Assembly (NCBI RefSeq): GCF_026340655.1
Contig: NZ_JAPEOZ010000001.1
Location: 4,464,001 to 4,528,000 of the forward strand
Source: Streptomyces sp. NBC_01275
GTDB taxonomy: Bacteria; Actinomycetota; Actinomycetes; Streptomycetales; Streptomycetaceae
DNA: 64,000 nt
Reading direction: 5' to 3'
Part shown: one piece after another, positions 1 to 64,000 of the stretch
Numbering within the stretch: position 1 is the stretch's first letter
Layout: every line of letters begins with the position of its first letter
Program-made: the position numbers and the translations under genes
Notes under the pieces: model-generated
The model's input: only the letters and a program-made list of their open reading frames with translations
What the model was told of the DNA's origin: nothing
Database searches by the model: none

Positions 1-16
1 GCGGACATAAGTACAG

Positions 17-37
17 TGAAGTTGGCTGCCAACTTCA
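17..37. repeat. Inverted repeat at the window edge
   Basis: Perfect 9-bp arms (TGAAGTTGG / CCAACTTCA) separated by CTG. Together with the downstream AACTTCA direct repeats it looks like a regulator site, perhaps for a gene lying left of the window. No convincing gene lies in positions 1-275 on either strand; the short open frames there lack the GC-biased third position. Confidence 0.5.
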
Positions 38-120
38 ACAACATGGTCAAACTTTCAGACGGTTGGCCGGTCGGGTTCCCATCCGGAGGGGAGCCGGGAG
101 CCCGAGCAGTCGGCGCCGAG

Positions 121-167
121 GCACAGTCACAACTTCACACCGCCCGCACAGCCACAACTTCACACCG
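121..167. repeat. Two direct repeats with 25-bp period
   Basis: Two 22-bp copies (121-142 and 146-167) differ at one base and both contain ACAACTTCACACC. The AACTTCA core also occurs in the inverted repeat at 17-37. Function unknown; a multi-copy operator is an inference. Confidence 0.5.
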
Positions 168-275
168 ACAACTGAATAGCACCACCGAAAAGCACCACTG
201 AACAGCTACGGATGAACGAAGGCACTCTCGTCGTCGACAGCGGCAGCAGGAAGGAGACCTCGGGGCTTCAGGGCC

Positions 276-1520
276 TCAGAACAAGTCCGGGCACCAAGGC
301 CGCCCGGACGTACGCAGCAGGGCGTCGGCCCCCCGGGCGGCGCCCGCTCGTTCTTCCCGGACCCGGCCCAGCGCCGCCAACCGCGCCACTGACTCGTCGC
401 CCAGCCACAGCGCCGCCAGATCTGCCACGTCCAGCGTGAGGTCGGCGTCGCGGGTCGTCGGCGTGCAGGAGGCGCCGTCGGGCGCCGCGTCCAGCAGGAA
501 GCGGCCCCCGGCCAGGCCGGCCCGGTCGACGATCTCCAGGACCACGGCGCCCGTCGCGTCGTACGTGCGCGCCTCCAGGGCCGCCACGACGTCCAGGACG
601 CGCAGCCACAGCCAGTCCGCCTGGGTGGTGACGCTCGCCGCCCGCGGGTCCGGCAGAAGCAGCGGGAGCAGGTCGTCGGGGGCCCGGTAGCCGGTCTTCA
701 CGCGTGCGATCCAGTCGATGGAGCACAGGAAGCGCCACAGGGCGCGCTCCGCGGCCGGGGTCGTGGAGATCAGCCAGTTCACCGACGCGGTGTTCAGCGG
801 CTGCTTGCCGTCGGTCCAGTTGTCGTTCGTCTCGTACGAGACCAGCCCCTCGACCTCGCCGTCCGCCGACCGGTGCACCGCGTAGAACGGCTCGGTCCAG
901 GAGTCGCCGTACGGGCGCAGGTCGCCGGTGTTCACCTCCCACCAGCGGTCCGTACGGCTGACCGCGCCGGGTTGCGCAAGGCGCAGCCGTTCGTGCAGGT
1001 CGGGGCCGAGCTTGCGGACCTCCTCGGCGTCCACGAGGTCGATGCGGCCGCCGTCCTCGGGGCCGGACCAGCGGGGGTCCAGGCCCGCGCGCGTGACGTC
1101 GATCGTCCACTCGGTGGTCCAGGTGGCGGGGCCGAAGCCGTAGCGGCCGTAGATCCGGTACTCGGCGGCGACGAGGGTGGCGACGACGTCCCCGCGGTCC
1201 TTCGCTGCGGCCAGATCCTCGGTCATCAGACGGGTGAGGAGGCCTCGGCGGCGGTGGGTGGGGGCCACGGCCACGCTCGAGACCGCGTCGGCGGGGACGG
1301 TCGCGCCGCCGACCGCGGTGAGCTGCTGGGGGAAGGAACGGAAGGTGGCCACGCACTTTCCGGCTTCGAAGGCGCCGGAGACGCGGGCGCCTTCCAGGAG
1401 GGCACGGCGGGCGGCGAGCGTGTCCTCCGTGAGGGGGGTGGCGCGGAGGAACCCGGTGTCGAGGGTGCGGATCCAGGCGGGGGTCTCGGTGTCGGTGATC
1501 CGGCGGACGTCTATGGACAT
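276..1520 (-). CDS. Eis-like GNAT N-acetyltransferase
   Basis: Cytoplasmic acetyltransferase of the Eis type, 414 aa, predicted to move an acetyl group from acetyl-CoA to an amine. The acetyl-CoA loop is visible at residues 85-99 ([15 protein letters not shown]). The length fits the Eis family, which has two GNAT-like regions followed by an SCP2-like C-terminal domain. The protein ends in Phe, as in Mycobacterium Eis, where the terminal carboxylate helps catalysis. I chose the ATG that begins MSIDVRR; 25 further in-frame residues upstream (up to 1595) are low-complexity and lack a clear ribosome site. The true substrate (aminoglycoside, protein lysine or other) cannot be told from sequence. 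Confidence 0.85.
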
Positions 1521-1618
1521 AGAGGTCACGGTAGGCGGGGCGAGGGCGGGTGTCTCGGGGGTTTTCCCGTCCCCGCCGCCCCTTCCCTCCCCCACGGGCC
1601 GAATTGCGCCGCCCGGAG

Positions 1619-2143
1619 CTACACGAGCAGGTCCTCCACCTGTGCCTCCCCCTCCCGGTACCTCCGGGTGATCTCCGCTCCGCAGTCGTCGGCGGTGCGC
1701 TGGAGGCCTTGGCGGCGGCGGGAGACCTGCTGTTCGTAGCGGATCAGGCGGGCCATCGCCTCATGGAGTTCGGGGTCGGTGCGGGCGCCGAGGTCGGAGA
1801 GTTCGACCTCGGCGAGCATCTCGGCGGCCAGTCGGCGGTACTCCTCACTGTGCGGGGTGCCCAGCGTGACGTGGCGGGCGGAGGAGCGGTGCCGGGCCGG
1901 GGCGTCGGTGAGGATCTCGGAGAGCCGGGCCACGACCGACGCTCCGGCCGTCACGCCCCGCCGAGCGAGCTCCGCGCGCAGGATGTCGATCCGGCCCTGG
2001 AGCAGCCGTCGTACGTAACTGAGGTCGGCCTCGTCGCGCTGGGCGCCCTGGCGCAGGGTGCGCAGCTCGGGCAGGCTCAGCCCGGCCAGGGCGGGCTCGG
2101 GCGGTTCCACGGGCAGGACCCGCCCGGTACTCGGTGTGCTCAT
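1619..2143 (-). CDS. rsiG: RsiG, c-di-GMP-dependent anti-sigma factor of WhiG
   Basis: A 174-aa helical protein that, with c-di-GMP, holds the sporulation sigma factor WhiG inactive. The diagnostic c-di-GMP motif E-x3-S-x2-R-x3-Q-x3-D is present twice and perfectly: E38/S42/R45/Q49/D53 and E137/S141/R144/Q148/D152, one per arm of the expected antiparallel coiled coil. This double motif is established for Streptomyces RsiG. WhiG itself is not in the window. It stands alone, divergent from dtd across about 160 bp. Conserved motif spacing makes the call strong. Confidence 0.92.
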
Positions 2144-2302
2144 GTGCGTCTACCGTCCCCTCGACCGGCCTGTGGGAAGCATCGTGCCACCCTAAGTGGC
2201 CCGTATGTGACCGAGTGCCCCCGAACGGCCGCAGATGGTGGGTTAAGGAGCAAAAATGGGCCACCGGCGAGTCCGTGGCCGGCGCCCGGCATCATGGTCC
2301 GC

Positions 2303-2728
2303 ATGCGTGCAGTGGTGCAGAGAGTGGACGGCGCGAGCGTCGTCGTGGACGGGGAGACGGTCGGGGAGATCGCCGGCGAGGGCCTGTGCGTCCTGGTCGG
2401 GGTCACCCACGAGGACACCAAGGAGAAGGCCGCCCAACTGGCCCGCAAACTGTGGTCGGTTCGCATGCTGCACGACGAGAAGTCATGCTCCGACCTCGAC
2501 GCCCCGCTCCTCGTCGTCAGCCAGTTCACGCTCTACGGCGACGCCCGCAAGGGCCGCCGCCCCACCTGGAACGCGGCCGCCCCCGGCGACGTCGCCGAGC
2601 CCCTCGTCGACGAGGTCGTCGCCCAGCTCCGCGCCTTGGGCGCGACGGTGGCGACGGGCCGCTTCGGCGCGCAGATGCGCGTCTCCCTGACGAACGACGG
2701 CCCGTTCACCGTGCTGATCGAGATGTAA
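2303..2728 (+). CDS. dtd: D-aminoacyl-tRNA deacylase
   Basis: Removes D-amino acids mischarged onto tRNA (cytoplasmic proofreading). At 141 aa it has the usual DTD length. The catalytic SQFTLYGD stretch is at residues 73-80 and the Gly-cisPro motif (NDGPFT) at 131-136. The ATG at 2303 gives the canonical MRAVVQRV start; another ATG lies three codons upstream at 2294. There is no good Shine-Dalgarno before either, so the transcript may be nearly leaderless. Confidence 0.93.
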
Positions 2729-2744
2729 GCCCGGCGGCTACTGG

Positions 2745-3710
2745 CTAGGGCTCTACCACCGCTTCCTGGGCCGCCGCCGTCGTGTCGGCGAGCAGCGGTG
2801 CGTCCAGGGGTACGTTCCGCTTCACCAACGCCAGGGCCACGGGACCGAGTTCGTGGTGGCGTACGGAGGTGGTGATGAAGCCGATCTTACGGCCGTCGGG
2901 GGCCTCGTCGGCGACGCGGAGCTCGGTGCCGGCGGGGGGCAGGTGTACCTCGCTGCCGTCCAGGTGGAGGAAGACGAGCCTGCGGGGGGGCTTGCCGAGG
3001 TTCTGGACCCGGGCGACCGTCTCCTGGCCGCGGTAGCAGCCCTTCTGGAGGTGGACCGCGGTGCCGATCCAGCCCAGCTCGTGCGGGATCGTGCGGTGGT
3101 CGGTCTCGAAGCCGACGCGCGGGAGGTGGTGTTCGACGCGCAGCGCCTCGTAGGCGAGGAGACCGGCCGCGGGGGCGGCCTGCTCGGCGAACGACTCCAG
3201 GTCGGCGCGCGGGAGGAAGAGATCACGGCCGTACGGCGTCTCGCGCACGACCGCGTCGGCCGGCGGCGCGGCGATCGAGCCGGCGGGCAGGTGGACGAGC
3301 GCGATGTCGGCCGTGCGGTCGGCGACCTCGACCCGGTAGAAGAACTTCATCGACTCCAGGTACGCGATCAGCGCCTCCTGGGTGTCGGGCTCGACATGGG
3401 CCCAGACCGTCGTGCCGTCGTCGACGAGGTAGAGCGCGTGTTCGATGTGGCCGTTGGCGGAGAGGATCAGCGCCTCGGTGGCCTGGCCCGCGGGGAGGTC
3501 GCTGACGTGCTGGGTGAGCAGCAGGTGCAGCCAGCTCAGCCGGTCCTCGCCGGTCACGGTGACGACCCCGCGGTGCGAGAGGTCGACGAAACCGGTGCCG
3601 TCGGCGAGGGCGCGCTGTTCGCGGAACAGGTCGCCGTAGTGGGCGGCGACGCCTTCGTCCACGCCCTCGGCGGGGACGGCGCCGGGCAGGGACAGCAGAG
3701 GGCTCTTCAT
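2745..3710 (-). CDS. ygfZ: YgfZ/GcvT-domain folate-binding protein
   Basis: A 321-aa folate-binding protein of the GcvT superfamily, involved in maintaining iron-sulfur enzymes. The family signature K-G-C-Y-x-G-Q-E is at residues 223-230 and contains the conserved functional Cys. Length and domain layout match bacterial YgfZ. It lies just downstream of nur on the same strand (10-bp gap to the nur stop codon), so the two may be co-transcribed. The link to nickel regulation is only positional. Confidence 0.88.
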   Translation of the reverse strand: MKSPLLSLPGAVPAEGVDEGVAAHYGDLFREQRALADGTGFVDLSHRGVVTVTGEDRLSWLHLLLTQHVSDLPAGQATEALILSANGHIEHALYLVDDGTTVWAHVEPDTQEALIAYLESMKFFYRVEVADRTADIALVHLPAGSIAAPPADAVVRETPYGRDLFLPRADLESFAEQAAPAAGLLAYEALRVEHHLPRVGFETDHRTIPHELGWIGTAVHLQKGCYRGQETVARVQNLGKPPRRLVFLHLDGSEVHLPPAGTELRVADEAPDGRKIGFITTSVRHHELGPVALALVKRNVPLDAPLLADTTAAAQEAVVEP

Positions 3711-3720
3711 ACGCCTAAGC

Positions 3721-4158
3721 CTACGACTCGGTAGTTGAAGACTTGAGAGAGCAGTCCTTGCAGCGACCGAAGATCGCGAAGTGCTTCATGTCGGTCTCGA
3801 ACCCGAAGGTGTCGCGCAGCTTGGCCCGGAACTCGGCGGCCACCTCGACATCGGCCTCGATCACGTTCGTGCAGTCACGGCAGACGAGGTGGATGTGATG
3901 GTGGCGGTCGGCGAGATGGTACGTCGGCGCACCGTGCCCCAGATGGGCATGGCTGACCAGCTCGAGCTCCTCCAGGAGCTCCAGGGTCCGGTAGACGGTG
4001 GAAATGTTGACCCCCGACGCCGTCTTCCTCACTTCCACGAGGATGTCGTCGGGGGTCGCGTGCTCCAGGGTGTCCACAGCTTCGAGGACAAGCTGGCGCT
4101 GCGGCGTCAGTCGATAGCCGCGCTGCCTGAGGTCGCTCTTCCAGTCGGTGCTCACCAC
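3721..4158 (-). CDS. nur: Nur, nickel-responsive Fur-family repressor
   Basis: A 145-aa Fur-family DNA-binding repressor. In Streptomyces, Nur with Ni2+ represses nickel uptake genes and sodF. All seven metal-binding histidines known from the Nur structure are in register: H70, H72 and H126 (Ni site) and H33, H86, H88 and H90 (M site). CxxC pairs occur at 93/96 and 133/136. The GTG at 4158 gives the family start MVSTDWK; a TTG at 4164 would add two residues. The winged-helix region is in the first 80 residues. Confusion with Zur or FurA is unlikely given the residue pattern. Confidence 0.92.
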   Translation of the reverse strand: MVSTDWKSDLRQRGYRLTPQRQLVLEAVDTLEHATPDDILVEVRKTASGVNISTVYRTLELLEELELVSHAHLGHGAPTYHLADRHHHIHLVCRDCTNVIEADVEVAAEFRAKLRDTFGFETDMKHFAIFGRCKDCSLKSSTTES

Positions 4159-4221
4159 ACCCAAGAGTCTAGGACTACGTCAGCTACCCAGGCGGTAGTC
4201 CCGGGTGATCCGATGTGGGTC

Positions 4222-4797
4222 TTACTTGAAGAAAGCGATCCCGTCGTCCGGCATGTCGTCGGGCAGGGCCTTGGCCCAGCGCTGGACGTCCTCCGGGGTG
4301 ACGACCTTCTTCAGGTGGGCCGACATGTAGGGGCGCAGCTCGACCTCGGGGGTCTGCTTCTCGCCGACCCACATGAGGTCGCTCTTGACGTAGCCGTACA
4401 GACGCTTGCCGCCGGTGTAGGGGCGGGAGGCGGCCGTGCGGGCCACCGCGTCCGTGACCAGGTCGATCTGCGGCTTCTTGTCGGCCAGCTCGCCGTACCA
4501 GATCTCGATGACGCCGTCGTCGCGCGTCATCGTCACCTCGACCTTGCGGGCGCCGTCGATCCGCCAGAAGCCGGACTCGGTCTCCAGGGGACGGACCTTG
4601 TTGCCGTCGCCGTCCAGGACCCAGGTGTGGGAGCGGTACTCCAGGAAGTCCCGGCCGTCGTGGGCGAAGGTGACCTCCTGCCCGAAGTTGCACTTCTCGG
4701 AGCCGGGGAAGTCGTGGACGCCGGCGCCCGCCCAGGTGCCCAGCAGAAAGGCGAGGGGGACGAGGTCCTTGTGGAGGTCGGACGGGATCTCGATCAT
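4222..4797 (-). CDS. FABP-like heme-binding protein (nitrobindin family)
   Basis: A 191-aa small beta-barrel protein of the nitrobindin/THAP4-C family (DUF1794). The N-terminal GTWAGAG (about residues 20-26) is the family GxWxGxG signature. The C-terminal SAHLKKV contains the His likely to be the proximal heme ligand. Relatives bind heme b and nitric oxide, and some isomerise peroxynitrite; the role in Streptomyces is not established. The adjacent small membrane-peptide gene at 4823-4921 is on the same strand with a 25-bp gap. Confidence 0.85.
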   Translation of the reverse strand: MIEIPSDLHKDLVPLAFLLGTWAGAGVHDFPGSEKCNFGQEVTFAHDGRDFLEYRSHTWVLDGDGNKVRPLETESGFWRIDGARKVEVTMTRDDGVIEIWYGELADKKPQIDLVTDAVARTAASRPYTGGKRLYGYVKSDLMWVGEKQTPEVELRPYMSAHLKKVVTPEDVQRWAKALPDDMPDDGIAFFK

Positions 4798-4822
4798 GAG
4801 TGACAGTTCCTGGACGTGGTGG

Positions 4823-4921
4823 TCAGCGCTGGCCCTGGTACAGCTTCTTCACGGTCAGACCGGCGAAGGCGAGAACGCCGACGCAGACCAGGACCAGCAG
4901 GGATTCGAAGAAGATCTCCAC
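4823..4921 (-). CDS. 32-aa single-span membrane peptide
   Basis: Short gene with a GTG start at 4921 and a clear GAGGAG ribosome site about 8 nt upstream. The product is 32 aa: a two-Glu N-terminus, a hydrophobic span of about 18 residues (LLVLVCVGVLAFAGLTV) and a basic tail (KKLYQGQR), so probably a type I membrane micropeptide. It sits 25 bp upstream of the nitrobindin-like gene on the same strand and may be translated from the same message. No function is known to me. Confidence 0.6.
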   Translation of the reverse strand: MEIFFESLLVLVCVGVLAFAGLTVKKLYQGQR

Positions 4922-5002
4922 GGGGTGCTCCTCGGATGAGCGTGGTTCGGTACACGTACGGCTTCGGCACACGTACGACAGGGCCGGGCCCCAGCTTACG
5001 GG

Positions 5003-5899
5003 TCAGCCGAGGAGCTGGCTCTGCAGGGCCACCGTCTGCTGGAAGGGAACGGCGGCTGCCGTGCCCTTGCGGGACTGCACGATCAGGGCGACGACGTCCC
5101 CGGCGCGCAGGTAGGCCTGCCGGACCTGCTCGGCGCCGTACGGCTTGACCTCGTCGTAGGCGTTGCGCGTGATCCCGGCGGGGTCGGCGGCGGTCGGGTA
5201 CGTCGCGTCGAACTCCGTCTCGGCGGCGCCGCGCAGGGCGAACACGGGCGAGGCGTATCCGGTGAACTCCCCGAAGAGCCGCTCGGTCACCGTCGCCGTG
5301 TCGAACTGCAGCAGGTAGACGCCCGTGTGGGTGCCGTCCTCGGCGGTCCAGCCACGGGCGGCCACATGCCGCAGGCCGTAGTCGGTGAGCAACTGCCCCG
5401 CCGTGTCCCGGTCCTTGCCCGCCTCGAACACCGCGAGGAAGTCCTTCGTGGCCAGCCAGCCGTCCGTGCCCCGCAGCGCCTTGTCGTCCGTCGCCCCCTC
5501 GGGCGCGGGCAGCAGCAGCGCGCGCAGGTCGGCGTAGTGCGCGCCGGCCCAGTTCCTGGTGTCGAGCGGGCCCGGGCTGCCCGAGGGCAGCGGCGGCCGG
5601 GTGATCTCCGGGTACGCCCAGCGCCCGTCCGACTCGGTGGCGAGACCGAGCAGATCCGTACGCTCCATCCGCGTGATCCCGTACGCCGTCCCCGCCCCCA
5701 GCGTCGCGAAGACGGTGACGACGGCGGTCCAGCGCAGGACGGCCCGCAGGACGCGGCGGTCCTTGGGGGCGGCGGGCTGCTCGATCTCCGGCTGCTCCGG
5801 CTGGTCGAGCTGCTCCGGCTGGTCGAGCTGCTCCGGTTGCTCCGGTTGCTCGTTCGGGATCTGTTCGGGAATGTCCGTCGTCTGCGGCTGGTCGGTCAT
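5003..5899 (-). CDS. Membrane-anchored protein, paralogue 3 of a three-gene operon
   Basis: A 298-aa protein of unknown function. It has an acidic N-terminal tail (about 60 aa) rich in PEQ/LDQ repeats, one membrane span (about residues 66-88, VLRWTAVVTVFATLGAGTAYGI) and a long extracytoplasmic domain. The domain shares DLRxLLLPxPxGAxxD...DGWL with the protein at 6777-7670, so the two are paralogues. The start ATG overlaps the upstream stop as ATGA, so translation is coupled. No catalytic motif is recognised. Confidence 0.8.
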   Translation of the reverse strand: MTDQPQTTDIPEQIPNEQPEQPEQLDQPEQLDQPEQPEIEQPAAPKDRRVLRAVLRWTAVVTVFATLGAGTAYGITRMERTDLLGLATESDGRWAYPEITRPPLPSGSPGPLDTRNWAGAHYADLRALLLPAPEGATDDKALRGTDGWLATKDFLAVFEAGKDRDTAGQLLTDYGLRHVAARGWTAEDGTHTGVYLLQFDTATVTERLFGEFTGYASPVFALRGAAETEFDATYPTAADPAGITRNAYDEVKPYGAEQVRQAYLRAGDVVALIVQSRKGTAAAVPFQQTVALQSQLLG

Positions 5900-6780
5900 A
5901 CGGCCTGTCCCGGGTCGTCGATGCGGTCGAGTTGTGCGGCGAAGAACTTGGCGACGAACGCCCCGTCGAGCGGCCCTGGCCCATTCGCGGTGACGCTGAC
6001 CAGCACGTCTCCCACGGAGGCGGTGCAGAACGCGTTGCCCAGCTCCTCGTCCTCGCCCTTGGGCGTCAGGAAGCAGTGCGCGTCCTTGTGGCCCGCGATC
6101 TTCGGGCCCTCGCGGAAGAGGTCCGTGTCGGCGAGGAACGCGTTGTAGGACGACGCCGTCTCGCGTACGGCGGTCCGGTTCTTCAGCCGCGTCAACGTGG
6201 CGTCGACCGTGATCGCGTCCGTGATGTTGTAGTCCAGCCGGCTGACGGCGTAGCTCCGGATCGCCATGGCCTGGATGCGCTGCTTGTCGTACAGCTTCTC
6301 CAACTGCTTGCGCGTGGAGCTGGGCAGGTCCTTGATCGACTCCTTGCGCAGGGCGTTGGCCTGCGCCCCGTTGAAGTCGGCGTCCGAGCCGAACTCCTCG
6401 AGGTCGGGACCGGGGTCGAAGCCGTCGGTTCCGAACGGCACGAACAGAGAGCTCAGCCCCGACGCGGACTTCGCGCCCTTCTCGCCCTTCTCGCTCTGCC
6501 CGCTCTTCCCGTCGTCGGACGACGGGAACTTCCACGTGGGCTCGCCGCCGGCCCGGTCGGCGTCCTGGACGGTCACGACGGTGTAGCCGACACCGCCGAT
6601 CAACGCACCGGCCAGCAGCACGGCCCCCGCCACGGCGGCGATCCGACCGGGGCGCACCTTACGCACGCCCTTTTCAGGGATCTCTGCGGTCTCTGCGGTC
6701 TCTGTGATCTCTGCTGTCTCTGTGATCTCTGCGGTCTCTGTGATCTCTGCGGTCTCTGTGATCTCGGGGTTCTCGCTCAC
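5896..6780 (-). CDS. Membrane-anchored protein, paralogue 2, ITETAE-repeat tail
   Basis: A 294-aa protein of unknown function. The N-terminus has near-perfect repeats of ITETAE (about residues 6-33), then basic residues, one membrane span (about 46-70) and an extracytoplasmic domain with a VPFGTDGF stretch like the SDGW/TDGW of its neighbours. It starts with GTG and overlaps the upstream gene as GTGA. Two Cys late in the protein (in AHCFLTP and AFCTAS) may form an exported disulfide. Confidence 0.8.
   Translation of the reverse strand: MSENPEITETAEITETAEITETAEITETAETAEIPEKGVRKVRPGRIAAVAGAVLLAGALIGGVGYTVVTVQDADRAGGEPTWKFPSSDDGKSGQSEKGEKGAKSASGLSSLFVPFGTDGFDPGPDLEEFGSDADFNGAQANALRKESIKDLPSSTRKQLEKLYDKQRIQAMAIRSYAVSRLDYNITDAITVDATLTRLKNRTAVRETASSYNAFLADTDLFREGPKIAGHKDAHCFLTPKGEDEELGNAFCTASVGDVLVSVTANGPGPLDGAFVAKFFAAQLDRIDDPGQAV
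6679..6768. repeat. 18-bp tandem repeat inside CDS
   Basis: About four to five copies of an 18-bp unit (ATCTCTGCGGTCTCTGTG on the + strand) that encodes the ITETAE repeat of the gene on the minus strand. It is noticeably less GC-rich than its surroundings. Copy number could vary between strains by slippage. Confidence 0.8.
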
Positions 6781-7670
6781 AGCTTCCCCATCTGCCGCTT
6801 GGCCAGGTCCATGATCTTCGCCTTGGCGATCGGCTTGCTGTCGGTGATCCAGATCTCCATGTACAGGTCACCGCGCCAGGCGTGCGCCTCGGCCGTGTAC
6901 AGCGGGAGGTAGCCCGCCTTCCGGTCAGGGGTGTCGTGCACGTAGGCCGTCCCGTTGCCGTCCCCGGTGCCGGGGACGGGCCAGCTGCGGGTGTCGTCCT
7001 CGTCCTCGGCCCAGTACGCGCCGTTCTCGGCCCACTCGGACGCGGCCGGCTTGCTCTCCTGGCGGAACTGCACGAGGACGATCTCGGCGTTGTACGTGTC
7101 GCCCACCCGCCACGACGTCCCGGCCGCGCGGCGGAACTCGTCGTCGACGAGGCCGTTGAAGGCGTTGCCCGGTTTCCCGAACCGGTCCGCGTACTCGGGC
7201 AGGTCCAGCCAGCCGTCGCTGCCCACCGGGAACAGGCTGTCCCGCGCGCCCTTGGGCCGGTCGAGCAGCAGCTTGCGCAGATCGCCGTTCGTCTTCACCC
7301 GGCGGTCCTGCGCCGCCGACAGCGGCTCGACCTCGCCCTTGGCCTGTCCGACCACGGGCTGGGAGAGCGACGGCAGCGCGGTGGGCTCGCGATCGGCCTG
7401 GACGAGGTATCCGGCGCAGGCGCCCGCGACGACGCCCAGCACGGCGGCCACGGCGACCATCGACGTCGTACGGCCACGGGGTCGGGGTCCGGGTCGGGCA
7501 GGCGGGTCGACGGCATCGTCCGGGGCCTGCTCCGCGCTCTCCCCTTGCAGTTCTTCTGCCTCTTCTGGCAGCTCGTCTGCCTCTTCTGGCCCTGCCGCCC
7601 TTTCGGGCTCTTCCGCCCTTTCGGGATCTTCCACAACGTCCCCCTCAAAACGTCGAACGCGCGTTTCCAT
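6777..7670 (-). CDS. Membrane-anchored protein, paralogue 1 (first gene of operon)
   Basis: A 297-aa protein of unknown function and first gene of the three-paralogue operon. The N-terminal 60 residues are Glu/Pro-rich (EEPERAAGPEEADELPEEAEE), then a basic PRPRGR stretch, one membrane span (about residues 72-92) and an extracytoplasmic domain with DLRKLLLDRPKGARD and SDGWLD. The ATG at 7670 has GGAG 6 nt upstream. It is divergent from the DsrE gene, so the promoter lies in the 66-bp gap 7671-7736. Confidence 0.8.
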   Translation of the reverse strand: METRVRRFEGDVVEDPERAEEPERAAGPEEADELPEEAEELQGESAEQAPDDAVDPPARPGPRPRGRTTSMVAVAAVLGVVAGACAGYLVQADREPTALPSLSQPVVGQAKGEVEPLSAAQDRRVKTNGDLRKLLLDRPKGARDSLFPVGSDGWLDLPEYADRFGKPGNAFNGLVDDEFRRAAGTSWRVGDTYNAEIVLVQFRQESKPAASEWAENGAYWAEDEDDTRSWPVPGTGDGNGTAYVHDTPDRKAGYLPLYTAEAHAWRGDLYMEIWITDSKPIAKAKIMDLAKRQMGKL

Positions 7671-7736
7671 TTCGCGCTCCACAGGAGACTCATGGTCAAC
7701 GCGGCCAGTTGTAAGGGAGTTGATTACGATTCGGGC

Positions 7737-8099
7737 ATGGCGAAGAAGCTCGTGATCAAGGTGACCGCGGGGGCCGATGCCCCCGAGCGGTGCTCGCAGG
7801 CGTTCACGGTGGCGGCGGTGGCCGTGGCCAGCGGGGTCGAGGTGTCCCTGTGGCTGACCGGGGAGTCCGCGTGGTTCGCGCTGCCGGGCCGGGCCGCCGA
7901 GTTCGAGCTGCCGCACGCGGCCCCGCTGCCGGACCTGATCGACTCGATCCTGGCCGGCGGCCGTCTCACGCTGTGCACCCAGTGCGCGGCCCGGCGGGAC
8001 ATCACGGAGAAGGACGTCCTGGACGGCGTACGGATCGCGGGCGCGCAGGTGTTCGTACAGGAGGCGCTGGGGGACGAGACGCAGGCGCTCGTCTACTGA
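7737..8099 (+). CDS. DsrE-family protein
   Basis: A 120-aa small alpha/beta protein of the DsrE/DsrF-like superfamily. These are small cytoplasmic proteins often linked to sulfur relay. A CTQCAARR motif near residues 82-89 supplies paired cysteines. The ATG at 7737 follows AAGGGAG at a workable distance. It faces the nearby sulfurtransferase group on the opposite strand; a shared role in sulfur handling is inference only. Confidence 0.78.
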   Translation: MAKKLVIKVTAGADAPERCSQAFTVAAVAVASGVEVSLWLTGESAWFALPGRAAEFELPHAAPLPDLIDSILAGGRLTLCTQCAARRDITEKDVLDGVRIAGAQVFVQEALGDETQALVY

Positions 8100-8162
8100 G
8101 GAGGCCGCCCGTGGGATGTGCCGTGCCGCGTCCCGTGCGGCGTCCCGTGGGACGTCGTATCG

Positions 8163-8423
8163 CTACGGCCGGCGTTTCTTGCCGTCCAGCTCGTCCCACC
8201 ACTCGTCGGACTTCGGGTCGCCGGAGGGGTCGTCCCACCAGCGGTCGTCGGGGCCTCGGCGGTTGGCGACGATCGCGGCGAGCGGCGGGATGACCATGGC
8301 CACCACGCACATCCCGACGGCCACCGGGACCGACCAGATGCGCACGACCGCCCAGGCCAGGACGAAGAGACCGACGCAGGTCCCCATCATGGCGAAGTAG
8401 GCGTGGCGCCGTCGCGCGTACAT
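8163..8423 (-). CDS. DUF3099 small membrane protein
   Basis: An 86-aa protein with the actinobacterial DUF3099 pattern: a basic N-terminus (MYARRRHAYF), two adjacent membrane spans (about residues 10-28 and 31-52) and a Trp/Asp-rich cytoplasmic tail (DRWWDDPSGDPKSDEWWDEL). Function unknown. The start MYARRRH is the family start; 21 upstream in-frame residues were not included. It converges with the DsrE gene. Confidence 0.82.
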   Translation of the reverse strand: MYARRRHAYFAMMGTCVGLFVLAWAVVRIWSVPVAVGMCVVAMVIPPLAAIVANRRGPDDRWWDDPSGDPKSDEWWDELDGKKRRP

Positions 8424-8521
8424 ATGTCCAGAGTAGGTCCGGACAGGGCTAAGGGCCGTACCCGAGCGCAGGGCGGCACATGCCATGCGCGGGGAGTACG
8501 GCCCTCCGGTCGCCGGGTGTC

Positions 8522-8809
8522 TCAGACGGCGATCGCGACCTCCGCGAGGCCGCCCTGCTGGGCGACGACCGTGCGGTCCGCGGTGCCGCCCGGAACGAGG
8601 GCGCGGACGGTCCAGGTGCCCTCGGCCGCATAGAAGCGGAACTGTCCGGTCGCCGAGGTCGGGACCTCGGCCGTGAACTCGCCGGTCGAGTCCAGCAGGC
8701 GGACGTATCCGACCACCGGCTCGCCGTCGCGCGTCACCTGACCCTGGATCGTGGTCTCACCGGGCTTGATCGTCGAGGCGTCCGGGCCGCCGGCCTTCGC
8801 TCCACACAT
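8522..8809 (-). CDS. DUF1416 protein, sulfurtransferase operon
   Basis: A 95-aa cytoplasmic protein of the actinobacterial DUF1416 family, starting MCGAKAGGPDAS with an early Cys and predicted to be mostly beta (a transthyretin-like fold is likely). It lies 37 bp downstream of the sulfurtransferase, the conserved arrangement in actinobacteria, which suggests a partner role in sulfane-sulfur metabolism. The precise role is unknown. Confidence 0.87.
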   Translation of the reverse strand: MCGAKAGGPDASTIKPGETTIQGQVTRDGEPVVGYVRLLDSTGEFTAEVPTSATGQFRFYAAEGTWTVRALVPGGTADRTVVAQQGGLAEVAIAV

Positions 8810-8846
8810 GGTCTGTCCTTACGGGGTCAAGGGCTTGGTCGGGGGC

Positions 8847-9692
8847 TTACTTGTTGGCGCCGAGCTCGATCGGCACGCCGACGAGGGAGCCGTACTCGGT
8901 CCAGGAGCCGTCGTAGTTCTTGACGTTCTCCACGCCGAGCAGCTCGTGCAGCACGAACCAGGTGAGCGCGGAACGCTCACCGATACGGCAGTACGCGATG
9001 GTGTCCTTCGCCAGGTCGACCTGCTCGTCGGCGTAGAGCTCCTTGAGCGCGTCGTCCGACTTGAAGGTGCCGTCGTCGTTGGCGTTCTTCGACCACGGGA
9101 TGTTGCGGGCGGACGGGACGTGGCCCGGACGCTGCGACTGCTCCTGCGGCAGGTGGGCCGGGGCCAGCAGCTTGCCGGAGAACTCGTCGGGCGAGCGGAC
9201 GTCGACCAGGTTCTGCGCGCCGATCGCGGCGACGACGTCGTCACGGAAGGCGCGGATGGACGTGTCCTGCGGCTTGGCCTTGTAGTCGGTCGCCGGGCGC
9301 GCGGGCACGTCGGTGCCGTCGACCAGCTCGCGGGCGTCCAGCTCCCACTTCTTGCGGCCGCCGTCGAGGAGCTTGACGCCCTCGTGGCCGTACAGCTTGA
9401 AGTACCAGTAGGCGTAGGACGCGAACCAGTTGTTGTTGCCGCCGTAGAGGATCACCAGGGTGTCGTTGCCGATGCCCTTCGCGGACAGGAGCTTCTCGAA
9501 GCCCTCCTGGTCGACGAAGTCACGACGGACCGGGTCCTGGAGGTCCTTGGTCCAGTCGATGCGGATCGCGTTCTTGATGTGGTTCTTCTCGTAGGCGGAC
9601 GTGTCCTCGTCCACCTCGACGATCGCGATGTTCGGGTTGTCGAGGTTGGCCTCGACCCAGTCGGCGTCTACCAGGACGTCGCTGCGGCTCAT
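8847..9692 (-). CDS. cysA: Thiosulfate sulfurtransferase (tandem rhodanese)
   Basis: A 281-aa enzyme with two rhodanese domains. It moves sulfane sulfur from thiosulfate or 3-mercaptopyruvate to a thiol acceptor. The second domain has the active-site loop C235-R-I-G-E-R-S; the first is the inactive copy. A strong ribosome site (GGAGGAG, 7 nt before ATG) supports the start. The gene is preceded 139 bp upstream by a short Cys-containing leader peptide, implying control by cysteine supply, and followed by the DUF1416 gene. The name follows actinobacterial usage and should not be confused with the sulfate ABC ATPase CysA. Confidence 0.92.
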   Translation of the reverse strand: MSRSDVLVDADWVEANLDNPNIAIVEVDEDTSAYEKNHIKNAIRIDWTKDLQDPVRRDFVDQEGFEKLLSAKGIGNDTLVILYGGNNNWFASYAYWYFKLYGHEGVKLLDGGRKKWELDARELVDGTDVPARPATDYKAKPQDTSIRAFRDDVVAAIGAQNLVDVRSPDEFSGKLLAPAHLPQEQSQRPGHVPSARNIPWSKNANDDGTFKSDDALKELYADEQVDLAKDTIAYCRIGERSALTWFVLHELLGVENVKNYDGSWTEYGSLVGVPIELGANK

Positions 9693-9830
9693 GCTCGTTC
9701 TCCTCCGGGGCAGTTACGGCGGGGGTGTACAAGAAAGAGGGGTGCGCGGCCGGGTCTCGCCGGCGGCCGGCGCACGGATGCCCTCATACGAGGGCGCCGG
9801 GAGGCGCGGAAGGCCGGCGGCGCTTCCGCT

Positions 9831-9914
9831 TCAGAAAGTGCGACAGAGCATGGCGGCGACGCGGCACAGGTCTACTGCCCGCCGCTTCGTGAGATCCGCC
9901 TGTCGCTGCATCAT
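9831..9914 (-). CDS. 27-aa putative cysteine-responsive leader peptide
   Basis: A tiny gene encoding 27 residues with the core LTKRRAVDLCRVAAMLCR. Such [RK]RRxVDLCR leader peptides occur upstream of sulfur-metabolism genes in actinobacteria. The two Cys codons are proposed to let ribosomes sense charged tRNA-Cys. It has two consecutive ATGs (9914, 9911), a weak ribosome site, and ends 139 bp before the sulfurtransferase gene on the same strand. The regulatory role is known for the class and inferred here. Confidence 0.72.
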   Translation of the reverse strand: MMQRQADLTKRRAVDLCRVAAMLCRTF

Positions 9915-10171
9915 GCCGTCGATCGTAGGGACGGACGGGCGGGCATGTCACCAGCGCTCCGCATAGTGAGATGCGATCGTCCGAATTGTGGGATGAACGT
10001 GGGCCCGATCCCGCCGTACAGGGCCTCCGGGCGCATGTATCCGCCGTCACATCTACGGTGCGGACGGCGACGTCTCGCCTTTCGGACGCCGACCGTCCAT
10101 GTCCCCGTCCATGTCCCCGTACACGTGTGCGTCCCCGTCCGGGTCACCGTCCACCCCACCGAGGGCCTGTC
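9915..10171. other. Intergenic region with a short tandem repeat
   Basis: No gene seen. The left part should hold the promoter of the leader peptide and sulfurtransferase operon (minus strand). The right part (about 10093-10160) has degenerate 12-bp repeats of CCGTCCATGTCC just past the stop of the DUF2993 gene. Confidence 0.6.
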
Positions 10172-10906
10172 CTACCCGGCCAGCCGGACGTTCGAACCCT
10201 TCACCTTGATCTGCACACCGTCCTGCGCCGCCTCGACGCTGTCCAGCTGGATGCCGCCGGGCAGGTCGTCGATCTTCTGCTCGAAGTCGGTGATCGAGCG
10301 CACCTCGTTCTCCGCGGCCGACACCCCGCCGAAGCTGGGCAGCGAGTCGGCGTGCACACGGACGGTGTCGCCCTCGGCGGTGACCGTGCTCAGGACGGAG
10401 AGCGGCTGCGGCAGCTTGGTGCCGAGCACGGTCGCCTCGATGGTGACCTTGATCTTGCCGTTGCCTCCGTCGGCGAGGCCGACGACCTCGGCGGTGACGC
10501 CCGGCGCGACCTGAGTGGGCTCGGACTTGGCGGCCTTCAGCAGCTCGGCGTAGGCGATGGTCGCCGTGCCGGTGGCCGAGGAGGCGGTGGCGGAGCTGTA
10601 GTCGCCGGAGAAGTCGACGCCCTTCATGTCGGCCTCGAGGTCGTCGATACGGATCTTCTGACCGTCGGTGCCGACCGCCTCGTAGTCCTTGATGCCGATC
10701 TCGACGTCGTCCAGGGAGCCGCCGACGACCTGGGTGAGGAACGGGAAGCCCTTGATGGACACGTCCGGGGTGGCCGCGAGGTTCTCGGTGGTCTTCAGCT
10801 TGTCCGCCACCTCGCCCTGCGCGAGATGGACGGCGAGGCGGTCCGCGAGGACGAACAGACCGCCCAGGACCACGACGACGATCAGCAGTATTCGAAGCGC
10901 ACGCAT
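10172..10906 (-). CDS. DUF2993 (LmeA-like) phospholipid-binding protein
   Basis: A 244-aa exported or membrane-anchored protein. It has one N-terminal hydrophobic segment (residues 4-21) followed by a DUF2993 domain with the characteristic IKGFPFLTQVVGG stretch (about residues 51-63). The mycobacterial member LmeA binds phospholipid in the periplasm and affects lipoglycan synthesis; the Streptomyces role is unknown. A lone gene. Confidence 0.85.
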   Translation of the reverse strand: MRALRILLIVVVVLGGLFVLADRLAVHLAQGEVADKLKTTENLAATPDVSIKGFPFLTQVVGGSLDDVEIGIKDYEAVGTDGQKIRIDDLEADMKGVDFSGDYSSATASSATGTATIAYAELLKAAKSEPTQVAPGVTAEVVGLADGGNGKIKVTIEATVLGTKLPQPLSVLSTVTAEGDTVRVHADSLPSFGGVSAAENEVRSITDFEQKIDDLPGGIQLDSVEAAQDGVQIKVKGSNVRLAG

Positions 10907-11060
10907 GCGGTCGTTCCCCCACCCGGATGGCCTGCAAAGGTCAGTTGACGGCCCACGGTAACCCTCGGGGGAAGGGCTTCCGCGGGATTGTCGATCAGCT
11001 GTGACAGACCCCCGGGGGCCGGCAATCTCCGCCGGCTCCTCGGAAGTTGCGCGTAGTCGC

Positions 11061-12257
11061 CTACGCCAGCGCCCGGCCCAGCACGTACACCGCCGGGGCC
11101 GCGGCGGCCAGCGGCAGGGCCACGCCCGCCGTGAAGTGGACGAAGCGGGACGGGTAGTCGTAGCTCGCGACCCGGTGGCCGATCAGCGCGCACACCGCCG
11201 CGCCCGCGCCGAGCAGCGCGCCCCGCGCGCCCATGCCGGTCATCCCGCCGACCGCGATGCCCGCGCCCGCCGCGGCGAGCAGGGCGACGACGACGGAGGC
11301 CGGGGTGGGCAGCGGCAGCGCGCGGGCCAGCACGGCCACCGCGACCGCGGCCGCGCCGACCGTCACCGCGTCCGGGTCCGCGCCGAGGTGACCGGTGGCG
11401 AGGACGGCCAGGGCGGAGGAGGCGACGGTCGCCATCAGGCCGTACATGCGCTCGTCGGGGTCGGCGTGCGAGCGCAGCTGAAGGACGAGGCAGAGCAGGA
11501 CCCACACGCCGAGGGTGCCGAGGATCGCCGCGGGCGCGTGCTCGCGGCCGGCCGCGAGGAGGACGACGTCGGAGACCAGCGCGCCCAGGAAGGCGAGCGC
11601 GATGCCCTGCCGGGCCGGCCACATGCCGTTCAGCCGGAACCAGCCCGCCGCGGTGACGGCCTGCAGGGCGACCAGCGGGACCAGCAGGGCGTACGACCCG
11701 ATGGCCGCCGTGCCGGACAGGAGCAGGCCGAGGAGCGCGGTGAGCGCCGCGGGCTGCATGCCCGGCTCGATGATCGGGGAGCGGCCCTCGAGCCGGGCCC
11801 GCTGGGCGTCGGTGACGCGGGCGTTGCCGGCGACGGTCGCGGGGCCGTAGGAGGCGCCGACGCCGCCCTCCGGCTCACCGCTCGTCTGCGCCTGCGCCTG
11901 CGGCGCGGGGGCGGCCGGGGGCAGGGCGTCGCCGTAGGCGTTCGCGTAGGGGGAGGGCGGCGCGTCGCCCGTCTGCGGGGGCAGATAGGCGGTCTGGGCC
12001 GGGTCCGCGACGACCGGGGCCTGCACGCTCGTCTCCCAGGTCTGGCCCTGCCACTCCTGCGTGTACTGGAGGTGGGCCTGCGGCTCGTCGTACCCCTGCG
12101 GCTGCCCGGGCCACGCCTGCTGCGGGGGGTACTGCTGCTGGGGCTGCTGGGCGGGCTGCTGCTGCTGGGCGTACGGGTCGTAGCCCTCGTACGGCTGATA
12201 CGGCTCGTACGGCTGCTGATGCGGCTGATGCTGCTGATACGGCTGCTGGTCGGTCAT
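11061..12257 (-). CDS. Gln/Tyr-rich-tailed polytopic membrane protein
   Basis: A 398-aa membrane protein of unknown function. The first 130 residues are low-complexity (YQPYEGYDPYAQQQQP type), then a linker, then about eight to nine hydrophobic spans from residue 170 to the end. I chose the ATG at 12257 because GGAGGG lies at the right distance; a GTG at 12263 would add two residues. It follows the sulfur-carrier gene with a 2-bp gap, so translation is probably coupled. Confidence 0.82.
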   Translation of the reverse strand: MTDQQPYQQHQPHQQPYEPYQPYEGYDPYAQQQQPAQQPQQQYPPQQAWPGQPQGYDEPQAHLQYTQEWQGQTWETSVQAPVVADPAQTAYLPPQTGDAPPSPYANAYGDALPPAAPAPQAQAQTSGEPEGGVGASYGPATVAGNARVTDAQRARLEGRSPIIEPGMQPAALTALLGLLLSGTAAIGSYALLVPLVALQAVTAAGWFRLNGMWPARQGIALAFLGALVSDVVLLAAGREHAPAAILGTLGVWVLLCLVLQLRSHADPDERMYGLMATVASSALAVLATGHLGADPDAVTVGAAAVAVAVLARALPLPTPASVVVALLAAAGAGIAVGGMTGMGARGALLGAGAAVCALIGHRVASYDYPSRFVHFTAGVALPLAAAAPAVYVLGRALA

Positions 12258-12259
12258 CG

Positions 12260-12514
12260 TCACCCTCCTGCGAACGGCGGGAGCACCTCGACCGTGCCGC
12301 CGTCGGCCAGCCGTACCGTCTCATGGTCGCGGGTGCCCACGGGGTCACCGTCGACGAGGAACGAGCATCGCTGCAGGACACGCACGAGTTCGCCGGGGTG
12401 TCGCGCGCGTGCGGCGGTGAGTGCCTCGGCGAGGGTGTCCGCGTCGTGCGGCTCCTCGGCGACCCCGGCCGCGGCCTTCGCGGCCGCCCAGTAGCGCACC
12501 GTGACCTTGGGCAT
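12260..12514 (-). CDS. MoaD/ThiS-family sulfur carrier protein
   Basis: An 84-aa ubiquitin-like protein ending in the diagnostic di-Gly (PPFAGG), which is adenylated and converted to a thiocarboxylate to donate sulfur (for example to molybdopterin or another cofactor). The start ATG has GAGGAA 5 nt upstream. No partner MoaE, ThiG or activating enzyme is next to it, so the pathway cannot be assigned. It is probably co-transcribed with the membrane-protein gene. Confidence 0.85.
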   Translation of the reverse strand: MPKVTVRYWAAAKAAAGVAEEPHDADTLAEALTAARARHPGELVRVLQRCSFLVDGDPVGTRDHETVRLADGGTVEVLPPFAGG

Positions 12515-12551
12515 CGGATTCCTCAATCAATCGGCTGTGTACACGGTCAGG

Positions 12552-13391
12552 CTAGCCCGCCCGCGCAGCCGCCCAGTCCCCGATGCGGGCCAGCAGACGG
12601 TCGTCGGCGGCGTGCTCAGCGTGGCCCATGCCGGGCTCCAGCCAGAGTTCGCCGTGGTCACCGGCGGCCTCGGCCAGCATCCGGGGGTGGTCGAGGGGGA
12701 AGTAGCCGTCCCGGTCGCCGTGCACGATCAGCAGCGGGGTGGGGGCGATCTTCGGGACGGCCTCCGTCGGGGAGAGCGGCACCGGATCCCACTCACGGTG
12801 GTGGATACGGGTGCCGAAGCCGTAGCGGCCGACCAGGCGGCCCTCGGGGCGGGTGACCATCCAGTGCAGTCGGCGCATGGGGGCGGTGCCCCGGTAGTAC
12901 CAGCGGGCGGGCGCGCTCACCGAGACGACGGCGTCCACCGTCCCCTCGTAGAGCGCCGCGTGGCGCAGCACCACCGAGCCGCCCATGGAGAAGCCGACCG
13001 TCACCACGCGCGCGTGCCCTCGCCCGCGCGCCCAGTCCACCGCGGCGGCCAGGTCGAGGACCTCGCGGTCGCCGACGGTGGAGCGCCCGCCGGAGCGGCC
13101 GTGGCCGCGGAAGGAGAAGGTGACGACGGCCCCGTGCCGGGCGAGGGCGGACGCCACGCGCCGTACCTGCGGGCGGTCCACGTCACCCGTGAACCCATGT
13201 GCGATCACGAACACCGGGTGACGGGCGGATGGCGCGGAGGCGTCGTATACAACCGCACCCGGGTCGTATACGGAATCGATGGAAATCCCGTCGGCGGTGG
13301 GCAGAAACGTCCGCAATGGTGTGCGCGTGCCCGTCTCGGAATTCGGACGAACGGTGGAACCCGCCACATGACCTGCCGGACTGCTGCTCAT
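12552..13391 (-). CDS. Alpha/beta hydrolase
   Basis: A 279-aa alpha/beta hydrolase. The nucleophile elbow is GFSMGG, the acid is probably the second Asp of HGDRDGYFP, and the catalytic His is in GMGHAEH. An oxyanion region HGFTGD lies near residue 67. It resembles small cytoplasmic esterase/lipase-like hydrolases; the substrate is unknown. It diverges from glnR, sharing the 217-bp region 13392-13608. Confidence 0.85.
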   Translation of the reverse strand: MSSSPAGHVAGSTVRPNSETGTRTPLRTFLPTADGISIDSVYDPGAVVYDASAPSARHPVFVIAHGFTGDVDRPQVRRVASALARHGAVVTFSFRGHGRSGGRSTVGDREVLDLAAAVDWARGRGHARVVTVGFSMGGSVVLRHAALYEGTVDAVVSVSAPARWYYRGTAPMRRLHWMVTRPEGRLVGRYGFGTRIHHREWDPVPLSPTEAVPKIAPTPLLIVHGDRDGYFPLDHPRMLAEAAGDHGELWLEPGMGHAEHAADDRLLARIGDWAAARAG

Positions 13392-13608
13392 GTGGGCTAT
13401 TCTGCTGGACAGAGGACTCGGGCAGCGTAGCCCCCGGGTCCTTTTGTGCTTTCGGAAGTGTTGTATACGAAACGGGAACCGGGCGGGAAACGCCAGGTGA
13501 CCGCGGGTGTACGGGCCCCGGGAACGCAGCGCAGTCCGCATGCAATGCCATGCGGTGCAATGCCGCAGTGCCAAACGTCCTCGCAGGGACCGAGGAGGAA
13601 CCAGACGT

Positions 13609-14397
13609 ATGAGTTCTCTGCTGCTCCTGACCAACGCTCTCCAGCCGTCGACGGAGGTGCTCCCCGCGCTGGGCCTCCTGCTGCACAACGTGCGCGTGGC
13701 TCCGGCCGAGGGACCCGCTCTCGTCGACACCCCGGGCGCCGACGTCATCCTGATCGACGGACGCCGTGACCTTCCGCAGGTCCGCAGCCTGTGCCAGCTG
13801 CTGCGCTCCACCGGCCCGGGCTGTCCGCTCATCCTCGTCGTGACCGAGGGCGGCCTCGCGGCCGTCACCGCCGACTGGGGCATCGACGACGTACTCCTCG
13901 ACACGGCCGGACCCGCCGAGGTGGAGGCCCGCCTCCGCCTGGCCATGGGCCGCCAGCAGATCGTCAACGACGACTCCCCGATGGAGATCCGCAACGGCGA
14001 TCTGTCGGTGGACGAGGCGACCTACAGCGCGAAGCTGAAGGGCCGGGTCCTCGACCTCACCTTCAAGGAGTTCGAGCTCCTGAAGTACCTGGCCCAGCAC
14101 CCGGGCCGCGTCTTCACGCGCGCACAGCTCCTCCAGGAGGTCTGGGGCTACGACTACTTCGGCGGCACCCGCACCGTCGACGTGCACGTACGACGGCTGC
14201 GCGCCAAGCTCGGCCCGGAGCACGAGTCGCTGATCGGGACCGTCCGCAACGTCGGTTATCGATTCGTTACGCCCGAGAAGGGCGAGCGCGCGACCGAGGA
14301 CGCGAAGGCCAAGACGGACCGGCCGGAGCAGTCAAAAGCGGAGGATGCGGACAACGCGGCCGCCCTGGACGCCGAAGAGGTCTCGACGGAGGTGTAG
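13609..14397 (+). CDS. glnR: GlnR, global nitrogen regulator
   Basis: A 262-aa OmpR-type orphan response regulator that controls nitrogen assimilation (glnA, amtB, nir genes). The receiver domain (residues 1-115) is atypical, with few acidic pocket residues ([11 protein letters not shown]), as known for GlnR, which works as a constitutive homodimer. The C-terminal winged helix is at about 125-225 ([31 protein letters not shown]). The tail of about 35 residues is charged and disordered. An AGGAGG-type site lies just before the ATG at 13609. No histidine kinase is adjacent, as expected. Confidence 0.93.
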
Positions 14398-14417
14398 TAC
14401 CCGCCGGTAGGCCCGGC

Positions 14418-14481
14418 ACCCGCTCGGGAAGGGCGTTGCTCGCGCACAGGGAAGCTCCTGTACGCCCTGCCCAGAGCGGGT
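14418..14481 (+). terminator. Hairpin terminator after glnR
   Basis: Imperfect 20-bp stem: ACCCGCTC... at 14418 pairs with ...GAGCGGGT ending at 14481, with an inner ACAGG/CCTGT hairpin. It has no U-tract, typical of streptomycete terminators, and lies 21 bp past the glnR stop. Confidence 0.6.
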
Positions 14482-14490
14482 CCATCCGCG

Positions 14491-14496
14491 TAGACT
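14491..14496 (+). promoter_or_regulatory. -10 box for a leaderless lacI-type transcript
   Basis: TAGACT lies 6 nt before the GTG start, and no ribosome site is present. This spacing places the transcription start at or next to the GTG, as in leaderless actinobacterial mRNAs. The -35 is weak (CTGCCC, 18 bp upstream). Confidence 0.55.
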
Positions 14497-14502
14497 CCGC
14501 GC

Positions 14503-15525
14503 GTGGCCAAGGTGACTCGGGATGACGTGGCGCGACTGGCGGGTACCTCCACCGCCGTCGTCAGCTATGTGATCAACAACGGACCCCGGCCGGTCGCCCC
14601 GGCCACGCGCGAGCGTGTCCTCGCCGCCATCAAGGAACTGGGGTACCGGCCCGACCGGGTCGCCCAGGCGATGGCGTCCCGGCGCACCGACCTCATAGGC
14701 CTGATCGTGCCGGACGCGCGCCAGCCCTTCTTCGGGGAGATGGCGCACGCGGTCGAACAGGCCGCATCCGAGCGCGGAAAAATGGTGCTCGTCGGCAACT
14801 CCGACTACGTCGGCGAGCGCGAGGTCCACTATCTGCGGGCGTTCCTCGGCATGCGCGTCTCGGGGCTCATCCTCGTCAGCCACGCGCTCAACGACAACGC
14901 CGCCGCCGAGATCGACGCGTGGGACGCCCGGGTCGTCCTGCTGCACGAGCGGCCCGAGGCCATCGACGACGTCGCCGTCGTCACCGACGACCTCGGCGGC
15001 GCCCAGCTCGCCGTACGCCACCTCCTCGAGCACGGCTACGAGTACGTCGCCTGTGTCGGCGGCACCGCGGAGACCCCCTCGGTCGGCGACCCCGTCTCCG
15101 ACCACGTCGAGGGCTGGCGGCGCGCGATGGACGAGGCCGGGGTGAGCACGGAGGGGCGGCTCTTCGAGGCGCCGTACAACCGCTACGACGCCTACAAGGT
15201 GGGCCTGGAACTGCTGGCGGGACCGGACCGGCCGCCGGCCGTCTTCTGCTCCACCGACGACCAGGCGATCGGCCTGCTGCGTGCGGCGCGCGAGCTGCGC
15301 ATCGAGGTGCCCGGCGAGCTGGCGGTGGCCGGCTTCGACGACATCAAGGAGGCGGCCCTCGCCGACCCTCCTCTGACAACGATCGCATCGGACCGCTCGG
15401 CGATGGCCCGCGCGGCGGTGGACCTGGTGCTGGACGACGGGCTGCGGGTCGCGGGCTCGCGGCGCGAGCGGCTGAAGGTGTTCCCGTCGCGGCTGGTGCC
15501 GCGTCGGTCGTGCGGCTGCGAATGA
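14503..15525 (+). CDS. LacI-family transcriptional regulator
   Basis: A 340-aa repressor. The N-terminal helix-turn-helix is clear ([20 protein letters not shown], residues 4-23) with the hinge [11 protein letters not shown], then a periplasmic-binding-protein-like effector domain starting IGLIVPD. The effector is unknown; there are no sugar genes beside it. GTG start, probably leaderless. The C-terminus RRSCGCE is Cys-rich, unusual for LacI proteins generally but common in streptomycete members. Confidence 0.88.
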
Positions 15526-15640
15526 CCGTCCGGCGACCCGACCGATGAGCGTCCGGCGGCTTGCATGAGGGTTGCCTGAGAGACCTCGCCTCCCTGCCGG
15601 ATTCGGCTTTATATCGGGCATACGAGGTTCTGGCGGGCTT

Positions 15641-15673
15641 CTCAGGGAGCACTCAGGGAGCTCTCATGGTCTC
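15641..15673 (+). promoter_or_regulatory. Three 11-bp phased direct repeats, probable OmpR-type operator
   Basis: CTCAGGGAGCA, CTCAGGGAGCT and CTCATGGTCTC follow one another with exact 11-bp phasing, one helical turn, 18-50 bp before the protease start. OmpR-family regulators bind such repeats, and the response regulator at 17313 is the natural candidate. CTCAGGGAG recurs at 16975, before the 69-aa gene. Confidence 0.6.
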
Positions 15674-15675
15674 GG

Positions 15676-15690
15676 GACAAGCTTCTTGTC
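15676..15690. repeat. 15-bp inverted repeat abutting a start codon
   Basis: GACAAG-CTT-CTTGTC ends at the base before the protease ATG, where a ribosome site would be expected. It could be an operator or an RNA hairpin affecting initiation. Confidence 0.5.
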
Positions 15691-16959
15691 ATGACCGAGA
15701 GCATCCGCCGCAGCGGCGAGTACGAGAACCACGAGAACCCGTACCAGGCCCCGTACGAGGGCGCCCAGCAGCACGCTTCCGCCCCCGTGGGCTCCTCTCC
15801 CGTGGGCTCCTCTCCGGTGAACCCGGAGTGGCCGCCCCCGCCGGCGTACCAGCCGATCGCGCAGCAGGTGCAGCAGCCGGTGCAGCAGCAGCCGGTGCAG
15901 CAGCCGGTCGTAGAGCCCACCTCGGTGTGGCCGGGTCAGCCGCAGACCGCATACGCCTCCTCGGCCGATTTCTCGGCCGGTTCCTCGGACGGTTCCTCGG
16001 ACGGTTCCGGGAGCGGCGACGGCGGGACCGCTCTCCTCACCGCGGTGGCCGTGGAGCCCGCGCCCAAGAAGAAGCGCACCCGCGGCCCGCTGGCGCTGCT
16101 CGCCGCCGTGGCGATCGTCGCCGCGGCCATCGGCGGCGGCACGGCGTACGGCATCCAGGAGCTGACCGGCAAGGACCAGGTGGTCTCCTCCTCGACGACC
16201 ACCAGCGTGGTGCCCTCCAGCAAGCAGGGCGACGTCGCCACGATCGCCGCGGCGGTCAGCCCGAGCGTCGTCGAGATCAGCGCCACCCTCAGCAACGGGT
16301 CGTCCACCGGCTCCGGCGTGATCATCACCAGCGACGGCGAGATCGTCACCAACAACCACGTCATCTCCGGGGCCTCCTCGATCAAGGTGACGACCAGCGA
16401 CGGCAAGTCCTACACCGCCAAGGTCGTCGGCACCGACAGCAAGAAGGACCTCGCGCTGATCAAGCTGGAGAACGCGTCCGGTCTGAAGGCGGCGACCCTC
16501 GGCAACTCCGACGGCGTGCAGGTCGGCGACACGGTCGTGGCGATCGGCTCCCCCGAGGGCCTGACCGGCACCGTCACCAGCGGCATAGTCTCCGCCCTGG
16601 ACCGTGACGTGACCGTCTCGACCGACGAGAGCCAGAGCCAGAGTCAGAGCCAGGGCAGCGAGGGCGGCGACGGGAGCTGGCCCTTCCAGTTCGGCGGTCA
16701 GCAGTTCAACGGCGACACCGGCACCTCGACCACGACCTACAAGGCGCTCCAGACCGACGCCTCGCTCAACCCCGGCAACTCCGGCGGCGCGCTGATCGAC
16801 GCCGCGGGCAACATCGTCGGCATCAACTCCGCGATGTACTCGGCCGCCTCGTCCTCGTCGTCCTCCGACGCCGGCAGCGTCGGCCTCGGCTTCGCCATCC
16901 CGATCAACACCGTCAAGTCCGACCTGGCCACACTGCGGGCCGGCGGCTCCGACAGCTGA
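15691..16959 (+). CDS. HtrA/DegP-like membrane-anchored serine protease without PDZ
   Basis: A 422-aa trypsin-like protease facing the outside. A long Pro/Gln/Ser-rich cytoplasmic N-terminus (about 1-125) is followed by KKKR, one membrane span (about 131-150) and the protease domain (about 180-415). The catalytic triad is visible as NNHV (His), KKDLALI (Asp) and NPGNSGGAL (Ser). The PDZ domain typical of HtrA is absent: the protein ends at the protease domain. An inserted Ser/Gln-rich loop precedes the Ser motif. It is followed by a small gene and a two-component system; envelope-stress control is an inference supported by the repeats upstream. Confidence 0.9.
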   Translation: MTESIRRSGEYENHENPYQAPYEGAQQHASAPVGSSPVGSSPVNPEWPPPPAYQPIAQQVQQPVQQQPVQQPVVEPTSVWPGQPQTAYASSADFSAGSSDGSSDGSGSGDGGTALLTAVAVEPAPKKKRTRGPLALLAAVAIVAAAIGGGTAYGIQELTGKDQVVSSSTTTSVVPSSKQGDVATIAAAVSPSVVEISATLSNGSSTGSGVIITSDGEIVTNNHVISGASSIKVTTSDGKSYTAKVVGTDSKKDLALIKLENASGLKAATLGNSDGVQVGDTVVAIGSPEGLTGTVTSGIVSALDRDVTVSTDESQSQSQSQGSEGGDGSWPFQFGGQQFNGDTGTSTTTYKALQTDASLNPGNSGGALIDAAGNIVGINSAMYSAASSSSSSDAGSVGLGFAIPINTVKSDLATLRAGGSDS

Positions 16960-16988
16960 ACCACCTTCTAGCGCTCAGGGAGTACGTC

Positions 16989-17198
16989 ATGATCCAGCAG
17001 GTTTCGCACACGGTGACCGGCGTCGGCGCGGCCGACCTCGCCCTGGCCCTCGACGTGGCGTTCGCACTGCACGCCCCGGTGACGCCGACCCGGGCGCCGG
17101 AGGTGGCGGCCCCGCAGCTGATGGGCCTGCGCACCACCGCCGCCCGCCCGCACCTGCGCAAGGTGCCGCTGACCCGGCTCACGACGATGCGCGGCTGA
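16989..17198 (+). CDS. 69-aa hypothetical protein
   Basis: A small gene between the protease and the two-component genes. It has an AGGGAG ribosome site 6 nt before the ATG and strong G/C bias at codon position three, so it is probably real. The product is Ala/Pro/Arg-rich with no membrane span or known motif (ends RKVPLTRLTTMRG). The ribosome site is part of a CTCAGGGAG element also present before the protease. Function unknown. Confidence 0.6.
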   Translation: MIQQVSHTVTGVGAADLALALDVAFALHAPVTPTRAPEVAAPQLMGLRTTAARPHLRKVPLTRLTTMRG

Positions 17199-17312
17199 AC
17201 CTCCCCGCTCCGAACCCGCCGCCCGTCGTCCCTAACGCACCGGCCGGGAAGCATGCGAGGCTGAAAGCGCTCAGCCCCCGCCCGTCCCACCGCACCCGAG
17301 GAATCCACGCCC

Positions 17313-18050
17313 ATGAGCCCCGCCGAAGGCGACCGTGACACCCAGCGCATCCTGATCGTCGACGACGAGCCGGCAGTGCGCGAAGCACTCCAGCGCAGCC
17401 TCGCCTTCGAGGGATACGACACGGAGGTCGCCGTGGACGGCGCGGACGCGCTGGAGAAGGCCACGGTCTACCACCCCGACCTGCTGGTCCTGGACATCCA
17501 GATGCCCCGCATGGACGGCCTCACCGCGGCCCGCCGCATCCGGGGCGCCGGCGACACGACCCCCATCCTGATGCTGACGGCCCGCGACACGGTCGGCGAC
17601 CGGGTCACCGGCCTCGACGCCGGCGCCGACGACTACCTGGTCAAGCCCTTCGAACTGGACGAGCTGTTCGCCCGCGTACGGGCCCTGCTGCGCCGCAGCT
17701 CCTACGCGGCCGCCGCCGGAGCGGGCGCCGTCGAGGAGGACGAGGCCCTCACCTTCGCCGACCTGCGCATGGACCTCGCCACACGTGAGGTCACCCGGGG
17801 CGGACGCCCGGTGGAACTGACCCGCACGGAGTTCACCCTCCTGGAGATGTTCATGGCACACCCGCGCCAGGTCCTCACCCGCGAGCAGATCCTGAAGGCC
17901 GTCTGGGGCTTCGACTTCGAGCCGAGCTCCAACTCGCTGGACGTGTACGTGATGTACCTCCGCCGCAAGACGGAGGCGGGCGGCGAGCCGCGCCTCGTGC
18001 ACACCGTGCGGGGTGTGGGGTACGTGCTGCGCCAGGGCGGCGCGGAGTGA
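17313..18050 (+). CDS. OmpR-family response regulator (MprA-like)
   Basis: A 245-aa regulator. The receiver domain (about 12-127) has the acidic pair in IVDDEP, phospho-acceptor D61 in VLDIQMP, the conserved Thr/Ala switch (LTARD) and Lys in VKPFE. The winged-helix DNA-binding domain is at about 145-240 ([30 protein letters not shown]). It overlaps the kinase gene as GTGA, forming a standard pair. The nearby protease and its 11-bp repeats suggest a target. Confidence 0.92.
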
Positions 18051-19510
18051 ACAAGGTCGTACGCCGCTTCCGGACCCTTCCGATCCGGGCGCGACTGTCG
18101 ATGCTGGTCGCTGCCGCTGTGGCCTTCGCGGTGGCGGCGGTTTCGGTGACCTGTTGGTTCATCGTGCAGGGGAAGTTGTACGAGGAGCTGAACGCCGATC
18201 TGCAATCGGGTGTCGAGCGTGCCCAGCCGGCGACTCAGGTGTTCGCGGCCCTCGACACCTGTGCACAGTCGGAGTCCAACGAGTTCCCCTTCGGCCCGCG
18301 TTTCAAGGGCTATTCCCAGCTCGTCCAGTCGAACGGCAAGGCCTGCATCTACGGCGGCTCCGACTCGCTGGTGAAAGTCACCGGCAGCGACAAGAGCGTG
18401 GCCAAGAACGCGCAGGCCGGGAAGTTGTTCTTCCGCAACGGCGTCGACAGCAAGGGCAACGCGGTCCGCATCCTGACCACACCGCTCGTCGTCCAGAACG
18501 GCAACGGCCAGTACCTCGTCAAGGACACCGCCCTCCTCGTCGCCGTACCGCTGAAGAGCACCCAGTCCACCCTCAACGAACTCGCCCTCATCCTGCTCCT
18601 CGTCTCGGGTGTCGGAGTGCTCGGAGCCGGAGCCGCCGGCCTCGCCGTCGCCCGTGCGGGTCTGCGCCCCGTCGACAAGCTCACCGAGGCCGTCGAGCAC
18701 GTGGCCCGCACCGAAGACCTGAGCATCCGCATCCCGGTCGAGGACGACGCCGAGGACGAGGTGGCCCGGCTCTCCCGCTCGTTCAACTCGATGACGGGCT
18801 CCCTCGCCAACTCCCGTGAGCTGCAACAGCAGCTCATCGCGGACGCCGGCCACGAACTGCGCACCCCCCTCACCTCCCTCCGCACCAACATCGAACTCCT
18901 CACCCGCAGCGAGGAGACCGGCCGCCCCATTCCTGCCGCCGACCGCAAGGCGCTCCTCGCCTCGGTGAAGGCGCAGATGACGGAACTGGCGTCCCTGATC
19001 GGCGACTTGCAGGAGCTGTCCCGCTCGGAGGGCCAGCGCGGCGAACGCGTGCAGGTGGTGTCGTTGGAGGACACGGTCGAGTCGGCCCTGCGCAGGGCCC
19101 GCCTCCGCGGACCGGAGTTGACGATCAACGCGTCCGTGGAGCCCTGGTACACCCGGGCCGAACCGGCCGCCCTGGAGCGTGCGGTGGTCAACATCCTGGA
19201 CAACGCGGTGAAGTTCAGCCCCGAGGGCGGCACGATCGACGTCCAGCTGACGCACGGCACCCTGACCGTCCGCGACCACGGCCCCGGCATCCCCGAGGAC
19301 GAACTCCCCCACGTCTTCGACCGCTTCTGGCGCTCCCCCAGCGCCCGCGCCCTCCCCGGCTCGGGCCTCGGCCTGTCGATCGTCGCCCGCACGGTCGAGC
19401 AGTCCGGCGGTCAGGTCACCCTGGCCCGCGCGGAGGGCGGCGGCACGGTGGCGACCGTACGGCTGCCGGGGGCGCCTACGCCTCCGCCGGAGACGCCGGA
19501 GGTGCCGTAG
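18047..19510 (+). CDS. Sensor histidine kinase (MprB-like)
   Basis: A 487-aa membrane kinase. Span 1 is at about 18-40, an extracytoplasmic sensor domain at about 41-180 with two Cys (DTCAQS, KACIYGG) that could form a disulfide, span 2 at about 180-205, then HAMP. The phospho-acceptor His269 is in [14 protein letters not shown]. The ATP-binding domain has the N box ([14 protein letters not shown]), G1 ([20 protein letters not shown]) and G2 (GSGLGLSIV). It pairs with the regulator upstream (4-bp overlap). The signal is unknown. Confidence 0.92.
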
Positions 19511-19646
19511 GGGATCGGCTCCCTGCCAGAAGCGAACGGTGCGCTTCGCGCGGTCAGCCGGGGCGACCGCCTCCCCAGGAGCAACTGGTGAACCGATCAG
19601 GGCCCACGAGGTGGATCCCCACTTCTGTGTGACGAACTCCCGCGCA

Positions 19647-19713
19647 GCGGCAACCTTTCCGGCCGGGGTGGCGACTCACGGTCAGTCACCCCCTCGTAGG
19701 AAAGGTTCGCCGC
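19647..19713 (+). promoter_or_regulatory. Leader hairpin that masks the pectinase ribosome binding site
   Basis: GCGGCAACCTTTCC (19647-19660) can pair with GGAAAGGTTCGCCGC (19699-19713), 14 base pairs with one bulged C. The right arm is the ribosome site and runs to the base before the ATG. A second hairpin (GGGGTG 19665-19670 with CACCCC 19687-19692) sits in the loop. Translation could be off until the structure opens. Candidate riboregulator, seen by eye only. Confidence 0.5.
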
Positions 19714-21831
19714 ATGAGCGAGCAGCGCCGCAAGTCGCCCGAGTCCACCAAGGCGACCGCCAGGCCCCGTCACCGTAAGCGCAGAACCGCGCTGGCGGTC
19801 GGCGTCCCCCTAGCCCTCACCGCCGCCGGCGCTCTCGCCTACGGCACCGACCTCGGCCTCTTCGGTGCGGACGCGCAGGCGAAGGCGTCGGCGGCGACCG
19901 CTGCTCCCGCCTGGGCGACCGCCTCCGCCGACGGGTTCGCGTCCGTCGACGCGCTGGGGCAGAACGGGACGTACGGCGGGCGGGACGGCAAGACCGTCAC
20001 CGTGAAGACCCTCGCCGACCTGGAGAAGTACGCGACCGCGAGCGAGCCGTACGTCATCGTCGTCGCGGCGACGATCGACATGGACCCGGTCGGGAAGGAG
20101 ATCAAGGTCCAGTCGAACAAGACGATCATCGGCTCCGGGACCTCCGGGCAGATCGTCGGCGGTGGCTTCTTCCTCGGGCAGGGCGTCCACAACGTCATCA
20201 TCCGGAACCTCACCATCCGGGATGCGTACCAAGGCGTCTGGAACGACAAGGAGCACGACTACGACGGCATCCAGATGGACGGCGCGCACCACGTCTGGAT
20301 CGACCACAACGACATCCGGCACATGGCCGACGGCCTCATCGACAGCCGCAAGGACACCACCTACCTGACCGTCTCCTGGAACAAGCTCAGCCAGGAGAAC
20401 AAGGCCTTCGGCATCGGCTGGACCGACAACGTCACCGCCGACATCACGATCCACCACAACTGGATCCGCGAGACCGAGCAGCGCAACCCGTCCACGGACA
20501 ACGTCGCCCACGCACACCTGTACAACAACTTCCTCGAGGACGTGGCGGGGACGGACATCAAGTCGTCGTACGGGAACTACTCGCGCGGCAAGACCAACAT
20601 GCTCCTGGAGAACTCCTACTTCCAGGGCCTGACCAACCCCGTCGTCCGGGACGCCACCGCCACCCTCGTCCAGCGCGGCAACGTCTTCTCCGGGACGACG
20701 GGCAAGAACGAGAGCGGCGGCACGGGCGCGGCCTGGGACCCGAAGACGTACTACGCCTACACGCTCGACAAGGCCGCGGACGTGCCCGCGCTCCTCAAGT
20801 CGGGTACGGGGCCGCGTAGTTCTCTCGGCACGAGCGCGTCCACGAGTGCGTCCACCGGCACCAAGGCCGCCGCGGCCACCACCCTCACCGTCGCCGCCGA
20901 CGGCAGCGGTCAGTACCGGACCGTGCAGGCCGCCGTGGACGCCGTACCCGCGAACAACGCCTCCCGGGTGGTGATCTCCGTGAAGCCGGGGACGTACCGC
21001 GAGGTCGTCAAGGTCCCGGCGAACAAGCCGCACGTCACGATCCAGGGCTCGGGCGCCAGCCGTAAGGACACGACGATCGTGTACGGCAACGCGGCCGGCA
21101 TGACCAAGCCCGACGGGTCGGGGACGTACGGCACGCCCGGCAGCGCCACCGTCTCCGTGCAGTCGGACGACTCGCAGGTCCGCAACCTCACCGTCACCAA
21201 CGACTTCGACGAGTCCAAGCACCAGGACATCGCCAACCAGGCGGTGGCGCTGCTGACGCAGGCCGACAAGATCGTCCTGGACGGCGTCATCGTCAACGGC
21301 GACCAGGACACCCTGGAGATGGAGACCGCCGCCAAGGACAAGCTCGGCCGGGTCTACATCAGCAACTCCTACATCACCGGCAACGTCGACTTCATCTTCG
21401 GCCGGGCGACGGTCGTCGTCGACAAGTCCGTCATCACCCTGAAGAAGCGCTGGAACGGCACCTCCGCCGGCTACGTCACCGCCCCCAGCACCCCCGCCGC
21501 CCGCAAGGGCATCCTCATCAACCGCTCGTCGGTGACCGGTGACGTGTCGGCCGCCTCCTTCTTCCTCGGCCGCAACTGGCACCCCGGCGGCGACACGACC
21601 GTCGACCCGCAGACCACCGTCCGCGACACCGCCCTCAGCGCCGCGGTCAAGTCGACCCCGTGGCAGGACATGGGCGGCTTCTCCTGGAAGGACGACCGGT
21701 TCGCCGAGTACAGGAACACCGGCGCGGGCGCGGGCGCCGCGAGCGCCGACCGCCCGCAGCTGACCACCGCCCAGGCCGCCGACCAGGAGGTCGCGGACTG
21801 GCTGGGCGACTGGACCCCCACGGCCTCCTGA
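19714..21831 (+). CDS. Bifunctional pectate lyase (PL1) - pectin methylesterase (CE8)
   Basis: A 705-aa secreted enzyme with two pectin-degrading modules. A basic N-terminus and a hydrophobic stretch (about 28-50, ending AQAKA) form a signal peptide. The PL1 lyase domain (about 65-330) has HHVWIDHNDI and DGLIDSRKDTTYLTVSWNKL. A Ser/Thr/Ala linker (about 365-390) leads to the CE8 esterase (about 392-680) with GTYREVV, the catalytic GDQDTLE, GNVDFIFGRA (second Asp) and LGRNW. Esterase action exposes de-esterified pectin for the lyase, so the fusion makes biochemical sense. Ribosome site AGGAAAGG, 8-14 nt before the ATG. Confidence 0.92.
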   Translation: MSEQRRKSPESTKATARPRHRKRRTALAVGVPLALTAAGALAYGTDLGLFGADAQAKASAATAAPAWATASADGFASVDALGQNGTYGGRDGKTVTVKTLADLEKYATASEPYVIVVAATIDMDPVGKEIKVQSNKTIIGSGTSGQIVGGGFFLGQGVHNVIIRNLTIRDAYQGVWNDKEHDYDGIQMDGAHHVWIDHNDIRHMADGLIDSRKDTTYLTVSWNKLSQENKAFGIGWTDNVTADITIHHNWIRETEQRNPSTDNVAHAHLYNNFLEDVAGTDIKSSYGNYSRGKTNMLLENSYFQGLTNPVVRDATATLVQRGNVFSGTTGKNESGGTGAAWDPKTYYAYTLDKAADVPALLKSGTGPRSSLGTSASTSASTGTKAAAATTLTVAADGSGQYRTVQAAVDAVPANNASRVVISVKPGTYREVVKVPANKPHVTIQGSGASRKDTTIVYGNAAGMTKPDGSGTYGTPGSATVSVQSDDSQVRNLTVTNDFDESKHQDIANQAVALLTQADKIVLDGVIVNGDQDTLEMETAAKDKLGRVYISNSYITGNVDFIFGRATVVVDKSVITLKKRWNGTSAGYVTAPSTPAARKGILINRSSVTGDVSAASFFLGRNWHPGGDTTVDPQTTVRDTALSAAVKSTPWQDMGGFSWKDDRFAEYRNTGAGAGAASADRPQLTTAQAADQEVADWLGDWTPTAS

Positions 21832-21961
21832 CCCCCACGGCTTCCCGACCTCCTCGACCACCGAGGCGATCGCACCGTCCCCGTCCCCGTCCCCGCCATC
21901 CCCCAGCCCACCCATATCCCCCTGCCAGCCCCGCCACAGCCCTCCGCCCCACCGTGAGGGA
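21832..21961. other. C-rich intergenic tract
   Basis: No gene. It contains tandem GTCCCC units (about 21878-21895). The minus strand has four GGGG runs within 25 nt, a possible G-quadruplex. The following regulator may have its promoter here. Confidence 0.5.
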
Positions 21962-22765
21962 ATGGTGAAAGGGGCTGTGAAAGGGATGGTGGAAGGGACA
22001 CGGGCGGGGACGAGGGCGCGGCCGGCGGCGCCTGACCCGAGTGACGGCGCGGCGGGCAGGATCCTGCTCGCCGACGACGACGAGGACGTACGGGAAGGCA
22101 TCGGCCGGCTGCTCAGATTCGAGGGGTACGAGACCGTCCTCGCCGGCGACGGACGGCTCGCCCTCGATCTCGTGGGCGCGCCCGACGCGCCCGACCTGGT
22201 GCTGATGGACGTGACGATGCCCGGTCTGGACGGTCTGGCCGCGACCCGCCGGATCCGGGCCTCCGGCTGCACCGTGCCGATCCTGATGATCACCGGCCGG
22301 GACGCGGTCGGCGACCGGATCGTCGCCCTCGACAACGGCGCGGACGACTACCTGATGAAGCCGTTCGCCGTCGAGGAACTCCTCGCCCGGGTACGGGCCC
22401 TGCTGCGTCGCGGCGACCCACGCCGCCGCGGCCCGGGCCGGCGGTCGACGGCCAGGGCCGACACCCATCTGCTGGCCTTCCAGGACGTCGCCATGGACCC
22501 GGCGTCCCGCACGGTCACCCGCGGCGAACGCCCGCTCGACCTCACCCGCACCGAGTACTCCCTCCTGGAGTACCTCCTGCGCCACCCGGCGAAGGTCCTC
22601 AGCCGCTCCCAGATCCTCCGCGACGTCTGGGGCTTCGACTTCGAGCCCACGTCCAACACCCTCGACGTGTACGTCATGTACCTCCGCCGCAAACTCGAAC
22701 ACCACGGCGAACCCCGCCTGATCCAGACCGTGCGGGGGCTGGGGTACATCCTGCGGGTGGAGTGA
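21962..22765 (+). CDS. Orphan OmpR-family response regulator
   Basis: A 267-aa response regulator. From this start the receiver domain begins near residue 35 (ILLADDDEDVREG), with phospho-acceptor D83 (VLMDVTMP) and Lys in MKPFA. The winged helix ([30 protein letters not shown]) ends the protein. It is close in sequence to the regulator at 17313, so likely a paralogue, but no kinase is adjacent. The start is uncertain: ATGs at 21962 and 21986 and a GTG at 21977 are all in frame, in a purine-rich run of quasi-repeats. Confidence 0.85.
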   Translation: MVKGAVKGMVEGTRAGTRARPAAPDPSDGAAGRILLADDDEDVREGIGRLLRFEGYETVLAGDGRLALDLVGAPDAPDLVLMDVTMPGLDGLAATRRIRASGCTVPILMITGRDAVGDRIVALDNGADDYLMKPFAVEELLARVRALLRRGDPRRRGPGRRSTARADTHLLAFQDVAMDPASRTVTRGERPLDLTRTEYSLLEYLLRHPAKVLSRSQILRDVWGFDFEPTSNTLDVYVMYLRRKLEHHGEPRLIQTVRGLGYILRVE

Positions 22766-22778
22766 CGGGACGGACAGA

Positions 22779-22834
22779 CCCGCATCCGTCCCGTATCCGT
22801 CCCGTATCTGGCCCGCATCCGTCCCGTATCTGGC
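22779..22834. repeat. Short tandem repeats between convergent genes
   Basis: Repeating CCGCATCCGTCCCGTATC-type units (11-bp core ATCCGTCCCGT) fill the gap between the response regulator and the ABC exporter stop codons. Possibly slippage-generated; may also act in termination. Confidence 0.6.
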
Positions 22835-24616
22835 CTATATCCGCAGAACCAGCGTGTCCTCCGCCAGCCCCTTCTCCCCCGCCGCGCCCGGCCAGGGCTC
22901 CGCGAGCCTTGCGTAGGCGGGGCAGCGGAGCATCAGTTCGGTGTGGGTGCCGGTGTCCAGGAGGCGGCCCTCGTCGACGACCAGGATGCGGTCGGCGTCG
23001 GGGGCGAGGCTGAGGTCGTGGGTGATCATGATGGTCGTACGGCCGGACATCAGGCGGCGCAGAGGCTGGACGATCTGGCGGGCGGCGACCGAGTCGAGGC
23101 CGGCGGTCGGTTCGTCGAGGACGAGGACCGGGGCCGCGCGGAGCATCGCGCGGGCGATGGCGACGCGCTGGAGCTGGCCGCCGGAGAGGGCGGCGGTGCC
23201 GGGGGCGAGGTGGGTGTCGTAGCCGTCGGGGAGCGCGGTGATGAAGGTGTGGGCCGCGGCCGACCGGGCCGCCTGTTCGATCTCCGGGTCCGTGGCGCCG
23301 GGGCGGCCGCAGGCGATGTTCTCGCGGATCGTGCCGTTGAGGACGAGGGTCTGCTGGGGAAGCAGGGCGATGTTCTCGCGGACGAACTCCAGGGGTACGT
23401 CCGTGAGCGGGACGCCGTCGAGGCAGACGACGCCCGTCTCGGGGTCGTAGAAGCGGGTGAGGAGTTTGGAGAGGGTGGACTTGCCGGCGCCGCTCGCGCC
23501 CGTGACCAGGACGAGTTCGCCCGGGCCCGCGGTGAAGGCGACGTCGCTCAGGGACTCCCGGGGCGCGTCCGGGTAGCGGAAGCCGACGCCGTGGAAGCTG
23601 ACCCAGCCCCGGACCGGCCAGGCGGGGACGGGGGCGGCGGGGTCCTTGACGGCCGGTTCGGCGTCCAGGATCTCGGCGATGCGCTCCGCGCCCGCCGTGG
23701 CCGCGGTGACCGTCAGGCCGAGCTGGCCGAGGCTGCGGACCGGGGGGTAGAGGTAGCCGATGAAGGCGGCGAAGGCGAGCAGCGCGCCGAGCGTCATCCG
23801 GCCGGCCGAGATCTCCCAGACGCCCAGGCCGATCACCGTCAGGACGCAGAGGGTCTCCACCACCTCCACGAACTGCTCGTACATCTCGCTCAGCCGCGCC
23901 CCGCGCACGCTCGCCCGCATCCAGGCGCGGGCCTCCTTGTCGAGCCGCCGCTCCTCGTCGCGGCGGCGGTTGTACGCCTGGGTCAGCACGATGTTGCCCA
24001 GCGACTCCTCCACCACCGAGGTGATCGCGCCGTCCGCCGCCCGCTCGTCCCGCGAGGCCTCCTTGATGCGGCCGGAGAAGCGGCGCGCGGCGAGCAGGAA
24101 GAGGGGCGCGAGGACGAAGGTGACCAGGGCCAGGTCCCAGCGGAGGTAGAGGGCCGCCGCCGAGTAGAAGACCGCCGAGAAGGCCGCGGAGATCGTTCCC
24201 ACGACGCCCGACACCACCAGTTGTTCTATCGCCTCGACGTCTCCCGTCAGGCGTTCCACCAGGTCGCCCTGGCGGTGCTTCTGGAAGAAGTGGGGCGGGA
24301 GGTCCTGGACATGGCGGAAGACGTTCGCGCGCAGGCGCAGGACGAAGCGCTCGGCCGTCCAGGTCGCGAGCGAGTTGCCGAGGTAGCCGACGAGCGCGCC
24401 GAGCGCCGCGACGGCCAGCCAGGCGCCGGCCGGCCCCCAGAACGCGGAGAGCGAACCGGCCTGCAGGGCGTTGTCGGTGAGCTCGGCGAACAGCAGGATG
24501 GCGGCGGTCTCGGCGAGCGCAGACGCCACCACGCACCCCACGATCACCAGCATCCATCTGCGGTCACCGCGGGTCAGCGGCCAGAACCGGCGGAAGGCCT
24601 CACGGGCTTCCCTCAT
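22835..24616 (-). CDS. ABC exporter, fused membrane and ATPase domains
   Basis: A 593-aa half-transporter of the exporter type. A six-span membrane domain (about 15-310) is followed by the ATPase domain (about 345-580) with Walker A (TGASGAGKSTLSKLL), the Q-loop (LLPQQTLVLNG), signature LSGGQLQR, Walker B VLVLDEPTAGLD and H-loop THDLS. The ATG at 24616 has GGAAGGAG 9 nt upstream; an in-frame start at 24673 is weaker. It lacks the C39 peptidase domain of bacteriocin exporters. Two small cationic peptide genes lie directly upstream on the same strand, separated by a hairpin, and may be co-regulated. Substrate unknown. Confidence 0.9.
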   Translation of the reverse strand: MREAREAFRRFWPLTRGDRRWMLVIVGCVVASALAETAAILLFAELTDNALQAGSLSAFWGPAGAWLAVAALGALVGYLGNSLATWTAERFVLRLRANVFRHVQDLPPHFFQKHRQGDLVERLTGDVEAIEQLVVSGVVGTISAAFSAVFYSAAALYLRWDLALVTFVLAPLFLLAARRFSGRIKEASRDERAADGAITSVVEESLGNIVLTQAYNRRRDEERRLDKEARAWMRASVRGARLSEMYEQFVEVVETLCVLTVIGLGVWEISAGRMTLGALLAFAAFIGYLYPPVRSLGQLGLTVTAATAGAERIAEILDAEPAVKDPAAPVPAWPVRGWVSFHGVGFRYPDAPRESLSDVAFTAGPGELVLVTGASGAGKSTLSKLLTRFYDPETGVVCLDGVPLTDVPLEFVRENIALLPQQTLVLNGTIRENIACGRPGATDPEIEQAARSAAAHTFITALPDGYDTHLAPGTAALSGGQLQRVAIARAMLRAAPVLVLDEPTAGLDSVAARQIVQPLRRLMSGRTTIMITHDLSLAPDADRILVVDEGRLLDTGTHTELMLRCPAYARLAEPWPGAAGEKGLAEDTLVLRI

Positions 24617-24659
24617 CGTCCACGACTCCTTCCAGTGCGTCCGGTGCATCCGTGCATGG

Positions 24660-24699
24660 CGAGGCGGGGCCACCGGATTCCTCCGGTGGCCCCGCCTCG
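24660..24699 (-). terminator. 18-bp perfect hairpin between peptide gene and ABC exporter
   Basis: Arms 24660-24677 and 24682-24699 are perfectly complementary, with a TTCC loop. It lies 11 bp past the stop of the nearer peptide gene and 44 bp before the exporter start. Likely a terminator or attenuator that lowers expression of the exporter relative to the peptides. Confidence 0.75.
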
Positions 24700-24709
24700 T
24701 GGCGTTCCG

Positions 24710-24838
24710 TCAGCCCTTGTGCGCGACCGGGCGGCGCTTCGGCGCGGGCTGCGGAGCGGCCTTCTTCTTGGCGACCGGCTTCGGGGCCGGAGCGGCCTTG
24801 CGGGTCTTCTTCACCGGGGCGATCTTGTGGAAGCTCAT
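24710..24838 (-). CDS. 42-aa cationic Lys/Pro/Ala peptide, copy B
   Basis: A 42-residue, strongly basic peptide beginning MSFHKIAPVKKTRKAAPAP and ending RRPVAHKG. AAP and PKP motifs alternate with KK/KKK clusters. The ribosome site is GGAAAGG, 8 nt before the ATG. It is a clear paralogue of the peptide encoded at 24894-25028 (identical first 11 residues and a shared AKKKAAP and KRRPV). It could be a DNA- or RNA-binding micropeptide (like Lys/Pro/Ala-rich histone tails), a membrane-active peptide, or an export substrate of the neighbouring ABC protein. None of these is proven. Confidence 0.75.
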   Translation of the reverse strand: MSFHKIAPVKKTRKAAPAPKPVAKKKAAPQPAPKRRPVAHKG

Positions 24839-24893
24839 GTGAATTGCCTTTCCGTTTATCAGGAATGTGTTATGTGCAGCTGTGAATTAAGTG

Positions 24894-25028
24894 TCAGTCC
24901 TTATGGGACACCGGGCGACGCTTGGGAGTGACCTTCGGAGCGGCCTTCTTCTTGGCGACGGGCTTCGCGACCGGGGCCGGAGCAGTCTTGCGGGCCTTCT
25001 TGACGGGGGCGATCTTGTGGAAGCTCAT
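24894..25028 (-). CDS. 44-aa cationic Lys/Pro/Ala peptide, copy A
   Basis: A 44-residue paralogue of the next gene, starting MSFHKIAPVKKARKTAPAP and ending KRRPVSHKD. The ribosome site is CGGAG, 6 nt before the ATG. The two copies are 55 bp apart in the same direction, so they arose by tandem duplication, and the conserved ends suggest selection on the protein. There is no signal peptide and no Cys, Trp or Tyr, so it is probably unstructured. Function unknown. Confidence 0.75.
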   Translation of the reverse strand: MSFHKIAPVKKARKTAPAPVAKPVAKKKAAPKVTPKRRPVSHKD

Positions 25029-25224
25029 GGCGTTCTCCGCTCAGTCTGTTCACTCTGTTCGCGATCTTCGCTTTCGCGTCGTTCGCTTTCGACATGGAAA
25101 ACACTACGGGACACCGGAAGAAGAAAAAGCCAATTCCGCTTAGACCTCGATGAATTGCGGCTGAGATGAGTTTTCAGGAGAATGCGGGAACCAAATCCGG
25201 GCTTACACAGGTTTTAATACGACG

Positions 25225-25257
25225 AGAGGCGGCCGCGTCGGTGACGCGGCCGCCTCT
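25225..25257 (-). terminator. Terminator after the 5'-nucleotidase gene
   Basis: Perfect 15-bp arms (AGAGGCGGCCGCGTC and its complement) with a GGT loop, 26 bp past the nucleotidase stop. A modest A/T-rich run follows on the minus strand. The rest of 25029-25282 holds the peptide promoter and no other gene I can support. Confidence 0.8.
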
Positions 25258-25282
25258 TGCCGTGAGTGTGGTGCGGGTGGGG

Positions 25283-27085
25283 CTACTGCACGATCGTGAT
25301 CCGGTTCGTCGCCGGCGGGGTGATCGGCGCGGCGGCCGAGGAGTTGGCCAGCAGGTACTGCTCCAGGGCCGCGAGGTCGTCGCTGCCGACGAGGTCGTTC
25401 GTGCCCTGGCCCAGCGTGGTGAAGCCGTCGCCGCCGCCCGCGAGGAAGCTGTTGGTCGCGACGCGGTAGGTGGCGGCCGGGTCGATCGCCGTGCCGTTGA
25501 CCTTGACGGAGTCCGTGACGACACGGTCGGCGCCGGTCTTCGTCAGGTCCAGGGTGTACGTCAGGTTGGCGGACGGCTGGAGGATCTTCGGCGCGCTCGC
25601 GTTCGTCCCGCTCACCTGCTCCTTGAGGACCTGGATCAGCTGGGCGCCGGTGAAGTCCTGCAGGTTCACGGTGTTGGAGAACGGCTGCACGGTGAAGCCC
25701 TCGGCGTACGTCACCACGCCGTCGCCCTCACTGCCCTTGGCCGTGTAGGTCAGACCGGCCCGGACGCCGCCCGGGTTCATCAGCGCGAGGTCGGTCTCGG
25801 CGTCCAGCTCCTTGCCGTACCAGAGCTGCGCGTCCGCGATCAGGTCGCCCATCGGGGACTCGGTGCCCGTGTTCGGGACGTCGGCGGAGATGTAGCCGAT
25901 CGCGCGGTTGCCGACCGGGGCCGCCAGGGTGTTCCACTTGCTGATCAGCTCGGTCATGTCCGGCGCCTTGGCGACGGTCCGGGTGACCACGTGGTTCGCC
26001 GACTTCACCGCCGTACGCGCGATGTCACCGGTGAAGCGGTCGTACGTCAGCGTGGTGTCCGTGTACAGCCGGCCGAAGGACGCGGCCGAGGTGACCGTGC
26101 GCGGCTTGCCCGAGGGGTCCGGGATCGTGCACGCGTACGCGGCGTGCGTGTGGCCGGTGACCAGCGCGTCCACCTGCGGGGTGATGTTCTTGGCGATGTC
26201 GACGATCGGGCCGGAGACGCCGTCGCCCGCGCCCGGGGAGTCGCAGTTGTAGTTGTAGGAGGACGAGGCCGGGAGGCCGCCCTCGTGGATGAGCGCCACG
26301 ATCGACTTCACGCCCTGCCTCTGCAGCACCTTGGCGTACTTGTTGATCGTCTCGACCTCGTCCTTGAACTTCAGGCCCTTGACGCCCTCGGCGGAGACGA
26401 CGCCGGGGGTGCCCTCCAGCGTCACGCCGATGAAGCCGATCTTGACGTCCTTCTTCTTCCAGACGAAGTACGGCTTCAGGATCGGCTTGCCGGTCTTCTC
26501 GTCCAGGACGTTGGCCGCCAGGTACGGGAAGTCGGCGCCCTGGAACTTCTTGTCCGTGTAGCAGCCGGCCGTCGGGTGGCAGCCGCCGTTCTGCAGACGG
26601 GCCAGTTCCCTCGCGCCCTCGTCGAACTCGTGGTTGCCGACGGACGTGACGTCCAGGTCCAGCTTGTTCAGCGCCTCGATCGTGGGCTCGTCGTGGAAGA
26701 GGCCCGAGATCAGCGGGGACGCGCCGACCATGTCGCCGCCGGCCGCGGTGATGGAGTACGCGTTGCTCTTGCGGGCCTCGCGCAGATGCGTGGCGAGGTA
26801 CTCCACACCGCCCGCGTCGATCGTCTTCGTCGTGCCGTCCGCCTGGAGTTCGGTGACCCGGCCGGAGGAGCCCGACGGGGGCTCGAGGTTGCCGTGCAGA
26901 TCGTTGAACGACAGCAGCTGCACGTCCTGGTAGCGGCTCGGCAGCGGCTTGGAGTGCTTGGCGTCGTGCGCGTCCGCCGGGAGGGCGGCGGCCAGAGCGC
27001 CCGCGGTGGCGAGCGTGGCGGCGGCAGCGACCATGCGATACGTACGACGTCTGCGGCTGAGGTACGACTGGGATGTGGCTGGCAT
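25283..27085 (-). CDS. Secreted 5'-nucleotidase / UshA-like metallophosphatase
   Basis: A 600-aa exported enzyme that dephosphorylates nucleotides. It has a signal peptide with a basic start and a hydrophobic run (about 18-37, ending ADAHDAKH). The metallophosphatase domain is at about 48-360 with motifs DLHGN, GGDMVGASP, GNHEFDEG and VTGHTHA. The C-terminal substrate-binding domain (about 385-590) has the nucleotidase pattern (MNPGGVRAGL, NSFLAGGGDGFTTL). The ATG at 27085 follows GGGGGG. It may scavenge phosphate or nucleosides; I saw no clear PHO box in 27086-27241. Confidence 0.92.
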   Translation of the reverse strand: MPATSQSYLSRRRRTYRMVAAAATLATAGALAAALPADAHDAKHSKPLPSRYQDVQLLSFNDLHGNLEPPSGSSGRVTELQADGTTKTIDAGGVEYLATHLREARKSNAYSITAAGGDMVGASPLISGLFHDEPTIEALNKLDLDVTSVGNHEFDEGARELARLQNGGCHPTAGCYTDKKFQGADFPYLAANVLDEKTGKPILKPYFVWKKKDVKIGFIGVTLEGTPGVVSAEGVKGLKFKDEVETINKYAKVLQRQGVKSIVALIHEGGLPASSSYNYNCDSPGAGDGVSGPIVDIAKNITPQVDALVTGHTHAAYACTIPDPSGKPRTVTSAASFGRLYTDTTLTYDRFTGDIARTAVKSANHVVTRTVAKAPDMTELISKWNTLAAPVGNRAIGYISADVPNTGTESPMGDLIADAQLWYGKELDAETDLALMNPGGVRAGLTYTAKGSEGDGVVTYAEGFTVQPFSNTVNLQDFTGAQLIQVLKEQVSGTNASAPKILQPSANLTYTLDLTKTGADRVVTDSVKVNGTAIDPAATYRVATNSFLAGGGDGFTTLGQGTNDLVGSDDLAALEQYLLANSSAAAPITPPATNRITIVQ

Positions 27086-27241
27086 GCGCCCCCCTGGAAT
27101 CGGCTGAAGTAGGTGGCCCCGTCCGGCGCAGCCTAGAGTCAACGCGCGTAGCGCGACAGGGGGTTCAGGGTTACATCCTGGTTTCCCTTTGCCCTCCTCT
27201 TTGCCCCCACTTTGCGGCGCCCTCCCCTTACCCTCGTACGC

Positions 27242-28168
27242 ATGACCAGCGACGACACCGCACGGACCCACGGCTCCCGATCCATCGAGACCCACTCCGC
27301 GCTCTCCCCCGAACAGACCGAGGCCGTCCTCGACCTGCTCGCGGAGGCCGCCGAAAGCGACGGCCAGCAGGCGGTGTCCGAACAGGGCCGGCTGCAGCTG
27401 CGCGGCGGCGCCCGCGAGGGCGTCTCCCATCTGGTCCTCACCGTCGGCGCCGAACTCGTCGGCTACGCCCAGTTGGAGGACACCGACCCGGTCGAGGCCC
27501 CGGCCGCCGAGCTGGTCGTGCACCCCTCGTACCGAGGGCACGGGCACGGCCGCGCCCTCGGCTCCGCCCTGCTCGCCGCCTCCGGCAAACGGCTGCGGGT
27601 GTGGGCCCACGGCGGCCACTCCGCCGCCCGGCACCTCGCCCAGGTCCTCGGACTGACCCTGTTCCGCGAACTGCGCCAGATGCGGCGACCCCTGAGCGGC
27701 CTCGACCTGCCGGACCCGGTGCTGCCGGCCGACGTGACCGTCCGGGCCTTCGTCCCCGGCCAGGACGACACCGCCTGGCTCGCCGTCAACTCCGCCGCCT
27801 TCGCCCACCACCCCGAGCAGGGTTCCCTCACCCAACGCGACCTCGACGACCGCAAGGCCGAGCCCTGGTTCGACCCCGCCGGCTTCTTCCTCGCCTTCCG
27901 CGGCGAGCAGCTGGTCGGCTTCCACTGGACGAAGGTCCACGCCGAGGAGGGACTCGGCGAGGTGTACGTCCTCGGCGTCGCCCCCGGTGTGCAGGGCGGC
28001 GGGCTCGGCAAGGCCCTCACCACGATCGGCCTGCGGCATCTCGCGGCCCAGGGACTCCCCACGGCGATGCTCTATGTCGACGCCGACAACAAGGCCGCGG
28101 TGTCGGTGTACGAGAGGCTGGGGTTCCTCACCCATGAGACGGACCTGATGTACCGGTCCGAGACGTGA
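27242..28168 (+). CDS. mshD: Mycothiol synthase
   Basis: A 308-aa enzyme that acetylates Cys-GlcN-Ins with acetyl-CoA, the last step of mycothiol synthesis. It has two tandem GNAT domains: the N-terminal half (about 1-150) with HPSYRGHGHGRALG, and the active C-terminal half (about 160-308) with VLGVAPGVQGGGLGKAL and LYVDADNKAAVSVYERLGF. Length and both motifs fit MshD. It diverges from the nucleotidase. The upstream 40 nt are pyrimidine-rich with three CTTTGC repeats. Confidence 0.93.
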   Translation: MTSDDTARTHGSRSIETHSALSPEQTEAVLDLLAEAAESDGQQAVSEQGRLQLRGGAREGVSHLVLTVGAELVGYAQLEDTDPVEAPAAELVVHPSYRGHGHGRALGSALLAASGKRLRVWAHGGHSAARHLAQVLGLTLFRELRQMRRPLSGLDLPDPVLPADVTVRAFVPGQDDTAWLAVNSAAFAHHPEQGSLTQRDLDDRKAEPWFDPAGFFLAFRGEQLVGFHWTKVHAEEGLGEVYVLGVAPGVQGGGLGKALTTIGLRHLAAQGLPTAMLYVDADNKAAVSVYERLGFLTHETDLMYRSET

Positions 28169-28193
28169 GTCCTGAGCGGGGTGCGAGGTGACC

Positions 28194-28228
28194 GGGGTCC
28201 GGGGTCCGGGGTCCGGGGTCCGGGGTCC
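28194..28228. repeat. Five perfect 7-bp repeats (GGGGTCC)
   Basis: Five uninterrupted GGGGTCC units lie 26 bp past the mshD stop. They give five G4 runs on the + strand, so G-quadruplex formation is possible. Copy number may vary between strains. Confidence 0.85.
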
Positions 28229-28240
28229 TGGTGACCGTCC

Positions 28241-28320
28241 CTGGGGGCTGCCGCCCCCAGCCCCCGCTTCGGCCCTGAACGGGCCTCGTCCTCAATCGCC
28301 GGACGGGCTGAAGGATGCAG
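28241..28320. repeat. Hairpin plus common streptomycete extragenic element
   Basis: An 8-bp hairpin (CTGGGGGC/GCCCCCAG, 28241-28260) is followed by a sequence containing CCTCAATCGCCGGACGGGCT, a form I recognise as recurring in Streptomyces intergenic regions. It lies between the convergent mshD and membrane-protein genes and probably ends both transcripts. The last codons and stop of the membrane-protein gene (28292-) lie inside it. Confidence 0.6.
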
Positions 28321-29083
28321 ACCGGCGTGGGGAGAGCCCCCGCGTGGAGAGGCCTCGCAGAAAAAGCCCCCGCAACGGCTCCGGTGTCCACAGCGCGCTC
28401 AGCGCCGCCGTCACGCCCAGCACCGCCGCCCATCGCACCTGCGTCGCCACCCAGTACGGCTCCCCCGGCAGTCCCAGCAGGCCCCACCGCTCCGGGACCA
28501 GTACCGTCACCGCGGCCGCGATCGTCAGCCAGGTCGCCGTTCCCCTGCCCGTCTCCGCCGTGTCCGTGAAGCGGACGGCGGTCGTCGCGAGGGCCAGGGC
28601 CAGGGCGGCCATGGCCGCCGCCTCCAGCGTGGCCGGGCCCAGCGGGGGGCGGGTCGGGGCCGGTATGAGGAGCACGGCCGCCGTCCACCACAGGACGGTG
28701 AGCGGGGTGATCAGGACCAGCCGCAGGACGGTGCGGGCCGGGCGGGCGAACGGTGTCGTCGCGCTGGTGTTGCGGGCCGGGTCGTCGAGCAGGAAGGCCA
28801 GGCCGAGCGCGCCGGCCAGCGCGGTGAGCCGCAGGACGAACCATCCGAGGCCGTCGCCCGGCGCCCGGTCCGGCAACCGGGTGGTGCCCGCGAGCAGCAG
28901 GCCCAGCGCACCGGCCCCGGCCAGCGCCCGCCAGGGCAGGGAACGCCACACCAGCGGCGCCAGGGATCGGAGCAGGACCCCGGAGACCTCCCTTCTCCCC
29001 GCCTTGCCCTCTTTCTCTGCTCCTGGCTCTTTCTCTGCTCCTGGCTCCCTCTCTGCTCCTGGCTCTTTCTCTACTCCTCGCAC
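28292..29083 (-). CDS. Polytopic membrane protein of the ABC-2 operon
   Basis: A 263-aa membrane protein, probably a third component of the transporter encoded upstream. The first 25 residues carry PGAEKE/PGAERE repeats, followed by about six hydrophobic spans. The GTG at 29083 overlaps the upstream gene by 13 bp, so translation is likely coupled. The C-terminus SFSPSGD is encoded by the repeated extragenic element at 28241-28320, so the native end may have been replaced. No enzymatic motif. Confidence 0.75.
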   Translation of the reverse strand: MRGVEKEPGAEREPGAEKEPGAEKEGKAGRREVSGVLLRSLAPLVWRSLPWRALAGAGALGLLLAGTTRLPDRAPGDGLGWFVLRLTALAGALGLAFLLDDPARNTSATTPFARPARTVLRLVLITPLTVLWWTAAVLLIPAPTRPPLGPATLEAAAMAALALALATTAVRFTDTAETGRGTATWLTIAAAVTVLVPERWGLLGLPGEPYWVATQVRWAAVLGVTAALSALWTPEPLRGLFLRGLSTRGLSPRRSASFSPSGD

Positions 29084-30729
29084 TTCTCCGCCTCCTCGGG
29101 CACCGGGACGCCCAGCAGCTTCGCCGCCTCGGCCGTCGTCGTGTTCGCGGACGTCAGTTCCGTCCAGTGGGCCTTGACCCGGGCGGTCACGTCCGCGCGC
29201 GGGCGGTCCAGCAGTTCGCGGACCACCGCCGTCTGGCGGGCCGTCAGGCTCAGCGGGTTCGTCGGGGCCAGGACCACGCCCGAGCCCTCGGTGCTGTCGT
29301 CCAGGCGCAGGTTCTTGAAGGTCTGCAACGGGGTGGGGTCGGCGCCCAGCGCCAGCCACATGGTCGTGACGTTGCGGGCGTCGCACGCGTCCAGGGCCGC
29401 CGCCTCCGTGCCCATCACGACGACCGAGGCGACGCCGACGGCGAACTCGGGGACGCGATTGCCGCCCCAGCGGGTGCCGACCGTCACCTCCTGCGGGGTG
29501 GCGGAGGAGGCCAGGGTGCTGTCGGACTCGATGCCGCCGCTGAGGTCGACGCGCTGGCGGACCGTCAACGGCGCCTTCGCCGCCGCGCCTCCCGCCAGGG
29601 ACTGGACGCGGTCGACGACGTCGGCCCAGTCGGAGCGCACGACGCTCCACTCAGGGAAGGAGCAGTACGTCGAGCCGTCGTACGTCGTGCACGACTGGAC
29701 CTTCTGCGGGGTCTCGGACGCCGTCCTGCGCGCCGCGTCGAGGGCCGATGCGTCCCGCGGGTACTGGCCGATCGCGCCCGCCACGGTGGCCGCGAGGGCG
29801 AGGGCGCCCGCCGTCTTCACGGCTCGGTTGCGGCCGCCGGACAGCAGGAGTGCCGCGCAGGCCAGCAGGACGCACAGGGCCGCCACATACAGCGCGTGCC
29901 AGGCGGCGGGGCGGCCGATCAGGTCCGAGGGGACCGGATCGCCGTTGGTGTCCGCGCCGAAAATCGTCGGGGAGAGCCAGCCCGCCCAGCCGCCCTCGTC
30001 GACGGACGCGGACGCGGTGATGACGAGCAGATACCCGGCGACGACGAACACCATGGCGGCCAGGGGAGAGGGCGCCAGCCGGGCCAGCAGGACGCCCAGG
30101 ACTCCGGACGCCAGGATGCTCAGCGGTCCGAGGGCCAGTTCGCCGAAGGAGCCGTGGCCGATCGCGCCGGGCTTCAGCGCCGCCCGGGTGAACTCCGCCC
30201 CGACGGCGACCGCGGTGAGCGCCGCGAACGGGACCACGGAGAGCACATGGGCGAGGGTGCGCCGCCAGGGATCCATGGCCAGGACGTCGAACTGCTGGAC
30301 CGTGCCGTTCTTCCGCGAGCGCAGAGTCGCCGAGTTGACGCAGACGAGCAGGGCGATGCCGAGCAGCAGGGGCGACTCCTGGGTGTCTCGGTCGACCATG
30401 TTGAGGATGGGGAAGTCGTTCATGCCCTCCTCGTGGGCCAGCCGCCAGACGACCAGCGCGATGTAGAGGGCGAGGAAGAACAGCACCGGGATCTGCAGGA
30501 ACAGCTCGCGCGTCTCGAACCGGGCGAGGGCCAGGACGGCGGCGGCGCGGCGGGCCTCGGTCGGGGACGAGGGCGGGGACGAGGGCGGGGACTGGGACGG
30601 GGAATGGGGCGGGGACTGGGGGAGCTCGGTGGAGGATTCCATGACCGGAGAGGCCGAAGTGACCGCAGAGGCCGAAGTGACCGCAGAGGCCTGGGAGGCC
30701 TGGGGGCCCTGGGAAGCCGAGGTGCTCAT
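29071..30729 (-). CDS. ABC-2 type transporter permease-like protein
   Basis: A 552-aa membrane protein. A low-complexity Ser/Pro N-terminus (about 1-55, [10 protein letters not shown]) precedes about six spans (residues 75-310, first around LFLQIPVLFFLALYIALVVW), and then a large extracytoplasmic domain (about 330-552) that is mostly soluble. It overlaps the ATPase gene as ATGA, supporting an ABC transporter assignment. The soluble C-terminal domain is unusual for ABC-2 permeases and may bind substrate. The exact family is not recognised. Confidence 0.78.
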   Translation of the reverse strand: MSTSASQGPQASQASAVTSASAVTSASPVMESSTELPQSPPHSPSQSPPSSPPSSPTEARRAAAVLALARFETRELFLQIPVLFFLALYIALVVWRLAHEEGMNDFPILNMVDRDTQESPLLLGIALLVCVNSATLRSRKNGTVQQFDVLAMDPWRRTLAHVLSVVPFAALTAVAVGAEFTRAALKPGAIGHGSFGELALGPLSILASGVLGVLLARLAPSPLAAMVFVVAGYLLVITASASVDEGGWAGWLSPTIFGADTNGDPVPSDLIGRPAAWHALYVAALCVLLACAALLLSGGRNRAVKTAGALALAATVAGAIGQYPRDASALDAARRTASETPQKVQSCTTYDGSTYCSFPEWSVVRSDWADVVDRVQSLAGGAAAKAPLTVRQRVDLSGGIESDSTLASSATPQEVTVGTRWGGNRVPEFAVGVASVVVMGTEAAALDACDARNVTTMWLALGADPTPLQTFKNLRLDDSTEGSGVVLAPTNPLSLTARQTAVVRELLDRPRADVTARVKAHWTELTSANTTTAEAAKLLGVPVPEEAEKCEE

Positions 30730-31595
30730 GCCGTCACCTCCGTGCTCTCGCCGTCGAGGGCCAGCAGATAGCCGTCTTCCAGGGTGGGTTCGAGCAGGTC
30801 GGCGCCCGTCGGCGGGTCGCCGACGTTGCGGAAGGAGCCGGCGCCGGTGCGCCAGCCGGCCTTGGCGTTCGGATCGCGTTCCGTGCCGCTCCAGACCCGG
30901 CCGGCGGCGCGGGCCGTGAGGTCGGCGGGGGTGCCTTCGAAGTGGACACGGCCATGGGCCAGGACCACGACCCGGTGGCAGAGCATCGCCACGTCCTCCG
31001 TCTGGTGGGTGGACAGCAGCACAGTGCGGCCCTCGCCCGCCTGGGCGATCAACTCCCTGAAACGCATGCGCTGTTCGGGGTCGAGGCCGACGGTCGGCTC
31101 GTCCAGGACGAGGAAGCCGGGGTCGCCGACGAGGGCGGCGGCGAGCGCGACGCGCTGCAGCATTCCGCCGGACAGCCGCTTGAGCCGCTTGCCGCGCACG
31201 TCCGCGAGGTCGACGGCGTCCAGCACGCGCCGCACCTCGCGATGGCGGGCGCCGCGGTCCGTCGCCTCCTTCAGGATCGCCACGTAGTCGACGAACTCGA
31301 AGGCCGTGAACTCCGGGTGGAATCCGGGAGTCTGGGGCAGATAGCCGAGCTCGCGACGCAGGGCGAGGCGACCGGCGGCGGTGCCGGGGTCGTGGCCGAG
31401 GGCCGTGAACTCGCCCCCGTCGGGCGGCACCGCGGTGGCCAGCACCCGCAACAGGGTGGTCTTTCCCGCGCCGTTGGGACCGAGCAGCCCGGTCACGCCC
31501 CGGGTCAGCCGCAGCGAGACCCCGTCGAGGGCATGGGTACCGCCGTAGCGCAGGGACAGGCCGGTGGCCGTCAGGGTGGTGGGTGCGGTGGTCAT
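30726..31595 (-). CDS. ABC transporter ATP-binding protein
   Basis: A 289-aa ATPase that powers the permease encoded downstream. Walker A GPNGAGKTTLLR (about 37-48), Q-loop LGYLPQTPGF, signature LSGGMLQR, Walker B FLVLDEPTVGLDP and H-loop STHQTED are all intact. It is first of a three-gene operon with overlapping ends. The C-terminal 70 residues form a regulatory extension. The 256 bp upstream, holding an 18-bp repeat, separates it from the sigma/anti-sigma operon on the same strand. Confidence 0.9.
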   Translation of the reverse strand: MTTAPTTLTATGLSLRYGGTHALDGVSLRLTRGVTGLLGPNGAGKTTLLRVLATAVPPDGGEFTALGHDPGTAAGRLALRRELGYLPQTPGFHPEFTAFEFVDYVAILKEATDRGARHREVRRVLDAVDLADVRGKRLKRLSGGMLQRVALAAALVGDPGFLVLDEPTVGLDPEQRMRFRELIAQAGEGRTVLLSTHQTEDVAMLCHRVVVLAHGRVHFEGTPADLTARAAGRVWSGTERDPNAKAGWRTGAGSFRNVGDPPTGADLLEPTLEDGYLLALDGESTEVTA

Positions 31596-31778
31596 GCGGA
31601 ACTCCAGGTCGTCCGGTGGGCGGGCGAGGTCGAAGGGCGGTGGACGGCGAAGCGCCTGCCGCGGACAGGGGCGCGGGTCGGGCTGGTCGTCCGCGAAGAG
31701 GTCCGGCCTCCGGTCCGATGGACTGCTGACGACGACGCCGCCGTACCGCAGCCCGGGCCGGTGACCGTCGGGAACGGC

Positions 31779-31830
31779 GTCGGCGATGTCAGTGCTGTCG
31801 GCGATGTCAGTGCTGTCGGCGATGTCGGCG
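31779..31830. repeat. 18-bp tandem repeat, 2.9 copies
   Basis: Units at 31779-31796 and 31797-31814 are identical (GTCGGCGATGTCAGTGCT), followed by a partial third. They lie in the non-coding gap between the anti-sigma stop and the ABC ATPase start. Nothing else is recognised in 31596-31851. Confidence 0.8.
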
Positions 31831-31851
31831 ATACCGCCGCTGCCCGCGGTG

Positions 31852-32691
31852 TCACAGCGCGCCCCCGTCCGTGAAGCCGCCCACCGGGCGGGCGTCGAAG
31901 CGGTCGCGTGCCTTGTAGAGCAGCAGGGCGGCGAGGGCCGCGACCGCCGCCGCGGCCGACTGTCCGGCCGTCGTGAAGGGGGAGAGCGCGGTGGACGTGT
32001 CCGGGGCCTGTGCCGTCAGCAGCAGCGTCAGCCAGCCGCCGGTGACCAGCGAATGCGCCAGGACCGGGCCCAGCCGCGAGGTCAGCGCGAGAGCCGTCGC
32101 GGTGAGGGCGAGCGCGGGCAGCAGCCAGGCCAGGGCGAGCAGCCCGTACCCCGGAAGGGCCAGGGTCGCCAGGCCGTTGAGGGCCAGGCCCGCGGTGAGC
32201 ACCGCGACCGTGCGGATCATCAGCAGCCGGAAGCCGTGCAGCGGGGCGACCACCGCCATCTCGTACGTCGGGTCGAGGGTCGGCCCGAAGGACAGGGCGA
32301 CGCCGGCGAGCGGAAGCAGCGGGGCGAGCGCGAGGAACAGCGCGGGCCGGCCCACCACATGCACGGCCAGCACGGTCGTGCCCAGCAGGAGCAGCACCGC
32401 CAGCAGCCAGGACCGGCGCAGTATCGGGGTCGCCGTCAGCAGCCGGGCGGTGTGGTCGGCCACGCCGAGCCGCACCAGCAGCCGCTCGAACAGGCCCTGG
32501 CGCGGCGCGTCCAGCTCCGCGTCCAGCCGCTCCCAGCCGGCGTCCAGCGCCACCGGGTCGGTGCTGTGCGCGAGCCGGGCCCGGCACTGCGCGCACCCGG
32601 TGAGATGCGTGTCGGCGGACCACAGCAGGGGCGGCGCCAGCGTGCCCTGCGCGTACGCCCGCAGATCCTCTTCAGCCACGTGCCACGTCAT
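31852..32691 (-). CDS. Zinc-binding anti-sigma factor, membrane-bound
   Basis: A 279-aa protein. The N-terminus has the zinc anti-sigma (ZAS) motif H-x3-C-x2-C (HLTGCAQC, about residues 29-36), which binds ECF sigma factors. About six hydrophobic spans follow (residues 93-260), an unusually large membrane domain for this family. It is the last gene of an operon with the ECF sigma gene and a 71-aa gene, joined by ATGA overlaps, so it is the likely partner of that sigma factor. Confidence 0.85.
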   Translation of the reverse strand: MTWHVAEEDLRAYAQGTLAPPLLWSADTHLTGCAQCRARLAHSTDPVALDAGWERLDAELDAPRQGLFERLLVRLGVADHTARLLTATPILRRSWLLAVLLLLGTTVLAVHVVGRPALFLALAPLLPLAGVALSFGPTLDPTYEMAVVAPLHGFRLLMIRTVAVLTAGLALNGLATLALPGYGLLALAWLLPALALTATALALTSRLGPVLAHSLVTGGWLTLLLTAQAPDTSTALSPFTTAGQSAAAAVAALAALLLYKARDRFDARPVGGFTDGGAL

Positions 32692-32903
32692 GCCAGCGCC
32701 TCCTTCAGCCGCTCGGCCCCCACGCCTGCGCGCGGACCGCCCCCGCTTATGTCCCGCCGTCTCACGATCACGGCCTCCTCAAGCCCGTCGGGCCCCTGAG
32801 ATCCCCCGGGTCCATCAGGTCCCCCGGGACCCTCGGAACCCTCGGCCGCCGGCGACGGTCCCCCGCGCTCGCGCAGGCCGCCCCCGTTCTCGTACCGCCT
32901 CAT
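32688..32903 (-). CDS. 71-aa Gly/Pro-rich protein between sigma and anti-sigma genes
   Basis: A small gene overlapping both neighbours by ATGA, so it must be translated as part of the operon. The product is disordered and rich in Gly, Pro and Asp (GPGGPDGPGGSQGPDG), with a basic patch (VIVRRRD) and a C-terminus ERLKEALA that resembles the sigma factor's last residues (KQLREALA). The 15 bp around the two gene junctions are identical (32688-32702 and 32900-32914), which suggests the gene arose by local duplication and expansion. Function unknown; it may modulate the sigma/anti-sigma pair. Confidence 0.7.
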   Translation of the reverse strand: MRRYENGGGLRERGGPSPAAEGSEGPGGPDGPGGSQGPDGLEEAVIVRRRDISGGGPRAGVGAERLKEALA

Positions 32904-33442
32904 GCCAGCGCCTCTCGCAGTTGCTTGCGGGCTCGCAGGGCCCGTGTCTTGACCGTGCCGGGCGGGATGCCGAGCAGGACGGCAGCCTCCCGGGTGGTGA
33001 GCCCGTCGATGACGGTGGCCTGAAGGACGGCCCGCAGCTCCGGTGAGAGGCGGGTGAGGGCGCCGGCGAGGTCCCCGTGCTCCACCCCCGCGAGCACGCG
33101 CTCCTCCGCCGACGCCTCGTCGCGATGGCGCAGCCGGGCCAGCGCCTGGCGCAGCCGGCCGCGCGCACCGTCGCCGCGCACCGCGTCGACCAGCCGCCGC
33201 GCGCCGATGCGCCACAGCCAGCCCGCCACGTCGCCCTCCTCGCGATATCGGGCGGTGCCGCGCCACACCGCGAGGAACGTCTCCTGTACGACGTCGTCGA
33301 CTATCCCGGCGTCGGCGCAGCGGCTGCGCATGCGCGCGGTCAGCCACGGCGCGTACCGCCGGTACAGCTCCTCGAAGGCGTGACGGTCCCCGTCCGCCGC
33401 GATGGCTCGCAGCAGCTCCCCGTCGCTTCTCGTTTCGCTCAC
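32900..33442 (-). CDS. ECF RNA polymerase sigma factor
   Basis: A 180-aa sigma-70-like protein. Region 2 is at about 20-90 (EELYRRYAPWL, DDVVQETFLAVWR) and region 4 at about 125-178 (RLSPELRAVLQATVIDG, TTREAAVLLGIPPGTVKTRALRARKQL, the helix-turn-helix). A GTG start follows GAGGGG at short range. It heads the operon with the 71-aa protein and the zinc anti-sigma. Its target promoters cannot be read off, and no nearby autoregulated site is obvious. Confidence 0.92.
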   Translation of the reverse strand: MSETRSDGELLRAIAADGDRHAFEELYRRYAPWLTARMRSRCADAGIVDDVVQETFLAVWRGTARYREEGDVAGWLWRIGARRLVDAVRGDGARGRLRQALARLRHRDEASAEERVLAGVEHGDLAGALTRLSPELRAVLQATVIDGLTTREAAVLLGIPPGTVKTRALRARKQLREALA

Positions 33443-33547
33443 ATCCCCTCATCGGACGAGCCCTGCCGATCGGTTCACGACTCGGCGACCCAATTTTCGA
33501 GGCCCGGAAAAGCGCCGGCGTCCCGGCCGGCCCTTGACTTCCACCAC

Positions 33548-33599
33548 CTCCTTCCACCACCCTTTCACTACTCAATTAGTGAAAGGGTGGTGGAAGGAG
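33548..33599. promoter_or_regulatory. 52-bp palindrome covering the gntR start
   Basis: Perfect 23-bp arms (33548-33570 and 33577-33599) around CTCAAT. The right arm contains the candidate GTG starts of gntR at 33587 and 33590, and ends on the G of the one at 33599. It could be a repressor operator, with the gntR product as autoregulator, and the transcript would form a stable hairpin over the start codon. The left flank repeats CTTCCACCAC directly. Confidence 0.7.
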
Positions 33600-34162
33600 T
33601 GGTCGAGTACCGCATCGACCGGCACAGCGGCGTCGCCACCTATGTGCAGATCGTCCAGCAGACCAAACAGGCCCTGCGCCTGGGCGTGCTGCGGCCCGGC
33701 GACAAGCTGCCGACCGCCCGCGAGGTCGTCGAGGCGACCGCCATCAACCCGAACACCGTGCTGAAGGCGTACCGCGAGCTGGAGCGCGACGGGCTGGTGG
33801 AGGCCCGCCGCGGCCTCGGCACCTTCGTACGGCGCGGGCTGAACACCGCCCCGGCCGACTCCCCCCTGCGCACCGAACTGGACGGCTGGGCCGTCCGGGC
33901 CGGGGCGGCCGGGCTGGACCGCGACGACGTGGCCGCGCTCTTCACCGCCGTGCTGGACGAACACTTCGCCGTGCCCGACGCGCACTTCGCCCCGCCCGGT
34001 CTGCCCGACCCGCCCGACCCGCCCGACCCGCCAGGCCTGCCCGACCCCCCCGACCTCCCCGACTTGCGCAACCCGCCCGACCCGCCTGCCCCCCGCCCCA
34101 CCGCCGAAGACGACCTCACTGCCCGCGAAGAGCGGCAGCACTCCCCGGGAGACCCCTCATGA
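33599..34162 (+). CDS. GntR-family regulator, YtrA type
   Basis: A 187-aa repressor. The winged helix is at about 10-75 (YVQIVQQTKQALRLGVLRPG, LPTAREVVEATAINPNTVLK, GLGTFVRRG), with the short C-terminal region typical of the YtrA subfamily, which controls ABC transporter operons. The C-terminal 45 residues are an odd proline-rich repeat (PDPPDPPGLPDPPD). The GTG at 33599 gives MVEYRIDR; alternatives at 33587 and 33590 would add three or four residues. It overlaps the ATPase gene as ATGA. Confidence 0.87.
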   Translation: MVEYRIDRHSGVATYVQIVQQTKQALRLGVLRPGDKLPTAREVVEATAINPNTVLKAYRELERDGLVEARRGLGTFVRRGLNTAPADSPLRTELDGWAVRAGAAGLDRDDVAALFTAVLDEHFAVPDAHFAPPGLPDPPDPPDPPGLPDPPDLPDLRNPPDPPAPRPTAEDDLTAREERQHSPGDPS

Positions 34163-35142
34163 CCGACACCGCCATGGCGGCAACCGCGCTCGGCAAGCGC
34201 TTCGGCCGACGCGGGGGCTGGGCGCTGCGCGACTGCACGTTCCGGCTGCCCGCCGGACGCGTCTGCGCCGTCGTCGGGCCCAACGGAGCGGGCAAGTCCA
34301 CGCTCCTCGCCCTCGCCGCCGGCCTGCTGGCCCCCTCCGAGGGCACGGTCACCGTCCTCGGCACGGACCCGGCGTCGGCACGCGCGCGTGTCGGGTACGT
34401 CGCCCAGGACAAGCCGCTCTACCCGCAGCTCAGCGTGGCCGACACGCTGCTCGTGGGCGCCGATCTCAACCCGGGCCGCTGGGACGCCGAAACGGCACAG
34501 CAGATCGTTTCTACCGGCGATCTCGACCCCAAGAAGAAGATCCGCTCCCTCTCCGGCGGCCAGCGCACCCGCGTCGCACTCGCCCTGGCCCTCGCCAAGC
34601 GGCCCGAGCTGCTCCTCCTCGACGAGCCGATGGCCGACCTCGACCCGCTGGCCCGCCACGAGCTGATGGGCGCGCTCATGGTGCAGGCGGCGCAGCACGG
34701 CACGACGATCGTGATGTCCTCGCACGTGGTCGCCGAGCTGGAGGACTCCTGCGACCATCTGCTGCTCGTCGGCGGCGGCCGGGTCCGGCTGGCCGGCGAG
34801 ATCGACGACCTGCTCGCCGCCCACACGCGCGTGCACGCAACGACGGATCCCGAGCCGACGGAGACGCAGACGCACGCCAAGCCGACAGGCGCCGAGCCGA
34901 CAGACGCCGAGCCCGCAAGCACGAAGTCCCCCGCTCCCGCCCTCACCGCCCTCTCCCCCCACACCGTCGTCGAGTCCCGTGTCACCGGGCGTCAGCTCAC
35001 CGCGCTCGTGCGCCCCGCGGGCCCGCTTCCCGCCGGGTGGCGTACCGCGACGCCCTCCCTGGAGGAGCTGGTCCTCGCCTATCTGCGCAACCCGCAGGCC
35101 GCGCCCCTCACCCCGGCCGAGTCCGAGGAGGCGGTGGCGTGA
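34159..35142 (+). CDS. ABC transporter ATP-binding protein
   Basis: A 327-aa ATPase of the GntR operon. Walker A GPNGAGKSTLLAL, signature LSGGQRTRVALALALA, Walker B LLLLDEPMADLDP and H-loop MSSHVV are intact. The C-terminal 100 residues contain a Thr/Glu/Pro-rich low-complexity stretch (PTETQTHAKPTGAEPTDAEP) before a folded tail. It precedes and overlaps the fused permease gene (GTGA). With the YtrA-type regulator the operon resembles systems induced by cell-wall stress, but no inducer can be named. Confidence 0.9.
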   Translation: MTDTAMAATALGKRFGRRGGWALRDCTFRLPAGRVCAVVGPNGAGKSTLLALAAGLLAPSEGTVTVLGTDPASARARVGYVAQDKPLYPQLSVADTLLVGADLNPGRWDAETAQQIVSTGDLDPKKKIRSLSGGQRTRVALALALAKRPELLLLDEPMADLDPLARHELMGALMVQAAQHGTTIVMSSHVVAELEDSCDHLLLVGGGRVRLAGEIDDLLAAHTRVHATTDPEPTETQTHAKPTGAEPTDAEPASTKSPAPALTALSPHTVVESRVTGRQLTALVRPAGPLPAGWRTATPSLEELVLAYLRNPQAAPLTPAESEEAVA

Positions 35143-37292
35143 CCGTCCTCGCCCTCGGCTCCCCGGCCCCCGCGACCCCACCGGCCTCCGCAGCCCCCAC
35201 CGGCTCCGCCGACTCCCCCGGCTCCGCATTCGCCCGCGTGCGCTGGCTGCTGCGCCTGCACCGCCCCGCCCTGTACCTCTGGGCCGCCCTCGTCGTCGTA
35301 CTCGCCCTCGGCCTGCTGTGGCTGTGGGGTCCGCTGACCGACGCGGCGGCCACGGCCTGGCGGCAGTACCACGCCTGCGGCGACAGCCGGCCGTGCGCGT
35401 ACGACCGGGACGCGATCGGCCGCTACAAGGACGTGTACGACTACACGACCCTCGCCCTGGTGGCGCTCCCCTTCCTCGTCGCCCCCTGGGCGGGCGCCGC
35501 CCTGTTCGGCCGCGAGCTGGAACACGGCACCGCGCAGCTCGCCTGGACGCAGAACGTGTCGCCGGTCCGCTGGCTGGCCACGAAGCTCGCCGTGCCCGCC
35601 GTCCTCGTCGCCACGGGCACCGGCCTGCTGGTCGCGCTGCACCGTCTGGCCTGGTCGGCGGGCGAGGGCCGCATCGGCACCGCCAAGAGCTGGTACGACA
35701 TCACGACCCTGCACGCCAACAGCCCCGTCACGGTCGCCCTCGCCCTCACGGGCCTGGCCGGCGGGGCCTTCGCGGGCCTGCTGCTGCGCCGTACGCTGCC
35801 CGCGCTGACGCTCGCCCTGGGCCTGGTCGTCGCCGCACGGGTCGTCGCCGACGAGGCGATGCCGCACCTGTGGCCGGCCGTCACCCGCGTCTCCAGCCTG
35901 ACCGACGGCTACCTGGGCGTGGGCCTGGAAGTCGACTCGGGCCTGGTCACCTCCACCGGCGCGCACCTCGCCGACCCCGGCTGCGGGGCGACGTCCGCGA
36001 CCCCCGGCTGCGTCGCCGTGTACGACAAGCTCGACGCCACCGGCTTCTACACCACGTACCACCCCCAGTCCCATTACTGGCCCCTGCAGCTGACCACGAC
36101 CGCCCTTGTGCTGGCCTTCGCCGCCGTCCTCACCGTGGCCGCGTTCGCCCTGCTCAGGCGCTCGACCGCCACCCGGCGCACCGCCCAGGAGACCCAGGAG
36201 ACCCAGGAGATCAAGGCAGGCGCCGAAAGCCCGGGAGACCGCCGTACGAGCGCCGTAGCCGCCGAGAGCAGCCCCCGTCCCGTCGGCTCCGGCGGGAGTC
36301 CGGCCGCGAGGCCCGTGGCCGTCGACCGGGACGGCGGCTGGGGCGTCGTGCGGACGGTGCTGCGGCTGCACCGGGCCTCGCTCGTCGTCTGGGCCGTCAC
36401 CGTGGTCGGTCTCACCGGCTGGCTGGTGTGGCTCACCGAGGTGACCGCCGACAAGGAGAGCGCGGCGCTGGACGCCTGTGACCGGGCGAGCCAGGACTGG
36501 TGCGATCTGACGATGATCGGCCTGCCCGGCTTCAGCGGACCGGCCGGCTGGATATGCCTGCTGATCGGCTACTCCTTCCTCGCCGTCGCCGCCTTCGCGG
36601 GCGGGTCGCTGATCGGCCGCGAGCTGGAGAACGGCACCGCGCACCTCGCCTGGACGCAGGGCGTCTCCCCCGCCCGCTGGCTCGCCGCCAAGCTCGCCGT
36701 CCCCGCGGCCGTCCTCACGCTCGGCACCGCCGTCCTGGTCCTGACGTTCCGCTGGACCTGGTCCGCGTACCGGGAGCTGCTCCTCGAGTGGATGTCCCCC
36801 GACATATTCCTGGCCCGCGGCCCGGCCACGCTCGGCTACGCCCTGTGCGCACTCGCCGTCGGCGCCCTCGCCGGGCTCCTGCTCCGCCGCGCCCTGCCCG
36901 CGCTCGGCGTGTCGGTCGCCGCGATCTGGCTGCTCAACCTCGTCCTGGCCGAGTACCGCGCGTCCTTCTGGCCGACCGTGACCCGCACCGCGGCGACGGA
37001 CGACCTGGAGACCCCCCTCAACGCGTGGCAGCTGGAGAACGGCGCCCTCATCCACGGACACCCCACCCCGAACGTCGCCTACTGGGAGTGCAACGGCTCG
37101 AGCGCCGACATCAGCCGCTGCCTGGACGACCTCGGCGTGACCGGCTACTACGTCACCTACCACCCCGCCTCCCACTTCTGGCCCCTGCAGCTCGTGGAGA
37201 CCGGGATCCTCCTCGCCGTCGCCGCCCTCGCGACCTTCGCCGCGTTCCGCGTCCTGCGCCGCCGCACGGCAGCCGCCCTCCCGACCGGCTGA
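35139..37292 (+). CDS. Tandem-duplicated ABC-2 permease (two halves fused)
   Basis: A 717-aa membrane protein made of two homologous halves of about 340 residues. Each has L-R-L-H-R near its start, GRELExGTAxLAWTQxVSP, a KLAVPA motif, LLLRRxLPAL, and a TYHPxSHxWPLQL near its end. Six or so spans per half give about 12. A hydrophilic linker with ETQETQE repeats joins them. Most relatives are single-length homo- or heterodimers, so the fusion fixes both halves in one chain. GTG start overlapping the ATPase stop. Confidence 0.88.
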   Translation: MTVLALGSPAPATPPASAAPTGSADSPGSAFARVRWLLRLHRPALYLWAALVVVLALGLLWLWGPLTDAAATAWRQYHACGDSRPCAYDRDAIGRYKDVYDYTTLALVALPFLVAPWAGAALFGRELEHGTAQLAWTQNVSPVRWLATKLAVPAVLVATGTGLLVALHRLAWSAGEGRIGTAKSWYDITTLHANSPVTVALALTGLAGGAFAGLLLRRTLPALTLALGLVVAARVVADEAMPHLWPAVTRVSSLTDGYLGVGLEVDSGLVTSTGAHLADPGCGATSATPGCVAVYDKLDATGFYTTYHPQSHYWPLQLTTTALVLAFAAVLTVAAFALLRRSTATRRTAQETQETQEIKAGAESPGDRRTSAVAAESSPRPVGSGGSPAARPVAVDRDGGWGVVRTVLRLHRASLVVWAVTVVGLTGWLVWLTEVTADKESAALDACDRASQDWCDLTMIGLPGFSGPAGWICLLIGYSFLAVAAFAGGSLIGRELENGTAHLAWTQGVSPARWLAAKLAVPAAVLTLGTAVLVLTFRWTWSAYRELLLEWMSPDIFLARGPATLGYALCALAVGALAGLLLRRALPALGVSVAAIWLLNLVLAEYRASFWPTVTRTAATDDLETPLNAWQLENGALIHGHPTPNVAYWECNGSSADISRCLDDLGVTGYYVTYHPASHFWPLQLVETGILLAVAALATFAAFRVLRRRTAAALPTG

Positions 37293-37317
37293 GAGCCGAG
37301 CAGCGAACACCACGAAC

Positions 37318-37363
37318 CGGCCGGTGTACGTCCCTCCACGGGGGGAAGGACGTACACCGGCCG
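37318..37363 (+). terminator. Strong terminator after the permease gene
   Basis: Perfect 16-bp arms (37318-37333 with 37348-37363) and a 14-nt loop, 26 bp past the permease stop. It separates the GntR operon from ppk. Confidence 0.85.
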
Positions 37364-37611
37364 CCTGACATCCGGCTGTCCCCAGGGCTGTCCGGGCCGG
37401 CGCGACCCCCGCGAGCCGCCCCCCGATATCCCGCACGCCATGTCTCCGTAACCGTCGGTTCAGACGACCTTGCGACGCTCGCTGAATGAAGCCCGTCGTG
37501 CCCGAGCCTTCGCCGCCTCCCGAGGGAAATCACCCCGAGGGAAGCACCGCCGCGATCCCGCCCGCACGTTCCGACGCGCCGGTCACGCTGTTGGCGCGGA
37601 AGAATGGGTCC
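37364..37611. other. ppk upstream region
   Basis: No separate gene supported. An in-frame ATG at 37486 could extend Ppk by 42 residues, but the codons there are less GC-biased (AAT, TTG, GGA present) and no ribosome site precedes it. A lone GTTCAGACGAC at 37458-37468 is only weakly PHO-box-like. Confidence 0.5.
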
Positions 37612-39843
37612 ATGAGCCAGTCACACGCCCCGGCCGAGGTCCAGCACGCGCAGCCCTCCGTGGGCTCCATAGCCGCGCACCGCCCGCACACGGTGTCCGC
37701 CGCGGTCTCCGACCTGGAACCCGACATCGACGCCGACCTCGACGAGTACGAGGAGTCGCCGTACGACGGGCCACAGCTTCCCCAGGGTCGTTTCCTCGAC
37801 CGAGAGCGCAGCTGGCTCGCCTTCAACGAGCGCGTCCTGGAACTCGCCGAGGACCCGAACACGCCTCTCCTCGAACGGGCGAACTTCCTCGCCATCTTCG
37901 CGAGCAACCTCGACGAGTTCTTCATGGTCCGGGTGGCCGGCCTGAAGCGCCGGATCGCCACCGGCGTCGCCACCCGCTCCGCCTCCGGCCTCCAGCCCCG
38001 CGAGGTCCTGGAGATGATCTGGGCCCGCTCGCGCGAGCTCATGGCCCGGCATGCCGCGACCTACCACGAGGACATCGCCCCCGCCCTCGCGGAGGAGGGC
38101 ATCCACCTGGTCCGCTGGAGCGAGCTGACGGAGAAGGAGCAGGCCCGCCTGTTCACGCTCTTCCGGCACCAGATCTTCCCGGTCCTCACCCCCCTCGCCG
38201 TCGACCCCGCGCACCCCTTCCCGTACATCTCGGGTCTCTCGCTGAACCTCGCGGTCGTCGTACGCAACCCCGTCAGCGGCCACAAGCACTTCGCGCGCGT
38301 CAAGGTGCCGCCGCTGCTGTCCCGCTTCCTGGAGAGCTCCCCGGGCCGCTACGTCCCGATCGAGGACGTCATCGGCGCCCATCTGGAGGAGCTGTTCCCG
38401 GGCATGGAGGTGCTGGAGCACCACGCGTTCCGGCTCACCCGCAACGAGGACCTCGAGGTCGAGGAGGACGACGCCGAGAACCTGCTCCAGGCCCTGGAGA
38501 AGGAGCTCATGCGGCGCCGCTTCGGGCCGCCGGTGCGGCTGGAGGTGGAGGAGTCCATCGACCGCGACGTCCTCGACCTGCTGGTGCGCGAGCTGAAGAT
38601 CTCCGAGGCCGAGGTCTATCCGCTGCCCGGCCCGCTCGACCTCACCGGTCTGTTCCGCATCCACTCGCTCGACCGGCCCGAGCTGAAGTACCAGAAGTTC
38701 ATCGCGGGCACCCACCGCGACCTCGCCGAGGTGGAGTCCGCCTCCGCGCCCGACATCTTCGCCGCCCTGCGCAACCGGGACGTGCTCCTGCACCACCCGT
38801 ACGACAGCTTCTCCACCTCCGTCCAGGCCTTCCTGGAGCAGGCGGCCGCCGACCCGGACGTCCTCGCCATCAAGCAGACCCTGTACCGGACCTCGGGCGA
38901 CTCCCCCATAGTCGACGCGCTCATCGAGGCCGCCGAGGCCGGCAAGCAGGTCCTCGTCCTGGTCGAGATCAAGGCCCGCTTCGACGAGCACGCCAACATC
39001 AAGTGGGCGCGCAAGCTGGAGGAGGCCGGCTGCCACGTCGTGTACGGCCTGGTCGGTCTGAAGACCCACTGCAAGCTGTCGCTCGTGGTCCGCCAGGAGG
39101 GCGACACGCTCCGGCGCTACTGCCACGTCGGCACCGGCAACTACCACCCGAAGACCGCCCGGCTGTACGAGGACCTCGGCCTGCTCACCGCCGACCCGCA
39201 GGTCGGCGCGGACCTCTCCGACCTCTTCAACCGGCTCTCCGGGTACTCCCGCCGCGAGACCTACCGCCGTCTGCTGGTCGCCCCCAAGTCCCTGCGCGAC
39301 GGCCTGATCTCACGGATCGACAAGGAGGTCCAGCACCACCGTGCCGGACGTCCCGCGCACGTCCGCATCAAGGTCAACTCCATCGTCGACGAGGCGCTCA
39401 TCGACGCCTGCTACCGCGCGTCCCAGGCGGGCGTGCCCGTGGACATCTGGGTGCGCGGCATCTGCGCGATCCGCCCCGGCGTGCCGGGCCTGTCGGACCA
39501 CATCAAGGTCCGCTCGATACTCGGCCGCTTCCTCGAGCACTCCCGCGTCTTCGGCTTCGGCAACGGCGGCGAGCCCGAGGTGTGGATCGGCAGCGCCGAC
39601 ATGATGCACCGCAACCTCGACCGCCGTATCGAGGCCCTGGTCAGGGTCGTCGACCCGGCCCACCGGGCGGCCCTGAACCGGATGCTGGAGACCGGCATGT
39701 CGGACACCACCGCCTCCTGGCACCTCGGCCCGGACGGCGAGTGGACCCGGCACGCGACCGACGCGGACGGCGCGCCCCTGCGCAATGTCCAGGAGATGCT
39801 CATAGACGCCCGGAGGCGCCGGCGTGGCACAGCGACACCATGA
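37612..39843 (+). CDS. ppk: Polyphosphate kinase (PPK1)
   Basis: A 743-aa enzyme that makes polyphosphate reversibly from ATP. The N domain starts with [14 protein letters not shown]. The phosphohistidine residues are H486 ([12 protein letters not shown]) and H505 ([12 protein letters not shown]), exactly 19 apart as in E. coli PPK. The length is typical. The start MSQSHAP is preferred over the longer in-frame ATG at 37486. The CHAD gene overlaps its 3' end by 20 bp, so the two are probably co-translated. Confidence 0.93.
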
Positions 39844-41083
39844 CCTGACGGGCCGGCGGGACTCCGACTCCGCCGAGCGGGACGGGCACGCGGAGGCAGG
39901 CGCGCCCGTCACCGGAGAGGCCCTCGCGGGCTATCTCCGGGCCCAGGCCACGGACTTCCTGCGCGCACTGCGCCTGCACCGGGAGACCGGAGGCGGAGGC
40001 GGAGGCGCGGGCGGGTCCGCGAACGGCACGGCGGACGCGGTCGACGCGGCGCGCGCCCTGCGCCGCTCGGCCCGCCGCATCAGCGGCAGCCTGCACACCT
40101 TCCACCCGCTCCTGGACCCCGCCTGGTCCGAGGAGATCCGCCCCGAACTGGCCTGGGTGTCGGGCACGTTGGCCCTGGAGCACGCCTACGAGGCCCGCCT
40201 GGAAAGGCTGTTGCTGGCACTGCACCGCCTGTCCGGCTCGACGACGGTGCCGCCCCAGCCGTCCGGCGCCCCCACGGGTGCACCCGGTGCGTCCGGTGCG
40301 TCCGGTGCGTCCGGTGCGTCCGGTGCGTCCGGTGCGTCCGGTGCGTCCATTACGACCTTGAGCGCATCCGGCAGATCCGGTACGGCCATGAGCGCTCGCC
40401 CCTCCGCAGCGGCGCCCGGCACCACCCCGACCCGTCAGGCGCCGCCCGCCCCGGACCGCGGCAGCCTCACCGTGGGCGCGGCCAAGGCAGGCGCCCTCCT
40501 CGACCGCCAGCTGACCCTCGCCCGCACCCGGGCCCACAGCACCGCCCTCCAGGCGCTCGGCTCCTCCCGCTTCCACGCGGTCGCCGACAAGGTCGCCGTA
40601 CTGGCCAGCGAGGTCCCCCTGACCCCCGCCGCCCCCGCCACCGACCTCCACCTGCTCGCCACCGCCGCCGAGGAGCGCCTCGCGGACGCCGTCGGCGTGC
40701 TCCCCCTGGTCACCGCGGGCAGCCCGTACAACGCGGAGGCCCTGGTGCACGGCCTCTCCCCGGACCCGGCCCCGCATCCGCAGGACGCCCCCTGGCACCA
40801 GGTCCGCCTCCTGCTGCGCCTGCACCGCTACGCGTGCGAGGTCCGCCACGGCCGCGGCACGCCCCTGGACGTCCGGACGCTCTCCGCCGGCCAGGCCCTC
40901 GACCGGCACCGCGACGCGTCGGAGGCGGCGTCCGCGGCGGCCCAGGCGGCCCGTACGCCCCGCATCGCGCCGGCCACGGCGTACGCGCTCGGCGTGCTGC
41001 ACGCCGACCAGCGGCACGAGGTGGAGGCCGCGCGGTACGCGTTCCAGCGGTCGTGGCAGAAGCAGATCCTCGGCACTCCCTGA
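39824..41083 (+). CDS. CHAD-domain protein
   Basis: A 419-aa helical protein. CHAD domains have conserved histidines and basic residues on paired helix bundles and bind polyphosphate. Here H/R-rich helices are seen ([21 protein letters not shown], about residues 69-89; [28 protein letters not shown] at the end). The central linker (about 140-205) is low-complexity and contains seven GAS repeats. The GTG start lies within ppk, so expression follows ppk. The location beside ppk supports a role in handling polyphosphate. Confidence 0.87.
40286..40348. repeat. Seven perfect 9-bp repeats in the CHAD gene
   Basis: Seven consecutive GGTGCGTCC copies encode Gly-Ala-Ser seven times in the linker. The repeat is in frame (9 bp), so changes in copy number keep the reading frame. 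A good candidate for strain-to-strain length variation. Confidence 0.9.
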
Positions 41084-41149
41084 TTCATCGCCACTCCTTG
41101 ACTCACCGATCCATCGGCACTCCTTGACCCGGCAGGCGGCGAGGACCAC

Positions 41150-41608
41150 ATGAGCTCTCCGAACGACGACGGCGCCGACATCCCGGCGACCGGGAGCACC
41201 GACGACACCGTCCAGGCGGCCGGCTGCGTCCTGTGGCGGCGATCCCCCGTCGACGGTGAACTGGAGGTGTGCCTCGTTCACCGACCCAAGTACGACGACT
41301 GGTCGCACCCCAAGGGCAAGCTGAAGCACGGCGAGGCCCCCCTGGCCGGCGCACTGCGCGAGGTCGAGGAGGAGACGGGCTACCGCGCCGCGCCCGGTAC
41401 CCGCCTGCCCACGGTGGACTACGAGGCGAACGGCCGCCCCAAGCAGGTCCGCTACTGGGCTGCCGAGGCGGTCGCCGGCGCCTTCGCCCCGAACGACGAG
41501 GTGGACCGGCTGCTGTGGCTCCCCCCGCCGGCCGCCCGCGTCCGGCTCACCCAGCCGAGGGACCGCACCCTCGTGGACGCGCTGCTGGACGTCCTGCACG
41601 CGGCATGA
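41150..41608 (+). CDS. Nudix hydrolase (MutT1-like, single domain)
   Basis: A 152-aa Nudix hydrolase. The Nudix box is at about 63-85 (GKLKHGEAPLAGALREVEEE), with the metal-binding Glu in REVEEETG. It resembles the N-terminal domain of mycobacterial MutT1 but lacks the histidine-phosphatase domain. The substrate is probably an oxidised nucleotide, (di)nucleoside polyphosphate or polyphosphate. Close spacing after ppk and the CHAD gene suggests a phosphate-linked operon. A short direct repeat (ATCGSCACTCCTTGAC) lies in the 66-bp gap before it. Confidence 0.85.
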   Translation: MSSPNDDGADIPATGSTDDTVQAAGCVLWRRSPVDGELEVCLVHRPKYDDWSHPKGKLKHGEAPLAGALREVEEETGYRAAPGTRLPTVDYEANGRPKQVRYWAAEAVAGAFAPNDEVDRLLWLPPPAARVRLTQPRDRTLVDALLDVLHAA

Positions 41609-41616
41609 TCCGCAAA

Positions 41617-41630
41617 GTGACCCGGGTCAC
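41617..41630. repeat. 14-bp perfect palindrome
   Basis: GTGACCCGGGTCAC, 8 bp after the Nudix stop. It may be an operator for an unknown dimeric regulator, or a minor hairpin. Upstream of the PHO box of pstS by 110 bp. Confidence 0.5.
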
Positions 41631-41739
41631 CACATGGCCCACCTGGATCGCCGTCCGGACCACGACCCGGACCGAAATCCGGGATCCCGCCGTGTCCTCG
41701 ACGTGAGCGTTCCGTGACCTAACCGCACCGTCCCCAGGG

Positions 41740-41783
41740 GTTCACCCCCCGTTCACCCACGCCCGTAGGCGGCTTCACCTGAT
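41740..41783 (+). promoter_or_regulatory. PHO box of the pst operon
   Basis: GTTCACC units occur at 41740 and 41751, and a CTTCACC unit at 41773, all on an exact 11-bp grid with a degenerate unit at 41762. This is the PhoP direct-repeat architecture known from Streptomyces pstS. A possible -10 (TAATTT) follows at about 41790. PhoP-P should induce the operon when phosphate is low. Confidence 0.88.
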
Positions 41784-41901
41784 CTGCCTAATTTCGGCCT
41801 TACACGGTGCGGCACGCGACCTGACGGGACGCCGCCATGCCAAGCAGACTCCGCACGCCGCCGGAATTCAGGACGGCGGCTCCTGGAAGGATCTCCCTCA
41901 A

Positions 41902-43029
41902 GTGAAGCTTCAGCGCATGAACCGGCGGGCCCTCTCCCTCGGTGCTCTCGCCGTCTCCGGCGCCCTGGCCCTCACGGCGTGCGGCTCCGACGACACCGGC
42001 TCGAGCAGCGGCAGCAGCAGCTCCGCCACGGCCGCCGCGGGCTCCATCAAGTGTGACGACGCCAAGGGCCAGCTCCTCGCCGACGGCTCCTCCGCGCAGA
42101 AGAACGCGATCGACGCCTGGGTCAAGAACTTCACGCAGGCCTGCAGCGGCGTCCAGGTGAACTACAAGGGCTCCGGCTCGGGCGCCGGCGTCACCGCGTT
42201 CACACAGGGCCAGGTCGCCTTCGCCGGCTCGGACTCCGCGCTGAAGCCCGAAGAGGTCACCGCCTCCAAGTCGGTCTGCTCCGGCGGCCAGGGCATCGAC
42301 CTGCCGATGGTCGGCGGCCCGATCGCCGTCGCGTTCAACGTGTCGGGCGTGGACAAGCTCACCCTGGACGCCGCGACGATCGCCAAGATCTTCAACGGCA
42401 AGATCACCAACTGGAACGACAAGGCCATCGCGACGCTCAACCCCGACGCGAAGCTGCCCGACCTGAAGATCCAGCCGTACCACCGCTCGGACGAGTCCGG
42501 CACCACGGACAACTTCACCAAGTACCTGATCGCCACCGCCAAGACCGACTGGCCCTACTCCGGCGGCAAGGCCTGGCAGGCCAAGGGCGGCCAGTCCGCG
42601 GCCGGCTCCTCCGGCGTCGCGCAGGGCGTCAAGCAGACCAACGGCGCCATCGGCTACATGGAGCTGTCGTACGCCAAGGACGGTCTGAACCCCGTCGCCA
42701 TCGACACCGGCGCCTCCGCCCCGGTCGAGGCCTCCTCCGACGGCGCCACCAAGGCGATCGCGGACGCCAAGGTCGTCGGCACCGGCAGCGACCTCTCGCT
42801 CCAGCTGAACTACGCGACCAAGGCCGACGGCGCCTACCCGATCACCCTGGTCACGTACGAGATCGTCTGCGACAAGGGCAACAAGGCCGCCACCCTGCCG
42901 GCCACCAAGGCGTTCCTGCGCTACATCGCCAGCGAGGACGGCCAGGGCATCCTCTCGGGCATCGACTACGCGCCCGTCCCCGACGCCATCATCTCCAAGG
43001 TCCGCACCACCATCGAGGGCCTGAGCTGA
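41902..43029 (+). CDS. pstS: PstS, phosphate-binding lipoprotein
   Basis: A 375-aa phosphate-binding lipoprotein of the high-affinity Pst transporter. The signal peptide ends in a lipobox (LTAC, Cys27), followed by a Ser/Gly-rich linker. The binding domain has GADGSS-type (LLADGSSAQKN), YKGSGSGAGV, AGSDSALKP and HRSDESGTTDNF motifs that contact phosphate. It starts at GTG (41902). It is controlled by the PHO box upstream and expected to be very abundant under phosphate limitation; a hairpin after the gene likely lowers pstCAB levels. Confidence 0.95.
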   Translation: MKLQRMNRRALSLGALAVSGALALTACGSDDTGSSSGSSSSATAAAGSIKCDDAKGQLLADGSSAQKNAIDAWVKNFTQACSGVQVNYKGSGSGAGVTAFTQGQVAFAGSDSALKPEEVTASKSVCSGGQGIDLPMVGGPIAVAFNVSGVDKLTLDAATIAKIFNGKITNWNDKAIATLNPDAKLPDLKIQPYHRSDESGTTDNFTKYLIATAKTDWPYSGGKAWQAKGGQSAAGSSGVAQGVKQTNGAIGYMELSYAKDGLNPVAIDTGASAPVEASSDGATKAIADAKVVGTGSDLSLQLNYATKADGAYPITLVTYEIVCDKGNKAATLPATKAFLRYIASEDGQGILSGIDYAPVPDAIISKVRTTIEGLS

Positions 43030-43035
43030 TCTGAA

Positions 43036-43075
43036 GGTGCGGCCCGGCACCGGGGTACCCGGTCCGGGCCGCACC
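43036..43075 (+). terminator. Attenuating hairpin between pstS and pstC
   Basis: An 18-bp stem with one bulged base (43036-43054 with 43058-43075) and a GTA loop. It lies 7 bp past the pstS stop and 94 bp before pstC. It probably causes partial termination so that PstS is made in excess of the channel. Confidence 0.8.
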
Positions 43076-43168
43076 GTCCGGTGCACCGCCGCCAGGGGCC
43101 GCCCGCACACCCGGCCCCGCCCGAGCCGCCGCCCCACGAGCGCGCGGCTCCGCAGACCGGAGAACCCC

Positions 43169-44185
43169 ATGGACATATCGACGCAGAAGACAGACACGGA
43201 CGACACTCCGCCCCCCACCGCCCCGCAGACCGCGCTCGAGCAGAAGCGCGCGGCCCGCGGCGCCACCCGACCCGGCGACCGGATCTTCCTCGGTCTCTCC
43301 CGCGGCTCGGGCATCTTCCTGTTGGTGGTCATGGCCGCGATCGCGGCCTTCCTCACCTACCGCGCCTTCCTCGCCATCAGCAAGGACGACGCCAACTTCC
43401 TCACCACCTTCGAGTGGAACACCGGCCTGGTCCCGCCGAAGTTCGGCATCGCGGTCCTGGCCTTCGGCACGGTCGTGTCGTCGATCATCGCCATGGTCAT
43501 CGCGGTCCCGATCGCGGTGGCCATCGCCCTGTTCATCACGCACTACGCCCCGCGTCGGCTGAGCGGCCCGATCTCGTACGTGATCGACCTGCTCGCCGCC
43601 GTCCCGTCCATCGTGTACGGCCTGTGGGGCGCGCTGATCCTCGTCCCGCACATGGACGGCCTGTTCGGCTGGCTGAACGACTACTTCGGCTGGACCGGGG
43701 TCTTCTCCTGGGACGAGGGCGCGCCGCGTTCGATGCTCACCGTCGGCGTCCTCCTGGCGATCATGATCCTGCCGATCATCACCAACGTCAGTCGCGAGGT
43801 GTTCCGCCAGGTCCCGCGGATGCACGAGGAGGCGGCCCTGGCGCTGGGCGCCACCCGCTGGGAGGTCGTCCGGATCTCGGTGATCCCCTTCGGCCGCTCC
43901 GGAGTGATCTCGGCGTCGATGCTGGGCCTGGGCCGAGCGCTGGGCGAGACCATGGCGGTGGCCACCGTCCTCTCCCCGGACTTCGACATCCACGCCAGCC
44001 TGCTGAACCCGGGCGGCGGCACCTTCGCCCAGAACATCGCCAGCAAGTTCAACGAGGCGACGGAGTTCGGCCGTGACGCGCTCATCGCCTCCGGTCTCGT
44101 CCTCTTCGTCATCACCCTGCTGGTCAACGGCGCGGCACGCATGATCATCGCCCGCCGCAGTGAGTACTCGGGGGCCAACGCATGA
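43169..44185 (+). CDS. pstC: PstC, phosphate ABC permease
   Basis: A 338-aa inner-membrane permease of the Pst transporter. It has six spans (about residues 50-325) and the EAA loop [21 protein letters not shown] on the cytoplasmic side, which contacts PstB. GGAG lies 4-6 nt before the ATG. The stop overlaps the pstA start (ATGA). Confidence 0.94.
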
Positions 44186-45246
44186 GCCACGCAAGCGCAG
44201 TCGCGGAGAAGCGCCCCAGCACCCTGCAAGGCGCCAGCCTCCCCAAGTGGTCCCCCTGGGCCATCGCCGGCGGCTCGATCGTCCTCGCCGTCCTCATCGG
44301 ACTGGTGGGCGGCCTGGACAGCAAGGTCCAGTGGGGCCTGATCGCCGGCCTCCTCTTCATCTTCGGCACGTTCGGCATCGCCGCGAGGATCGAGGGCCGC
44401 CGCCAGGCGAAGGACCGAGTGGCGACGAGCCTGGTCTGGGTGGCCTTCATCCTGGCCGTGGTCCCGCTGGTCTCCCTGCTCTGGACGACGATCGTCCGGG
44501 GCGTGAAGGTCCTGGACTTCTACTTCCTCACCCACTCCATGGGCGTGGTCGCCGACTCCGAGCCGGGCGGCGGCATCTACCACGCCATCCTCGGCAGCCT
44601 GGAGCAGGTCGGCCTGGCCACCCTCATCGGCGCCCCGATCGGCATCCTGACGGCGATCTACCTGGTGGAGTACGGCCGAGGCGCGCTGGCGAAAGCCGTG
44701 ACCTTCTTCGTGGACGTCATGACGGGCATCCCGTCGATCGTCGCGGGCCTCTTCATCCTCAGCCTGATGCTGATGTTCGACATGCAGCCCTTCGGCTTCG
44801 CGGGCTCCCTGGCCCTGGCGATCCTGATGATGCCGGTCGTCGTACGCTCGACCGAGGAAATGCTCAAACTGGTCCCGAACGAGCTCCGCGAGGCCTCGCT
44901 CGCCCTGGGCGTGCCGAAGTGGCGCACGATTCTGAAGGTGGTCGTCCCGACGTCGATCGGCGGCATCATCACGGGCGTCATGCTCTCCATCGCCCGCATC
45001 GCCGGCGAGACGGCCCCGGTCCTCCTGCTGGTCTTCGGAAACCCGTTCATCAACGCCAACCCCTTCGAGGGTGCGCAGGCGTCGCTCCCGCTGTACATCT
45101 ACCAGCAGTACTCGCAGAGCGCGGGTTCGACGGCGGCCTACGACCGTGCCTGGGCGGCGTCCCTCACACTGATCGCCTTCGTGATGATCCTCAACCTGGT
45201 GGCTCGCGGCATCGCCCGCTGGAAGGCCCCGAAGACCGGTCGCTGA
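44182..45246 (+). CDS. pstA: PstA, phosphate ABC permease
   Basis: A 354-aa permease partner of PstC. Two extra N-terminal spans (about 25-65) precede the usual six. The EAA loop is [21 protein letters not shown] (about 236-256). It starts inside the pstC stop and is followed 44 bp later by pstB. Confidence 0.94.
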
Positions 45247-45290
45247 CCGGCCGCCCCCCTCAGCGACCAACTGGAAGTGAAGTAGAAGAC

Positions 45291-46067
45291 ATGGCCAAGC
45301 GAATCGACGTAAGCGGACTGACCGCCTACTACGGATCCCACAAGGCGATCGAAGACATCTCGATGACGGTCGAGCCGCGCTCGGTGACGGCGTTCATCGG
45401 CCCGTCCGGCTGCGGCAAGTCGACGTTCCTGCGCACGCTGAACCGTATGCACGAGGTGACCCCCGGCGGCCGCGTCGAGGGCAAGGTCCTCCTGGACGAC
45501 GAGGACCTCTACGGCCACGGCATCGACCCGGTGTCGGTCCGCCGCGAGATCGGCATGGTCTTCCAGCGCCCGAACCCGTTCCCCACGATGTCGATCTTCG
45601 ACAACGTGGCGGCGGGCCTGCGCCTGAACGGCTCGTACAAGAAGAGCGAGCTCGCGGACGTGGTCGAGAAGTCCCTGAAGGGCGCCAACCTCTGGAACGA
45701 GGTGAAGGACCGCCTGAACAAGCCGGGTTCGGGCCTGTCCGGCGGCCAGCAGCAGCGCCTCTGCATCGCCCGAGCGATCGCGGTGGAACCGAAGGTCCTC
45801 CTCATGGACGAGCCGTGCTCGGCCCTGGACCCCATCTCCACCCTCGCGATCGAGGACCTCATCGGCGAGCTGAAGGAACGCTTCACGATCGTCATCGTGA
45901 CGCACAACATGCAGCAGGCCGCCCGCGTCTCCGACCGCACCGCGTTCTTCAACCTCTCGGCAGTGGGCCAGCCCGGCAAGCTGATCGAGATAGACGAAAC
46001 CGAACGCATCTTCTCCAACCCGTCGGTCCAGGCCACCGAGGACTACATCTCGGGCCGCTTCGGCTGA
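45291..46067 (+). CDS. pstB: PstB, phosphate ABC ATPase
   Basis: A 258-aa ATPase that energises phosphate import. Walker [17 protein letters not shown]-loop [10 protein letters not shown], signature [14 protein letters not shown], Walker [14 protein letters not shown] and H-loop VTHNMQQA are intact. The ATG follows GAAGTGAAGTAGAAG. It is last of pstSCAB; a regulator gene of the PhoU type is not next to it here. Confidence 0.95.
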
Positions 46068-46129
46068 GCCGACACCCACCTCAAGAACCCCTCGCGGTGC
46101 TGCATGGCGGTGCCACCGCGAGGCCACAA

Positions 46130-46162
46130 GAGCCCGCCCCCCGGCTCCCGGGGGGCGGGCTC
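46130..46162 (+). terminator. Terminator of the pst operon
   Basis: Perfect 15-bp arms (GAGCCCGCCCCCCGG and complement) with a CTC loop, 63 bp past the pstB stop. A weaker hairpin (CTCGCGGTG/CACCGCGAG) is just upstream at 46091-46122. Confidence 0.85.
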
Positions 46163-46306
46163 GTGTGTGGGGGCACGCGAAGCGTGGGGGGGGCGAAGCA
46201 GGGCGGGGGGGGCGAGCAGGGGGCTGGGCCAGCACGGGTTGGGTGGGCGACCACGCGTGGGGGGGGCGAAGCTCCCGCAGGGATGCAGGGGACGCGGTCC
46301 CCGCAG

Positions 46307-46473
46307 GGGTCCGGGGCGGAGCCCCGAGGCAAGGGTGGCTTCTCAACCCACCGAGTCGGGCGGGCGGGTGGGCGAGGATCCGGGGTGCAGGGGCGAAGCC
46401 CCGCCAGGGTCCGGGGCGGAGCCCCGAGGCAAGGGTGACTTCTCAACCCACCGAGTCGGGCGGGCGGGTGGGC
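46307..46473. repeat. 67-bp direct repeat with 100-bp period
   Basis: 46307-46373 and 46407-46473 are identical except for one base (G at 46338, A at 46438). Each includes a GGGGCGGAGCCCC hairpin. Non-coding. A recent local duplication. Confidence 0.88.
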
Positions 46474-46499
46474 AGGACCCGCCCCCACACCCACCCCCC

Positions 46500-47498
46500 C
46501 TACAGAACCGCCAGATTCACAATCCAAAACGCGCACGCAGCAACCAGCGCCGCCGCCGGCATCGTAATGAACCAGCCAAGGACGATGTTCTTGGCGACAC
46601 CCCACCGCACGGCATTGACCCGCTTGGTCGCCCCCACCCCCATGATCGCCGAAGTGATCACATGCGTGGTGGAGATGGGCGCCTTGAAGAGGAACGCCGA
46701 GATGAACATGATCGACGCCCCCGTGGTCTCCGCGGCGAACCCCTGCGGCGGATCCAACTCAATGATCTTCCGCCCGAGCGTCCGCATGATCCGCCACCCG
46801 CCCGCATACGTCCCGAGCGACAACATCACCGCACAAGCGATCTTCACCCACACCGGAATCGGATCGTCCGCCCCCTGCACATCGCCGATGACGAGCGCCA
46901 TCACCACGATGCCCATCGTCTTCTGCGCGTCCTGCAGGCCGTGCCCCAGCGCCATCCCCGCCGCCGACACCGTCTGAGCTATGCGAAAGCCCCGCTTCGC
47001 CTTGTGCGGATTGGCCCGCCGGAAGATCCACATGATGGCGCACATCACGAGGTAGCCGACGACGAGCCCGACGACCGGCGACAGGAACATCGGGATGACG
47101 ACCTTGTCCAGCACCCCGGACCAGATGACGTCGGTACCGCCCGCGAGCGCGGCCCCCACCATCCCGCCGAACAACGCGTGCGACGACGACGAGGGAAGCC
47201 CGAAGTACCAGGTGACGAGGTTCCAGACGATCGCGCCGACGAGCGCGGAGAACAGGATTCCCATGCCCTTGGAACCGTCGGGCGTCTCGATCAGCCCGCT
47301 GCTGACGGTGTGCGCGACGCCGCTTCCGAGGAACGCGCCGGCGAGGTTCATGACGGCGGCCATGGCCAGTGCCGCCCGCGGGGTCAGCGCCCGTGTCGAG
47401 ACGGACGTGGCGATGGCGTTCGCCGAGTCGTGGAAGCCGTTGGTATAGGTGAATCCGAGCGCGACACAGATGGTCACGACCAGTGCGAAGGTGTCCAT
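46500..47498 (-). CDS. pit: Inorganic phosphate transporter, Pit family
   Basis: A 332-aa low-affinity metal-phosphate/proton symporter. The two family signatures are visible: GFTYTNGFHDSANAIATSVS near the N-terminus and the second-half repeat GASIMFISAFLFKAPISTTHVI. About ten spans. Its partner gene for a DUF47 protein lies 7 bp upstream on the same strand, the standard pairing. It sits next to the high-affinity Pst operon, on the opposite strand. Confidence 0.93.
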   Translation of the reverse strand: MDTFALVVTICVALGFTYTNGFHDSANAIATSVSTRALTPRAALAMAAVMNLAGAFLGSGVAHTVSSGLIETPDGSKGMGILFSALVGAIVWNLVTWYFGLPSSSSHALFGGMVGAALAGGTDVIWSGVLDKVVIPMFLSPVVGLVVGYLVMCAIMWIFRRANPHKAKRGFRIAQTVSAAGMALGHGLQDAQKTMGIVVMALVIGDVQGADDPIPVWVKIACAVMLSLGTYAGGWRIMRTLGRKIIELDPPQGFAAETTGASIMFISAFLFKAPISTTHVITSAIMGVGATKRVNAVRWGVAKNIVLGWFITMPAAALVAACAFWIVNLAVL

Positions 47499-47505
47499 GA
47501 AGAGG

Positions 47506-48126
47506 TCAGGACTCCTTGACCGCGATGGTCTCCACGGTGTTCGCCACGTGCTCGAACGCGTCCGCCGCCTCCTCGAGCACGTCCACGATCTGCTTGAGCT
47601 TCAGCACCTCGATGGCGTCGTACTTGCCGTTGAACAGATGGGCGAGCAGCTTCCGGTGGATCTGGTCGGCCTGGTTCTCGAGCCGGTTGACCTCGATCCA
47701 GTACTCGGTGAGGTTCTCCATGGTCCGCAGGTTCGGCATGGCCTCGGCGGTCAGCTCCGCCGCGCGCGCCAGCACCTCGATCTGCTGCTCGACGCCCTTG
47801 GGCAGGTCCTCGACGTTGTAGAGGACGACCAGGTCGACGGCCTCCTCCATGAAGTCCATGATGTCGTCGAGGCAGGATGCGAGGTTGTAGATGTCCTCAC
47901 GGTCGAACGGCGTGATGAACGAGGAGTTCAGCTGATGGAAGATCGCGTGCGTCGCATCGTCACCTGCATGTTCCGCGGCCCTCATACGCTCTGCGATCTC
48001 GGCCCGGCCGGCGGTGTCCGCCCCGAGCAATTCCATGAGGAGTTTCGAGCCCGTGACGATGTTGTCCGCGGATGCGGCGAACATGTCGTAGAAGCTCGTC
48101 TCCCTGGGGGTCAGACGAAAGCGCAC
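47506..48126 (-). CDS. DUF47 (PhoU-like) Pit accessory protein
   Basis: A 206-aa all-helical protein of the DUF47/PhoU-like superfamily. The Glu/Asp-rich repeats EHAGDDATHAIFHQL and ENQADQIHRKLLAHLF correspond to the metal-binding E-x3-D-x2-T/H motifs. It is thought to regulate or assist the adjacent Pit transporter. First gene of the two-gene operon. Confidence 0.9.
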   Translation of the reverse strand: MRFRLTPRETSFYDMFAASADNIVTGSKLLMELLGADTAGRAEIAERMRAAEHAGDDATHAIFHQLNSSFITPFDREDIYNLASCLDDIMDFMEEAVDLVVLYNVEDLPKGVEQQIEVLARAAELTAEAMPNLRTMENLTEYWIEVNRLENQADQIHRKLLAHLFNGKYDAIEVLKLKQIVDVLEEAADAFEHVANTVETIAVKES

Positions 48127-48277
48127 GTGGGGTCCTCAAGATGCATCGGTTTCGGTCAGGCTGATGCTAGGCGCATCATCCGGCCACGGCTAATGGGCCG
48201 TCCACCAGTGTCGCCCATCGAGCAGGGCGACCGGCAAGGGGGCTGCTCGGGCCGAATACCCGCCGAAGTTCGGTACG

Positions 48278-48298
48278 ATATACCCAGTAGGGGTATAT
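48278..48298. promoter_or_regulatory. CsoR operator
   Basis: A perfect palindrome ATATACCC-AGTAG-GGGTATAT, matching the GC-tract operator bound by CsoR of Streptomyces lividans. It lies 28-49 bp before the csoR start and probably overlaps the promoter, so copper should relieve autorepression. Confidence 0.88.
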
Positions 48299-48326
48299 GT
48301 CGGGAGCGGGAGTGCTGGAGGAAGCG

Positions 48327-48689
48327 ATGACGACCACCGAGGCCACCGAACCGACAACGGAACCCGCAACGGAAGCCACACCACAACCCGCGACAGAACC
48401 CACGACAGTCCACGGCTACCACAAACAAAAAGCGGAACACCTCAAGCGCCTACGCCGCATCGAAGGCCAGATCCGCGGCCTGCAGCGCATGGTCGACGAG
48501 GACACCTACTGCATCGACATACTCACCCAGGTGTCCGCCTCCACCAAGGCCCTGCAGTCCTTCGCCCTGCAACTGCTGGAGGAACACCTGCGCCACTGCG
48601 TCGCGGACGCGGCCCTCAAGGGCGGCACGGAGATCGACGCGAAGGTGGAAGAGGCGACGAAGGCGATCGCCCGCCTCCTACGCACGTGA
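48327..48689 (+). CDS. csoR: CsoR, copper-sensing repressor
   Basis: A 120-aa all-helical tetrameric repressor that releases DNA when it binds Cu(I). The ligand set is intact: Cys in TYCIDIL, His in EEHLRHC and Cys in RHCV (the C-H-C pattern). The N-terminal 30 residues are a Thr/Glu/Pro-rich disordered tail. I chose the ATG at 48327 (preceded by GGAGGAAGCG); an in-frame ATG at 48297 lies in the operator and would need an earlier transcript start. No copZ or copA is adjacent, so it probably acts at distant sites and on itself. Confidence 0.93.
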   Translation: MTTTEATEPTTEPATEATPQPATEPTTVHGYHKQKAEHLKRLRRIEGQIRGLQRMVDEDTYCIDILTQVSASTKALQSFALQLLEEHLRHCVADAALKGGTEIDAKVEEATKAIARLLRT

Positions 48690-48707
48690 CGTCACCCCCC
48701 GACACCG

Positions 48708-48887
48708 TCACCGGCCGTCCCGGCCGTCCCGCTCTTCCCCCACCCGCAGCACCTCGTCGATGCTCGCAAGGCTGAGCCGCTCCTCGCCGGCCGCCGAGGC
48801 CGCGATGATCAGCTCTCCGCACAGCTCGATCTCGGCGAGGGCCACGTGGTCCTGAACTGCCGTACCGCCGACCGGAGCCACGCGCAT
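48708..48887 (-). CDS. 59-aa conserved hypothetical protein
   Basis: A small gene convergent with csoR. The product begins MRVAPVGGTAVQDHVALAEIELCGELIIAASAAGEERLS and has a strong GC-biased codon pattern. It is predicted to be helical with one Cys; no domain is recognised. An alternative GTG start at 48890 adds one residue. I recall similar short proteins in streptomycetes. Confidence 0.65.
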   Translation of the reverse strand: MRVAPVGGTAVQDHVALAEIELCGELIIAASAAGEERLSLASIDEVLRVGEERDGRDGR

Positions 48888-49021
48888 CACCTCGTCCCTG
48901 CCGTCACCGTCTCCGCCGTTACCGGCTTCCTAGAGTAGGCAGTGGTATACACCGCGCGCATGGCACGGAAGGGCTAGTCCTTGTGCCCACCCTGTGGCCG
49001 AATCTGACCGTAAGGGGATCC

Positions 49022-49855
49022 TCAGTCCTCGGCGATGCGCCCCGCGTAGATGTCCCGAGCCGCGGGCAGCCGTACGTCGACGGCGGCCCCGAAGTCGTAC
49101 AGCAGGGTCGTCGAGGCGACCGCGACCGCCTCCGTCTGCCGTCCGTTGACGAAACTGAACCGGTGCCGGACCTTCCGGATCCGCCCCGCGTCGTCCAGAT
49201 ACACGTCGAACGGCACCCGAGCCGTGGCGAACCCCTTCGCCGCCGCCCGCAACGACCCCCGGCTCCCGGCCGAGGCGTCCGCGGCGGCGACCGCCAGATC
49301 GGCGACCCCGCGATAGTGCCGTACGGCGGTCCCCGCGACCTCCGTCCTCCCCACATACGTCGCCGTCCGCGCCCCCCGCAGCACCTCCGCCGCGGCGAAC
49401 GGATCGGTCGCCCCGCCGGTCACCAGGTTCCCGTCCGACAGCGTCGCCGTCTCCACCCGCACCCACTTGTCGTCCGGCACCCCCGCCCCCCGGTTCTTCA
49501 TGAACAGCGCGCCGGGCGCGAGGAGCTCGGTGATGGGCCGGTGCTCGACGGCCCCGGACGGATCCTGCGGCAGCAGCACCTTCAGCTCCCCGAGCTGCCT
49601 GCGGTAGTCGTAGACGCCCTCGCCCCGGATGGTCACCCGGGTCCCGCCGGTGGCCATCTCCATCGACGTACGCGCCTTCGACGTCCCCGCCTCCCGCAGC
49701 GCGTCCGCGGCCCGGTGCAGGGTCTCGACGGGATCGGCCGCCCGCCCGTCCTCGGCGGCCGCGCCGCCCCCGGAACACCCGGCGGCGCCCGCGCACACCC
49801 CGGCCGCCAGCCCTACGGCGACCGCCGCACCGAACCTCCTCCGCCGCTCCGCCAT
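49022..49855 (-). CDS. Exported lipoprotein of unknown function
   Basis: A 277-aa lipoprotein. The signal peptide [20 protein letters not shown] is followed by a lipobox AGAAGC. The mature protein is beta-rich with repeats of charged turns and could adopt a LolA/LprG-like fold, but this is uncertain. The internal ATG at 49855 was chosen; an ATG 18 codons upstream (49909) is possible but has no ribosome site. Stands alone. Confidence 0.8.
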   Translation of the reverse strand: MAERRRRFGAAVAVGLAAGVCAGAAGCSGGGAAAEDGRAADPVETLHRAADALREAGTSKARTSMEMATGGTRVTIRGEGVYDYRRQLGELKVLLPQDPSGAVEHRPITELLAPGALFMKNRGAGVPDDKWVRVETATLSDGNLVTGGATDPFAAAEVLRGARTATYVGRTEVAGTAVRHYRGVADLAVAAADASAGSRGSLRAAAKGFATARVPFDVYLDDAGRIRKVRHRFSFVNGRQTEAVAVASTTLLYDFGAAVDVRLPAARDIYAGRIAED

Positions 49856-49998
49856 CGCCTGCCTGCCCCCAGCCGGTACGTCCGTCACGGGTCCCCTGTC
49901 GTTTCGCATAACGACGGGTGGGTGCCCCCGTCACGCGTGACCGAAGGCTTGCGACCGCCATACGGGTCCTTTCACAAATCGTGGGTACCGTTGTCCTC

Positions 49999-50178
49999 GT
50001 GACACAGCAGGACGGCTCGGCGCCCCCACTCTCCGGCGGAGCCGACGGGGAACACAGCACCACGACCATCGAACAGGGCCGTTTCTGCCTGGCCCGCTGC
50101 ACCTGCGGCTGGCGCGGCCCGGCCCGCAGAGCGAGAAGCCTGGCGCGCAGGGACGCGGAGGGACACGCCCGCAGCTGA
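49999..50178 (+). CDS. 59-aa Cys/Arg-rich small protein, likely leaderless
   Basis: A GTG start at 49999 with a possible -10 (TACCGT, 49987-49992) 6 nt before it and no ribosome site. The product starts MTQQDGSAPPLSGG and carries a CLARCTCGWRGP motif (three Cys in six residues) with an Arg-rich tail (RRARSLARRD). It may bind zinc or nucleic acid. No known family. Confidence 0.6.
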   Translation: MTQQDGSAPPLSGGADGEHSTTTIEQGRFCLARCTCGWRGPARRARSLARRDAEGHARS

Positions 50179-50355
50179 GGAACGCGCCCCTGACCGAGGG
50201 ACACACGCGACCGAGGACACCCGCCCGTGGCTGACGTCACCGTTCCGTCACCGCCGGAACCCGTGGTCACATGGTCCCGTCTCGCTCCATGAAGCCGAGG
50301 GCACGCACCCGATGCCATGACGGCGATGGGCCGACGGAAGGCGCAGGACGACAAC

Positions 50356-51930
50356 ATGGAACGGCGTACGTTCATCGCAGGCGGAACGGCCGCGGTCGCG
50401 GCGGCGGCCACGGCCGCGTGCAGGGTCGACGGCAGTGCGAGCGGCGCCGCGAGCGCCACCGGCTCCGCGAGCGCCACGAACACCTCCGACCACACCTCTC
50501 TGCGGACGACGAGCGCCGCGGCCCCCGCCACCTGGGCCGCCCTCGCCCGCGACCTCGACGGCATCCTGGTCCGCCCCGGCGACGCCTCCTGGCCCGCGGC
50601 CCGCCAGCTCTACAACACCCGCTTCGACGCCCTCAAGCCGGCCGCCGTCGCCTACGTCGCCCACGCCGACGACATCCGTACGGTCCTCTCCTACGCCCGC
50701 GCCCACCGCACCAAGGTCGCGATCCGCAACGGCGGCCACTCCTACGGCGGTTGGTCCTCGGGCGACGGCCGGCTGATCCTGGACGTGTCCAAGCTGAACC
50801 GCGTCCGGGCGAGCGGCACGACGGCCGTCGTGGGCGCGGGCGCCAAGCTGATCGACGTCTACCGCGCGCTCGCCGCGAAGGGCGTGACGATCCCGGCGGG
50901 CTCCTGCCCGACGGTCGGCGTCTCCGGTCTGGTCCTCGGCGGCGGCCACGGCGTGGTCTCCCGCGCCTACGGCCTGACCTGCGACAGCCTCACCCAGGCC
51001 ACGATCCTCACGGCCGACGGGAAGCAGCTCGTCGCCGACGCCACCACGAACAAGGACCTGTTCTGGGCGCTGCGCGGCGCGGGCAACGGCAACTTCGGCG
51101 TCGTCACGGAACTGCACTTCAAGACCCACCCCGCGCCCCAGGCGGTGACCGGCTACCTCACCTGGCCCTGGTCGAAGGCGGCCGCGGTGGTCAAGGCCTG
51201 GCAGGAGTGGGGCCCGTCCCAGCCCGACGAGATCTGGTCGTCCCTGCACCTGGCGAACGCGGCGGGCGGCACCCCCACCATCTCGGTCGCCGCGTTCTGC
51301 ATCGGCACCTACGGCCAGCTCCAGAACGCGGTCGACCGCCTGGCCGACCGCGTCGGCGCCTCCGCGACGAGCGTCTCCCTGCGCCGTCGTACGTACGAGG
51401 ACGCGATGGAGATCTACGCCGGCTGCTCCTCCTTCTCCTCCGACGCCCAGTGCCATCTGCCGGGCTCGACGCCGGGCCGCTCCCCGCAGGGCGCGCTGGG
51501 CCGGGAGACGTACGCGGCCCGCTCGGACTTCTTCGACAAGTCCCTGTCGGCGGCGGGCATCCAGACGCTGCTGAAGCAGGTGAAGACGGTGAACGGCGGC
51601 TCGGGCAGCATCGCGCTGACCGCGCTGGGCGGCGCGGTCAACCGGGTCTCGCCGACGGCCACCGCGTTCGTCCACCGCCGCTCCCGGATGCTGGCCCAGT
51701 ACATCGCGTCCTGGCGCGCGGGCACGACGGGCACGGCGGCCCAGTCCTGGCTGACGACGGCCCACAAGGCGATGACCCCGTACGCCTCGGGCGCCGCCTA
51801 CCAGAACTACGCGGACCCGACCCTGACGAACTGGCGCAAGGCGTACTACGGCGACGCGCTGCCGCGCCTGACCCAGTTGAAGAAGCAGTACGACCCGACG
51901 GGCTTCTTCACCTACCCGCAAGCCTTGTAG
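50356..51930 (+). CDS. Tat-exported FAD-dependent oxidase (BBE family)
   Basis: A 524-aa secreted flavin oxidoreductase. The N-terminus (MERRTFIAGG) has the twin-arginine motif, and a Cys at about residue 22 in a lipobox-like TAAC suggests a possible Tat lipoprotein. The FAD domain has IRNGGHSYGGWSSGDG with the covalent-flavin His and GLTCDSL with the second covalent-flavin Cys, so FAD is probably bicovalently attached. The C-terminal BBE domain is NWRKAYYGDALPRLTQLK. It probably oxidises sugar or secondary-metabolite alcohols; the substrate is unknown. The ATG at 50356 has AGGA 8 nt upstream. Confidence 0.9.
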   Translation: MERRTFIAGGTAAVAAAATAACRVDGSASGAASATGSASATNTSDHTSLRTTSAAAPATWAALARDLDGILVRPGDASWPAARQLYNTRFDALKPAAVAYVAHADDIRTVLSYARAHRTKVAIRNGGHSYGGWSSGDGRLILDVSKLNRVRASGTTAVVGAGAKLIDVYRALAAKGVTIPAGSCPTVGVSGLVLGGGHGVVSRAYGLTCDSLTQATILTADGKQLVADATTNKDLFWALRGAGNGNFGVVTELHFKTHPAPQAVTGYLTWPWSKAAAVVKAWQEWGPSQPDEIWSSLHLANAAGGTPTISVAAFCIGTYGQLQNAVDRLADRVGASATSVSLRRRTYEDAMEIYAGCSSFSSDAQCHLPGSTPGRSPQGALGRETYAARSDFFDKSLSAAGIQTLLKQVKTVNGGSGSIALTALGGAVNRVSPTATAFVHRRSRMLAQYIASWRAGTTGTAAQSWLTTAHKAMTPYASGAAYQNYADPTLTNWRKAYYGDALPRLTQLKKQYDPTGFFTYPQAL

Positions 51931-51958
51931 GCGCCGTCGGCGCTGTGGACACCGGAGG

Positions 51959-52681
51959 TCAGGCGGCGAGGTCCCGTTCCTCGGTCGCCGAGGCCGTCGA
52001 GTTCTCCGTCCTGGCCCCCGGGATCAGCGCGTCCCGGGCGCCGGTCCGGGCCGAGCGGCTCCGGACGATCCAGCCTGCCCGGGGCGACCGGTCGACGGCC
52101 TTCAGCACCGGGGTCAGCAGCATCGAGGCGAGGGGCGAGAGCAGCAGGGCGACCGCGGTGCCGAGGGCGAAGCCGCCCACCACGTCGGTCGGGTAGTGCA
52201 CGCCCATGTACACCCGGCAGAACCCTTCGAGCAGGGCGATCCCCAGCCCGACGAGCCCGAATCTGCGGTGGGCGACGAACAGTGCGACCGCCATGGCCAT
52301 GGTGAGGGTGGCGTGGTCGCTCACGAACGAGTAGTCGGTCTTGCCGGAGACCAGGACGTCGAGCCCCTGATGGTCGAGGAAGGGCCGCGGCCGCTCCACG
52401 AATCCGCGGATGGGCACGTTCACGAGCACCGCGACGCCGGCCGCGAGGGGCGCCCAGACGAGTGCGGCGACGGACGAGGCGGCCTCCTCCGCGCCGCTCG
52501 GGCGACGCCGTACGGTCCACCAGCACCACACGATGAGCAGCACCATGGCGAGCAGCAGTCCGTACTCGCCGACGAACTCCACGATCCGGTCGAACCAGTG
52601 CGGAGCGTCTTTCGCGAGCCCGTTTATGTCATAAAGCAGGTCGACGTCGGGGTTCGACCCGGATTCGGCGAGTCCAGCCAT
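51959..52681 (-). CDS. PAP2-family membrane phosphatase
   Basis: A 240-aa integral membrane phosphatase. The three acid-phosphatase motifs are visible: VERPRPFL, SFVSDHATL and RVYMGVHYPTDVVGG. The central motif is SDH instead of SGH, as in undecaprenyl-pyrophosphate phosphatases such as BcrC, so it may recycle the cell-wall lipid carrier. Five spans. The C-terminal 45 residues are cytoplasmic and basic. The start chosen is MAGLAES (52681); 13 residues upstream could be included. Confidence 0.87.
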   Translation of the reverse strand: MAGLAESGSNPDVDLLYDINGLAKDAPHWFDRIVEFVGEYGLLLAMVLLIVWCWWTVRRRPSGAEEAASSVAALVWAPLAAGVAVLVNVPIRGFVERPRPFLDHQGLDVLVSGKTDYSFVSDHATLTMAMAVALFVAHRRFGLVGLGIALLEGFCRVYMGVHYPTDVVGGFALGTAVALLLSPLASMLLTPVLKAVDRSPRAGWIVRSRSARTGARDALIPGARTENSTASATEERDLAA

Positions 52682-52848
52682 GGTGCTTGCGGCCCCTTCG
52701 TCGTGTATTGCTCTGCGCACCTCACATGCGCCCGCTCAACAGGAACGCACGGCCCCGGTTGATACGTTCCACTCTCCACTGAAAGATCACTCAGACGTTA
52801 TCGAAGAGAGATACATAGCCGCAGCTCAGGGGGTGGGTTCACGGCCGG

Positions 52849-53850
52849 TCACACGGTCGTGGGGAGCGCTTTCGCGCCATCTTCGGTGACGCGGGTGGCC
52901 CCGAAGTACTCGGCCGTGTCGATGGGATCGAAGCGGATGACCGCCCCCGTGTAGGGCGCGTCGATCATGTACCCGCCGCCGACGTACATCCCCACGTGGT
53001 GGATGGCCCGCGAGTTGTTCGGGTCGGTGGAGAAGAACACCAGGTCCCCCGGCAGCAGCTCGCTCCGCTTGGGGTGCGGCCCGGCGTTGTACTGGTCGTT
53101 GGCGACCCGGGGCAGCGTGATCCCGACGCTCGCGTAGGCGGCCTTGGTCAACCCGGAGCAGTCGAACCGTCCGCCCTGGTCAGCCGTGCCGTTCCCACCC
53201 CAGAGATAGGGCGTGCCGAGCTTCTTCTGGGCGTAGTAGATGGCCCCGGCGGCCTGCTCGGACGGATCCACCCGACTGGCGGGCGCGGCGAAGGAGTCCT
53301 CCAGAGTCGTGATCGTCTTCACGTAGTTCTGGGTCTCCTTGTACGGCGGCACGCCCCCGTACTTGATGACCGCGTAGGCCCCCGCGTTGTAGGCGGCGAG
53401 CATGTTGTCGGTGATGTCCCCGGGGACCTTCTTCACGTAGGACGCGAGCTGGCAGTCGTAGGTCGCGGCCGATGGAATCGCGTCATTCGGATCCCAGACG
53501 TCGCGATCGCCGTCGCCGTCGCCGTCGACGCCGTGCGTGGCCCATGTGCCCGGGATGAATTGCGCTATTCCCTGGGCGGCCGCCCCGCTCTGCGCCCTCG
53601 GGTTGAATCCGCTCTCCTGATAGAGCTGCGCGGCGAGCAGCGCCGGATTGATGGCGGAGCAGAGATTGCCCCACTTCTGCACGAGCGCCTGATAAGCGGC
53701 GGGAACGGCGCCCTTGGCGAGCGACTTGGTCCCCGCGCCGACCCCGTTCGTGAGGTTCCCGGCGACGACGTACACGCTGACGACGAGCACCATCACGAAG
53801 GCGACCCCGGCACCGACGGCAGCGGTCGCTACGATCCATGCCTTACGCAC
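52849..53850 (-). CDS. Bifunctional lysozyme-like / NlpC-P60 cell-wall hydrolase
   Basis: A 333-aa membrane-anchored peptidoglycan hydrolase. One N-terminal span is at about 7-28. The transglycosylase-like domain (about 55-200) has the catalytic Glu in QESGFNPRAQS and AQGIAQFIPGTW. The C-terminal NlpC/P60 peptidase (about 215-330) has the catalytic Cys in FDCSGLT and His in IHHVGMY. Both cut cell-wall glycan and peptides. The GTG at 53850 has GAGGGG about 9 nt upstream. Relatives occur in conjugative-transfer and cell-wall contexts; the T4SS-like operon is about 4.5 kb away. Confidence 0.9.
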   Translation of the reverse strand: MRKAWIVATAAVGAGVAFVMVLVVSVYVVAGNLTNGVGAGTKSLAKGAVPAAYQALVQKWGNLCSAINPALLAAQLYQESGFNPRAQSGAAAQGIAQFIPGTWATHGVDGDGDGDRDVWDPNDAIPSAATYDCQLASYVKKVPGDITDNMLAAYNAGAYAVIKYGGVPPYKETQNYVKTITTLEDSFAAPASRVDPSEQAAGAIYYAQKKLGTPYLWGGNGTADQGGRFDCSGLTKAAYASVGITLPRVANDQYNAGPHPKRSELLPGDLVFFSTDPNNSRAIHHVGMYVGGGYMIDAPYTGAVIRFDPIDTAEYFGATRVTEDGAKALPTTV

Positions 53851-53944
53851 CGTCAACCGCCCCTCGCCGCCCCGGAGTCCGCCCCGGCCAGTGTAGAGGC
53901 GGTCCCCGCCCTCCGGGGTGATCACGCAGAAGGAGAACCCGCAC

Positions 53945-54565
53945 GTGGCGACCCCGTACCCCCCTCAGCACAATCCAGCGGCGCCACAAGGGGGTTACAC
54001 GCCGAACGGGACGCAACATCCGGCCTACGCGGCACCGGGATACGGTCAGCCGCAGCCGCAGGGGCCGTACGGCCAGTACGGACAACCGGCATACGGACAA
54101 CCGGCATATGGACAACCGGCATATGGACAACCGGCATATGGACAGCAGCCCTACCCCGGGACGTACCCCGTAGGCGCTCCGGCTCCGGCCTGCCGGATAT
54201 GCACCGCCCAGCCGGCCTCCGCCGACCTCGAGATCCGCCAGCACACGGGACTCGTCCTGGTGATGAGGACGGCCAAGGCGGAGGGGCCGTTCTGCCGCAC
54301 CTGCGCGACCGCGATCCACCGCGAGATGACGACCAAGACCCTGGCGGGCGGCTGGTTCGGCTTCCTCTCCCTGTTCCTGCTGTGCTGGCTGACGTTGGCC
54401 TGGAACCTCTACACCCACTTCAAGATCGCCAAGCTCCCCCACGCAACCCCCACCGCCGCCACCCTCGACCCCGGCAAGCCGATCTTCAAGCGTCCCCTGT
54501 CATACGTAGGGGTCGCGCTGGTGGGCAGCTGGCTGGTGTTCCTGATCGTGAGCGCCCTGAGCTGA
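53945..54565 (+). CDS. Membrane protein with GQPAY repeats and zinc-ribbon-like Cys pairs
   Basis: A 206-aa protein. The low-complexity Pro/Gln/Tyr N-terminus (about 1-75) contains four GQPAY repeats, then two Cys pairs (ACRICTA and FCRTCAT, about 82-130) that look like a zinc ribbon. Two membrane spans follow ([13 protein letters not shown] and [15 protein letters not shown]). The GTG at 53945 has AGGAG 9 nt upstream. Function unknown. Confidence 0.8.
54080..54139. repeat. Four 15-bp repeats in the GQPAY-protein gene
   Basis: GGACAACCGGCATAY is repeated four times without interruption. The codons used (CAA, GCA, TAT) are rare in this genome, so the repeat spread recently and was not codon-adapted. 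Confidence 0.85.
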
Positions 54566-54590
54566 CCTCGAGGACGGGTGGGCGCCGGCC

Positions 54591-55340
54591 TCAGGGATCG
54601 CTCGCCGCGTCCCGATACAGCTCCGCCGCTTCGGCCCCCAGGACCACGCTGTAGGAGATGTCGGCGGTGGCCCCGCCCTGCTCGTGTCCGCCGAGGACGC
54701 CGACGACCTGCCCGTCGCCGTTCACCCAGGGGCTGCCGCTGGTGCCGCCGGTGAAGTCGGGGCAGGCGATGCGCTGCTGGGTGCTGCTGTGCTGCGCGGG
54801 CTTGTTGACGCAGCGGATCGGCGCCTCGCGGGAGTCGGGATACCCGGTGACGGTCACGGCGGTGGCGCCGGTGGTAGTACGTGCCGCAAACCGGTTCCCG
54901 CCGACGACGTCCTCGACGGCCTTGCGGCCGTGCGACGCGAGGACCGCGAACGCCACGTCACTGTCCTCGTCCTCCCCCTTCGCCCACCCGTCGGGCAGAA
55001 AGGACCGCTCGACCTTCCAGACGCCGTAGGGCGCTCTGCCGTCCCGGTACCCGGGCACGAAGGCGAGGTCGCCGCCCCCGCCCAGACAGTGGGCCGCGGT
55101 GACGACGAGGTCGCGGTGCGGGCTGTGCACGACGGAGGCGGTACAGAAATGCGCACCGGCGCGCTTGCCGGCGTCCGTGGCGTCCTCGGCGTCGAACAGC
55201 GCGCCGACCCGCGCCGACTCCGCCGTGGCCGCCGCGACGACGGTCACCCCGAAGGGCCCCGGCCCGTCGTCGGCGGCCGCCTCGGAGGCAGAGGTGACGG
55301 CCAGCAGCACGACCGCACCGAGCAGGGCGTTTCGCTTCAT
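54591..55340 (-). CDS. Secreted trypsin-like serine protease
   Basis: A 249-aa protease. The signal peptide (about 1-24, ending EAAA) is followed by the protease domain. The triad is visible as TAAHCLG (His), EDSDVAFAVL (Asp) and GGTSGSPW (Ser). The start MKRNALLG at 55340 was chosen; the GTG at 55349 would add three residues. No propeptide is evident. Confidence 0.88.
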   Translation of the reverse strand: MKRNALLGAVVLLAVTSASEAAADDGPGPFGVTVVAAATAESARVGALFDAEDATDAGKRAGAHFCTASVVHSPHRDLVVTAAHCLGGGGDLAFVPGYRDGRAPYGVWKVERSFLPDGWAKGEDEDSDVAFAVLASHGRKAVEDVVGGNRFAARTTTGATAVTVTGYPDSREAPIRCVNKPAQHSSTQQRIACPDFTGGTSGSPWVNGDGQVVGVLGGHEQGGATADISYSVVLGAEAAELYRDAASDP

Positions 55341-55514
55341 CCGGGTCACTGTGGCCCACCAAGGTGAGAGAAACGTCAGACAGCCCTCCCGACGCTACCC
55401 GCACTCGGGGCCCACAGCACCTTTCCGATCACTGAGGGAAGTCGGGGTATTACGCTTGGCTGCGCGCGGGCGTCCGCACAGCCGCCGCCCCCACCGCCCC
55501 CAAAAAGGAACCCC

Positions 55515-55760
55515 GTGTCTGACATCCCCCCCGACCTCACCTGGATCCGCGCCGCCCCGCCGGAGGCGACCGGCCCAGGCCCCTGGATCGAGATCGCCTT
55601 CGGCGAGGGCGACGACGGCGAGGCCCCCGTCTACCTCCGCGAGACCAGCGACCCGGAGAACGTCGTCACGACCAACCGCCGCAAGTGGGACGCGTTCGTA
55701 CTGGGCGTACAAGCAGGCGAGTTCGACCACTTCGTGGAAGGGATCCTCGAGAACCCGTAG
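55515..55760 (+). CDS. DUF397 protein, no paired regulator
   Basis: An 81-aa protein with the DUF397 pattern in its second half (VYLRETSDPENVVTTNRRKWDAFVLGVQAGEFD). Members are usually encoded beside an XRE/DUF5753 helix-turn-helix regulator and act as its partner; none is adjacent here. Start GTG at 55515. Confidence 0.75.
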   Translation: MSDIPPDLTWIRAAPPEATGPGPWIEIAFGEGDDGEAPVYLRETSDPENVVTTNRRKWDAFVLGVQAGEFDHFVEGILENP

Positions 55761-55799
55761 ACCATGTGCCGTCCGCCGCATTGCGCACACCCACGGCGC

Positions 55800-56213
55800 T
55801 CACCGCCTCCGATCCCGGCCTGAACCACCGCGAACTGCGTCTCGGACGTCGCCCTGCACCACCGCATGCCGATGCCGGTCGTGCTGGCCGTCCGCATGCA
55901 GCAACGCCCCCCGCATCGTCCCCTCGTACGCGCACCCGGCCTTCACCGCCACCCGGCAGGACGCCTCGTCGGCCACCGCGCGGCACCGTCGCAGCCGGTG
56001 CAGACCGAGGTCGTCGAACGGCCCACCGGGTCAGCCGCCGCACCGCCTGGCACCTGGCCTAGACGGCGACGCCGCCACCCCGTGCCGCCGGCGGCAGCCA
56101 GTACACGATCTCCGCGCCGCCTCCGGCGAGACCGACGTCGTTCCCTCCGGTCAACCCCGGGGCCGCAGCTCCAGCCCGCCGCCCGAGAGCCCGAGCACCG
56201 GCTGCTCCCTCAT
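55800..56213 (-). pseudogene. Decayed GNAT acetyltransferase
   Basis: Three reading frames on the minus strand contain consecutive pieces of one RimJ/RimL-type acetyltransferase. An N-terminal start (MREQPVLGL...LELRPRG, then stop, from 56213) is followed by the acetyl-CoA region AEIVYWLPPAARGGGVAV in another frame, then VRRLTRWAV and DLGLHRLRRCRAVADEAS...LLHADGQHD in two more. The middle part of the domain is missing, so there are at least two frameshifts and a deletion. Not translatable as an enzyme. Confidence 0.75.
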
Positions 56214-56471
56214 CCCCCCGTACCTGTGACCCCTCTGTGCCCCAAGTCAAGTTCCGGCCATCGACGAGCCATCCCCCAGCCATCGGTCAGCAATCCCCCA
56301 ACCCCCTTGAGTATGGCGGAAGTCAGAATTCCACAACCCGTCTTGTTGTCGCGTACTCAACAAGCAACAGTCGTCGCGGGCCGCCGCCCGCCGCCGGGGA
56401 CCACGTACCGACGGCACGCACCATCCCCCCACCCGCACTGCCCCTGTCACCCATGCCCAGGAGGCTGTACG
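56214..56471. other. Upstream region of the S53 peptidase
   Basis: No gene found. Pyrimidine-rich with a low-GC patch (about 56300-56370). It should hold the promoter of the peptidase gene, but I see no convincing box. Confidence 0.4.
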
Positions 56472-57821
56472 TTGCGTACGACACCCCCCAACACCTCTGC
56501 CATATCCGGCAGATGGCGCCGCATAGGCGCCGCAGGCTTCAGCACCGCCGCCCTTGTGTTCGCCGGTTTCGGCACCGCGGCCCAGGCGAGCGCGGCGCCC
56601 GCGTCCACGGCCGCCACCACGGCCGCCACCGCCAAGGCGACCTCCACCGCCGCGACGTGGACGGCCACCCCCTGCGCCACGCCCAAGAAGAAGGGCGAGC
56701 TGGCCTGTAACTCCTTCCGCGTCACCGGCGGCCTCACCGCGTTCCAGAAGCACGAGGCGAAGGTGGACGGCGTCACGCCCAAGGCCGCCGACGCCACCAC
56801 CCCCTCCGGCTACGGCCCCTCCGACCTCCAGGACGCCTACGGCCTGACCGACGCGGCCGCGAGCGACGGTTCCGGCGAGACCATCGCGATCGTCGACGCG
56901 TACGACGACCCGAACGCCGCCGCCGACCTCGCCAAGTACCGCTCGTACTACGGCCTCTCCGCCTGCACCGTCGCCAACGGCTGCTTCAAGAAGGTCAGCC
57001 AGACCGGCTCGACGACCTCCCTCCCCACCGCCGACAGCGGCTGGGCCGAGGAGGAGTCCCTCGACCTCGACATGGCCAGCGCCGTCTGCCCGAACTGCAA
57101 CATCCTGCTCGTCGAGGCCACCTCCGCGACCATGGCCAACCTCGGCAAGGCCGTCAACGAGGCCGTGACGCTGGGCGCGAAGTTCGTCTCCAACAGCTAC
57201 GGCGGCTCGGAGTCCTCCTCCGACACCTCCTACGACTCCTCCTACTTCAACCACCCGGGCGTCGCCATCACCGTCAGCGCGGGCGACGAGGGCTACGGCG
57301 CCGAGTACCCCGCCGCCTCCAAGTACGTGACGTCCGTCGGCGGCACCGCCCTGTCGACGAGCTCCACCACCCGCGGCTGGACCGAGAAGGTCTGGAACAC
57401 CAGCTCCACCGAGGGCACCGGCTCCGGCTGCTCCGCCTACGACGCCAAGCCCAGCTGGCAGACCGACACCGGCTGCACCAAGCGCACCATCTCCGACGTC
57501 TCGGCCGTGGCCGACCCGGCGACCGGCGTCTCGGTGTACGACTCCTACGGCGTCACCGCCGGCTGGTACACCTTCGGCGGCACCAGCGCCTCGTCGCCCA
57601 TCATCGCCGCGGTCTACGCCCTCGCCGGCACCCCCGGCAGCAGCGACTACCCGGCGTCCTACCCCTACGCGTCCGCCGGCACCTCCGCGCTGAACGACGT
57701 CACCAGCGGCAGCAACGGCACCTGCTCCTCCAGCGCCAGCTACCTCTGCACCGCCAAGTCGGGCTACGACGGCCCCACCGGCCTCGGCACCCCCGAGGGC
57801 ACGGACGCCTTCACCGGCTGA
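56472..57821 (+). CDS. Secreted S53 (sedolisin-like) peptidase
   Basis: A 449-aa secreted peptidase. It starts at TTG, supported by AGGAGG 7 nt upstream; the N-terminus is a basic then hydrophobic signal peptide (about 1-42, ending AQASA). Catalytic residues fit S53: Glu/Asp in EEESLDLDMA, the oxyanion Asp in VSAGDEGYG and Ser in GGTSASSP. The substrate is not known. Six or more Cys suggest disulfides. A short N-terminal propeptide region precedes the catalytic domain. No gene beside it suggests a dedicated pathway. Confidence 0.87.
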   Translation: MRTTPPNTSAISGRWRRIGAAGFSTAALVFAGFGTAAQASAAPASTAATTAATAKATSTAATWTATPCATPKKKGELACNSFRVTGGLTAFQKHEAKVDGVTPKAADATTPSGYGPSDLQDAYGLTDAAASDGSGETIAIVDAYDDPNAAADLAKYRSYYGLSACTVANGCFKKVSQTGSTTSLPTADSGWAEEESLDLDMASAVCPNCNILLVEATSATMANLGKAVNEAVTLGAKFVSNSYGGSESSSDTSYDSSYFNHPGVAITVSAGDEGYGAEYPAASKYVTSVGGTALSTSSTTRGWTEKVWNTSSTEGTGSGCSAYDAKPSWQTDTGCTKRTISDVSAVADPATGVSVYDSYGVTAGWYTFGGTSASSPIIAAVYALAGTPGSSDYPASYPYASAGTSALNDVTSGSNGTCSSSASYLCTAKSGYDGPTGLGTPEGTDAFTG

Positions 57822-57904
57822 CCCACCGTCACCCGGCGGACTACCCCGGGCGACCGACCGAAGAGCCGGCCACAGGGGACCGTGGGGGCCACCTGTGGCA
57901 CAGA

Positions 57905-57939
57905 CGAACGGGCCGCGGCATCCAGCCGCGGCCCGTTCG
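57905..57939 (+). terminator. Terminator after the S53 peptidase
   Basis: Perfect 15-bp arms (CGAACGGGCCGCGGC and complement) with a 5-nt loop, 83 bp past the stop. Confidence 0.85.
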
Positions 57940-58118
57940 CCATGCCCGCCTACTACCGTTCCATCATGAGAACATCGAGACGGACTCTCACCCGACCGGC
58001 CGTCAGAAACGGCACGGGACCGTGAAGTGGGTCAACGACGGAACCACACGACAGGTTCCGCTCCGACCTCATTGCCCGGCGTGACCTGCCGTGATACACA
58101 GAGTGACCGTACAAAGCT

Positions 58119-58130
58119 ATTCGTACGAAT
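58119..58130. promoter_or_regulatory. 12-bp palindrome upstream of the T4SS-like operon
   Basis: ATTCGTACGAAT, perfect, 12-24 bp past the predicted transcription start. A likely operator for an unidentified repressor. A second 13-bp palindrome (TTGTCGGCGACAA) is at 58172-58184. Confidence 0.55.
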
Positions 58131-58171
58131 CCCGCCCATCAATGACGCCAAGTCGACATACGACGGCGACT

Positions 58172-58184
58172 TTGTCGGCGACAA
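58172..58184. promoter_or_regulatory. 13-bp palindrome upstream of the T4SS-like operon
   Basis: TTGTCG-G-CGACAA, 65 bp before the first gene. It may be a second operator; alternatively a weak hairpin in the leader. Confidence 0.5.
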
Positions 58185-58248
58185 TGAGGAGTGACCTCTG
58201 CACACCCGCAGGGGACTGCGGAACTACCCACCAGGGGCGGTGACTTAC

Positions 58249-58557
58249 ATGCTGTTTGCGGCCGACAAGGGCGACATCAACACCATCATCGGCGGGATCG
58301 CTCCGGACTGGGGCCCCTTCGGCAGCCTGGGCAACGAGGCGAAGGTGATGATCGAGGTCGTGATGGCGGTCGCCATCCTGCTCTGCCTCGCCATCGCGAT
58401 CTGGGGTGCGGCCAAGCAGCGCATCGGCGCCACGGCCCTCAGGGACACCTTCAGCGCGGAACAGGGCAAGGGCCTCATCATCGCCGGCCTGACGGGCGTC
58501 TTCATCATCGGCTCCCTCGGCACACTGTTCACGATCGTGTACGGCATGGCCGTGTAG
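58249..58557 (+). CDS. VirB2/TrbC-like two-span membrane protein
   Basis: A 102-aa protein with two hydrophobic spans (about 33-55 and 75-98) joined by a short basic loop, the pattern of VirB2/TrbC pilin-like subunits. No signal peptide cleavage site is clear. The ATG at 58249 has GGTGA 5 nt upstream; GTG at 58240 is an alternative. First gene of the T4SS-like operon; a 250-bp gap with a tandem repeat follows. Confidence 0.65.
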   Translation: MLFAADKGDINTIIGGIAPDWGPFGSLGNEAKVMIEVVMAVAILLCLAIAIWGAAKQRIGATALRDTFSAEQGKGLIIAGLTGVFIIGSLGTLFTIVYGMAV

Positions 58558-58644
58558 CCCGAAGCCCTCCCGTCCGAAGCCCCTCCCGTCCGAAGCCCGT
58601 GCCCGTCCGAAGCCCGCTCCCCGTTCGAAGAGCCTTCCCGTCCG
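58558..58644. repeat. Tandem repeat between virB2-like and virB8-like genes
   Basis: Four to five degenerate copies of CCCGTCCGAAGCCC (about 17-18-bp period), non-coding. An internal promoter may lie further on (58700-58808). No gene is seen. Confidence 0.65.
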
Positions 58645-58808
58645 ACCGGGCACGCCCGGCTCCTCCCGACCCACCCACCCGTCGTGCCCACCGGCTGAGG
58701 TTGCGTTTCCCTGATGTCGAGTCACCACACCGCGCCCGCGCGGGAACCAGCACGGCTACCGTCGTATTCCTACGCGGTCCGGTACGGCAGCGAGGGGGCG
58801 TCCGCGGC

Positions 58809-59651
58809 ATGACTCCCGGCGACGAGAACGACTACGGCGAAACCACCGTGCGCACCGAGGGCGGGACCCGGCTGCGCCTGCCCGAGAACGATCCCTACGG
58901 CAGCCCCCGGCGCGGCGCCCGCTCCTCCTCCCGCAGCCTGGTCACGGTGGTCGGCGTCGTCGTCCTCCTCATCGCGGCGATCGCCTTCGCGAACCGCGGA
59001 GGCGGCGACTCCCCTTCCGCCACCTCGTCGACCGGCGCCGGCGCCGGCGGCAAGCCGGAGACCGCGAGCACCGCGGCGAGCGGGACCGAGCCGGTGGAGT
59101 CGAAGACGGGCGGCATCCCCTCGGGCTTCGCGCACACTCAGCAGGGCGCGCAGTCCGCGGCCGCCAACTACGCCGCCGCGCTCGGCGGGACCGGCATGTT
59201 CCGGAAGAGCATCCGGCACACCCTCGTCGACACCGTGTACACCGCCGACGCCGCCGCCAAGCTCCAGAGCGCCATGGACCAGGCCTACTCCGCCGACTTC
59301 CTCGCCAAGATGGGCCTCGACGCCGACGGCAACGCCCCTGCGGGCGACACCTTCGTCGCCCGCGTGGTGCCCGTCGGCACGACCGTCCAGTCGTACGCCG
59401 ACGGCGCCGCCAAGGTCGCCGTCTGGTACCTCGGCCTGATCGGCATGTCCGGCACGAGCTCGACCGACCCGGTCACCTCGTCCTGGAAGACGTGGACCTT
59501 CGACCTGAGATGGGCCGACGGCGACTGGAAGGTCAGCGCCGCCACCCAGAAGAACGGCCCCGCCCCGGTCCCCGGCGACGACCAGGCCGCCACCTCGGAC
59601 GAGATCAGCAAGGCCATCCAGGAGTACGGAGGGTTCACGTATGCCCGGTAA
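58809..59651 (+). CDS. VirB8-like membrane protein
   Basis: A 280-aa protein with a hydrophilic N-terminus, one span (about 43-61, RSLVTVVGVVVLLIAAIAF) and an extracytoplasmic domain from about 100 on (NYAAALGGTGMFRKSIR, SWKTWTFDLRWADGDWKVSA). The topology and the WKVSA-type end of an NTF2-like fold are as in VirB8/TcpC assembly proteins. It overlaps the next gene by 11 bp, so translation is coupled. Confidence 0.7.
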   Translation: MTPGDENDYGETTVRTEGGTRLRLPENDPYGSPRRGARSSSRSLVTVVGVVVLLIAAIAFANRGGGDSPSATSSTGAGAGGKPETASTAASGTEPVESKTGGIPSGFAHTQQGAQSAAANYAAALGGTGMFRKSIRHTLVDTVYTADAAAKLQSAMDQAYSADFLAKMGLDADGNAPAGDTFVARVVPVGTTVQSYADGAAKVAVWYLGLIGMSGTSSTDPVTSSWKTWTFDLRWADGDWKVSAATQKNGPAPVPGDDQAATSDEISKAIQEYGGFTYAR

Positions 59652-60996
59652 GCCGCACCGCCTGCTCAAGCTCGCCGCAGCCGTGACCGCCGTACAGACG
59701 TCGGCGATCCTGCTGGCCGGCCGCGCCTTCGCGGCCCCGTCGCCCGATCCCTCGCCGTCGCCCTCGCCGTCGGGCTCGGCCTCGCCCAGCAGCAGCCTGG
59801 ACTGCAGCCTCATCTCCGGCGAGGCCAAGAAGTACTGCGAGAAGGGCAACGCCACCTCCGGCACCACCACGCCCACCACCGACACCCTCGACCCCCTCTC
59901 CTCCCTCGCCAAGGGCTGCGCCGACGCCGCCGCCTGGACCGTCGACAAGCTCAGCGAGGCAGTGAAGGACACGGCGAACGTCGACTTCACCAACGAGAAG
60001 TTCCTCAAGCAGTACGCGGTCGTCTTCGCCGCCTCCACCGTCCTGACCCTGGTGCTGTGGCTGCTGGCCGTCGCCAAGCGGGCGGTGCGCGGAGTCCCCC
60101 TGACCACCGCGATCGGCGAGGCCGTCGGCTTCCTCTGGCTGACCGTCCTGGCCTCCGCCTTCACCCCCCTCATCCTCTACACCGTCGTCTCCGCCACGGA
60201 CGGCATCAGCGAGGTCCTCGCGAAGGGCACCGGCGACCAGACCGACACGTTCTTCGGCACCTTCTCCGGCGCCCTCGCCAAGGGCGAGGACATCGGCGGC
60301 GGCCCGATCATGCTGATCGTCGTGTCGATGGTGTCGATCCTCGCCGCCGGCGTCCTCTGGCTGGAGCTCGTCATCAGAGCCGCACTGCTCTACGTCGGCG
60401 CCCTCCTCGGCACCGTCGTCTACGCCGGCATGGTCGACAAGAACCTGTGGGGCCACGTCCGCCGCTGGGCGGGCATCATGATCGCGGTGATCCTGGTGAA
60501 GCCGGTCATCGTGATCGTCCTCGGCCTCGCCGGCGCCCTCTCCACGGACGACGGCCCCAACGCCTTCTCCGCGGTCGTCTCCGGCCTCTCCATCATCCTG
60601 CTCGCCATCTTCGCCAGCGCGATGATCTACCGCTTCGTCCCCGGCTTCGGCGACGAGATCGCGAACTCCCGCAACAACCGCATCATGCAGGGCGCCGAGG
60701 GCAAGGCCGCCGCCGTCATCAGCTCCCCGGCGACCCTCGTCGCCCAGGGCATCAAGACGCACAGCACCCGCGCCGACAACAACGGCGGTGGCGGCCAGTC
60801 CGGCTCCGGCGGCGCCCGCCCCTCCAACCCCGCCTCCGGCGGAGTCGCCGCGCACAGCTCGCGCCCCTCGAACGGAGGCGGCGGATCTGTCCCCTCCGCC
60901 GCACCCGCACCCCGCACGAGCAACCCGGTGAACACCCCGCACGCCGGCAACACCCGCAACAGCAGTACCAACCGCACGGGAGGTGAAGGGCGTTGA
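59641..60996 (+). CDS. VirB6/TrbL-like polytopic protein
   Basis: A 451-aa membrane protein. A signal-like N-terminus (about 10-31) and a Ser/Pro-rich stretch with two Cys (LDCSL, KYCEKG) precede about six spans (residues 120-335) and a long Gly/Ser/Pro/Asn-rich cytoplasmic tail (about 350-451). The pattern matches the VirB6/TrbL channel of type IV secretion systems. It overlaps the next gene as TTGA. Confidence 0.75.
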   Translation: MPGKPHRLLKLAAAVTAVQTSAILLAGRAFAAPSPDPSPSPSPSGSASPSSSLDCSLISGEAKKYCEKGNATSGTTTPTTDTLDPLSSLAKGCADAAAWTVDKLSEAVKDTANVDFTNEKFLKQYAVVFAASTVLTLVLWLLAVAKRAVRGVPLTTAIGEAVGFLWLTVLASAFTPLILYTVVSATDGISEVLAKGTGDQTDTFFGTFSGALAKGEDIGGGPIMLIVVSMVSILAAGVLWLELVIRAALLYVGALLGTVVYAGMVDKNLWGHVRRWAGIMIAVILVKPVIVIVLGLAGALSTDDGPNAFSAVVSGLSIILLAIFASAMIYRFVPGFGDEIANSRNNRIMQGAEGKAAAVISSPATLVAQGIKTHSTRADNNGGGGQSGSGGARPSNPASGGVAAHSSRPSNGGGGSVPSAAPAPRTSNPVNTPHAGNTRNSSTNRTGGEGR

Positions 60997-62552
60997 CGAC
61001 TGATTCCCACGTGTCCCACGCGGTCACGCCCCGCCGTACATATCTGATCGGCCGCGCCCGGCCGAACGCGATCGTCGGCCGCAACCGCGAGACCGGCGAG
61101 ATCGCGCTCATCGTCATCGGCGCGTTCCTCGGCATGATGTGCGGGCTCCTCGTCCCCGTCCTCGCCCTGCGCATCGTGCTGCTGAGCGGCTTCCCGATGA
61201 TCGCGCTGGCCGCGGTGTACGTGCCGTACAAGCACCGCACCTTCTACAAGTGGTTCGAGATCAACCGCAGCTACAAGCGCAGCCTGCGCCAGGGCACGAC
61301 GTACCGCTCCGGCGTGATGGAGGCGGGCACCAGGATCGACGGCCAGGAGATCGAGATCGGCCCGCCCCCGGGCATCGGCCGCATCAGCTGGCTCGCCGCC
61401 CCCTTCGGCCCCGACGAGATCGCCGTACTCCTGCACGCCGACCGCCGTACGGTGACGGCCGCAATCGAGATCGAGGGCCCCGGCGTGGGCCTGCGCGACA
61501 GCGAGGACCAGGAGGCCCTCGTCGACCGCTTCGGCACGCTGCTCAAGCACGTGGCGAACGGCGACGGCTTCGTCACCCGCCTGCAGATGCTCGCCCGCAC
61601 CCTCCCCGCCGACCCCGACGCGCACGCCAAGGACGTGGCCGTACGCGGCGACGAGAAGTCCCCGGAGTGGCTCTCCCGCTCCTACGACCAGCTCCAGTCC
61701 ATGGTGTCGACCAGCAGCGAGCAGCACCGCGCCTACCTCGTCGCCTGTATGCAGTACTCCCGCGAACTCGCCGCCGAGGCCCACGCCATGGCCCGCGCCG
61801 CCCGCCCCCAGGCAGGCCGCAAACTGGACCGCGACGCCGGCCTCGCCGTCGTCATGGCCCGCGAGCTCACGGACATCTGCTCCCGCCTCCAGGAGGCGGA
61901 CATCCGCGTACGACAGCCCTTGGGCCAGGGCCGCCTCGCGTCCCTCGTGCACTCCATGTACGACCCGGACCACCCCATCGACCACATCCAGGCGATGACC
62001 CGGCGCAACGCCTGGCCGGCCGAACTGGACGCCATGGAGCCCACCTTCCTCCAGGCCAAGACCCGCGAGTCCTCCACCCGCGCCCCCTGGTGCCACGCCA
62101 CGGCCTGGGTGAAGGAGTGGCCGATGACCCCGGTCGGCGTCAACTTCCTGGCCCCGCTCCTGGTCCACACCCCGGACGTCATCCGCACGGTCGCCGTCAC
62201 GATGGACCTCGAACCCACCGAGGTCGCCATCGAACGCATGCTGACCGAGAAGACGAACGACGAGGCGGAGGCCAGCCGCGCCGCCAAGATGAACCGCACC
62301 GTGGACCCGCGTGACGTGGCCGCCCACTCCCGCCTGGACCAGCGCGGCGAGGACCTGGCGAGCGGCGCGGCCGGCGTGAACCTGGTCGGCTACATCACCG
62401 TCTCCTCCCGCAACCCCGAGGCCCTCGCCCGCGACAAGCGGACGATAAGGGCGTCGGCCGGAAAGTCGTACCTGAAGCTGGAGTGGTGCGACCGAGAGCA
62501 CCACCGCGCGTTCGTGAACACTCTCCCCTTCGCCACCGGCATTCGGAGGTAG
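60993..62552 (+). CDS. SCO6880-like / VirB4 N-terminal-type T4SS protein
   Basis: A 519-aa protein. The N-terminus (about 12-80) has two spans of the PrgI/TcpE type (RRTYLIGRARP, ALIVIGAFLGMM). The rest is a soluble region typical of VirB4 N-terminal domains, and no Walker motif is found. TTG start, 4-bp overlap with the upstream gene. It should work with the ATPase encoded next. Streptomycete SCO6880-family proteins have this layout. Confidence 0.78.
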   Translation: MTTDSHVSHAVTPRRTYLIGRARPNAIVGRNRETGEIALIVIGAFLGMMCGLLVPVLALRIVLLSGFPMIALAAVYVPYKHRTFYKWFEINRSYKRSLRQGTTYRSGVMEAGTRIDGQEIEIGPPPGIGRISWLAAPFGPDEIAVLLHADRRTVTAAIEIEGPGVGLRDSEDQEALVDRFGTLLKHVANGDGFVTRLQMLARTLPADPDAHAKDVAVRGDEKSPEWLSRSYDQLQSMVSTSSEQHRAYLVACMQYSRELAAEAHAMARAARPQAGRKLDRDAGLAVVMARELTDICSRLQEADIRVRQPLGQGRLASLVHSMYDPDHPIDHIQAMTRRNAWPAELDAMEPTFLQAKTRESSTRAPWCHATAWVKEWPMTPVGVNFLAPLLVHTPDVIRTVAVTMDLEPTEVAIERMLTEKTNDEAEASRAAKMNRTVDPRDVAAHSRLDQRGEDLASGAAGVNLVGYITVSSRNPEALARDKRTIRASAGKSYLKLEWCDREHHRAFVNTLPFATGIRR

Positions 62553-62558
62553 GACCTC

Positions 62559-63989
62559 ATGCGGGACCCGCTGTCCGTCCTCACCGACGCCTTCACGTCC
62601 TTCCTCTTCGGCAAGGTCGAGACGACCCGGCTGCCGGTCCGCACGTCCACCGGCCAGGCCCAGGCGGTCTACCTCCCGACCGCCGCCCCCGGCCTGGGCG
62701 ACTCCGGCGTGATCATCGGCCGCGAGGTCTACTCCGGAAAGGGCTACATCTACGACCCCTTCCAGCTGTACGGCCAACAGCTCCCGGCCCCGCACTGGCT
62801 GGTCCTGGGCGAGTCCGGCAACGGCAAGTCGGCCCTGGAGAAGACGTACGTCCTACGACAGCTGCGCTTCCGCGACCGCCAGGTCGTCGTCCTGGACGCC
62901 CAGGGCGAGGACGGCGTGGGCGAATGGAACCTCATCGCGCAGGCGCTGGGGATAACCCCCATCCGCCTGGACCCGATGGCCGCCCTGGACCACGGCATCC
63001 GCCTCAACCCGCTGGACCCGTCGATCACGACGACCGGCCAGCTGGCGCTGCTGCGCACCATCATCGAGGTCGCGATGGGCCACGGCCTCGACGAACGCTC
63101 CGGCTTCGCCCTCAAGGTCGCCCACGCCTACGTCAACGAGACGATCGTCGAACGCCAGCCGGTCCTGACCGACATCGTCGAGCAACTGCGCCACCCCGAA
63201 CCCGAGTCGGCGGAGGCGATGAACGTCGCCATAGACGACGTACGGGCCTGGGGCCTGGACGTGGCACTCGTCCTGGACCGCCTGGTCGACGGTGACCTCA
63301 GGGGCATGTTCGACGGCCCGACGACGGTCGGCATCGACCTGGACGCACCCCTCATCGTCTTCGATTTGTCCCACATCGACCGGAATTCGATCGCCATGCC
63401 GATCCTGATGGCGATCGTCGGCGTCTGGCTGGAGCACACCTGGATCCGCCCCGACCGGAAGAAGCGCATCTTCCTGGTCGAGGAGGCCTGGCACATCATC
63501 AACAGCCCGTTCGTGGCCCAGCTGTTCCAGCGCCTGCTGAAGTTCGGCCGACGACTCGGTCTGTCGTTCGTGGCGGTGGTCCACCACCTGTCCGACGTGG
63601 TGGACGGAGCGGCGGCGAAAGAAGCGGCCGCGATCCTGAAGATGGCCTCGACACGGACCATCTACGCGCAGAAGGCGGACGAGGCGAGAATGACGGGCCG
63701 GGTCCTCGGCCTGCCCAGGTGGGCGGTGGAGATCATCCCCACCCTCACCCCCGGCATCGCGGTGTGGGACGTCAACGGCAACGTCCAAGTGGTCAAACAC
63801 CTGATCACGGAGACGGAACGCCCCCTGGTCTTCACCGACCGCGCGATGACGGAGTCCTCCGCCGACCAGCTCGCCGCCGCCGACGACGCCCTGCACGCGG
63901 CCGAACTGGAACAGGAACGACGGGCGGCGGCCTTCATGGAACAGCACCTGGCCGACTTGGACGGCTCGTCCGAGTCGACGGTGGCCTAG
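62559..63989 (+). CDS. VirB4-like T4SS ATPase
   Basis: A 476-aa cytoplasmic AAA ATPase. Walker A GESGNGKS is at 84-91 and Walker B RIFLVEEAW at about 303-311, with a sensor-like motif (RLGLSFVAVVHHLSDV). It resembles the ATPase half of VirB4 and lacks the N-terminal half, which the preceding gene seems to supply. ATG follows the upstream stop by 6 bp. The operon may continue beyond the window. Confidence 0.87.
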   Translation: MRDPLSVLTDAFTSFLFGKVETTRLPVRTSTGQAQAVYLPTAAPGLGDSGVIIGREVYSGKGYIYDPFQLYGQQLPAPHWLVLGESGNGKSALEKTYVLRQLRFRDRQVVVLDAQGEDGVGEWNLIAQALGITPIRLDPMAALDHGIRLNPLDPSITTTGQLALLRTIIEVAMGHGLDERSGFALKVAHAYVNETIVERQPVLTDIVEQLRHPEPESAEAMNVAIDDVRAWGLDVALVLDRLVDGDLRGMFDGPTTVGIDLDAPLIVFDLSHIDRNSIAMPILMAIVGVWLEHTWIRPDRKKRIFLVEEAWHIINSPFVAQLFQRLLKFGRRLGLSFVAVVHHLSDVVDGAAAKEAAAILKMASTRTIYAQKADEARMTGRVLGLPRWAVEIIPTLTPGIAVWDVNGNVQVVKHLITETERPLVFTDRAMTESSADQLAAADDALHAAELEQERRAAAFMEQHLADLDGSSESTVA

Positions 63990-64000
63990 GCGGCGGGGGG

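Follow-up and report, generated by a model that had tools for sequence, protein, structure and literature searches.

Analysis of the window, the whole 64,000-nucleotide stretch of the Streptomyces sp. NBC_01275 genome considered here, has revealed a pair of tandem micropeptide genes that precede an ABC exporter gene on the minus strand, with this pairing of small peptide and exporter recurring in other genomes. From sequence comparison, the reading that we favor, at a probability of roughly 0.47, is that the peptides would be a leaderless, disordered and polycationic cargo of the adjacent ABCB/MsbA-type exporter that is expressed from a dedicated promoter. Both small ORFs would be transcribed from this promoter and translated into peptides that lack a leader, and the hairpin that follows them would end most transcripts, leading to an excess of peptide over exporter. 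The N-terminal octapeptide (approximately M-S-F-[KRH]-x-[ILVF]-x-P) would be the address that is recognized by the exporter, with the low-complexity remainder constituting the cargo. The adjacent exporter would then move the peptides out of the cell, where these cationic molecules may attach to polyanions such as wall polymers and extracellular DNA, or may have an effect on competitors.

A broader and considerably more speculative proposal is that Actinobacteria contain a class of export unit made up of two genes, whereby a single ABC lineage would secrete fast-changing, disordered, low-complexity peptides that have just a short N-terminal tag in common, read as an octapeptide code, as a polyanion-binding or polyanion-condensing surface material. 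Under this proposal the kinds of peptide are Lys-Ala-Pro, poly-Pro-Lys, Arg, Arg-Gly, His-Gly and Lys-Ser-Tyr. If true, this would add an exporter-peptide system to the Actinobacteria that resides in genes that databases name hypothetical, and the exporter clades with their matching low-complexity peptides would provide a natural series for study of how an ABC exporter recognizes disordered cargo.

Organization of the micropeptide and exporter locus

The 5' to 3' order on the minus strand is upstream block, micropeptide A, micropeptide B, hairpin and ABC exporter (Table 1). The first-pass annotation had described tandem small ORFs of 42 and 44 residues that share an MSFHKIAPVKK start and have their own ribosome-binding sites, followed by an 18-bp hairpin and then by a same-strand ABC exporter, and all of these elements were recovered. 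The Shine-Dalgarno sequence is GGAG (25038-25035) for micropeptide A and GGAAAGG (24853-24847) for micropeptide B. Absence of Cys and of a double-glycine leader had likewise been claimed, in agreement with the sequence, as neither peptide contains a Cys and both read as having no leader and no double-glycine site. The GRAVY values of the two peptides are -0.82 and -0.93. Pfam gave no match to either micropeptide, NCBIfam gave a chance match alone (E 0.66), and a search of the own genome returned just two strong peptide matches (E 6.8e-21 and 1.5e-12) with the next at 0.2.

Table 1. Features of the micropeptide and exporter locus in window coordinates.
Feature	Position	Strand	Description
Conserved upstream block	25048..25217	-	elements CTGAAAA..TCTCAG, GAGGTCTAAGCGGAATTGGC, CCGTAGTGTTTTCCATGTCGAAAGCGAACG
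-10-like TAGTGT	25101..25106	-	in conserved upstream block; followed by TTTCC, then ATG 25093-25095
Possible leaderless mini-ORF start (MSKAN...)	25081..25095	-	in conserved leader
Micropeptide A	24894..25028	-	44 aa, MSFHKIAPVKK...PKRRPVSHKD, net charge +13
Micropeptide B	24710..24838	-	42 aa, tandem paralogue of A, net charge +13
Hairpin	24660..24699	-	perfect 18-bp stem, 4-nt loop, terminator-like, 3' of last peptide gene
ABC exporter	22835..24616	-	593 aa, ABC_membrane and ABC_tran; sequence shows Walker A/B, LSGGQ and an H-loop

The best start of the exporter is the ATG at 24616, with a Shine-Dalgarno sequence GGAAGGAG at 24626-24633; the GTG at 24673 that is given in the ORF listing falls inside the hairpin and is less likely. 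ABC_membrane, ABC_tran and AAA_21 are the only Pfam families above cut-off, with no C39 peptidase domain found by Pfam, and a double-glycine bacteriocin system with a peptidase-ABC exporter was rejected for lack of this domain. The fused TMD-NBD architecture with Walker A, LSGGQ and Walker B is that of ABCB/MsbA-type exporters, such that domain order and motifs are common to MsbA, Sav1866 and P-glycoprotein. Matches to MsbA-named chains have E 4.9e-83 and weaker, with P-glycoprotein-type chains matching more strongly. Unlike these three proteins, the exporter of the window belongs to a separate clade that is linked to micropeptides, and its matches come from genomes of the class, to which the searches were confined. 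Substrates of MsbA-like exporters are often lipids or drugs. A fold model of the exporter was too weak for use (mean pLDDT 54.1, pTM 0.38).

Strong folding is predicted behind the peptides at most loci. For the 70 nt located 3' of the last listed copy, the folding energy is at or below -25 kcal/mol in 35 of 37 peptide loci (median -47.2 kcal/mol, range -54.6 to -14.0, 37 loci), and folding between copies gave a median of -13.2 kcal/mol (22 spacers, -17.7 to -5.7). The two weak folders are a locus with a broken exporter (L073) and one where a third copy had been left out (L074). In 27 of the 37 loci the predicted stem starts 9-13 nt past the stop codon. No U-run is present 3' of the hairpin in the window. 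A separate hairpin-like element, similar in sequence to TTGCAGCAGATCGGTAGAGGAACTGTTGCAG, recurs in several species; it occurs in the spacers between peptide copies of L044, L053, L054, L059 and L061, whereas in L045 and L049 it is located 5' of the peptide. An Rfam search of 22700-25400 returned a single match at chance level (E 0.42).

The region upstream of the first peptide is also conserved. In 33 of 35 class-1 loci a core motif is located within the 260 nt that precede the first peptide, with L064, one of the two misses, exhibiting the motif in a separate source scan. The core motif is present in 65 of 76 sources and was used to choose the loci for alignment; in the 58 aligned loci conservation reaches well past it. 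The aligned blocks contain TARTGT, TTTCC and then ATG, GTG or TTG before TCG, an arrangement that a leaderless start would fit. The mini-ORF that would begin there shares the reading frame of the peptide in some relatives, and its coding capacity is doubtful given a pN/pS of 0.70 for codons 2-5 over 9 variants. Class-2 peptides have related upstream motifs of two patterns in 4 of 22 and 9 of 22 loci. A scan of the own genome with the upstream block returned the block itself, chance matches of 16 and 20 bases and one pattern match; with no second good match in this genome, no regulon was found. Within the block on the minus strand, TCTCAG-type elements repeat approximately 22 bp apart, and conservation is far above that of an ordinary promoter. 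Complementary changes in a CTGAGA/TCTCAG stem, as seen by eye, could reflect an RNA stem or equally an operator.

Conservation of the peptide family and its linkage to close exporters

A protein search recovered 59 proteins at E<=0.01, which include the two peptides of the window and therefore 57 further relatives, with Streptomyces as the organism wherever the protein names give one. The ends of these peptides are near constant (MSFHKIAPVKK and KRRPVxHKG) and flank a Lys/Ala/Pro middle of variable length. Pooled and uncorrected pN/pS values are 0.42 for codons 2-11, 0.32 for the C-terminal [KR]RPV block and 1.2 for the unaligned middle, such that both ends look selected and appear to be kept as amino acids. 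Copy number per locus is one in 22, two in 11, three in 2, four in 1 and five in 1 of 37 loci, so that tandem full copies (2-5), preceded by SD-like sequences, occur in 15 of 37. This count was restricted to peptides of up to 52 aa that start with M[SA]F and have E of 1e-8 or lower, by which one weak copy each in L068 and L074 was left out.

The peptide is present in at least 41 of 295 genomes of the genus by profile search, and an exporter of at least 78% identity (E<=1e-210) in at least 34 of the same 295 genomes as judged by their handles, with all 34 among the 41. Of the other seven peptide-positive genomes, three have a broken exporter (G157, with a frame break, G268 and G271), one has none (G185), two have a class-2 exporter (G085 and G196) and one is a chance peptide match (G044). 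Among 30 peptide-negative genomes, 29 have the 5'-nucleotidase and at least 4 have an exporter at E<=1e-100, namely three of 47-49% and one 78% fragment (L150) that is located at a contig edge with its upstream side beyond the available DNA.

The wider neighborhood is also largely conserved, including a nucleotidase, an acetyltransferase and a histidine kinase, and inheritance by vertical descent accounts for some of the co-occurrence. The unit in L070 occurs in a different neighborhood where just one of nine flank genes has a relative (38%), and L063, L068 and L074 have kept both peptide and exporter without the nucleotidase. Apparently intact peptide ORFs also occur where the exporter has a frame break (L054), is missing (L071), has an internal deletion (L073) or exists in pieces only (L083 and L094); draft-sequence errors are possibly behind some of these five cases. 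In L077 both peptide and exporter are truncated.

The suggestion that these peptides constitute a new family is supported, as they are kept across Streptomyces and have no Pfam or NCBIfam model. Two findings that could have overturned it, an absence of conservation and an absence of exporter linkage in other species, did not occur. The first-pass annotation had left open whether exporter and peptides are related; the data indicate that they are, with the peptide present alongside all 34 close exporters and the pairing extending to distant ones. Its overall interpretation is supported in part, the parts that stand being the family, the lack of a leader, the conservation and the exporter link. 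The strings MSFHKIAPVKK, MSFKKLAPLPP, MSFRKVFP, MSFRKIFP, MSFHKIAP and MAIFSSLLP are absent from open-access papers, a scope outside of which most subscription papers lie, and a topic search of the open-access literature found no paper on a peptide-exporter unit. A two-part unit composed of a tiny repetitive disordered peptide beside an exporter is apparently of an undescribed kind.

Exchange of peptide type among distant exporters

Exporters of 64-76% identity were found at other loci, of which 40 were combined with L078 and L080 to give 42. A small peptide is encoded upstream on the same strand in 41 of these (three by eye), with the remaining locus, L208, having too little upstream DNA. The peptides at these loci are of the MSFKKLAPLPPKPKSKQLPPPPKPKPKK type, the MSFHKIVPVKPARKAEPKKKHH type, or are Ala-Arg-rich, Arg-rich, Arg-Gly-rich or Arg-Asp-rich. 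More generally, exporters of 47-76% identity and relatives from other families have a low-complexity peptide in the same place with another composition (poly-Pro/Lys, Arg-rich, Arg-Gly, His-Gly).

A uniform rule (SD-like 4-mer, ATG, 28-80 aa, net charge of at least +4, low entropy), which was set after the peptides had been seen, is positive upstream of 29 of 30 class-1, 37 of 39 class-2 and 1 of 3 exporters of 47-49%, and upstream of 1 of 19 further ABC exporters that are encoded by the own genome and served as controls. This count omitted L168 and L208 for their short upstream DNA and controls with fewer than 350 aligned residues, and the start positions of distant control exporters were extrapolated. 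Loci that are missed by the rule have a peptide by eye, namely L170 (class-1, from the genome of L047) as well as L185 and L222 (class-2; net charge +2 in L222). The 47-49% loci L151 and L153 have, by eye, His-Gly-rich peptides with net charges of -1 and -8 that are not cationic.

Across 296 genomes of the class, at least 6 contain a match to the exporter of the window at E<=1e-190, and each of them belongs to the own genus. Relatives of a 47% exporter extend to three other families and occur in at least 4 of 296 genomes (two of the own genus) and at least 7 of 293. Seven of the nine loci from outside the genus (L258-L266) encode a small low-complexity peptide upstream of the exporter and on its strand. 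A peptide of this kind is also present at L256 and L257 of the own genus. The other two of the nine are L264, which stops at a contig edge, and L258, where by eye the sole low-complexity small ORF is on the opposite strand, upstream of 1500; both are from other families.

Peptide type tracks the exporter phylogeny. With ten labels, one for the controls and nine for the peptide classes, the tree requires 9 changes, the minimum possible, versus a mean of 43.8 after shuffling. It was built from 83 exporters by a quick maximum-likelihood method, the labels were assigned by eye, near-copies help the test, and L208 was labelled poly-Pro/Lys even though its peptide region lies outside the DNA read. 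An M[STAG][FLI][KRHNS]x[ILVF]xP signature, set after the peptides had been seen, is present in 35 of 41 class-2 peptides. Where the start is supported by an SD (18 loci), exporters of the poly-Pro/Lys clade have an N-terminal tail with a net charge between -1 and -18; in the other four loci of the clade it is -9 in one and +4 to +9 in three, the latter with a far start and no SD. Negative tails outside of this clade occur in L186 (-6), L216 (-6) and L227 (-10), and the exporter of the window has no acidic N-terminal tail. A second pair in the own genome (L184) consists of an exporter at G000:C1:4334443-4336164 and a poly-Pro/Lys peptide, and a nearby in-frame start would yield an acidic, Tyr-rich exporter tail. 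As the own genome holds two pairs, specificity can be tested within one strain.

Alternative explanations and neighboring genes

That the peptides vary widely between strains while the pairing persists suggests that the exporter ships them out. Counting against export as cargo are the five loci where the peptide ORFs appear intact and the exporter is damaged or absent, the two 47-49% loci with non-cationic peptides, the lack of an acidic tail on the exporter of the window together with negative tails at three loci of other clades, the frequent transport of lipids or drugs by MsbA-like exporters, and the lack of a constant immunity, protease or modification gene beside the pair. The five loci would also be expected if peptide and exporter were merely neutral, unrelated neighbors, as would the conserved nucleotidase, acetyltransferase and histidine kinase surroundings; this is highly improbable given that the pairing recurs with diverged exporters elsewhere and in other families and does not extend to the remaining exporters of the own genome. 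The principal alternative, itself unlikely, is that the small ORFs are cis-acting leaders in which slow translation of Pro/Lys/Arg/Gly-rich stretches, together with the terminator hairpin, controls read-through to the exporter as the true product. Poly-Pro and Arg runs are plausible slow-translation stretches, and the order of promoter motif, small ORF, hairpin and exporter recurs across loci with a closely spaced stem. A same-strand small ORF and terminator-like hairpin before an ABC gene, found here with the exception of L258, is also the arrangement of the leader-peptide attenuators of ABC resistance genes. The loci differ from such attenuators in having tandem full copies with SD-like sequences, C-termini that are conserved as amino acids like the N-termini, and in L258 a small ORF on the opposite strand. 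A leader explains the hairpin and does not easily explain these three features, and multiple copies in 15 of 37 loci are more easily explained by cargo. Less likely again is that the peptide would act inside the cell as a regulatory exporter subunit or nucleic-acid binder that is not transported. Small partners of membrane pumps exist, and the acidic exporter tail of one clade could dock a peptide; however, the exporter of the window has no such tail, and 1-5 copies per exporter together with a wide range of composition fit cargo better than a fitted subunit.

A special case of peptide export, slightly more probable than a cis-acting leader and still unlikely, is that the peptides may be antimicrobial (leaderless-bacteriocin-like or Pro/Arg/His/Gly-rich), with the exporter providing secretion and self-protection. 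They are short, mostly cationic, leaderless, tandem and linked to an exporter, and the types of composition that they exhibit are similar to those of known antimicrobial peptide classes. The transporter AurT accompanies aureocin A70. In one review, aureocin A70 consists of four cationic peptides of 30-31 aa, and like garvicin KS it resembles the present locus in having several short cationic leaderless peptides at conserved loci (PMC6131525). However, GRAVY in that review is +0.53 to +0.71 for aureocin A70, +0.40 to +0.71 for aureocin A70 and garvicin KS together, and -0.36 to +0.71 among the leaderless bacteriocins compared here, with both peptides of the window below this lowest value (PMC6131525). 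Relative to these leaderless bacteriocins, the peptides agree in being short, cationic and devoid of a leader or double-glycine site and fall outside the hydropathy range. They further differ from aureocin A70 and garvicin KS in their Lys/Ala/Pro low complexity and in that no constant immunity gene is recognizable at class-1 and class-2 loci, where immunity genes of an unfamiliar kind may be present. Another resemblance is to the phenol-soluble modulins of Staphylococcus, leaderless small peptides that are exported by the ABC system Pmt. The modulins differ from the peptides of the window in being amphipathic helices and in having an export system that comprises several genes.

No gene other than the exporter is present in all 38 class-2 loci examined, and no further gene is constant beside the pair in class-1 loci. 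At loci of both classes no recognizable immunity, protease or modification gene is constant beside the pair. LmeA, nucleotidase, MacB-like and FemAB-like neighbors were considered as parts of the unit and rejected as none is constant. An LmeA-like family (PF11209, one member tested, L043) is present at 15 loci among L042-L080, being located between nucleotidase and peptide in 12 of the 15 and, in L080, before the peptide without a nucleotidase. A family that matches Imm49 (one member tested, L048) is convergent behind the exporter in L048, L050, L054 and L055. Additionally, two ABC-transporter-like genes are located upstream of the pair in L186, L187, L220 and L221, and by their sequences these appear to resemble a MacB ATPase and permease.
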